Positions 1 through 32,241 of a DNA stretch of 32,241 bases are shown in pieces (position 1 is the first letter of the stretch; each line of letters opens with the position of its first letter). Position numbers and translations under genes: made by a program. The notes under the pieces were generated by a model that was not told the origin of the DNA, ran no database searches, and was given only the letters and a program-made list of their open reading frames with translations. The stretch is from Bacteroidota bacterium (GTDB lineage Bacteria > Bacteroidota > Bacteroidia > Bacteroidales > UBA7960): assembly GCA_007693555.1 (NCBI GenBank), contig REDJ01000145.1, positions 1-32,241 of the forward strand, given 5' to 3'.

Positions 1-310
1 CCCCGGCCAGAATGGCAAGAAAACTCAAATCAATACCGGCACTTTGAATGATAATTACCAACCCTGCAACGAGAATAACATACCTTATAATTGTGCTTAT
101 GGCCTGCCTGATACCAATATCAATATTATATCTTGCAAGAATTCTGTTCTGCAATAAATTCCTGAACTTTGCCGAAAGGTAGAAAAGCAGTATCAGAGAA
201 ATTATCAAAAAAAGCAGTGAGGCAAGTGTAACATCTTCTTTTCCCAGCGGAAACACCGGATACTGAAGGATATCCATCACAGACCTGTATATTGTTTTTA
301 TCTGTTCCAT
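1..310 (-). CDS. MscS-family mechanosensitive channel, 3' part missing
   Basis: Translating the minus strand from the ATG at 310 gives 103 residues that run off the left edge. Two hydrophobic segments are visible (about residues 28-48 and 70-90). They are followed by the stretch IIIQSAGIDLSFLAILAG, which is the typical entry into the pore-lining helix of small MscS channels; the glycine/alanine-rich pore helix and the cytoplasmic domain lie outside the window. MscS channels open under membrane tension and release solutes on hypo-osmotic shock. The start lies 10 bp after the stop of the SLC13-type transporter gene, so the two are probably co-transcribed. The family call is fairly safe from this stretch, but pore residues cannot be inspected. 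Confidence 0.8.
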   Translation of the reverse strand, partial: MEQIKTIYRSVMDILQYPVFPLGKEDVTLASLLFLIISLILLFYLSAKFRNLLQNRILARYNIDIGIRQAISTIIRYVILVAGLVIIIQSAGIDLSFLAILAG

Positions 311-320
311 GAATCATGAA

Positions 321-2117
321 TTAAAATGGGAAAAAGTAAGGAATCATGAAGGTAGCAATAATCCAGAAGATGAGGTTGAGCGGGCCACCCACCTTCACAA
401 AATCCATAAATTTATATCCTCCTGCACCATAAATCATTGTATTGGTTTGATAACCGATGGGTGTCATAAAACTCGAGGAAGCAGCAAAGGTAATCGCCAT
501 GAGAAATGGGCGGGCATCCACTTCCATTGTAATTGATGCTGCTATTGCTATCGGAGCAAGTAACACTGCGCTGGCATTGTTACTCATAGATTCGGTCATC
601 AAACTTGTAATCAGGTATAAAACCGAAACAATAGCTATGGGTCCCCATGCACCCACAATGTTAATTAAGAAGTCGGAAATAAGTTTTGCGGCACCACTTC
701 TGTCAAGTGCAACTCCCAGGCTCATAGCACCTGCAAGCAGAAATATTACTTTCCAGTCAATTGCTCTGTATGATTCCTCCATACTAATGCATCCCGTAAG
801 AATAAGCAGGACGCAACCAGCTAAAGCAGCAACCATAATGGGCAAAACATTTAATGTTGCCAGAATAATTATAGCAGCAATGGTTCCTAAAACTATTGCT
901 ATTTTATCATTCTTGAATTTTTCAATCCCAACTTCTGACACAATAAGGAATGTATTTCTACCCTGCAATTGCAATTGCCTTAAAAAATCAAGTTTTTCTT
1001 TCTGGGCTTCGATGAGAAGGGTATCACCGGAGCGCAGCACTGTATTGGCAACTTTCTCACGCATAATCTCTCCCCTGTGTCGTATTGCTAAAACTGTTGC
1101 ACCATACCTTTGTCTGAAAGATACCTCCTTTACAGTTTTTCCTTCAAACTGACTATTTGGTGCAATTACAGCCTCAACCAAAGTTATTTCTTCACTTTCC
1201 ATGTCCTGATCCTGGAATTTTGCATCGGTTTTTAGCTTAATGCCTTCTCTTTCTTTTAAAGTATTAATTTTCTCAACATCACATCTTACTTTCAGAATAT
1301 CACCCTTTTGTAGCACCATCTCTCCGCTTGGCATAAAATACTTTTGTTTCTGGCGATTTACTTCAAGTATGTCAATATCCAGGTTTTTAACAAGTGGAGA
1401 GTCTTTAATTTTCTTTCCTACCGAGGGTGCATTAGCTTCCAATATGATTTCAGTCAGATAATCGCCCATTCCGAATTTTTTAACAAGGTCTTTACTGTTA
1501 TCCTTTTCAGGAATTAAATGAATTCCTATTAACATCATGTAAATCATACCTGTTGCAAAGAATATCAAACCGAGCTTAGACATTTCAAACATTGAAAATG
1601 GTTCCAGTCCGTTTTCAGCAGCTATACCGCTAACGAGAATATTAGTGGAGGTTCCGATCAATGTACAAACACCACCAAACATGGAAGCAAAAGAGAGGGG
1701 CATAAGCATTTTTGCCAGGCTATGCCCTGACTTGGCAGCAGCTCCTGCAAGAATAGGCATAAAAATCGCCACAACAGGGGTATTATTAATAAATGCCGAA
1801 ATAGTTCCAACCACAGCCATAGTAGCCAAAACAGCTATCCAAAAGTTGTATTGAAACAAACCGGCCATCTTATTACCTATACCAACAACAGCACCCGATT
1901 TAAACAATGCAGCACTCAGAATAAACATTGCTGCCACAGTTATAGTAGCAGAATTACTAAAACCTGAAACGCCTTCAACCGGACTTATCACACCTGTTAT
2001 GATAAGTGTTACCATAATTATCAGTGCAACAACATCTACCGAAAAAATCTCAGAAGCAAACAGTACAACTGCCAGGACGAGAACAACGAGTACGATTATA
2101 ATTTCAATTGTAAACAT
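321..2117 (-). CDS. SLC13/DASS-type anion:Na+ symporter with two TrkA-C domains
   Basis: The protein has 598 residues. An N-terminal block of hydrophobic helices (about 1-200) contains the repeat-type motif AFINNTPVVAIFMP. A soluble middle (about 205-395) reads as two consecutive TrkA-C (RCK_C) domains, each ending in a 'GD-L' turn (QKGDILKVRC and RSGDTLLIEA). A second membrane block follows (about 405-598), with SMSNNASAVLLAPIAI as the partner repeat motif. This arrangement is typical of SLC13-like permeases carrying dicarboxylates, sulfate or other anions. The TrkA-C domains suggest gating by a small ligand, but the ligand and substrate cannot be read from the sequence. It is the first gene of a probable two-gene operon with the MscS gene 10 bp downstream. 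A candidate promoter lies at 2219-2249. Confidence 0.88.
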   Translation of the reverse strand: MFTIEIIIVLVVLVLAVVLFASEIFSVDVVALIIMVTLIITGVISPVEGVSGFSNSATITVAAMFILSAALFKSGAVVGIGNKMAGLFQYNFWIAVLATMAVVGTISAFINNTPVVAIFMPILAGAAAKSGHSLAKMLMPLSFASMFGGVCTLIGTSTNILVSGIAAENGLEPFSMFEMSKLGLIFFATGMIYMMLIGIHLIPEKDNSKDLVKKFGMGDYLTEIILEANAPSVGKKIKDSPLVKNLDIDILEVNRQKQKYFMPSGEMVLQKGDILKVRCDVEKINTLKEREGIKLKTDAKFQDQDMESEEITLVEAVIAPNSQFEGKTVKEVSFRQRYGATVLAIRHRGEIMREKVANTVLRSGDTLLIEAQKEKLDFLRQLQLQGRNTFLIVSEVGIEKFKNDKIAIVLGTIAAIIILATLNVLPIMVAALAGCVLLILTGCISMEESYRAIDWKVIFLLAGAMSLGVALDRSGAAKLISDFLINIVGAWGPIAIVSVLYLITSLMTESMSNNASAVLLAPIAIAASITMEVDARPFLMAITFAASSSFMTPIGYQTNTMIYGAGGYKFMDFVKVGGPLNLIFWIIATFMIPYFFPF

Positions 2118-2218
2118 AGTGCTGATAAAACTACATTAACATTGAGCCTTTATTGAAAGGCATAAAAACAAAATTCAAAAATTGATTTCCTTAATCTCTA
2201 TCAGAACAAAAGCGCCTG

Positions 2219-2249
2219 TAAAGATATACGAAATCTTACAATCGTCAGT
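2219..2249 (-). promoter_or_regulatory. Candidate promoter of the SLC13-mscS pair
   Basis: On the minus strand, ACTG (2246-2249) is followed after exactly 19 nt by TATCTTTA (2219-2226). That is one mismatch from the Bacteroidota -7 consensus TAnnTTTG, with an imperfect -33 TTTG. The predicted leader is about 95-100 nt. Confidence 0.45.
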
Positions 2250-2355
2250 TTTTCGTAAAAATTTTTAGAATCTGGTGCTTAAATTCACCCGGAAAGGATA
2301 TTGTTTGCTGCAGGTTTTGTAAATCAATCTCCTGATTGGTGTGGAAAAGAAAATT

Positions 2356-2769
2356 TTATTGCCTTTCAAACTGCAAAAGGTGAAGCACGTTTTTATCAGA
2401 TATTTTTTTGATGAGAAAATATACCCTGAATGACTGTCCGTTTGTTGAGCGGTAATTCCCGATAACATACAGAGAACCGTCGCGCGATGGTCCCTGGTGC
2501 TGAACATTGAAGGAAGCAGGTGCATTCCTGGAAAAAAAGTTCCGGACTATAAGTTCTGCCTGGTTGCGACTGAAGGAGCCTTCATTTCCCGGAAATTTTA
2601 AGTCAACAGTTTTTCCAAAATGCTTCGATATTTCCCGTGCATTACCATTTTTTATTGCCGATATAACTTCTTTTGATATATCTGCAGGCTCCTGTGCCAG
2701 GCTCTTATCCGTTAACACAAGAAACGCCAGCAAAGCAACTAAAAGATTTATATAGCCTTTTATCTTCAT
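2356..2769 (-). CDS. Secreted DUF4783-like small protein
   Basis: The 137-residue protein begins with a signal peptide (MKIKGYINLLVALLAFLVL, then TDKSLAQ, so cleavage is likely near residue 25). The mature part is about 110 residues, with an N-terminal helix (DISKEVISAIKNGNAREISKHF) and a later block of beta-strands (GSLYVIGNYRS, QSFRVYFLIKK, KNVLHLLQFER). This matches the NTF2/SnoaL-like small secreted proteins of Bacteroidota annotated as DUF4783, whose function is not known to me. The ATG at 2769 is chosen because the signal peptide starts right there. The gene stands alone, diverging from rlmH, and has a perfect palindrome 19 bp upstream of its start codon. Confidence 0.78.
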   Translation of the reverse strand: MKIKGYINLLVALLAFLVLTDKSLAQEPADISKEVISAIKNGNAREISKHFGKTVDLKFPGNEGSFSRNQAELIVRNFFSRNAPASFNVQHQGPSRDGSLYVIGNYRSTNGQSFRVYFLIKKISDKNVLHLLQFERQ

Positions 2770-2787
2770 CTAAAACATTTTATTTAC

Positions 2788-2810
2788 TTAAATAAACATT
2801 GTTTATTTAA
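2788..2810. promoter_or_regulatory. Perfect 23-bp palindrome, candidate operator
   Basis: TTAAATAAACA (2788-2798) and TGTTTATTTAA (2800-2810) are exact reverse complements around a single T. The site lies 19 bp upstream of the DUF4783-like start codon, in the divergent region shared with rlmH. Size and perfect symmetry fit the operator of a dimeric repressor. An AT-rich hairpin in the mRNA leader is the alternative. No regulator gene is adjacent. Confidence 0.5.
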
Positions 2811-2923
2811 TACAACAAATCATTTTTCTATATCAAAAACCCGGCCGTAATTTCAAGTAACATCTTTCAATTTTCGACTGAGAAAAGTTTCTCCTGTTTT
2901 GAAAACGAATGATAAAGTTAATG

Positions 2924-2954
2924 TTTTTATAAGTACCCCGATTGGGTAAATTTG
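2924..2954 (+). promoter_or_regulatory. Candidate rlmH promoter
   Basis: A full match to the Bacteroidota -7 element TAnnTTTG occurs as TAAATTTG (2947-2954). TTTT lies at the -33 position with 19-nt spacing. The predicted leader to the rlmH ATG at 3040 is about 80 nt. Confidence 0.55.
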
Positions 2955-3039
2955 CTTATTTTCGATCGGTTTAATAGCTTGCAGCATCAATCGTTTATCC
3001 AGAAACCAGTCCTTTTGCTATTATCAATACTTAAGAACC

Positions 3040-3513
3040 ATGAAAATCACCCTTTTGTCAATTGGAAAAACAAATAACAACTACCTGAAGGAAGGTATTA
3101 CAGAATATTTAAACAGGCTGAAGCACTACACCCACTTTGAAATTACCGAAATTCCCGCATTAAAAAAAGCCTCATCACTCACACCTGAAATCATCAAGCA
3201 AAAGGAAGCAGATTTGATTTTTAAATATATAAAAACCAATGATTTCGTTGTCTTACTTGATGAAAATGGAAAGCAGATGTCATCCAAAGATTTTTCTGTA
3301 TTTCTGCAAAAAAAAATGAATTCTTCAGTCAAAGAAACAGTTTTTGTGGTTGGCGGTGCATGGGGATTTGGACAAAGGCTCCTGGAAAGAGCAAACTATA
3401 AGCTTTCTCTTTCAAAAATGACTTTTTCACATCAAATGGTAAGGTTATTTTTTATAGAGCAATTGTACAGGGCATTCACCATATTGAGAGGTGAGGCATA
3501 TCATAATGAATAA
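3040..3513 (+). CDS. rlmH: 23S rRNA (pseudouridine1915-N3)-methyltransferase RlmH
   Basis: At 157 residues this is the normal RlmH length. RlmH is a small SPOUT methyltransferase acting as a homodimer on pseudouridine 1915 in helix 69 of 23S rRNA, on assembled 70S ribosomes. Visible signatures are VVLLDENGKQMSSKDF in the middle, the SAM-binding knot loop FVVGGAWGFG (about residues 101-110), and the C-terminal block SLSKMTFSHQMVRLFFIEQL ending in LRGEAYHNE, which is diagnostic of the family. It is monocistronic on the plus strand with its own predicted promoter, and converges on the Trx-TrxR gene with a long palindrome between the two stops. Confidence 0.97.
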   Translation: MKITLLSIGKTNNNYLKEGITEYLNRLKHYTHFEITEIPALKKASSLTPEIIKQKEADLIFKYIKTNDFVVLLDENGKQMSSKDFSVFLQKKMNSSVKETVFVVGGAWGFGQRLLERANYKLSLSKMTFSHQMVRLFFIEQLYRAFTILRGEAYHNE

Positions 3514-3550
3514 TTCTTGCTTCTGCTTTAAATAGATTTTGACAAAAAAC

Positions 3551-3673
3551 GGGGCTATCTCAAAAGTCAGTACTAATTTGGACACTGAGCCTGTCGAAGT
3601 GTGTATCTGATTGGTAATCAGATGTCGTTTCGACAGGCTCAACGATCACCTGGCAGTTTTGAGACAGTCTCTT
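3551..3673. repeat. Long imperfect palindrome (REP/MITE-like) between convergent genes
   Basis: A roughly 120-bp inverted repeat is centred near 3614. Nested matching arms are TCTCAAAA (3558-3565) with TTTTGAGA (3657-3664), TGAGCCTGTCGAA (3586-3598) with TTCGACAGGCTCA (3629-3641), and ATCTGATT (3605-3612) with AATCAGAT (3616-3623). It fills the space between the rlmH stop and the Trx-TrxR stop, starting 6 bp from the latter. The TGAGCCTGTCGAA core resembles dispersed extragenic palindromes. It could also end transcription from both sides, though it lacks a clean T-tract. Confidence 0.75.
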
Positions 3674-3678
3674 CTTTT

Positions 3679-4956
3679 TCAGTCATTGATTTCTTTTGTG
3701 CAGGCAATGGATGCAATTGTACCGTCGCCCACAGCTGTAGTTATTTGCCGGTATTTCTTGCTTATTACATCACCCACAGCATAAACACCATGTATGCTGG
3801 TACGCATTTCGTCATCTACCTTAATATATCCCCAGTCATCAGTTTCCAATGGATCCTTTATCATATCGGTATTGGGTTTCATACCCACAAAGACAAAAAT
3901 ACCATCTGTTTCAAGTGTTTTTGTTTGCCTGGTTTTTAAGTCTTCCAGTTTTACTTTCATTTTATCAGAACCGTTTTTGTAAAAACCACGGGGTTCATAT
4001 TCAAGCATAACTTCGATTTTTGGATCAGCATAACAGCGCTCCTGGGCAGTTTTATTGGCTGTAAGATGGGGAAGCTGCTGAATCATGGTAATTTTTGATG
4101 CAAATTTGGAAATGAATTCCGATTCTTCAACTGCTGTGTTCCCACCTCCGATAATTACAACTTCCTTATCATGATAATACTTGGCATCGCAGGTTGCACA
4201 GTAGGAAATTCCTTTGCCATAAAACTCCTTTTCACCGTCAATATTCAAATACCTGGGAGATGCACCTGTTGAAATGATGATCTTCTTTGCTTTTATGGTT
4301 TCATACCCATCAATCACCACTTCCTTTTTTATCAGATCCACTGTATTTACATCTACTGCAACTTTAAATTTCACACCGGCTACTTTGGCCTGTTCTGCCA
4401 TGTAGTGTGATAACATATATCCTTTTTGGGGTTCAATAAAACCCGGATAGTTTGATACCTGATGGGTAGTTGTTACCTGTCCGCCGGGCATTCCGGTATC
4501 CAACAGTATAGTATCAATTTTGGCCTGGGCAAGGTAAATTCCTGCGGCCATGCCTCCGGGTCCGGCTCCCAGAACTATGACATCCGTATGTGTAACAACC
4601 CGTTTGATTTTATCCTTTATGCTTTGCACTTTTTCAGGTGGCAACAAATTATCCAGATTACGTATGATGTCAGATTTCCTGATACCTCCGGTCAAAAAGT
4701 CGCCTGTTTGCTTTCCGTTTTTGTAAAACAGCAAAGTGGGTGATGATTTTACTCCCAGTTTTTCTGCAAGTTCACGATTTCCCTGCCTGAACATTTTTAT
4801 AAATCGTACATCTTTACCGTACAATTCTGTAAGGCTTTCAAATTTTGGGGCCAATGCTTCGCAGGGTGGACATTCTGTGGAATAAAAATCCAACACCAGA
4901 TTCTCATTTTCCTTTAATTCTTTTTCAAATTCTTCTTGTTTGATTTCCTCTAACAT
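3679..4956 (-). CDS. Thioredoxin-thioredoxin reductase fusion (Trx N-terminal)
   Basis: The protein has 425 residues. Residues 1 to about 105 form a thioredoxin domain with active site CPPC (C29-C32, preceded by E rather than W) and the cis-proline at 73 (KSSPTLLFY). Residues from about 122 form a low-molecular-weight thioredoxin reductase: FAD motif GAGPGGMAAGIY (130-141), redox pair CATC (253-256), nucleotide motif GGGNTAVEE (270-278) and FAD motif GVYAVGDV. The domain order is the reverse of the known mycobacterial TrxR-Trx fusion. In the second nucleotide-binding motif, where NADPH-dependent enzymes carry HRRxxxR, this protein reads QQLPHLTA (293-300), so the arginines that hold the 2'-phosphate are absent. 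NADH or another donor is therefore possible. It is monocistronic, with a candidate -7 box at 5013-5020. Confidence 0.92.
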   Translation of the reverse strand: MLEEIKQEEFEKELKENENLVLDFYSTECPPCEALAPKFESLTELYGKDVRFIKMFRQGNRELAEKLGVKSSPTLLFYKNGKQTGDFLTGGIRKSDIIRNLDNLLPPEKVQSIKDKIKRVVTHTDVIVLGAGPGGMAAGIYLAQAKIDTILLDTGMPGGQVTTTHQVSNYPGFIEPQKGYMLSHYMAEQAKVAGVKFKVAVDVNTVDLIKKEVVIDGYETIKAKKIIISTGASPRYLNIDGEKEFYGKGISYCATCDAKYYHDKEVVIIGGGNTAVEESEFISKFASKITMIQQLPHLTANKTAQERCYADPKIEVMLEYEPRGFYKNGSDKMKVKLEDLKTRQTKTLETDGIFVFVGMKPNTDMIKDPLETDDWGYIKVDDEMRTSIHGVYAVGDVISKKYRQITTAVGDGTIASIACTKEIND

Positions 4957-5012
4957 GGATTAATTGTGTTATAATGAATTTTATATTTTTATATCTAGAT
5001 GTTTGCATATAT

Positions 5013-5020
5013 CAAAATTA
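5013..5020 (-). promoter_or_regulatory. Candidate -7 element for the Trx-TrxR gene
   Basis: TAATTTTG on the minus strand fits TAnnTTTG and would give a leader of about 50 nt. No convincing TTTG lies 19-21 nt upstream, so the call rests on the -7 box alone. In the remainder of the 280-bp divergent region up to the biotin carboxylase start (4957-5236), no clear promoter for the carboxylase operon was identified. Confidence 0.35.
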
Positions 5021-5236
5021 TTGCCACAAAATTTTACAGTCATTTTGTCATTCTCTTTAATTGGGTATTACATAATTGAACAAAGCCTGTGAAAGCGTGT
5101 TCATGGTGAGTTAGAGCATTGTTCCTGTCTTATTTAAAGCAAAACAACTTCAATAGAACGATATTTTTTCTTCGTGATATAATAAATTGTTTCGTATATT
5201 TAATTTGAATTTGAGTCGAAATCAAAAGGACAAGTT

Positions 5237-6742
5237 ATGATTAAAAAAGTTTTGGTTGCCAATCGCGGTGAGATTGCTGTGCGTATCATGCGGTCGTGTC
5301 GCGAGATGGGCATCCGCACCGTTGGCGTATTTTCCGATGCCGACCGCAAAGCAATGCATGTTCTTTATGCAGATGAGGCTTACCACATTGGGCCATCACC
5401 CTCTGCAGAATCCTACCTGAACATGGACAGAATTCTGGAAGTGGCAAAACAGAGCAAAGCCGATGCCATACATCCCGGTTATGGATTTTTATCAGAGAAT
5501 GCGGTTTTTTCTGAAAAATGCCAGAAAGCCGGTATTAAATTTATCGGGCCGGGGCCATATGCCATTTCGCAAATGGGTGACAAAATTACAGCACGAAAAA
5601 CCATGATTGCGGCAGGCGTACCCGTAGTGCCAGGTACTGAATCGGCAATTATCTCTGAAGCTGAAGCTATAAAGACTGTAAAAGAAATTGGCTTACCGGT
5701 TATGGTTAAGGCATCCGCAGGAGGAGGAGGCAAAGGCATGCGTCTGGTTAAAAAAGAAGCGGATATTAAAAGTTCAATCCGTGCAGCACGTTCAGAGGCA
5801 AAATCGGCTTTTGGTGACGATGCGGTTTATATTGAGAAATATATTGAATCTCCCCACCATATTGAATTTCAGATTCTCGCCGATCAGCACGGAAATGTCA
5901 TTCACCTCTTTGAACGGGAATGCTCTGTACAGCGCCGGCATCAGAAAATCATAGAAGAAACCCCCTCTCCTATTCTCACTCCTGCCATACGCGATGAAAT
6001 GGGTAAAGCAGCAGTTGCCGCAGCAAAGGCTGTGGATTATGAAGGTGCCGGAACAATTGAATTTATTGTAGATAACAATCTCAACTATTATTTCCTGGAA
6101 ATGAATACCCGTTTGCAGGTTGAACACCCTATTACCGAGAGGGTTGTAGGAGTTGACCTGGTGAAAGAACAGATACACATTGCATCAGGAGAAAAACTTT
6201 CATACAAACAGGAAGAACTTAAGCAAAACGGCCACGCCATTGAGTGCAGGGTTTATGCTGAAGATGCGGCTAACAATTTTATGCCGGCTCCCGGCAAGGT
6301 TACTCATATTGCTATACCCTATGGTGTAGGTGTGCGTGTGGACGGCTACATTTATGAGGGATTTGAAATACCTATTTACTATGATCCGCTGATTGCAAAA
6401 CTCATAGTATGGGGCCGCGATCGCAAAGATGCCATTGAGCGGACCATCAGGGCACTACAGGAATTTAAAATTACAGGAGTAAAAAATTCTCTGAATTTTC
6501 TTGAAAACATTATGACTGCCCCCGACTTTGTAAAAGGCAATTATACCACTCATTTTATTGATGAAAACATCAAACATCTCATGGGTGAAGAACCTTGCCA
6601 GGATGACTGTGAGGATATGGTGATAATCACTGCTTTTCTGGAGTATTTATATCGTCTTCGCAAAGCATCTCCCAAAGAAATGACTGCTTTGAAGAATAAC
6701 TGGAAAGATTACAGCCGTATCAGAAGTGTTTTAAAACTTTAA
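5237..6742 (+). CDS. accC: Biotin carboxylase subunit of an acyl-CoA carboxylase
   Basis: At 501 residues this is a full biotin carboxylase, which carboxylates biotin on the carrier protein using ATP and bicarbonate. The N-terminal pre-ATP-grasp domain starts with KKVLVANRGEIAVRI. The glycine-rich ATP loop is KASAGGGGKGMRLV (158-171). The active-site strand EMNTRLQVEHPIT (288-300) carries the catalytic Arg and Glu. The C-terminal biotin carboxylase domain includes GHAIECRVYAEDA. It ends soon after the carboxylase fold, so it lacks a fused biotinyl domain; that domain is encoded separately 12 bp downstream. The carboxyltransferase gene further downstream indicates propionyl-CoA or a similar acyl-CoA as substrate rather than acetyl-CoA. 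The last 40 or so residues are less conserved and their role is unclear. Confidence 0.93.
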   Translation: MIKKVLVANRGEIAVRIMRSCREMGIRTVGVFSDADRKAMHVLYADEAYHIGPSPSAESYLNMDRILEVAKQSKADAIHPGYGFLSENAVFSEKCQKAGIKFIGPGPYAISQMGDKITARKTMIAAGVPVVPGTESAIISEAEAIKTVKEIGLPVMVKASAGGGGKGMRLVKKEADIKSSIRAARSEAKSAFGDDAVYIEKYIESPHHIEFQILADQHGNVIHLFERECSVQRRHQKIIEETPSPILTPAIRDEMGKAAVAAAKAVDYEGAGTIEFIVDNNLNYYFLEMNTRLQVEHPITERVVGVDLVKEQIHIASGEKLSYKQEELKQNGHAIECRVYAEDAANNFMPAPGKVTHIAIPYGVGVRVDGYIYEGFEIPIYYDPLIAKLIVWGRDRKDAIERTIRALQEFKITGVKNSLNFLENIMTAPDFVKGNYTTHFIDENIKHLMGEEPCQDDCEDMVIITAFLEYLYRLRKASPKEMTALKNNWKDYSRIRSVLKL

Positions 6743-6754
6743 AAGATCAGAAAT

Positions 6755-7264
6755 ATGTCATTTGAAGTAAAGATTAATAACCGTACAGCCCATGTGGAAC
6801 TTCTTCAGTGGGAAGGATCATTTGTGAACATCAAAGTTGATGGAAAAGAGTACAAACTTGACTTTGAAAAGGTTAACCAGGGAATATTTTCCATTCTGCA
6901 TGATAACAACTCTTATAATATAGAGCTCATACCCGGTGATAACGTAAAAAAATACACAGTAAATACCTATAAAAACACATACGAGGCCGAAATCATTGAT
7001 GCTGAAGCTAAATACCGGGCAGCCAGGTTAAAAGGTGTGGATGAGGATGCTGAAAATACAGTGGTGGCTCCCATTCCCGGGAAGGTTGTAAAAATCCCTG
7101 TCAGCATTGGAGATTCGGTAGAAGCCGGTCAGACACTGGTCATTTTCTCAGCAATGAAAATGGAAAGCGAATTCAAAGCCAAAAAAGATGGCGTGGTAAA
7201 AGAGATTCGGGTTAATGAGGGGGATACTGTGGAGGCGAAGAAGGTAATGGTGGTTGTGGAGTAG
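6755..7264 (+). CDS. Biotin carboxyl carrier subunit of the acyl-CoA carboxylase
   Basis: The protein has 169 residues. The C-terminal biotinyl domain (about 101-169) carries the attachment motif SAMKMES with the acceptor lysine K135, preceded by the typical VVAPIPGKVVKIPVSIGDSV turn. The N-terminal 90 residues are beta-rich (VKINNRTAHVEL, VNIKVDGKEYKLDF, SYNIELI) and probably form the domain that links biotin carboxylase and carboxyltransferase in propionyl-CoA-carboxylase-type complexes. It lies 12 bp after the biotin carboxylase gene and is clearly in the same operon. The carboxyltransferase subunit would be expected next, but a GxxExxY gene flanked by inverted repeats intervenes. Confidence 0.92.
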   Translation: MSFEVKINNRTAHVELLQWEGSFVNIKVDGKEYKLDFEKVNQGIFSILHDNNSYNIELIPGDNVKKYTVNTYKNTYEAEIIDAEAKYRAARLKGVDEDAENTVVAPIPGKVVKIPVSIGDSVEAGQTLVIFSAMKMESEFKAKKDGVVKEIRVNEGDTVEAKKVMVVVE

Positions 7265-7267
7265 GTA

Positions 7268-7294
7268 ACCGCAGAGACGGAGAGAAACAGAGTT
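7268..7294 (+). repeat. Left copy of an inverted repeat flanking the GxxExxY gene
   Basis: A 27-bp purine-rich segment containing GCAGAGACGGAGAG and ending CAGAGTT matches the reverse complement of 7736-7762 at 21 of 27 positions by eye. It begins 3 bp after the biotin carrier stop codon and precedes the GxxExxY start. This is consistent with a terminal repeat of an inserted cassette. Confidence 0.65.
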
Positions 7295-7316
7295 GCGCAG
7301 AGAAAAAATTTGTAAT

Positions 7317-7703
7317 ATGAATAGAGAAGAGCATAATATTTTAGGCGGAGAGATATTAGATGCTTCTATTGTTGTTCACAGAGAAATGGGACCTGGATTA
7401 ATGGAATCTGTATATCATCAATGTCTTTTTAGAGAATTGAATTCAAGAGATATAATTTGTAAAAGTGAAGTATTTCTGCCATTACATTATAAAGGTGAAA
7501 AACTTGATAAGACCTTTAAGATTGACCTTCTGGTGGAAGGGGAGATAATTATCGAACTTAAAGCTGTTGAAGCTATTTTGCCGGTTCATGAAGCTCAGAT
7601 TATTTCATACCTAAAACTGGCAAATAAAAAACTGGGATATCTCATTAATTTCAACACTCCACTATTAAAAGATGGATTCAAAAGATTTGTAAATAACTTT
7701 TAA
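7317..7703 (+). CDS. GxxExxY family protein
   Basis: This 128-residue protein carries the family motif GLMESVY inside MGPGLMESVYHQCLFREL, then FLPLHYKGEKLDKTFKIDLLVEGEIIIELKAV, where the D...E-x-K pattern (KIDLLV, IIIELKAV) resembles PD-(D/E)XK nuclease-like cores. The C-terminal QIISYLKLANKKLGYLINFN is also typical. The family is widespread in Bacteroidota and other environmental bacteria and its function is not established. The ATG at 7317 is preferred over a TTG at 7293, because the upstream codons overlap the flanking repeat and add nothing conserved. The gene is more AT-rich than its neighbours and sits between the biotin carrier and carboxyltransferase genes, framed by inverted repeats, which suggests insertion by transfer. 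Confidence 0.9.
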   Translation: MNREEHNILGGEILDASIVVHREMGPGLMESVYHQCLFRELNSRDIICKSEVFLPLHYKGEKLDKTFKIDLLVEGEIIIELKAVEAILPVHEAQIISYLKLANKKLGYLINFNTPLLKDGFKRFVNNF

Positions 7704-7735
7704 GCGAAGACCCGAAACGAGAGTTACTCTCAATA

Positions 7736-7762
7736 AACTCTGCGTCTCTGTGTCTCCGCAGT
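7736..7762 (-). repeat. Right copy of an inverted repeat flanking the GxxExxY gene
   Basis: A 27-bp segment containing CTCTGCGTCTCTGTGTCTCC is the inverted partner of 7268-7294. It lies between the GxxExxY stop and the carboxyltransferase start, ending 13 bp before that ATG. The repeat pair therefore encloses the GxxExxY gene exactly. Confidence 0.65.
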
Positions 7763-7775
7763 AAAAATTTGAAAA

Positions 7776-9305
7776 ATGGATACAAAACAAAAAATCGACA
7801 AACTTACCCAAATGCACCAGGCCGCTGAACTGGGTGGAGGCCAGGACAAGATTGATAAAATTCATGCATCAGGCAGGAACACAGCACGCGAACGTATCAA
7901 ACAACTGCTGGATTCCGATACCTTTGTTGAAATTGACAAATTTGTTGCAAACCGGAACCAGGATTTTGAAATGGAAAAAATTCCCGGCGATGGCATCGTA
8001 ACGGGATATGGAAAGATCGATGGTCGTCTGGTGTATGTCTTTGCACAAGACTTCACCGTTTTCGGCGGGTCACTGAGCCGTGCCAATGCCAACAAAGTGA
8101 CCAAGATCATGGACCTTGCAGTAAAAATGGGAGCCCCGCTGATTGGTTTGAACGACAGCGGTGGTGCCCGCATACAGGAAGGCGTGGAAAGCCTTGCAGG
8201 TTACGGCGATATCTTTATGCGCAACGTGCGTGCCAGCGGGGTTGTGCCACAAATCAGTGCCATTTTAGGGCCTTGTGCCGGTGGTGCGGTTTATTCGCCT
8301 GCAATCACCGATTTTATTTTCATGACACGCAAAACCAGCTATATGTTCGTTACCGGCCCCGATGTAATAAAAACCGTTACCCACGAAGATGTAACCAAGG
8401 AAGAGCTGGGTGGTGCCATGACCCACAACTCCAAGAGCGGAGTAGCGCACTTTACTGCTGACGATGATGATCAGGCCATGATGATGATCCGCGAACTGAT
8501 GAGCTTTCTGCCTTCCAACAACATGGAAGATCCGCCGGTAAAACCTTGTACCGACTCTCCGCACAGAGAGGAAATCAAACTTCGCGAACTCATCCCCAGC
8601 GATCCCAACAAGCCCTATGATATGATGGAAATAATCAACGCAGTGGCCGATGATAATAATTTCTTTGAAGTTCAACCTCATTATGCACAGAATATAATAG
8701 TTGGTTTCGCACGGTTAAATGGCAAACCTGTTGGTATTGTTGCCAATCAACCTGCCATGCTGGCCGGTGTGCTCGATATCGATGCATCACTCAAAGGCGC
8801 GCGCTTTGTGAGGTTCTGTGATGCCTTCAATATTCCCATCATCACATTCTGCGATGTGCCGGGATTCCTGCCGGGTGTGGGGCAAGAACTGGGCGGTATC
8901 ATAAAACACGGAGCAAAACTGCTTTACTCTTATGCTGAAGCCACCGTTCCCAAGATTACTGTTATTACCCGAAAATCGTACGGCGGAGCTTATGTGGTTA
9001 TGGCCAGCAAACACCTGGGTGCCGATGTGAATTACGCCTACCCCACCGCCGAAATTGCGGTTATGGGTCCTGATGGTGCTGTTAATATCCTTTACCGTAA
9101 TAAACTCAATGATGAGGACAAAGCCAAAGCCACAGAGGAGTATCGTGAGAAGTTCTGCTCACCTTACAAAGCTGCAGAATCCGGGCATATTGATGAAATC
9201 ATCTATCCCCGGCAAACCCGGCTTAAGCTTATCCAGGCCCTTGAAATGACAGAAAATAAGCGGGAAGTTACTCCTGCTAAGAAGCATGGGAATATACCTT
9301 TGTAG
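7776..9305 (+). CDS. pccB: Acyl-CoA carboxyltransferase subunit (propionyl-CoA carboxylase beta / MmdA type)
   Basis: At 509 residues this is the usual length for the propionyl-CoA carboxylase beta and methylmalonyl-CoA decarboxylase alpha family. It contains two crotonase-fold halves. The first has the oxyanion-hole segment [20 protein letters not shown] and [17 protein letters not shown], then the diagnostic [20 protein letters not shown]. The second has [37 protein letters not shown] and [15 protein letters not shown]. It transfers carboxyl from carboxybiotin to the acyl-CoA; with the upstream biotin carboxylase and carrier it makes a complete cytoplasmic enzyme for propionyl-CoA to methylmalonyl-CoA. 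No membrane OadB/MmdB-type decarboxylase subunit is present, which argues against a sodium-pumping decarboxylase. Exact substrate preference is not resolved. The coding sequence looks GC-richer than the GxxExxY gene before it. Confidence 0.92.
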
Positions 9306-9360
9306 GGTTAGGGGTAACGGGTAACGGGTGATGGGTGATGGGTGATGGGTAAGGGGTAAA
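9305..9360 (+). repeat. Heptamer tandem array (8 x 7 bp)
   Basis: Eight in-phase units: GGGTTAG, GGGTAAC, GGGTAAC, GGGTGAT, GGGTGAT, GGGTGAT, GGGTAAG, GGGTAAA. The first G is the last base of the carboxyltransferase stop codon. It is part of an intergenic mosaic running to the tRNA gene. Confidence 0.85.
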
Positions 9361-9380
9361 TATTGTTTTGCCGGCCTATT

Positions 9381-9396
9381 CCCCCTTTTAAGGGGG
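9381..9396. repeat. C5/G5 extragenic palindrome
   Basis: CCCCCTT-TT-AAGGGGG is a short palindrome followed by CCAGGGGGATGT. The CCCCCTTTTAAGGGGG plus CCAGGGGGAT combination looks like a dispersed extragenic repeat. It may also serve as a hairpin terminator for the carboxylase operon, but there is no T-tract. Confidence 0.55.
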
Positions 9397-9418
9397 CCAG
9401 GGGGATGTAATCCTGGTT

Positions 9419-9458
9419 GAGAAGTTGAAGAGTTGAAAAGTTAAAGTGTTAATGGTTA
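9419..9458 (+). repeat. Octamer tandem array (5 x 8 bp)
   Basis: Five units: GAGAAGTT, GAAGAGTT, GAAAAGTT, AAAGTGTT, AATGGTTA. Read in another phase, the consensus is RRGTTDAW, the same as in the arrays at 19568-19615 and 21461-21524. Confidence 0.7.
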
Positions 9459-9470
9459 ATTCTTTATTAT

Positions 9471-9523
9471 TTCGGATTTAGCTGCGCTGAGCTCGGCTTC
9501 GCCTCGGTTCGTGATTCGGATTT
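9471..9523. repeat. GC-rich module bounded by direct repeats
   Basis: A GC-rich block in AT-rich surroundings, framed by TTCGGATTT at 9471-9479 and 9515-9523. It follows an octamer array, as do the GC-rich modules at 19632-19657 and 21553-21578; sequence relation to those is only partial (an AATCC-GAATC-like edge on the reverse strand). Confidence 0.5.
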
Positions 9524-9554
9524 CGATATTTACATATAGATAAAAAATAATTTC

Positions 9555-9562
9555 TAAATTTG
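9555..9562 (+). promoter_or_regulatory. -7 element of the tRNA-Val promoter
   Basis: TAAATTTG matches TAnnTTTG and lies 13 bp before the first tRNA base, the right distance for a short 5' leader. The -33 region is poor: a TTTA starts at 9529. Confidence 0.55.
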
Positions 9563-9575
9563 CATTCTCAGTTTC

Positions 9576-9650
9576 GGGACGTTAGCTCAGTTGGTTTAGA
9601 GCGCATGCTTGACAGGCATGAGGTCACTGGTTCGATTCCAGTACGTCCCA
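9576..9650 (+). tRNA. tRNA-Val (anticodon GAC)
   Basis: The 75-nt sequence folds as a cloverleaf. The acceptor stem pairs GGGACGT (9576-9582) with ACGTCCC (9643-9649), and A9650 is the discriminator base. The D-arm contains TAGCTCAGTTGGTTTAGAGC. The anticodon stem pairs CATGC (9604-9608) with GCATG (9616-9620) around the loop TTGACAG, placing GAC at 9611-9613. The T-arm is CTGGTTCGATTCCAG. The CCA end is not encoded (CAGCA follows). It reads GUC/GUU valine codons. Confidence 0.97.
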
Positions 9651-9655
9651 CAGCA

Positions 9656-9698
9656 AAAAAAATGCGGAAAAAGCAAAGCAACTTTTTCCGCATTTTTT
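9656..9698 (+). terminator. Rho-independent terminator after tRNA-Val
   Basis: AATGCGGAAAAAG (9661-9673) pairs perfectly with CTTTTTCCGCATT (9682-9694) around an 8-nt loop and runs into TTTTTT. The A-tract on the other side means it could also stop minus-strand transcription from the Yip1-like gene. Confidence 0.92.
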
Positions 9699-9720
9699 AT
9701 TTCATTTAAAATTTATCTTC

Positions 9721-10323
9721 TCAGTAAGCAGCGGCTTTGAAAAAGGCACCTGCAATTAAACCCATAATTGTAAAGAAAACGAGCAATACAAGCAAAACAA
9801 TAACAAGCACTTTTGCACTGTTTTCCGTAGCTTTGAGTGATTGGGTAAGTGCATTGTAAAGCATCCACAATCCATATGCACTCACGAACATGCCCAAAAT
9901 AGTTGCCAGGCCAATTGAAATAACATTAACAAAATTGAGCAAAGCATTAACTGGCATTAAAACCATAAGAGACGCGGTAACCCTTACATTGGCTTCGTAA
10001 TCTGTTGTTCCACTGCATATAGCAGAAAAAATCAGCATAATTACTGCTGCAATAAACAAAGCTATTACCGACCCAATAATTCCCCCTACAATTACCATAG
10101 GTCCGGCAGCCGCTCCCCAAAATCCGAAGCCAGCCACACTTAATCCGGCCAGCACCCAGATATAGTTAATTACGGCAGCCACACCCCCGAAAATCAGGGC
10201 TTTAATAACGGGTTCAAGATAGCCACCGGATGTTCCCAGTCCGGAAAAAAATCCTTTGGGATCCTGTAATGATTTAATTGCTCCTGCAATAAACTCATTG
10301 AAATCAAAGTTTTTTTCATTCAT
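9721..10323 (-). CDS. Yip1/DUF1282-like membrane protein
   Basis: The 200-residue protein has an acidic N-terminus (MNEKNFDFNEFIAGAIKSL then DPKGFFSGL) followed by about five hydrophobic segments (roughly 40-65, 75-105, 120-140, 145-165, 172-195). Arrangement and length resemble the bacterial Yip1-domain (YIP1/DUF1282) membrane proteins, whose role in bacteria is poorly defined. The region around SAICSGTTDYEANVRVTASLM fits the polar loop between helices that is conserved in that family. It is separated by 84 bp from the symporter gene upstream and ends opposite the tRNA terminator. The family assignment is moderate. Confidence 0.65.
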   Translation of the reverse strand: MNEKNFDFNEFIAGAIKSLQDPKGFFSGLGTSGGYLEPVIKALIFGGVAAVINYIWVLAGLSVAGFGFWGAAAGPMVIVGGIIGSVIALFIAAVIMLIFSAICSGTTDYEANVRVTASLMVLMPVNALLNFVNVISIGLATILGMFVSAYGLWMLYNALTQSLKATENSAKVLVIVLLVLLVFFTIMGLIAGAFFKAAAY

Positions 10324-10407
10324 AGTGTCCTGTTTTTGAATTTGTTTTCGAAAATAATATAAATCTGATAAAAGACAATAAAATAAATTAAATCAAAGTA
10401 TATGTTA

Positions 10408-11778
10408 TCAATTTTTATTACCGGTGAAACTACCTCCAATCATACCCAAAATACCTGCAGCAAGTCCGTAGATTATGGGTTCAATATTCGTTCCCAGCCA
10501 TGATGCAATAAGCCAAACGATAAGACCGGAAAAAATGGATATCAGTGCTCCGGTTGCATTTGCTTCCTTCCAGAACAGGCCTGCACAAAGAGGTGTAAAA
10601 AGAGAAACAAGCCCCACTGAAGCAGCTTCCCCAACAAGTTCATAAATATTTCCTCTTTGAAGAGCCATATATAGCGCTATTATGGAAACGATAAGTACTG
10701 AAACCCTTGATGACCACAATAGTTGTTTATCAGTAATACCTTTCCAGCGGGGTTTGATAATGTTTTCACCCAGAATAGCAGCAGGGGCCAATAAAGCCGA
10801 ACTTGCCGTACTCAAAATGGCAGATAGTAATGCACCAAAGAGCAGAATCTGCACAAAGGGAGAAGTAAACCGGGTGATAAGTCCCGGAATAACCATTTGT
10901 GTATCCATGCCGTAATCCAGCAATTCGGGAGCAAGCTTACGGGCTGCTAAAGCAAGCAATAAAGGAATTAATGCAACGGAAAGATACATTGCACCTGCTG
11001 TGTAAGATGCCCTTACCGCCACTTTTTCGCTGCGCGATGCCATTACACGCTGAAATATATCCTGCCCGGCAATTGAACCCAGCCCAATGGTTATCCAGGC
11101 AGCTATATAATTCATCACATCAACACCTTCAGGATGGGGATAAAACCTGAAGAAACCTTCCGGAGCATTTTCAAACACCTGCCTGAAGCTGACAATCTGA
11201 AATATTTCGAGAGTGGCTGCAACTAACCCGATGAGAATAAATATGAGCTGCATAAAATCGGTAACTGAAACTGACCACATCCCACCGATAAAGGTATATA
11301 AGGTTACCAGTGCACATCCCAGCAGAATTCCCTGAGTGAGTTCCAGCCCTGTCAAAGAGGAGGTAATAATACCGAATGCAACCATTTGAGCTGCAATCCA
11401 GGCCAGGTAAGTAAGCATGATACATATGCCTGCAAAAAACTCTGTCAGATTCCCATACCGGTTTCTGTAAAAATCGCCCAGAGTTAGTAATTTCATGCGG
11501 TAAAGTGGCCGTGCAAAGAACATTCCCACAAGGAAAAGACACAGTGCTGCTCCGAAAGGATCTCTTACAACTGCGATAAGACCACCCTCGGCAAATTCAG
11601 AGGAGGCTCCCAATATGGTTTCCGAACCAAACCAGGTAGCAAACAAAGTTGCCGTAGCTATATAAAAAGGAAGTCTTCGGCCGGCCAAAAGATAATCTTC
11701 TGTATTTTTCACAAGCCTGGCAGCCAGCAAACCAACAATAATGGTAACAATCAGATAAAGAATGACAAAATATACCAT
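10408..11778 (-). CDS. Sodium:solute symporter family protein (SSS/SLC5)
   Basis: The 456-residue protein is almost entirely hydrophobic, with about 12-13 membrane segments. Family features are the early YLLAGRRLPFYIATATLFATWFG stretch (first helix of the LeuT-fold core), LGDFYRNRYG after the third helix, WITIGLGSIAGQDIFQRVMASRS in the middle, and LLSAILSTASSALLAPAAILGENI, the SSS signature region with a likely sodium-site serine. The coupled substrate (amino acid, sugar acid, choline-like) cannot be told. The gene starts 28 bp after the SulP gene, and with SulP and the glycosyltransferase forms a minus-strand group. It is shorter at the C-terminus than SSS members that carry extra helices. 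Confidence 0.88.
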   Translation of the reverse strand: MVYFVILYLIVTIIVGLLAARLVKNTEDYLLAGRRLPFYIATATLFATWFGSETILGASSEFAEGGLIAVVRDPFGAALCLFLVGMFFARPLYRMKLLTLGDFYRNRYGNLTEFFAGICIMLTYLAWIAAQMVAFGIITSSLTGLELTQGILLGCALVTLYTFIGGMWSVSVTDFMQLIFILIGLVAATLEIFQIVSFRQVFENAPEGFFRFYPHPEGVDVMNYIAAWITIGLGSIAGQDIFQRVMASRSEKVAVRASYTAGAMYLSVALIPLLLALAARKLAPELLDYGMDTQMVIPGLITRFTSPFVQILLFGALLSAILSTASSALLAPAAILGENIIKPRWKGITDKQLLWSSRVSVLIVSIIALYMALQRGNIYELVGEAASVGLVSLFTPLCAGLFWKEANATGALISIFSGLIVWLIASWLGTNIEPIIYGLAAGILGMIGGSFTGNKN

Positions 11779-11806
11779 TTTTACTATATTTTAAGCACTT
11801 ATGGGT

Positions 11807-13474
11807 TTACTTCATCAACTCAAGGCACTCACGCGCTCTTTTAAGGGCAGCTTCAATATTAATACAAACATTTTCAGGTCCGATACGATCAATAATTCCA
11901 TGTTTTTTAAGTGTAAGATACGGTTTTGGAGGCAGTCCGCTAAAAATAACATGGATATTGCTGTTGCGGCACTTTACCAGGAAACTGTTCAGGTTCATCA
12001 TACCCGTGGAGTCAATAAAAGGAAGCCGGCTCATCCTGATAATGCGGATCTTTGGATGTTCACCCAGTTGTTTTTCAGCTTCTTCAAAACGATTGGCTAC
12101 TCCAAAAAAGAAGGGGCCTTTGATTTGAAATACCTCTACCCCTTTTGGAATATCCAACAACTCCTGATCAATATCATCACTCAAATGCGACCTTTCATCT
12201 TCAACCTCTGACCTGAAAACTTTTATATCTGATGTTTCCGATACTCTTTTCACAAACAAAAAAGCAGCGAGCACCAGGCCAAATTGAATGGCAACGCTAA
12301 TATCTATCAGAACAGTCAGTAAAAAAGTTGTAATCAGGACAGCCACATCGCTTCTGGAATTGCTGAAGATGGCCTTAAACGATCTCCATTCACTCATGTT
12401 ATATGCTACCACAAATAAAATACCCGCCAAAGTAGCCATCGGGATATGTTTTGCCCATTTCCCAAAGAACAACAGGACAAACAAAACAAAAAGTGAATGA
12501 ACAATTCCTGAAATGGGAGTCTGACCACCGTTACGAACATTTGTCATGGTTCTTGCCACTGCCCCGCAGGCAGGTATGGCCCCAAAAAGCGGGGCAAAAA
12601 TATTGGCTATTCCATGCGCCACCAGTTCAGTATCCGGTCGACTGCGCCGGCCCGTTGCTCCATCCGATACCATCATGGAAAGTAGTGACTCAATTGAAGC
12701 AAGCATCGCTATGGTAAATGCCGGAACAACAAGTAACCTTATGGTTTCAAAACCCACCCATGGAATTTTTGGTTTTGGAATACTGGACGAAAGTTCTCCA
12801 AACCGCGTACCAATGGTTTCAACCGGCAGATTAAATATCTGAACCAGAATTACACTCAGCAAAATAGCAAGCAATGTACCGGGTATTTTACGATAAATTC
12901 GTGAACCATAAACACTTAATATTATGGTTAAAACCCCAATAAATAAAGCATTCCGGTTAATCGTGCTTACAGAAGAGAAATAAAAGATTACTTTATCGAT
13001 AAAGCTGGCAGGCAATGCTTCTCCTTCCATACCGAAGAAATATTTTATCTGCGTAGAGAATATTATTACAGCGATGCCGCTGGTAAATCCCACAGTAATT
13101 GGATAAGGCATATATTGAATAATGTTGCCCAGCTTGATCAGGCCCATGGCCAGCATCATAATACCCGCCATTATTGTAGCCATCAGCAACCCTTCCACAC
13201 CAAATTGCTCTACGATACCGAACAGCACAATGATAAATGCACCTGTGGGTCCTGCAATCTGTACACGGCTTCCGCCCAGAAAAGAAATGATAAAGCCTCC
13301 CAAAGCCGCCGCCATCAGACCTTTTTCCGGGGCAACACCTGAAGCAATAGCAAATGCAATGGAAAGAGGCAAGGCAACAATACCCACGATAATGCCGGAT
13401 GTAAGGTCATTCAGAAACCTCCTCCGATTGTAGGTTTTTATTGCATCAAATAATTGGGGTCTGAAATCTATCAT
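11807..13474 (-). CDS. SulP family anion permease with STAS domain
   Basis: The protein has 555 residues. The N-terminal SulP membrane domain (about 1-415) shows NDLTSGIIVGIVALPLSIAF near the start, then FLGGSRVQIAGPTGAFIIVL, which is the substrate-site helix region of SLC26/SulP, and GAIPACGAVARTMTNVRNGG. The C-terminal STAS domain (about 440-555) has FIDSTGMMNLNSFL with the conserved serine. SulP proteins carry sulfate, bicarbonate or other anions; the substrate is not readable here. The start codon overlaps the glycosyltransferase stop by 4 bp (ATGA), so they are translationally coupled. The symporter gene follows by 28 bp. No carbonic anhydrase or sulfate assimilation gene is adjacent. 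Confidence 0.92.
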   Translation of the reverse strand: MIDFRPQLFDAIKTYNRRRFLNDLTSGIIVGIVALPLSIAFAIASGVAPEKGLMAAALGGFIISFLGGSRVQIAGPTGAFIIVLFGIVEQFGVEGLLMATIMAGIMMLAMGLIKLGNIIQYMPYPITVGFTSGIAVIIFSTQIKYFFGMEGEALPASFIDKVIFYFSSVSTINRNALFIGVLTIILSVYGSRIYRKIPGTLLAILLSVILVQIFNLPVETIGTRFGELSSSIPKPKIPWVGFETIRLLVVPAFTIAMLASIESLLSMMVSDGATGRRSRPDTELVAHGIANIFAPLFGAIPACGAVARTMTNVRNGGQTPISGIVHSLFVLFVLLFFGKWAKHIPMATLAGILFVVAYNMSEWRSFKAIFSNSRSDVAVLITTFLLTVLIDISVAIQFGLVLAAFLFVKRVSETSDIKVFRSEVEDERSHLSDDIDQELLDIPKGVEVFQIKGPFFFGVANRFEEAEKQLGEHPKIRIIRMSRLPFIDSTGMMNLNSFLVKCRNSNIHVIFSGLPPKPYLTLKKHGIIDRIGPENVCINIEAALKRARECLELMK

Positions 13475-14769
13475 GTATTTCCTTTTTCAATCAATTTCAC
13501 CAAATTCCCTGTTATCGTTTTCCGTGAAAACTTCTGAATCTGGTCATGATCAGGAAACCATTCTTTTTCCTTAAGTGCAAATTGCAATACAAACTTACTT
13601 ATATTTTCATGATCTCCATATGAGAACATTTTACCTGAACCGGTTTTTTCAAGTATGGCAGATGCGTCACCTTTTACCGGGCCTATCCCCACAATGGGCC
13701 GCCCGGCTGCCAGATATTCAAAGACCTTACCGGTAATGATTCCCTCATTATTTATTATTTCCGGAACCACTAACAGCAGCATGTCGGAAGCCCTCATTTG
13801 CCTGATAGCTTCAGGATGATCTACATGACTATTAAAACCAATATGTTGTTTTAGATTTGTTTTCAGGATTTTCTTCCATTTTGGAGAAATACTGCCTGTA
13901 AAATGTATTTGTAATTTTTCGCCTAATAAAGTCTTAATATACTCCATCGCTTTTATAAAACCATTAAGGTTGTAATTATCAGCAATGGTGCCAACGTAAG
14001 TAATCGCAAAGCAATCAGCATTTCTTACACCTTTAATAGCTTTAAAATCATCAGGATCGAAACCGTTGGTAATAACCTTTATTTTGTCTTTGGGAGTAAT
14101 ATCATTAAGTTTTTCGGCAAACAGATTTTGCAAAAAATCACTTACCGTAATAACTACATCCGCATTTTTTAAAACCTTCTTCTCATATCCCAGGTCTTTT
14201 TTCTTTATCCAGGGAAGATGCAACATTTTGTCATAATAATAAATATCTGTCCATGGATCTCTCATATCAGCAATCCAGCGAATTTGAGGAAAGATATTTT
14301 TAATTTCAATGCCTGCCAACTGAGTAGAATGGGGTGGACTTGTCGTGATAATGGTTTCAATTCCGTATTCTTTTATCAGATAAATTGCCCTGGAAATGGC
14401 GTAACGGTTCCAGCCAATCCGTGCATCCGGCACAAAAAGATTTCCCCTGATAAACCGGGATATTGCATTTATTGGCCCATTACCGGTTTCATTTGCAAAA
14501 CCGGAGTAGGGTACCTGTTTTTTTCTAAAAAGTTTTTTGTAGAAACTATACGGCTCTCGTGTGGAAGAATGATATATTTTCAGATTTTCCGGAATCTCAA
14601 TTAAAAGACTTTTGTCGAGAACCGGATATGTCGCTTTTTGGGGATCAACAGTTAATACAATGGGCTCATACCCGAAGTGAGGCAGATACTTTACAAACTT
14701 TAGCCAGCGCTGCACTCCGGGTCCGCCGCTGGGTGGCCAGTAGTATGTGAGAATCAGCACTCTCTTCAT
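13471..14769 (-). CDS. GT4-like glycosyltransferase
   Basis: The 432-residue protein has the GT-B layout. The N-terminal domain starts MKRVLILTYYWPPSGGPGVQ, with the glycine-rich loop typical of family 4 enzymes; ETIITTSPPHSTQLAG and IADMRDPWTDIYYY follow. The C-terminal domain begins near ITYVGTIADNYNLNGFIKAM and ends with the donor-site region VPEIINNEGIITGKVFEYLAAGRPIVGIG, carrying the expected EX-E-like glutamates. It probably transfers a sugar to a cell-surface glycan. The ATG at 14769 is taken rather than a TTG two codons earlier, because MKRVLILTYY is the natural start of the first strand. It overlaps the SulP start by 4 bp and lies 109 bp downstream of the YfhO-like gene, which may also act in surface glycan work. 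Confidence 0.88.
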   Translation of the reverse strand: MKRVLILTYYWPPSGGPGVQRWLKFVKYLPHFGYEPIVLTVDPQKATYPVLDKSLLIEIPENLKIYHSSTREPYSFYKKLFRKKQVPYSGFANETGNGPINAISRFIRGNLFVPDARIGWNRYAISRAIYLIKEYGIETIITTSPPHSTQLAGIEIKNIFPQIRWIADMRDPWTDIYYYDKMLHLPWIKKKDLGYEKKVLKNADVVITVSDFLQNLFAEKLNDITPKDKIKVITNGFDPDDFKAIKGVRNADCFAITYVGTIADNYNLNGFIKAMEYIKTLLGEKLQIHFTGSISPKWKKILKTNLKQHIGFNSHVDHPEAIRQMRASDMLLLVVPEIINNEGIITGKVFEYLAAGRPIVGIGPVKGDASAILEKTGSGKMFSYGDHENISKFVLQFALKEKEWFPDHDQIQKFSRKTITGNLVKLIEKGNT

Positions 14770-14878
14770 CAGCAATTGTTTGTTTTAAAGTTTGACCGAA
14801 ATCCACAAAACGAATTTATTTATTTTTCTTTCAACCGGTACTTATATTATATTGCAAATATTTCCTTGTTTAATGTAT

Positions 14879-17398
14879 TTAACTTTCCGGCAACGATTCT
14901 TTTGCTTTCATTTTGCTGAGAAGCAATTTCCCGTTCTTGAAAATATAACCTAATCCTGCCAGAATCATCAATATACTAAATACAAGTGCGATTCTTTCTC
15001 CAACAAAAAATGAGCGAGGTTTAAAAATAAAATCTACAGTATTTTCACCCTCCGGCAATACCATCGCTCTTAAAATGTAATTCACACGAAAATGGTCAGC
15101 TTCTTCACCGTTTATGTAAACTTTCCAGCCATCGGGATAATATACCTCCGAGAAAACTGCAAGCTGATTTGCACGTGATGAATAGTTGTATTTCAATCTA
15201 TTGGGCTGGTATTCAACCAATTCAATACGGGCAAGACCATCGTGTTTTAATTCTGAAGGATCGACCAAATCTTCAAATCTTCTGTCGATAATAGCCATTG
15301 TTGCCGGATCAAAATCATACAATGCTTCGATTTCCTCATCAGCATCTTCCACCCATACTACTTCTCTGACAAACCATGCATTACCCAGTGCATCCTCATT
15401 AAAACTTGCAACAGGCTGACGGTTCTGGTCAGGCACGATAAAATATCTTGTGTTCAACATATTAAGGACCTCCATATTACCCTGGGTAATATGGAAATCA
15501 ATAAGTTCCTGATAACGCTGCAGTTTGGCACCATGATAACCTCCAATGGAGCTGTGAAACCAACTTGTGGATGCATCATTAAAACTACTTACTGTTAAAT
15601 TATAAACCCTGAAGTGTAATTCATCATCCTGCAGAATTTCAAGATTTGCCCGGTTAGGTTGAAATGGGTTTTCAACCTGGCGGCGGGGCACAAAATTCGA
15701 ATCGTCAAAATATCTTCTGTTTACAGGCCACATATCGGCAACAATTAAAATGGCGATAAACAGGACAAACACTCCTTTTTTGATTTTTTTCATCGCAAAC
15801 AAGGCAGTAATGCCAGCCGCAAATAATATAAAAACAAGACTTCTCAGAGTATCGGCCCTGAAAACGGCAATACGCATTTGCTCAACCTGCTCAAAGTTCA
15901 TTAGTAAGCCGGCATCCTGGGTGCTTCTTACAACAGTCTTTTCATTTTCATTGAAAAAATCAAGAAATGCATTGGGAAAGAGGTATAAAAATACAAGCAA
16001 TCCCCCGGTAAGTCCAATTGCCCAGTAAAAGGGCTTGCTTTTTACCTTCACCATTTCCGGATTATTATACCATTTGTACATTCCCATAAAAGCAAGGGCA
16101 GGGATACACAACTGAACAATCACGAGTATCATACTCACTGCCCTGAACTTGTTGTATCCCGGCACGTAATTGATAAAGAATTCGGTAAACCACATCAGGT
16201 TTTTACCCCAGGAAAGCATTATCGATAAAATTATGGCCAGCAAAAGACCCCATTTTAAAGGACCTTTGACAAAAAAGAATGCCAGCACAAAAAAGAACAT
16301 AACAACTGCGCCTACATAAACAGGTCCGGAAGTAAAGGGTTGATTGCCCCAATATTTGTTGATATAATTACCTGATTGCAAACCTTCTATGATGAAATTG
16401 ATAAAAGATTGGGAGTAATTGTCCAGTATCTCACGGGCTTCCCTTTGCTCGCGGGGAGTTCCCTGGCTGGCAGCAATCAATTCATCATACAGCAAGGGAG
16501 CTGTAGCTCCTCCCTTTGCATTGGGAATCAACAAGGTAAGTGTTTCCTGAATTCCATAACTCCATTGTGTAATATACTCAGGATCTAGTCCCGAAGTATT
16601 GGGTCGGGTATCGGTAGTAAGTTCGGTGCCTCCCCGCATGGTATTCTGTGCATGGCTATAAGTTGACCAGAAGCTGCTTATATTTACCCCGATAGCAATA
16701 ATTGCTGCAACCACCAATACACCTGAAGCCTTCAGAAAATCCGGCAACTTTCCCAATCGGATATGCTCTGCAAATTCAAAAATGGCATAAAAAATTACTA
16801 TAATCAGTAAATAATAAGTTATTTGAAGGTGATTGGAAAACAACTGCAATGCAAGAAATATGGAAAATAATAAACCTCCCGAAAAATAGTTGCCCCTGAA
16901 AGTATAAATTATTGATGCAAGCACCGGTGCCATATATGCAATGGCCATTGCTTTGGTGTTATGACCTGCTTCAATGATAATAAAATTGTAAGATGAAAAT
17001 GCAAAACCCAATGCCCCCAAAAGTGCTATCCATACATTAAACTTTAGCAACAACATAAAAATAAAAAAACCAACGAAATATAAGAATATCATATCTGCCG
17101 GTCGCGGCAACCCAAGGGTCATTACATTATGCAAAAAATTGGATATGTTGTTGGAATATACCACTGAAATCAGAAATGCGGGCATACCCCCAAACATGGT
17201 GTTGGTCCACAAAGCTTCCTCTCCTGTCTCTTCTCTGAATTCCACAATTTCCCGTGACATCCCCATAAACTTGACATAATCAGGTTGAAGAAGTCTTTTC
17301 CCTTCAAGTACCGGACTCACATAAGCTATACTAAGAATAAGAAAAATTATTATCGAACCTATATATGGAAGCAGTTTTTTCAGATCTGACTTTTGCAT
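14879..17398 (-). CDS. YfhO-like polytopic membrane protein
   Basis: The 839-residue protein begins with a membrane segment (YIGSIIIFLILSIAYVSPV), then a periplasmic loop with MFGGMPAFLISVVYSNNISN. About 11-12 more helices extend to roughly residue 560. A soluble C-terminal domain of about 240 residues (LHFRVYNLTVSSFNDASTSW, FSEVYYPDGWKVYINGEEAD) is closed by a final helix near 805-825 and a lysine-rich tail. This matches the YfhO family, GT-C-like proteins implicated in glycosylation of lipoteichoic acid in Firmicutes. In Bacteroidota such long homologues are common, but I know of no settled function. It sits 24 bp after the DUF4834-like gene, so the two are probably one operon. Confidence 0.88.
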   Translation of the reverse strand: MQKSDLKKLLPYIGSIIIFLILSIAYVSPVLEGKRLLQPDYVKFMGMSREIVEFREETGEEALWTNTMFGGMPAFLISVVYSNNISNFLHNVMTLGLPRPADMIFLYFVGFFIFMLLLKFNVWIALLGALGFAFSSYNFIIIEAGHNTKAMAIAYMAPVLASIIYTFRGNYFSGGLLFSIFLALQLFSNHLQITYYLLIIVIFYAIFEFAEHIRLGKLPDFLKASGVLVVAAIIAIGVNISSFWSTYSHAQNTMRGGTELTTDTRPNTSGLDPEYITQWSYGIQETLTLLIPNAKGGATAPLLYDELIAASQGTPREQREAREILDNYSQSFINFIIEGLQSGNYINKYWGNQPFTSGPVYVGAVVMFFFVLAFFFVKGPLKWGLLLAIILSIMLSWGKNLMWFTEFFINYVPGYNKFRAVSMILVIVQLCIPALAFMGMYKWYNNPEMVKVKSKPFYWAIGLTGGLLVFLYLFPNAFLDFFNENEKTVVRSTQDAGLLMNFEQVEQMRIAVFRADTLRSLVFILFAAGITALFAMKKIKKGVFVLFIAILIVADMWPVNRRYFDDSNFVPRRQVENPFQPNRANLEILQDDELHFRVYNLTVSSFNDASTSWFHSSIGGYHGAKLQRYQELIDFHITQGNMEVLNMLNTRYFIVPDQNRQPVASFNEDALGNAWFVREVVWVEDADEEIEALYDFDPATMAIIDRRFEDLVDPSELKHDGLARIELVEYQPNRLKYNYSSRANQLAVFSEVYYPDGWKVYINGEEADHFRVNYILRAMVLPEGENTVDFIFKPRSFFVGERIALVFSILMILAGLGYIFKNGKLLLSKMKAKESLPES

Positions 17399-17422
17399 TT
17401 CGTTAATTATTGGTTATTAAAA

Positions 17423-17719
17423 TTAATTTTTATTGTTTTTCTTCTTTTCCTCCTCTTTTATCTCCTCATAGTCAACATATTCGCCCACATCATCCAATGA
17501 TTTTTCACCTTGCTGTGAGCGCTTATAGGTAATTCTGACTTTTGATTTTCCCTTGCCTGTTTGTTCCTGGTCCTGTCTTAAGTGGGGATTCTGCTCATAA
17601 AACTTTTTTTTGAATCGATTCAGGTACCAGCGCATGAGCCACGGAAGTACAATGGAAGTGAACAAACGAAAAATAAGGTAGATTAATATAAAAGTGGCAA
17701 TGATTCTTATCAAAGACAT
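17423..17719 (-). CDS. DUF4834-like small membrane protein
   Basis: The 98-residue protein has one N-terminal hydrophobic region (SLIRIIATFILIYLIFRLF through about residue 28), then a basic stretch (RWYLNRFKKKFYEQNPHLRQ) and a charged tail that ends DDVGEYVDYEEIKEEEKKKN. The Y-x-R, 'GEYVDYEEI' ending is characteristic of the Bacteroidota family annotated DUF4834, of unknown function. It is the first gene of a unit with the YfhO-like gene 24 bp downstream, and has a good promoter match about 100 bp upstream of its start. Confidence 0.75.
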   Translation of the reverse strand: MSLIRIIATFILIYLIFRLFTSIVLPWLMRWYLNRFKKKFYEQNPHLRQDQEQTGKGKSKVRITYKRSQQGEKSLDDVGEYVDYEEIKEEEKKKNNKN

Positions 17720-17816
17720 ATTCTTTATTAATGAGTTGTGTTTATAAAGGGAAACACCGGTTTAAACAAATAAATCTATTGAAAACAAAGAAGCTTGTAA
17801 GTACTTTAAAGGCAAA

Positions 17817-17847
17817 CAAAAGTAAGAAAAAAAAGTCAGGGTTGAAA
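17817..17847 (-). promoter_or_regulatory. Promoter of the DUF4834-yfhO unit
   Basis: On the minus strand, TTTC (17844-17847) is followed after 19 nt by TACTTTTG (17817-17824), a full -7 match to TAnnTTTG. It sits just beyond the rpmH terminator (17886-17923), so it would restart transcription where rpmH transcription ends. Confidence 0.6.
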
Positions 17848-17885
17848 TAAATCCGAGGGATTGGGAAATGCCATTATGAGAAATA

Positions 17886-17923
17886 AAAAAGAGGCTGTTT
17901 CTGATTTGAAACGGCCTCTTTTT
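17886..17923 (-). terminator. rpmH terminator
   Basis: AAAAAGAGGCTGTTTC (17886-17901) pairs with GAAACGGCCTCTTTTT (17908-17923) around a 6-nt loop, with only one G-T mismatch. On the minus strand it ends in a T-run, 27 bp after the rpmH stop codon. Confidence 0.92.
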
Positions 17924-17949
17924 ATCTAATCTATTTATTAACCAAAACC

Positions 17950-18105
17950 TTACTTATGCGTTTTTTCGCTGGAAACAGAAAGTCTTTTTCTGCCTTTTGC
18001 TCTTCTGGCATTTAAAACTTTACGTCCATTATTGGTTTCCATTCTATGTCTGAAACCATGCTTGTTTTTCCTGCGTCTCCTTGAGGGTTGATATGTCCGC
18101 TTCAT
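17950..18105 (-). CDS. rpmH: 50S ribosomal protein L34
   Basis: The 51-residue reading frame starts [18 protein letters not shown] and contains [18 protein letters not shown], the diagnostic L34 pattern. L34 is a small basic protein of the large ribosomal subunit. The usual partner rnpA does not follow; the gene is alone between its own promoter (18221-18251) and terminator (17886-17923). The frame is complete and the ATG at 18105 is fixed by the conserved first residues. The few residues after LSVS (SEKTHK) are a slightly extended tail. Confidence 0.98.
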
Positions 18106-18220
18106 TATTGATTATATTTTTTCTGTAAATACTTTTTCTGCTGGTGCGGCTTAAATGCCCTGTTAAAAGGCAATGTTTATTTCTTTTTTATTGGATTCGG
18201 CACCTGATTTTAAAGGTCTG

Positions 18221-18251
18221 CAAAGATAGACATTACTTTTTTAATCCCAAA
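18221..18251 (-). promoter_or_regulatory. rpmH promoter, exact Bacteroidota consensus
   Basis: On the minus strand, TTTG (18248-18251) is followed after exactly 19 nt by TATCTTTG (18221-18228). Both boxes match the TTTG-N19-TAnnTTTG consensus perfectly. The leader is roughly 105-110 nt, containing a short TGCC/GGGCA hairpin candidate but nothing I recognise as a riboswitch. Confidence 0.85.
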
Positions 18252-18314
18252 CCCTTTTTTTGATTTTTTTAATTTTTACATGGTTAATGTAATTTAGTTA
18301 AATATTTAATGTTC

Positions 18315-18403
18315 AGAACGCAGATAGCGCAAATGCACAGCAACGCAGTTTTTCACAGGTCAATCCATTTAATTGCTTTTAAAATCAGCGTTATCTGCGT
18401 TCT
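18315..18403. repeat. Gene-less inverted-repeat element (AGAACGCAGAT arms)
   Basis: AGAACGCAGATAGCGC (18315-18330) and GCGTTATCTGCGTTCT (18388-18403) are inverted copies matching at 15 of 16 bases, 57 bp apart. The interior includes AACGCAGTTTTTCACAG. The GCAGA-rich arms resemble in style the repeats framing the GxxExxY gene at 7268-7762, but there is no reading frame inside. The rest of the 361-bp stretch 18106-18466 holds the rpmH leader and promoter and AT-rich sequence in which I see no gene. Confidence 0.65.
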
Positions 18404-18466
18404 ATTTTTCAACTAACGGATATTAATTTACGGGTTAAAAATTCTCAGACTTAATGGATAAATTTA

Positions 18467-19558
18467 TCAGGCTTCCAAAAATTTCCCCTCAGTAATCTCA
18501 TAATATCTTCCTATCAAATCTGCAGCAAGGCACGAATGAACCGGAACAACCCCTATAAGGCTACCCGGACAAAAATCATCAAAATATTCTTCCGGACATG
18601 CAACAATGCCATGTTCCTGAGATAATCGTTTCACATATACAGGTTTTGAAAAACGTTCCCATCCTCTTTCCGTAAACTTAACACATTCGCCATAAATCAA
18701 TTGTTCATCATCTAAATCAATAAAGTCTTTTGAAAGATGAACTGCTCCTCCATATAAAACAATCTCGTTTCGTTCCGGATGCCTGGCAACTACAGGTGCA
18801 GCTACCACCATAGCAATATGATTCCAGTCGCAGGAAGCAAGATGGTATTGCATCAAATCGTAAAATACAAAATTTCCCGGTCTAATTTCATCAATTCCAG
18901 GAAACTCATTCATGAGGCTGCAACTGGGTGTATCGCCCCAGGAAGCTATGATTTCAGGGTAGTCCTTACGAAAATAATTTGTGAGTTTTGCAAGTGCTCC
19001 GGCTCCTTCCTTGAAAATCTTCTGAACATCATTTAAAGACCGGGTTTGATATGTATGCCCGGCATGTGCAACGAACCCTTTAAATCTCAAATTACCATTC
19101 GCTTTTGCCTGATTAAGAGTGTTCTCTATTGGTACCATGACATCCGGAGAAAACCCGGTACGATGACTCCCAACATCAATTTTAATATAAAAATCAAGGG
19201 CAGCAGTAAGTTTTTGAACCAAAGATTCCACGATATGTGAATCAGCAATGAGTATACCTATTCTGATACGGGAAGCAAGTTCATTGATTTTTGAAATTTC
19301 TCTGATATTCACCGGAAAGGCAATCATGATATCCTGCCAGTTATCAGTTGCAAAATATTCTGCCATAATAACGGAAGAAACGGCAATTTTTTCTGTTCCG
19401 GCTTCCCTGAACCATTTACCAATGGCTATGGATTGATGGGTCTTAAAATGGGGGCGAAAAGCTACATGAGCTTTCTTTGCCTTGGTTACCATGTGCCTTA
19501 TGTTGCGGCGGCATTTGTCTTCATCAACCACCGCAACAGGCGAGACAATTTCGTCCAT
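18467..19558 (-). CDS. Alanine-racemase-fold PLP enzyme (D-threonine aldolase / D-serine dehydratase-like)
   Basis: The 363-residue protein begins with the fold III barrel entry SPVAVVDEDKCRRNIRHM. The PLP lysine is K39 in FRPHFKTHQS, the D-threonine aldolase / DSD1-type context. HAGHTYQTRS and ASWGDTPSC lie in the barrel. The C-terminal beta domain ends with PVHSCLAADL, whose His-x-Cys pair corresponds to the zinc-binding residues of DSD1-type D-serine dehydratases. It therefore probably acts on a D-amino acid with a metal cofactor, in the cytoplasm; the substrate is not fixed. It is not a classical alanine racemase. The gene lies 200 bp downstream of ftcD on the same strand, the gap being filled by short tandem repeats, one array starting 9 bp before its ATG. 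Confidence 0.85.
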   Translation of the reverse strand: MDEIVSPVAVVDEDKCRRNIRHMVTKAKKAHVAFRPHFKTHQSIAIGKWFREAGTEKIAVSSVIMAEYFATDNWQDIMIAFPVNIREISKINELASRIRIGILIADSHIVESLVQKLTAALDFYIKIDVGSHRTGFSPDVMVPIENTLNQAKANGNLRFKGFVAHAGHTYQTRSLNDVQKIFKEGAGALAKLTNYFRKDYPEIIASWGDTPSCSLMNEFPGIDEIRPGNFVFYDLMQYHLASCDWNHIAMVVAAPVVARHPERNEIVLYGGAVHLSKDFIDLDDEQLIYGECVKFTERGWERFSKPVYVKRLSQEHGIVACPEEYFDDFCPGSLIGVVPVHSCLAADLIGRYYEITEGKFLEA

Positions 19559-19567
19559 CTGGAGTTT

Positions 19568-19615
19568 AAGTTATTGAGTTATTAGGTTTTTAGGTTATTG
19601 GGTTAATAGGTTATC
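19568..19615 (+). repeat. Octamer tandem array (6 x 8 bp) upstream of the PLP enzyme gene
   Basis: Six in-phase units: AAGTTATT, GAGTTATT, AGGTTTTT, AGGTTATT, GGGTTAAT, AGGTTATC. It starts 9 bp before the start codon of the minus-strand gene, so it would lie in its leader or promoter. Degenerate units (GGGTTATT, AAGTCAAT, GGTTAACA) reappear after the GC-rich module at about 19657-19682. Confidence 0.8.
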
Positions 19616-19631
19616 GGAGCGAAGCGCAGAA

Positions 19632-19657
19632 CCCGAGAGTGATAGCGATTTGGGATT
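19632..19657 (-). repeat. GC-rich module, inverted copy of 21553-21578
   Basis: The reverse complement of this 26-bp segment (beginning AATCCCAAATCGCT and ending CTCTCGGG) matches 21553-21578 at 22 of 26 positions. The two copies flank the ftcD gene in opposite orientation. Confidence 0.7.
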
Positions 19658-19686
19658 GGGTTATTAAGTCAATGGTTAACAGCAAA

Positions 19687-19756
19687 CTTCGGTCTTCGGT
19701 CTCCGGTCTCCGGCCTCCGGTCTCCATTCTCCGTTTTCCATTTTCCATTTTCCATG
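19687..19756 (+). repeat. Heptamer tandem array (10 x 7 bp) abutting the ftcD stop
   Basis: Ten in-phase units: CTTCGGT, CTTCGGT, CTCCGGT, CTCCGGC, CTCCGGT, CTCCATT, CTCCGTT, TTCCATT, TTCCATT, TTCCATG. The array ends 2 bp before the ftcD stop codon (19759-19761). Neighbouring units resemble each other more than distant ones, the pattern left by successive duplication. Confidence 0.88.
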
Positions 19757-19758
19757 GT

Positions 19759-21444
19759 CTAACCCATCTTTTCCTCTACCAGCTTAATTATCTCCTTTTC
19801 CTTTTGAATTGCGGCATCCTGAATTTCCTTACCTTTTTCAATTATGTCTTTCACAAATTCTTTATCTTCAATATCTGCAGTATTGATTTTCACATTAAAA
19901 AATGCACCCATAACCGCTGTGCGTGCACAAAGCGCACCAACACCGGCATCTGTGACTGAGGCAGGGTTACCTTTTTCCACCATTTCCTGAATAATATCCA
20001 TGCTTTCATATGCCTTTTGCATAACCCTGAAAGGGACTTCAATTGCATATCTGGTAGCATCCTGTATTGCCTTCTTACGGGCTTTTTTCTCCTCATCGGT
20101 AGATTTGGGAAGGCCAAAAGCTTCCATAATACGGTTGAAAGACCTTGTATCTTCATCCACCAGGAAAGTAAGTTCGTCCTTTATTGCCTGACCTTTTTCA
20201 GCCCAGTTGCTGTAAAACTCCCATTTGTCATCCCATCCGCGTTTGTGTGAGGAAATATTGGCAACCATTGTAGCAAGAGATATGCCCAGCGACCCTACAT
20301 AAGCCGATACAGAACCTCCACCGGGAGCAACAGATTCGCTGGCAGTTTCATCGGCAAACTCCTGCAGGTTCATATCAATGAGCTTTTTGCCTGCATCCTC
20401 TTCAATCATATATTCGATGATCTTTTCTTTTGGGTTAAAAGGTTTAAGTTCATCCAACCCCATGGATTTCACTGCAATTTTTATGATTTCCGATTCCGAA
20501 ACACCCACACTTCGCTGTTGCTTATGCAGAAAATGTTTTCCTGCATCAATCATGGCTTTTAATGGTACCAATCCAACAAGCTCAGAACCTGTTACATGTA
20601 CACCCCTTTCCCGGGCCTTCTTTACAACTTCGTCAAATGCTATGTGAACAGGAGTAATTGATATGTTGGTAAGATTCATTGAAATCTGGGCAACTCCGTA
20701 TTCTTCAATAAACCATCCGATGGCCTTCACCGCTTGCAAAGACCCGGGGATGTAAACTTTATCACCCTTCTCATCGGTAACGATTTTTCCTGTTAAAGGA
20801 TTGCCTTCCCGCTTTACACGCCCTTTTTCTCTCACGTCAAAGGCAATGGCATTTGCCCGGCGGGTAGAGGTAGTATTCAGGTTAATGTTATAAGCCACAA
20901 GAAAATCACGGGCACCCACTGCTGTGGCGCCACTTTTTGCATTAAACTCTGACGGGCCAAAGTCGGGTTTCCATTCAGGATTTTTCAGCTTATCCGGTAA
21001 CCCTTCATATTCGCCACTACGACAGTTGGCCAGGTTTTGCCGCTTTTTCTCAAAAGCAGCATTTTCATAACAGTATACAGAGATTTTTAATTCATTACCA
21101 ATTCGCTCAGCAAGTTTGCGGGCATATTCCACCACCTCATCCATTGAGATATTGGCAACCGGTATCAAAGGGCAAACATCTGTTGCTCCCATGCGCGGAT
21201 GCTCACCCTTATGCTTACTCATGTCAATTAGTTGTGATGCTTTTTTAACAGCTCTGAATGCGGCCTCCACAACCTCATCAGGTGTACCTACCATAGTAAC
21301 AACAGTGCGGTTGGTGGCTTTCCCGGGGTCCACATCAAGCAGTTTCACACCATCTATCGATTCAATTTCTGAGGTTATTTGCTTAATAATCCCCATATCA
21401 TTTCCTTCACTGAAATTGGGTACACATTCGATAAGTTTTTTCAT
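19759..21444 (-). CDS. ftcD: Bifunctional glutamate formimidoyltransferase / formimidoyl-THF cyclodeaminase
   Basis: The 561-residue protein is a fusion like animal FTCD. Residues 1 to about 330 are the formimidoyltransferase: KLIECVPNFSEG at the start, VDPGKATNRTVVT, and H82 in KHKGEHPRMGATDVCPLIP, at the same number as the catalytic His of mammalian FTCD. Residues from about 360 are the cyclodeaminase: FADETASESVAPGGGSVSAYVGSLG and VDEDTRSFNRIMEAFGLPKS. Together they move the formimino group of formiminoglutamate to tetrahydrofolate and convert it to methenyl-THF with ammonia release, the last step of histidine breakdown. No hutH, hutU or hutI is nearby, so it must work with genes elsewhere. 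The gene is bracketed by mosaic repeats on both sides. Confidence 0.95.
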   Translation of the reverse strand: MKKLIECVPNFSEGNDMGIIKQITSEIESIDGVKLLDVDPGKATNRTVVTMVGTPDEVVEAAFRAVKKASQLIDMSKHKGEHPRMGATDVCPLIPVANISMDEVVEYARKLAERIGNELKISVYCYENAAFEKKRQNLANCRSGEYEGLPDKLKNPEWKPDFGPSEFNAKSGATAVGARDFLVAYNINLNTTSTRRANAIAFDVREKGRVKREGNPLTGKIVTDEKGDKVYIPGSLQAVKAIGWFIEEYGVAQISMNLTNISITPVHIAFDEVVKKARERGVHVTGSELVGLVPLKAMIDAGKHFLHKQQRSVGVSESEIIKIAVKSMGLDELKPFNPKEKIIEYMIEEDAGKKLIDMNLQEFADETASESVAPGGGSVSAYVGSLGISLATMVANISSHKRGWDDKWEFYSNWAEKGQAIKDELTFLVDEDTRSFNRIMEAFGLPKSTDEEKKARKKAIQDATRYAIEVPFRVMQKAYESMDIIQEMVEKGNPASVTDAGVGALCARTAVMGAFFNVKINTADIEDKEFVKDIIEKGKEIQDAAIQKEKEIIKLVEEKMG

Positions 21445-21460
21445 AGTGAGATTTTTTTTT

Positions 21461-21524
21461 GAGTTTAAGGGTTTTTGAGTTTTAGGGTTTAAGAGTTTAA
21501 GAGTTGATAGGTTGATTAGTTTTA
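21461..21524 (+). repeat. Octamer tandem array (8 x 8 bp) upstream of ftcD
   Basis: Eight in-phase units: GAGTTTAA, GGGTTTTT, GAGTTTTA, GGGTTTAA, GAGTTTAA, GAGTTGAT, AGGTTGAT, TAGTTTTA. It begins 17 bp from the ftcD start codon after a run of ten T, so it occupies the expected leader or promoter. It has the same consensus and orientation as 19568-19615. Confidence 0.88.
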
Positions 21525-21552
21525 TCTTTATCGGTTTCTTAATCTCGGACTT

Positions 21553-21578
21553 AATCCCGAATCGCTGACGCTCTCGGG
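21553..21578 (+). repeat. GC-rich module, partner of 19632-19657
   Basis: This segment begins AATCCCGAATCGCT and ends GCTCTCGGG. It is followed by ACTTCGCTATCGCTCAGCC, which continues the GC-rich block to about 21598. It follows the octamer array after a 28-bp gap. Confidence 0.7.
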
Positions 21579-21644
21579 ACTTCGCTATCGCTCAGCCTCA
21601 AAATAAACAATATTTTTTACTCTGATTTTTTATGTGCGAAATTA

Positions 21645-21677
21645 TAAAAAAAAAGCCACTGGTTTTTCCAATGGCTT
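21645..21677 (-). terminator. rplS terminator
   Basis: AAGCCACTGG (21653-21662) pairs with CCAATGGCTT (21668-21677) around five T with one G-T pair. On the minus strand the stem is followed by a run of nine T. It is 21 bp downstream of the rplS stop. Confidence 0.92.
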
Positions 21678-21698
21678 ATGAATTTTATAAAGAAAACC

Positions 21699-22055
21699 TT
21701 ATACTCTCTTTTCCTTGATTCTGGCTTTTTTACCACGCAATTCTCTGAGGTAGAATATTCTTGCTCTGCGGACTACACCGCGGCGGTTAAGTTCAATCTT
21801 CTCAATAAATGGAGAATTGATGGGAAAAATTCGTTCAACACCAATATTACCGGAAATCTTTCTTAGAGTAAAAGTTTCGGTGGCACCACTTCCTCTTCTC
21901 TGAAGCACAACGCCTTGAAACGGCTGAATTCTTTCTTTGTTACCTTCCCTGATTTTATAGTGCACAGTAACATTATCTCCGGCTTTAAATGCAGGATATT
22001 CTTTTTTTTCTGTTAAAACATCCTGCACAAAATTCATTATTTCCATCTGGTTCAT
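21699..22055 (-). CDS. rplS: 50S ribosomal protein L19
   Basis: At 118 residues it has the normal length. Signatures are [20 protein letters not shown], then [36 protein letters not shown] and [21 protein letters not shown]19 sits at the interface of the large and small ribosomal subunits. In many bacteria rplS follows trmD directly (rpsP-rimM-trmD-rplS). Here trmD is upstream on the same strand, but 354 bp containing a repeat element and a new -7 box intervene, so rplS probably has its own promoter. Its terminator is at 21645-21677. Confidence 0.98.
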
Positions 22056-22146
22056 GACTCTGTATTTTATTAAGGTAGCCGCTAAGTGCTTAACCCTGAC
22101 TTATTAAAATGTAAGTATTTTGTAATATCTTCCGTAAAAGGGAGTG

Positions 22147-22154
22147 CAAAGTTA
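22147..22154 (-). promoter_or_regulatory. Candidate -7 element of the rplS promoter
   Basis: TAACTTTG on the minus strand fits TAnnTTTG and gives a leader of about 85 nt. The -33 region is T-rich (TTTT with 19-nt spacing; TTG with 23-nt). It lies between the repeat element and rplS. Confidence 0.5.
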
Positions 22155-22229
22155 GAGAAATAATTGAAAATAAAAAACAATAATTTTTAATTTTCGAAAC
22201 ATTATTAAACGGTAAGATACTTGAAAAAC

Positions 22230-22365
22230 CAAGAGATTGCCTTCGGCGAGCTTACGGTTCTTCTCTACACTATGTTTCGCTCAGAATGACAGGCAGTTTC
22301 GATTTTAATATCATGTCATTGGTACCGCAGGGAGACCACGAAGTAGCAGCGAAGCTAGATCTCAA
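22230..22365. repeat. Imperfect palindromic extragenic repeat between trmD and rplS
   Basis: Outer arms GAGAT (22233-22237) and ATCTC (22359-22363), and inner arms AATGACA (22285-22291) and TGTCATT (22314-22320), form a large imperfect inverted repeat. Stretches such as TTTCGCTCAGAATGACA and GCAGCGAAGCTAGATCTC have the look of dispersed extragenic repeats. No reading frame is found in the 354-bp gap 22056-22409. Confidence 0.65.
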
Positions 22366-22409
22366 GTTTTTTAATGGATAACATTGATTTAAAACTCCAT
22401 CTTTCAAAT

Positions 22410-23090
22410 TCAATCATCTTCCAGCATGCCGGGTCTTCTCTTTATTGTTCTTTCGAGTGCTTTCTCATGCCGCCACTCAGCAATTTTACGGTCATGGCCT
22501 GAAAGTAAAATATCAGGTACTTTCCAGCCTTTGTAATCAGCAGGCCTGGTATAAACGGGAGCAGACAGCAATCCATCCTGGAAAGAATCTGAAAGTGCTG
22601 AGGTTTCATCTCCAAGAACCCCCGGCAGCAATCTGACAATACTGTCCGTTACCACTGCAGCAGCAAGTTCACCGCCGGATAACACATAATCACCAATGCT
22701 GATCTCAAGTGTGATTACATGTTCACGAAGACGTTCGTCAATTCCTTTATAGTGGCCACAAAGCAGGATTATATTTTTCATTGTTGATAGCCGGTTGGCC
22801 GTAGACTGTAAGAATTGTTGCCCATCCGGAGTCAGGAAAATTATTTCATCATATGTGTGTTTCTCTTTCAAATGGTTGATACAGTTAAGTACCGGTTCAA
22901 TCATCATAACCATACCTGCACCTCCTCCAAAAGGATAATCGTCCACACGCCGGTGTTTATCCGTAGCATAATCACGGATATTATGAAGGTGTATTTCTGC
23001 ATGACCTTTTTCTACTGATCGTTTTACAATGGAATGCGAAAACGGACCTTCAAACATTTCGGGAAATATGGTTAAAATATCAATACGCAT
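22410..23090 (-). CDS. trmD: tRNA (guanine37-N1)-methyltransferase TrmD
   Basis: At 226 residues it is a full TrmD, the SAM-dependent trefoil-knot enzyme that makes m1G37 in tRNAs reading CNN/UNN codons and prevents +1 frameshifts. Visible motifs are [13 protein letters not shown] at the start, [20 protein letters not shown] then [21 protein letters not shown] and the knot [16 protein letters not shown], then [11 protein letters not shown]. The C-terminal helical domain ends [12 protein letters not shown]. It lies 33 bp downstream of the SPOUT methyltransferase gene in the purL-cobB-methyltransferase-trmD series. Confidence 0.98.
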
Positions 23091-23123
23091 AATACAAAAG
23101 TTTGTTTTCTGAGGTAACCATGT

Positions 23124-23669
23124 TTACAACTTATCAAACTGCTTCATCTTACTGAAAAAATCCCAGAGAGTAATTCCGGCAGTAACAGAAATATTGAAAG
23201 AATGCTTGGTGCCAAACTGGGGAATTTCAATGTACCCGTGACAGAGATTTAACACATTTTCCTGTACTCCCTTTATTTCGTTTCCAAAAATCAGGGCGTA
23301 TTTTTTATTTTGTACTGGAGTAAAAGAGTGCAAAGAGATACTTTGATTTGTTTGTTCGAGTGCAAAAACCTGGTAGTTTTCGTTTCGCAGTGCTTTAACA
23401 GCATCTGTGGTTTCCTCAAAATATTGCCAGTCAACTGATTCTGTGGCTCCAAGTGCAGTTTTATGAATTTCCTTATTGGGAGGGCAGGCAGTGATGCCAC
23501 AAAGCATGATTTTTTCAATGCGAAATGCATCGGCTGTGCGAAAAACCGAACCCACGTTCATCATACTCCTGATATTGTCAAGTACAATGATTATGGGAAA
23601 TTTATTTAGTTTTCTGAATTTATCCGGTGTTACCCTCCCCAGTTCATCCATTGAACGTTTTTGTATCAT
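23124..23669 (-). CDS. TrmH/SpoU-family RNA 2'-O-methyltransferase
   Basis: The 181-residue protein has the three SpoU motifs: NIRSMMNVGSVFRTADAF (about 32-49), YALIFGNEIKGV (about 127-138) and IEIPQFGTKHSFNISVTAGI (about 147-166) with the knot. It would methylate ribose 2'-OH in tRNA or rRNA with SAM; the target cannot be assigned from the sequence. The short N-terminus without an L30e-like domain argues against the RlmB type. The start overlaps the cobB stop by 4 bp (ATGA), so translation is coupled, and trmD follows by 33 bp. Confidence 0.92.
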   Translation of the reverse strand: MIQKRSMDELGRVTPDKFRKLNKFPIIIVLDNIRSMMNVGSVFRTADAFRIEKIMLCGITACPPNKEIHKTALGATESVDWQYFEETTDAVKALRNENYQVFALEQTNQSISLHSFTPVQNKKYALIFGNEIKGVQENVLNLCHGYIEIPQFGTKHSFNISVTAGITLWDFFSKMKQFDKL

Positions 23670-24364
23670 GAAGTTTCGTTGAGTAGCTGTTCAGCAAGTT
23701 GTGCTGTACCTTTACCCGCTTTTTCCCTTATTACTTTTACACCCGGGATATGGGATACACTTACCATGGCAGGATCAATTAAATAAATCGGACAGTTTGG
23801 GGGTGCATAAGAAACAAGTCCGGCTGCAGGATACACATTTAAAGAAGTCCCGATTATTATGTAAATATCAGCTGTAGAAGAAAGATTAGCTGCTTCAGGA
23901 ATCAAAGGCACAGGTTCGCCAAACCAAACAATATGTGGCCTGAGTTGAGAACCTTTTTCGCATTTATCCCCTTTTTTCAGTTCCCAGCCATCCAGTTCGT
24001 AAACCAGGCTTTCATCCACACTGCTTCTCACTTTTTTCAATTCGCCATGCAGGTGCATAACATTTTTTGACCCTGCCCGCTCATGCAGATCATCTACATT
24101 TTGGGTGATGATTTGCACATCAAATTTTTCCTCAAGTTTTACCAATGCATAATGTGCAGCATTGGGTTCTACCTCATAAAGCTGTTTTCTCCGCTGGTTA
24201 TAGAATTCCATAACAAGGTCCTGGTTCCTTGCCCAGGCCTCAGGAGTTGCCACTTCCGAGATATCGTATTTTTCCCACAAACCTCCGCTATCGCGAAATG
24301 TACTGATACCGCTTTCGGCACTGACACCCGCACCTGTTAGCACTACTATTCGTTTTTTCATCAT
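23666..24364 (-). CDS. cobB: Sir2-family NAD-dependent protein deacylase (class III type)
   Basis: The 232-residue protein has the Rossmann motifs VLTGAGVSAESGISTFRD near the start and TQNVDDLHERAGS (87-99), the catalytic His H106 in HLHGE, and WFGEPVP. Y55 and R58 in FYNQRRKQL correspond to the Tyr/Arg pair that gives class III (SIRT5/CobB) enzymes preference for succinyl- and malonyl-lysine. The small zinc module is degenerate: where sirtuins often have cysteine pairs, this protein reads KVRSSVDES and keeps one Cys (C135 in DKCEKGSQLRP). Zinc is therefore likely not bound, at least not canonically. The gene follows purL by 51 bp and overlaps the methyltransferase gene by 4 bp. Confidence 0.94.
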   Translation of the reverse strand: MMKKRIVVLTGAGVSAESGISTFRDSGGLWEKYDISEVATPEAWARNQDLVMEFYNQRRKQLYEVEPNAAHYALVKLEEKFDVQIITQNVDDLHERAGSKNVMHLHGELKKVRSSVDESLVYELDGWELKKGDKCEKGSQLRPHIVWFGEPVPLIPEAANLSSTADIYIIIGTSLNVYPAAGLVSYAPPNCPIYLIDPAMVSVSHIPGVKVIREKAGKGTAQLAEQLLNETS

Positions 24365-24415
24365 GGTTGTAAGGATTTTGATTGTTTTACTAAAATAATA
24401 AAAATCGACCTGTTA

Positions 24416-27400
24416 TTACCTTTTCGACCCTTTTTTCTCTTCCACCCATTTCCTTGCATTAACGAATGCTTCCAGCCATGGGCTAATTTCATCTTTTTTA
24501 CGGTCGGAAGGGTAATGTGCCCATTGCCAGGGGAAAATTGCACGCTCAAGATGCGGCATCATTGCCAGATGTCGTCCATCATGCGAACAAATGGCCGCAG
24601 CATTGTAGTCACTTCCGTTGGGATTAGCCGGATAAGCATTGTATCCGTAAACTCCGGGAATGTGATATTGATTTTCCTCAAGAGGCAAACGGTATTTGCC
24701 TTCACCATGGGCAATCCAAATACCCAGGCGCGCACCGGCCAGCGACTTTAACATTACCGAATGGTTCTCAAGAATTTCCATATTTATAAAGCCCGACTCA
24801 AATTTGTGGCTGTCATTGTGAAGCATTTGCGGTTTGTTGATATGCTCAGGATAAACGAGGTCCATTTCAACCATTAACTGGCAACCGTTGCAAATACCCA
24901 GACTGAGCGTATTATCTCTTTTGTAAAAATTATCCAGAGCACTCCGGGCTTTTTCATTATAGAGAAATGCACCTGCCCAACCTTTTGCTGAGCCCAGAAC
25001 GTCGGAATTGGAAAACCCTCCCACAAATACTATAAAGTCAATATCTTCAAGGTTTTCACGACCACTTATGAGATCTGTCATATGCACATCCTTCACATCA
25101 AATCCTGCAAGATAGAGCGAGTAAGCCATTTCACGGTCACCATTGACACCCTTCTCCCTGATGATGGCTGCTTTTGCCTGTCTGTTGCCGGATTTGGGGA
25201 TACCGGATAACCCCAGAGATTCTAATGTTCCTTCAAAATCGGGTGAGAAGCGATAACTGAGCCGTTGTTCTTTATAATTGCTATACCTTGCAGCAGCCAA
25301 AGTTTCTATACTTTGATCACGGTCCAGCAAATAGGAAGTTTGATACCATACATCACGCAGTTTGTCAATATCAAAATGTTCTTGCCTGCCATTAATATTA
25401 AAAACTACACTTCGTTCTTCAATGGGAGAGCCGATGTTCAGAAATTGCACATTGTGTTTTTGAAAGATTTTTTCAATAGCTTTTATATCTGATATCTGAA
25501 TTACTATTGCAGGGTTTTCGCTAAACAGCACTTTTACAATATCTTTTTCTTCAAAAACAGACAAATCTGCCTTTATTCCGTGCGAATTATTGGCAAAACA
25601 CATTTCAAGAAGTGTTGTAAACATTCCGCCTGCTGATACATCGTGCCCGGCAAGGATCATATCCTTTTGAATGAGTTCCTGTATGGCGGCAAAACAGTTT
25701 TTAAAATATTCCGGATTTTTCACGGCAGGAGCTTCCTCTCCCAATGCATTCAGAGTCTGGGCAAAGCTGCTTCCTCCGGTTTTCATTTTGTCAGAAGTAA
25801 AATCCACGTAAATCAAAAATGAATTGCTGTCTTTTACTAGTACCGGCTCCACTACTTTTTTCACGTCAGAAACCTCAGCAACAGTGCTTACAATAACAGT
25901 ACCCGGCGACATAACCTGTGTTCCGTCTTTATACTTCTGGGTCATGGAGAGAGAATCCTTACCCGTAGGTACGTTAATACCAAGCTGACAGACAAAATCG
26001 CTCAATGCCTCCACCGCGGCATACAACCTGGCATCTTCTCCATCATTTTTACAGGGCCACATCCAGTTTGCACTCAAACTTACACCCTTCAGACCATGAG
26101 TAAGGGGAGCCCAAACCAGGTTGGTAAGCGCCTCAGCCACTGCAAGGACAGAACCTGCTCTTGCATCAATCAATGCAGCAACCGGTGCATGGCCAATGGA
26201 AGTAGCTACGCCCTCCTTACCCCTGTAATCAATAGATGTAACACCCAGATTATTTAATGGAAGCTGAATTTCGCCGGCACATTGTTGTTTGGCTATCCTG
26301 CCTGTAACTGAGCGGTCTACTTTATTTGTGAGCCAGTCTTTGCAGGCTACCGCCTCAATCTGCAACACATTTTTTATGTATTCCTCCAATTTTGAGGCCT
26401 CATAATTCAATGAATCAAATTTATCCTGTTTTATGTTGTCCCGCATAATGGTGCGAGGTGCATTTCCAAAAAAGTCAGCCAGCTTAAGGTCAATAGGCTT
26501 ATTGCCTTTGTGATCCTCAAATTTCAAATGCATGTCACCCGTAGTTTCACCAACTACATACATAGGCGAGCGCTCACGTTGAGCAACTTTTTGAAGGTCC
26601 TTCAAATCCTTTTCTTTCATCACCAGACCCATTCTTTCCTGGCTTTCATTGCCCACGATCTCTTTGGCAGACAATGTGGGATCACCAACAGGTAGTTTAT
26701 CAAGGTGTATGGTTCCACCTGTTTCTTCCACCAATTCGGAAAGACAATTCAGATGTCCGCCAGCACCGTGATCATGAATGGAGACAATGGGGTTTTCATT
26801 CCGCTCAACCATGGCACGAATGGCGTTCATAGCACGTTTCTGCATTTCAGGATTGGATCGCTGCACAGCATTCAGTTCAATGGCATTGGCATATTCGCCG
26901 GTAGCTACTGATGAAACGGCACCTCCTCCCATGCCGATGCGATAATTGTCACCACCCAAAACAACAATTTTGTCACCTTTTTCGGGAATATCTTTTGTGC
27001 TGTCTTCCTTTTTACCAAATCCAATGCCTCCCGCCAGCATAATCACTTTATCGTAAGAATAAATTTTTCCATTCTCCTGGTGTTCAAATGTAAGCACCGA
27101 ACCACAAATGAGGGGTTGCCCGAACTTATTTCCAAAATCGCTGGCCCCGTTGGAGGCTTTAATCAATATTTGTTGTGGCGTTTGATAAAGCCATGGTCTC
27201 TCCGGAATCTTTTTCTCCCATGTTCTGCCCTGGTCAGGGCGGGGATAAGCAGTCATATATACAGCTGTTCCGGCCAGGGGAAGCGAACCTTTTCCACCGG
27301 CCAGCCGGTCACGGATTTCGCCACCGGTGCCTGTGGCCGCACCATTGAAGGGCTCTACAGTAGTGGGGAAATTGTGTGTTTCTGCTTTGAGAGACAAAAC

Positions 27401-28120
27401 GGTTTCGATTTTTCTTTCATCAAAAAAATCGGGCTGAAATTGTGTCGCAGGCGCAAACTGAACAGCAAAGGGTCCGCTTATAAAGGCCACATTATCCTTG
27501 TAGGCTGAAACCAGGAAATTTGGATTCTCCCGCGAAGTCTTCTTAATAAGCTGAAAGAGCGAACTTTGTTTTTCTTCTCCATCAATGATAAACGTGCCAT
27601 TAAAAATTTTATGCCTGCAATGCTCTGAATTTACCTGTGAGAAACCAAAAACCTCGCTATCGGTAAGTTTTCTGCCCAATTTTGAGCTCAGACTATTCAG
27701 ATATTCCACTTCTTCATCACTCAAAGCAAGTCCCTCCTGTTGGTTATAGGCAGCTATATCATCAACATAGAAAATATCATCAGGCATTTTATCAATGGTA
27801 AAAATGTCCTGATCAATATTCTGATACAAATGCTGCAGCATGGGATCGAAATCTGCATCCGGACCTTTTACCTCAAAAAATTCTTCCATCCGGGTAATCC
27901 CTTCTATACCCATATTCTGAGAAATTTCTACAGCATTGGTACTCCAGGGCGTAATCATCTCACGGCGGGGGCCAACAAAATAGCCGTTAAGAACGGTTTT
28001 TTGAATACACTCTGCCCCGCTGAATAACCATTGAAGTTTTTCAATATCAGATTCAGGCAACTGGTGTGATACTCCAACTGCTATGATTGGATGGGAACTG
28101 CCCCCGAAAAGAAGAATCAT
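24416..28120 (-). CDS. purL: Phosphoribosylformylglycinamidine synthase, single-chain large type
   Basis: The 1234-residue protein is the single-chain type found in enterobacteria and eukaryotes rather than the PurS-PurL-PurQ trio. It converts FGAR, glutamine and ATP to FGAM in purine synthesis. The N-terminal PurS-like part is followed by two AIRS-type ATP-binding halves (SLKAETHNFPTTVEPFNGAA with GGEIRDRLAGGKGS, and the repeat with AVCQLG-like GINVPTGKDSLSM). The C-terminal glutaminase domain has nucleophile C1080 in GICNGCQLM and the His/Glu pair at 1190/1192 (MMPHLERAI). The protein is about 60 residues shorter than the E. coli enzyme. It leads the minus-strand series purL-cobB-methyltransferase-trmD and has its own promoter at 28162-28192. 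Confidence 0.97.
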   Translation of the reverse strand: MILLFGGSSHPIIAVGVSHQLPESDIEKLQWLFSGAECIQKTVLNGYFVGPRREMITPWSTNAVEISQNMGIEGITRMEEFFEVKGPDADFDPMLQHLYQNIDQDIFTIDKMPDDIFYVDDIAAYNQQEGLALSDEEVEYLNSLSSKLGRKLTDSEVFGFSQVNSEHCRHKIFNGTFIIDGEEKQSSLFQLIKKTSRENPNFLVSAYKDNVAFISGPFAVQFAPATQFQPDFFDERKIETVLSLKAETHNFPTTVEPFNGAATGTGGEIRDRLAGGKGSLPLAGTAVYMTAYPRPDQGRTWEKKIPERPWLYQTPQQILIKASNGASDFGNKFGQPLICGSVLTFEHQENGKIYSYDKVIMLAGGIGFGKKEDSTKDIPEKGDKIVVLGGDNYRIGMGGGAVSSVATGEYANAIELNAVQRSNPEMQKRAMNAIRAMVERNENPIVSIHDHGAGGHLNCLSELVEETGGTIHLDKLPVGDPTLSAKEIVGNESQERMGLVMKEKDLKDLQKVAQRERSPMYVVGETTGDMHLKFEDHKGNKPIDLKLADFFGNAPRTIMRDNIKQDKFDSLNYEASKLEEYIKNVLQIEAVACKDWLTNKVDRSVTGRIAKQQCAGEIQLPLNNLGVTSIDYRGKEGVATSIGHAPVAALIDARAGSVLAVAEALTNLVWAPLTHGLKGVSLSANWMWPCKNDGEDARLYAAVEALSDFVCQLGINVPTGKDSLSMTQKYKDGTQVMSPGTVIVSTVAEVSDVKKVVEPVLVKDSNSFLIYVDFTSDKMKTGGSSFAQTLNALGEEAPAVKNPEYFKNCFAAIQELIQKDMILAGHDVSAGGMFTTLLEMCFANNSHGIKADLSVFEEKDIVKVLFSENPAIVIQISDIKAIEKIFQKHNVQFLNIGSPIEERSVVFNINGRQEHFDIDKLRDVWYQTSYLLDRDQSIETLAAARYSNYKEQRLSYRFSPDFEGTLESLGLSGIPKSGNRQAKAAIIREKGVNGDREMAYSLYLAGFDVKDVHMTDLISGRENLEDIDFIVFVGGFSNSDVLGSAKGWAGAFLYNEKARSALDNFYKRDNTLSLGICNGCQLMVEMDLVYPEHINKPQMLHNDSHKFESGFINMEILENHSVMLKSLAGARLGIWIAHGEGKYRLPLEENQYHIPGVYGYNAYPANPNGSDYNAAAICSHDGRHLAMMPHLERAIFPWQWAHYPSDRKKDEISPWLEAFVNARKWVEEKKGSKR

Positions 28121-28161
28121 GGAAAGAAATATTTGAAATTATCAATTTTTACAAACAGGTG

Positions 28162-28192
28162 CAAAATTAACAATTAAAACTTTAAGGACAGT
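28162..28192 (-). promoter_or_regulatory. Candidate purL promoter
   Basis: On the minus strand, ACTG (28189-28192) plus 19 nt plus TAATTTTG (28162-28169) gives a full -7 match and an imperfect -33. The leader is about 35 nt. No PurR-like operator or purine riboswitch is recognised in the short gap. Confidence 0.55.
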
Positions 28193-28214
28193 TTGTTAGA
28201 AAATGTTTGGAATA

Positions 28215-28430
28215 TTATTTTTTTCTTCCCACAAGGAATAATACTCCTCCGACAAATATAGCCCCTGCCCCATACCATGGGGAAAGGCCCAGGTCGTGTT
28301 CTTCTTCACGTGTCAATTCAAAAGGGCCTACTTCAGCGACCTCTTCTTCTGTTTTAAAAGAAATATTCAGTGCCGTAATAAGTGTAAAAATAATTCCGGT
28401 AATGATAAAAATCAGTCCTGTCTTTTTCAT
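28215..28430 (-). CDS. Small two-helix membrane protein, unknown
   Basis: The 71-residue frame encodes an N-terminal hydrophobic helix (MKKTGLIFIITGIIFTLITA), an acidic middle (KTEEEVAEVGPFELTREEEH) and a second helix (WYGAGAIFVGGVLFLVGRKK). The organisation, with both helices intact and a positively charged end, looks like a genuine small membrane protein; similar proteins occur in Bacteroidota, but I know no function. It is upstream of purL on the same strand, with a 94-bp gap that contains the purL promoter, so it may be separately expressed. Confidence 0.7.
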   Translation of the reverse strand: MKKTGLIFIITGIIFTLITALNISFKTEEEVAEVGPFELTREEEHDLGLSPWYGAGAIFVGGVLFLVGRKK

Positions 28431-28931
28431 AGTGAGTTGTAGTTTTTCATTTTTTATTCAATACAATAAGACTAACTAATTGAAAAAAAAAATTGTTCAG
28501 AATTAAGCGAATTCAGGAATTAATTACCATGTGGATGAAATCCTGAATGAATAAAATTTATTAAAATAAAAACCGTGAAACACGGAATTTTATCGAATAA
28601 GGTCAATTTCTGTTTGCCGGACTTAGCATATATTTTTAAGGACAAGGCTTTTGATTTCCTCTTTAAATGAATTTTAATATCAATTATTTTTAAAAAGTCT
28701 TAATTAAAAGTTATTATTTTTATCAACTTTCACTGGAATATCACCACTTTTTTCTCTATTTTTAAAATTTGATTGTTGCGATAGTTCGGTACATACGATG
28801 GCAGCATAAGAATATGAAATGATATGGCATAGAAACCATAGATAGGATCAACATTTAATTCTGGCGATGTTTAAAAGAAACCTGATAATATAAAACTGAA
28901 AACAAATCAAAACTGAAAACAAAAAAACACT
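28431..28931. other. 501-bp AT-rich divergent region before the surface-glycan locus
   Basis: No gene is seen. Structures present are an inverted repeat ATTCAGGA (28511-28518) / TCCTGAAT (28541-28548), and a perfect small hairpin CCGTG-AAA-CACGG (28573-28585) followed by AATTTTA. A 17-bp tandem duplication (AAAACTGAAAACAAA at 28892-28906 and 28909-28923) lies just before the decarboxylase ATG. A clear TAnnTTTG promoter was not found. The hairpin could be an attenuator in a long leader, as surface-polysaccharide operons of Bacteroidota often use antitermination; that is inference only. Confidence 0.45.
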
Positions 28932-30644
28932 ATGGAGAATTTTACTAACACCAAAGTAAGACAAAACCAGGCAATCCTTGAAACCTGGACCAGCAAGTTA
29001 AACATCCGTGATTATTACATAAACTATGGTTCGCCTACGTGGATAGTTTCCAAAAAGCAATTAACCCATAATGTGGAGCAATTTGCCCGTTTCACAGAAA
29101 GCAAAGGAAATATTTTATTTCCTGTTAAAACCAATCCCTCTCTTGTTTTACTAGAAGTTCTTGCACAAATGGGAGTAGGAGCTGATTGTGCCAACCGGCA
29201 GGAGATAGATCTGGCTTTGTTTGCAGGTATCCCTTACGAGCGTATTGCATACAATTGCCCGGTTCAGGAAGTTTGTCTTTCTACAAATCTGCTCAAACAG
29301 GGAGCCATTGTGGTAATGGATGATCCAGCTGCCATTTTAAAGGTTCAGGACAGATTAAAAGGCAGATCTTTCCCCGGCCAATTGTGGATAAGGGTAAACC
29401 CAGGAGTAGAGATACGTTACGAACAAACCAACGACAACCAGGAACTTATGTCACATGCGGCAACTTCGTCCAAATTTGGCATACCTGCCGAAGATATCCT
29501 GCCATTTGTTAAGAACCTGAAGATGCCGGTTACCGGCTTGCACGTGCACGTAGGAACCCAGATGGATAATCTTACCAGCTTCCGGAATTCAATGGAAGCC
29601 ATGCATGAACTGGCAAGAGCCATGAAAGGTGTCGGTCATGAAGTGGTCCATCTGGATGTGGGAGGAGGACTCGGAATTCCTTTCACAGAGGAAGATGAGT
29701 TTCCTTCGTTGGATTACTGGGTTTCTGAAATGTCAGAAATGAAAGAGGAAAACTTCAGGTATTATGTAGAACCGGGGCATGCCTTATGTGGAAATACTGT
29801 AGCATTGCTTACCAAGGTGGAAACCATAAAACATTCTCGCAATAAACGCTGGCTTGTTACTGATGTAGGAACCGACCAGCTTGCTAAGGTTACGCTGCTG
29901 CGTTGGCCACACCGAATTCTTAACCCTGATGGACAACCGCTTCCCAAAGGAGGAAATGATGCAATTGCAGGACCTTTGTGCTTTGCAGGAGATATCTTAC
30001 TGGATAAAATTGATGCAGGAAACCTGCAGGTGGATGACCCGATACTCATAACCCATGCCGGAGCATATACTTTTTCTTTGTCAAACAGATTTAACGGCAG
30101 GCTTGGCCCCTCATGGGTTCTCATTGATGAAAACGGCCATGAAAAAAGAATGAATAAAGAGGGCCGCTATGACAATCCAAATCTTACAAATTATTTCTGG
30201 GATCTGCGGCAGGAAAAACCGGCTGTTGAAACCATTTCCAAGGAAAGAATTGAAAAACTCAGCAGTATTTATCTTACCAAATTGGCAGAAGAAGATAAGT
30301 TTGAATATCTGCAGATGGAAAGAACAGGAGAAAGAAGTTTTGCAATAGATGTTATGACAGAGTCAAGGGTTAGTTTTATATCCATGCCGTTTGCCATCAG
30401 AATTTTCGGTGATGCGGTGATTGTAACTCTGTTGCATATGATGAATAGCGAGAAGAAAGAATTGCCTATCTGGGGCAGGAAACTTAATCTTGACTGCTTT
30501 GGGCAAGTGAAAACCGGTGTACCGGTAAGGATTCGGGTTTCTTTCAGTAATCCTGTTAAAGAACTTAATGGGACCAACACAATTGTTGCCCGTTTTGAAA
30601 CAGAATGCTGGGACTGCTCAGGCAATTTTTTACTCAAATTCTGA
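28932..30644 (+). CDS. Fold III PLP-dependent decarboxylase with C-terminal hotdog-like extension
   Basis: The 570-residue protein has a normal alanine-racemase-fold decarboxylase over about 25-430. The PLP lysine is K66 (LFPVKTNPS), with HVHVGTQ (204-210), glycine loop DVGGGLGIP (242-250), phosphate-site EPGHALCG (280-287), the cross-subunit cysteine motif GPLCFAGD (347-354) and AGAYTFSLSNRFNG (376-389). This fits diaminopimelate/ornithine-type decarboxylases, but lysA-like housekeeping enzymes end near residue 430. About 120 further residues (450-570) include a helix (SMPFAIRIFGDAVIVTLLHM) and beta-strands (LNLDCFGQVKTGVPVRIRVS, IVARFETECWDCSGNFLLKF) in an order that suggests a hotdog fold. 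It heads a locus with Wzz- and Wzy-like genes, so it may make a surface-glycan precursor or substituent. The substrate is unknown. Confidence 0.85.
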   Translation: MENFTNTKVRQNQAILETWTSKLNIRDYYINYGSPTWIVSKKQLTHNVEQFARFTESKGNILFPVKTNPSLVLLEVLAQMGVGADCANRQEIDLALFAGIPYERIAYNCPVQEVCLSTNLLKQGAIVVMDDPAAILKVQDRLKGRSFPGQLWIRVNPGVEIRYEQTNDNQELMSHAATSSKFGIPAEDILPFVKNLKMPVTGLHVHVGTQMDNLTSFRNSMEAMHELARAMKGVGHEVVHLDVGGGLGIPFTEEDEFPSLDYWVSEMSEMKEENFRYYVEPGHALCGNTVALLTKVETIKHSRNKRWLVTDVGTDQLAKVTLLRWPHRILNPDGQPLPKGGNDAIAGPLCFAGDILLDKIDAGNLQVDDPILITHAGAYTFSLSNRFNGRLGPSWVLIDENGHEKRMNKEGRYDNPNLTNYFWDLRQEKPAVETISKERIEKLSSIYLTKLAEEDKFEYLQMERTGERSFAIDVMTESRVSFISMPFAIRIFGDAVIVTLLHMMNSEKKELPIWGRKLNLDCFGQVKTGVPVRIRVSFSNPVKELNGTNTIVARFETECWDCSGNFLLKF

Positions 30645-30735
30645 TTATTTTTAAGATATTCCTGAAATTTTCTATCTTTTTTAAAGAACAATCGGATTCT
30701 TTTTTCATTTATTTGTTAAACAATTACAATTGAAA

Positions 30736-31596
30736 ATGAATCAGGAATTTAACATTTCATCTCTATTCACCGGCTCATTCCTGAAATGGATTGCCATAGG
30801 AATAGTTTTAACAGGAATATTGGCTTATATTGCCACCTCACCGGTTTTTATCAAACCTATGTATCGCTCTGAGGCTATTATTTATGTGCCTTTGACTTTG
30901 TTTTCCCAGCAGTTTGACCAACAGGGGATTGGTTTTGCAAGTAATGTTGAAATTGACGGACATATCCAGATACTTCGTTCAACACAACTTCTGGATAGCC
31001 TGGAAAGACAATTTAATCTTTCCGGTCTCTGGAACATGAATGTAAAGAATGACGCAGGGAGAAACAAGGTATATCAAAAAATCCAATTACGGATTGATAT
31101 CTCAAAAACAAGGTACAACTCTGTCTCGGTCAGTGTGAGGGATCATGACCCTGAACGGGCAGCAGCAATGGCAAATGCAATTGTGCGGCTTGGAGACATA
31201 ATTAAAGAAGATATTTTGCTGGAAAATCGCATAAATGCCTATCAGTTTGCGCGGGAACTTTTTCAACAGAAAGAAGCGGAAATTCTTATGATTGAAGAAC
31301 GGCTCGGAATGGTTACAGATGAAACAGAGAGGATCTTTCCGGGCACAGAAAATCTCAGGCAACGAACCATGTATGAAGCAGAATTATGGGAACTTACAGC
31401 CCGGAAAAATCAATATGAAAAGCTTAGAAAAAGCCTTGATACTCCGCTTCCACGCTCCTATATAGTTTCTCCTGCCATTGCATCACATAAGCCATCATGG
31501 CCACCCCGCATTCCAATTACAACTGGGGCAATAGTTTTTTACATTCTTATTGCTCTTTTTGTCCAAATCATCAGAAAGGATGCAAAAAACAGCTAA
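30736..31596 (+). CDS. Wzz-like polysaccharide co-polymerase
   Basis: The 286-residue protein shows the chain-length-determinant layout. An N-terminal membrane helix (about 17-34, WIAIGIVLTGILAYIA) is followed by a periplasmic domain beginning with the conserved YRSEAIIYVPL, and a helical region (about 160-240). A proline-rich segment SHKPSWPPRIPIT (about 250-262) precedes the second membrane helix (TGAIVFYILIALFVQII). There is no cytoplasmic kinase domain, so it is a Wzz-type rather than Wzc-type protein. It would control polymer length together with a Wzy polymerase. The ATG at 30736 is used instead of the TTG two codons before. The downstream gene overlaps its end by 17 bp. Confidence 0.87.
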   Translation: MNQEFNISSLFTGSFLKWIAIGIVLTGILAYIATSPVFIKPMYRSEAIIYVPLTLFSQQFDQQGIGFASNVEIDGHIQILRSTQLLDSLERQFNLSGLWNMNVKNDAGRNKVYQKIQLRIDISKTRYNSVSVSVRDHDPERAAAMANAIVRLGDIIKEDILLENRINAYQFARELFQQKEAEILMIEERLGMVTDETERIFPGTENLRQRTMYEAELWELTARKNQYEKLRKSLDTPLPRSYIVSPAIASHKPSWPPRIPITTGAIVFYILIALFVQIIRKDAKNS

Positions 31597-32241
31597 AAAC
31601 AGTATTGTTAAGCCGGATAATCTTGTATTCATCTTACCGCTAGCTGCATTGGTCATAGTCACTTTTTTTACAGCTCAAAGCAATACGCCTGTCATAATTA
31701 TGTCAATCATACTTGTGACAGGACTTATGGCATATTTTACTTTCAGATTTCATCTGCAGGTCCTTTTGCTGAAAACAACAGCCCTTACATTACCTTTTTC
31801 AATAGAAATCCCGTTCTTAATGGAGTCCAAGTTAAGATTTCCAGGTGAAATATTCATCTTAACAGCCGCCATGGTTCTCATATTCGAAATACTCAAAAAA
31901 CCTTACAAAGAGTTGACCAATGCCTTTCATCGTGAATTTTTGTGGATAACTCCATTCATAATGGCATTTATAATCAGTATTCCTTTTTCTGAGATGATTT
32001 TTGTTTCTGCAAAATTTTCTTTTGTTAATATTCTCTATATTTCTGTCTTTCTCATTTTCCTTGGCCGTCATTTAAGAAAAAACCCCGGGCTTTTCAGCCG
32101 GCTTTTGCTTTTATACGGGGTGGGGATCATTGTTGTCTGGATATGGGGATTTTACCGGCTCTGGCAGTGGGAGTTCAATCCGGTGGTAATGCGTGGGATA
32201 TTTCAGCCTTTTTATAAAGATCATACCATATTTGGGGCATC
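31580..32241 (+). CDS. O-antigen ligase/polymerase-like membrane protein, 3' part missing
   Basis: The frame starts at ATG 31580, inside the last 17 bp of the Wzz-like gene, and stays open for 220 codons to the window edge. It has several membrane helices (for example LVFILPLAALVIVTFF, IIMSIILVTGLMAYF, FLWITPFIMAFIISIPF, LLLYGVGIIVVWIWGFY). The stretch VVMRGIFQPFYKDHTIFGA at the end resembles the conserved region just before the large periplasmic loop of Wzy/WaaL-type proteins of Bacteroidota. It probably polymerises or ligates glycan chains at the periplasmic face, working with the Wzz-like partner. Which of the two activities it has cannot be told from the N-terminal part. Confidence 0.75.
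   Translation, partial: MQKTAKNSIVKPDNLVFILPLAALVIVTFFTAQSNTPVIIMSIILVTGLMAYFTFRFHLQVLLLKTTALTLPFSIEIPFLMESKLRFPGEIFILTAAMVLIFEILKKPYKELTNAFHREFLWITPFIMAFIISIPFSEMIFVSAKFSFVNILYISVFLIFLGRHLRKNPGLFSRLLLLYGVGIIVVWIWGFYRLWQWEFNPVVMRGIFQPFYKDHTIFGA

Follow-up and report, generated by a model that had tools for sequence, protein, structure and literature searches.

What does a thioredoxin fused to the front of a thioredoxin reductase (a Trx-TrxR fusion) do, and from which donor does it draw its electrons, when the arginines of the HRRxxxR motif are missing from its reductase? This question is raised by an open reading frame (ORF) of the window, by which we mean the whole 32,241-nucleotide stretch of DNA analyzed here. 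Translation of the minus-strand frame is uninterrupted, and the plus-strand frame carries several stops. As the initial annotation had it, the thioredoxin domain precedes the reductase: the Pfam Trx match is followed by a Pyr_redox_2 match at residues 125-412 (196.8 bits against a cut-off of 26.1). The CPPC site with a glutamate before it, the CATC site, and the GGGNTA motif were likewise read correctly from the translation (Table 1). Alignment to E. coli TrxB also bore out the replacement of HRRxxxR, its HRRDGFR pairing with QQLPHLT such that the three arginines correspond to Q294, L295, and T299.

Table 1. Position of the fusion gene and its domains and motifs in the window
Feature	Position	Strand	Basis
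Trx-TrxR fusion gene, 425 aa + stop	3679..4956	-	single open frame; recovered as G000:C19:3682-4956
Thioredoxin domain, residues 4-102	4651..4947	-	Pfam PF00085, 71.9 bits (cut-off 23.5)
Trx active site CPPC, residues 29-32, Glu28 before it	4861..4872	-	CPPC in 41/45, CAPC in 4/45 distinct fusions
Reductase domain (FAD and nucleotide domains), residues 125-421	3694..4584	-	Pfam PF07992; TIGR01292 below cut-off; model compared with solved TrxRs
Reductase redox site CATC, residues 253-256	4189..4200	-	45/45 distinct fusions
Dinucleotide pyrophosphate motif GGGNTA, residues 270-275	4132..4149	-	GGGN(T/S)A in 45/45
QQLPHLTA, residues 293-300, in place of HRRxxxR	4057..4080	-	alignment to E. coli TrxB HRRDGFR

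Neither of two curated families claimed the protein. The NCBIfam thioredoxin reductase model, TIGR01292, gave 312 bits against a cut-off of 343, and the AhpF model matched residues 60-419 at 221.8 bits against a cut-off of 502.9; membership in TIGR01292 or AhpF was therefore rejected. A structure model built from 15 sequences had a mean pLDDT of 83, with residues 159-181 mostly below 50, and its reductase part matched solved TrxRs with Z scores of up to 29.3 (5mh4, rmsd 4.2, 296 residues aligned). The stretch of approximately 120 residues ahead of the reductase holds one Pfam Trx match only. Since the same genome also encodes a canonical TrxB with HRRDELR, besides several thioredoxin-like proteins, the fusion is an addition to the canonical reductase and not its replacement.

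The unusual motifs are properties of a family. We collected 45 distinct end-to-end fusions (43 plus 2 more, with L060 and L085 dropped for an inner stop). All 45 carry an acidic residue before the thioredoxin site (Glu in 44, Asp in one), and all 45 lack Arg at each of the three HRRxxxR arginine positions; one fusion, L027, has a single Arg at a neighboring position (HQFDRFQ). Because these motifs are conserved across fusions, the window gene is not an assembly error. A genome scan returned 24 loci, and at 22 of these a near full-length relative with 56-84% identity was present; the record titles of the 22 name Bacteroidales, Bacteroidetes, or Sphingobacteriia in 20 cases and Deltaproteobacteria in two. 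A 44-row tree grouped the 29 fusions in a single clade (support 100/99) that excluded canonical TrxB and a set of stand-alone reductases. The same tree was unusable for judging kinship with AhpF, whose end branch measures about five changes per column. We also considered whether the unfused reductases of HQF type in relatives are split forms of the fusion and rejected this, as they form their own clade and their small neighbor lacks CxxC.

These unfused reductases belong to a second redox cluster seen in Bacteroidales relatives (L076, L077, L078, L080-L083, and L060/L085, with names assigned by eye). It consists of a thioredoxin-like ORF of 117-140 aa from stop to stop, with GRMGPMC and no CxxC, and a stand-alone HQF-type TrxR; some copies have a second Trx-like ORF and a GroES-like ORF, and several have a CRP-type regulator nearby.

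The absence of the HRRxxxR arginines is not in itself new, as thioredoxin reductases without HRR are already known. Preference for NADH has been measured for T. maritima TR and D. vulgaris DvTR3, according to passages of PMC5627308, and for T. acidophilum TR, according to passages of PMC6262447; for other HRR-less reductases these passages give ferredoxin, F420, or an unknown donor. In PMC5627308, as far as its passages on motifs go, the DvTR3 group retains the GGGxxAxE motif, which has degenerated in the NAD(P)H-independent TRi, and conservation of the pyrophosphate site is lower in CpFTR and MjDFTR. The combination of a lost HRR and a retained GGGxxAxE-type motif, by which an NADH-type TR can be told in that source, is the one we found in the fusion, and the degenerate nucleotide motif of ferredoxin- or F420-linked reductases was seen in none of the 45. 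The QQLPHLTA of the fusion also resembles the QNLPYLTA of Thermosipho africanus TrxR (7jyp). We looked for a compensating Arg in the aligned stretch of the window protein and saw none, and no acidic residue was found in place of the lost arginines. NAD-binding folds typically carry such a residue. Because HRR-less reductases with measured NADH preference exist and the pyrophosphate motif is retained, NADH is plausibly the likeliest donor, with NADPH still a candidate. That the electrons come from ferredoxin or F420, without any nicotinamide nucleotide, seems quite unlikely to us: HRR is absent from ferredoxin- and F420-linked reductases too (PMC5627308, in part), and the fusion falls short of the TIGR01292 cut-off, but GGGN(T/S)A is kept in 45/45, whereas CpFTR and MjDFTR conserve the corresponding site less well and TRi has it in degenerate form (same source).

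The gene neighborhood pointed to a possible function. At all 13 loci examined outside the family of the window genome (5 + 8), an ArsM-like methyltransferase gene and a radical SAM/SPASM gene lie near the fusion, and all 13 also hold a conserved short ORF ending in AQCCAKx(S/T/A)xxxxGCHD. Gene order within this cassette varies, the fusion coming first in L101 and L103 (one genus), and insertions occur (a DUF1847 gene in L096; extra genes in L028, L098, and L099). The genome of the window itself has the genes for methyltransferase, peptide, and radical SAM protein side by side at C55:18937-21184, with the peptide between the other two, and the fusion elsewhere, on C19. Within the own family, synteny is conserved around the fusion, which is flanked by a carboxylase cluster on one side and by RlmH, DUF4783, and an SLC13-type gene on the other, as judged where the fetched stretch was long enough and with the exception of L021, in which RlmH and DUF4783 gave no match.

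Several smaller observations concern the surroundings of these genes. A small ORF on the plus strand of the window (7293-7703), presumably of the GxxExxY type, lies between the BCCP and carboxyltransferase genes; by tblastn it occurs at the same place in some relatives (L008, L009, and L014) and not in others. Two distant genomes have a DUF1847 gene inside the cassette or close to it (L096:5282-5836 and L102:9055-9501). A small membrane protein adjoins the methyltransferase at L098:451-702 and L099:299-556; that of L099 is DUF6132 by Pfam, and that of L098 is alike by eye. An ORF of the own genome that resembles the DUF6132 protein by eye (L005:1182-1466) is found beside thioredoxin genes on another contig.

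To describe the peptide, we listed the small ORFs found between the methyltransferase gene and the radical SAM gene at 21 loci (13 from other families and eight from the own family). One conserved ORF was present in 20; at the 21st locus, L027, the peptide is encoded as well, from a start codon that overlaps the methyltransferase gene at its end. Peptide length is 31-49 aa across the 13 loci from other families, with 30 or 31 aa in L101 and L103 depending on the choice of Met. Across 23 aligned peptides the start and AQCCAK...GCHD are invariant, including three cysteines in the core; the pattern that collected these 23 fixed CC, GC, and the stop, which means that invariance at those places is partly built in, and the listing at the 21 loci carried no such restriction. 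Codons of the ten invariant core residues (23/23) agree at their first two positions and differ at the third, so selection acts on the protein sequence of the peptide. A looser pattern gave matches in cassettes only, within 799,422 bases of collected loci (overlaps included). The peptide profile hit with E <1e-13 in exactly the 26 of 59 relatives that have the radical SAM gene, with one strong match in each, and produced two additional weak matches; the five genomes of L024 and L026-L029 hold one copy each. When three peptides were scanned, NCBIfam gave no family and Pfam none above its cut-off, and the match of one of them to BTK (Pfam E 0.025, below the cut-off) was taken as chance. In these loci, a small conserved ORF under protein-level selection lies beside a putative maturase gene, which is one of the features by which a RiPP system is recognized.

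The radical SAM protein has the CX3CX2C motif and the C-terminal SPASM-type cysteines, invariant in an 11-row alignment, and Pfam Radical_SAM was found in the four of four cassette proteins scanned. The best curated matches of these four were RiPP maturases, with top scores of 145-163 bits against cut-offs of 525-600. By sequence, the closest solved relative is CteB (5wgg); a low-confidence model (mean pLDDT 65) aligned with 5wgg over residues 4-415 (Z 15.2, rmsd 5.5, 351 aligned). In this model the N-terminus (residues 8-78) forms three strands followed by helices, and a sequence search with the N-terminus alone returned no useful match. The methyltransferase, 208-227 aa long in 13 aligned proteins, had as its best curated match the arsenite methyltransferase PRK11873; the two proteins scanned scored 185.8 and 196.3 bits, short of the cut-off of 263. 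Set against CmArsM, its profile conserves all of C72, C174, and C224, which are integral to arsenite binding in the CmArsM work consulted in part (PMC5552862); SCG, SNC, and ECWAGA occupy the triad positions of the own-genome protein. A Cys-bearing C-terminus is present in 12 of the 13 and missing from the own-genome protein.

To describe the fusion as a self-contained disulfide reductase, as the initial annotation did, is to miss the main point, which is that it is co-inherited with the methyltransferase-peptide-radical SAM cassette. Among 59 relatives including the own genome, 26 have the fusion (three of them, G010, G033, and G040, as matches cut short), 26 have the radical SAM gene, 24 have both, and 31 have neither (Fisher p 4e-12, a value that ignores kinship). 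The fusion occurs without the radical SAM gene in G010 and G021 (83% and 73% complete), and the reverse holds for two relatives (88% and 92% complete); a search for the fusion in G004 and G005 did not find it. G022 has the methyltransferase only. The 24 relatives from outside the own family, each of a different family, comprise three with both genes, 21 with neither, and none that is discordant. In a sample of the phylum, the fusion (E up to 1e-100) was present in six of 395 genomes, the own genome included, and the radical SAM gene (E <1e-190) in the same six and no other, apart from three further weak matches (1e-66 to 1e-71); up to four first-look candidates per genome were scored in this search and in that of 377 genomes below, which makes the absences less sure.

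The cassette recurs in a second phylum, that of the genome of L029, where the radical SAM gene was found with E up to 1e-60 in 14 of 377 genomes. We collected 14 loci from 12 of these genomes, G454 being L029 already and G642, a fragment, being left out. Of the 14 loci, 13 have the methyltransferase, 13 the peptide (L161 extends up to a contig end), and 11 a one-gene fusion. Genome G651 holds the methyltransferase-peptide-radical SAM-fusion set three times (L154, L155, and L156). At L167, a thioredoxin with ECPPC and a related HQF-type reductase are encoded by two adjacent genes, with the radical SAM gene on the other strand; this locus shows the split state of the fusion. The fusion is not obligatory for the cassette: it was sought and not found in the whole genomes G477 and G614, whose completeness is not stated and both of which have the cassette radical SAM gene, suggesting that a general thioredoxin may sometimes substitute for it. 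A search of the whole genome G642, whose radical SAM gene is a fragment at a contig end, did not find it either.

We consider it somewhat probable, at roughly 60%, that the fusion serves an undescribed four-component RiPP-like cassette as its dedicated dithiol reductase, because of gene adjacency, co-inheritance, the conserved peptide, and the recurrence in a second phylum. Its partners would be a short precursor peptide and two enzymes, an ArsM-like SAM methyltransferase and a radical SAM/SPASM maturase. Electrons would pass from NADH, the presumed donor, through FAD and the CATC site to the CPPC of the attached thioredoxin and from there to a disulfide in one of the cassette components. As targets, the three cysteines of the peptide core, the As(III)-type Cys triad of the methyltransferase, or both would be likeliest. 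Trx systems support arsenic methylation. The peptide cysteines would need to be free thiols for modification, and a maturation step of that kind agrees with the location of a reductase gene next to those of the modifying enzymes. Several observations speak against a dedicated reductase, however: some genomes with the cassette yielded no fusion, the own-family fusion is unlinked from the other three cassette genes, the methyltransferase and radical SAM proteins score far below their curated cut-offs, the own-genome methyltransferase lacks the Cys-bearing C-terminus, and no acidic residue stands in place of the lost arginines.

The unlinked gene, in conserved synteny with metabolic genes, would suit a general NADH-linked thioredoxin system, that is, a second housekeeping reductase tied to the cassette indirectly, for example through shared anaerobic or metalloid-rich habitats. 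HRR-less reductases that prefer NADH do exist in anaerobes (passages of PMC5627308), and two cassette genomes yielded no fusion. We nevertheless think this unlikely, given adjacency at 13/13 other-family loci and at 12/14 second-phylum loci (counting the split pair), the close co-occurrence of the fusion with the radical SAM gene, and the canonical TrxB and several thioredoxin-like proteins that the own genome already has. Even less credit, in our view, is due to an AhpF-like peroxiredoxin reductase, a one-Trx-domain analogue handing NADH electrons to a peroxiredoxin: its domain order would be that of the NADH-dependent AhpF (PMC12288474, in part), the AhpF model does match residues 60-419, and the own genome has AhpC/TSA-family proteins and gave no AhpF-like match in the reductase searches. 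What makes it very unlikely is a score of 222 bits against a cut-off of 503, one Trx domain in place of two Trx folds, and co-inheritance with the cassette; no peroxiredoxin gene was recognized beside the fusion in the loci read, where most neighbors carry no annotation.

The direction of the reaction could also be reversed, the fusion forming a disulfide in the finished peptide rather than reducing one. TrxR-like flavoproteins serve as oxidases of dithiol natural products (GliT, HlmI, and DepH), and the peptide core offers three invariant cysteines. We hold this to be highly improbable, although the evidence against it, namely a dinucleotide motif kept in 45/45 and a relay from flavin through thioredoxin to substrate that suggests reduction, is weak. 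Returning to the fusion as a dedicated reductase, one extension would be that the cassette makes a ribosomal, metalloid-carrying peptide: arsenic, or an element like it, would be handled by the peptide cysteines and the ArsM-like triad, the radical SAM protein would fix this element or a linked group covalently, and the fusion would supply the NADH-driven thiol reduction required for metalloid methylation and by the peptide thiols. We rate this as quite improbable; if true, it would mean an organo-metalloid peptide of ribosomal origin, served by a redox chimera built for the purpose.

Literature searches for Trx-TrxR fusions of Trx-first order, and for a cassette of fusion, ArsM-like protein, radical SAM protein, and peptide, returned no matching work. 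Among the keyword matches listed for the selenoproteome review PMC13188914, the terms ArsM, radical SAM, and RiPP occur separately and the cassette is absent; those listed for the RiPP paper PMC10352776 include no 'thioredoxin', 'arsen', or 'CCAK'. Judged by the literature searched and by NCBIfam and Pfam scans of three peptides, the cassette thus appears undescribed.

Its parts nonetheless have known counterparts. The TrxR-Trx fusions of M. leprae and plants (NTRC) carry both redox modules in one chain, as here, with the domains in the opposite order. Against these, the "reversed order" of the initial annotation stands; against AhpF it does not, as this NADH-dependent enzyme also places its Trx-type module before a TrxR-type module (PMC12288474, in part), and domain order was therefore dropped as the chief novelty. 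AhpF differs in having two Trx folds with one redox Cys pair and AhpC as its partner. The NADH-preferring T. maritima TR, DvTR3, and T. acidophilum TR share with the fusion the loss of the 2'-phosphate arginines, and the DvTR3 group shares the GGGxxAxE-type motif (PMC5627308, in part), but these enzymes stand alone, whereas the fusion has an N-terminal thioredoxin and belongs to a cassette. T. africanus TrxR 7jyp, similar in motif, is likewise a stand-alone reductase. The cassette methyltransferase has C72, C174, and C224 in common with CmArsM and differs from ArsM in being shorter, in falling below the PRK11873 cut-off, and in adjoining a peptide and a radical SAM gene. With the RiPP maturase systems (CteB/SCIFF, CefB, TIGR04463, and PapB), the cassette shares a short Cys-bearing peptide beside a radical SAM/SPASM protein, and the strands and helices at the N-terminus of this protein in the low-confidence model may form a leader-binding domain; the cassette differs in that none of the four proteins scanned reached a family cut-off and in its partners, an ArsM-like methyltransferase and a Trx-TrxR fusion. 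What appears to be new is that such a fusion belongs to a cassette together with a peptide, a radical SAM/SPASM protein, and an ArsM-like methyltransferase. The AQCCAK...GCHD peptide, conserved alongside the same partners in two phyla, marks an apparently undescribed RiPP-like system. If our reading is correct, radical SAM peptide chemistry would extend to a partner methyltransferase with an arsenic-type Cys triad, and the reason for a Trx-TrxR fusion with an altered nucleotide site would be a private reducing line for peptide maturation.
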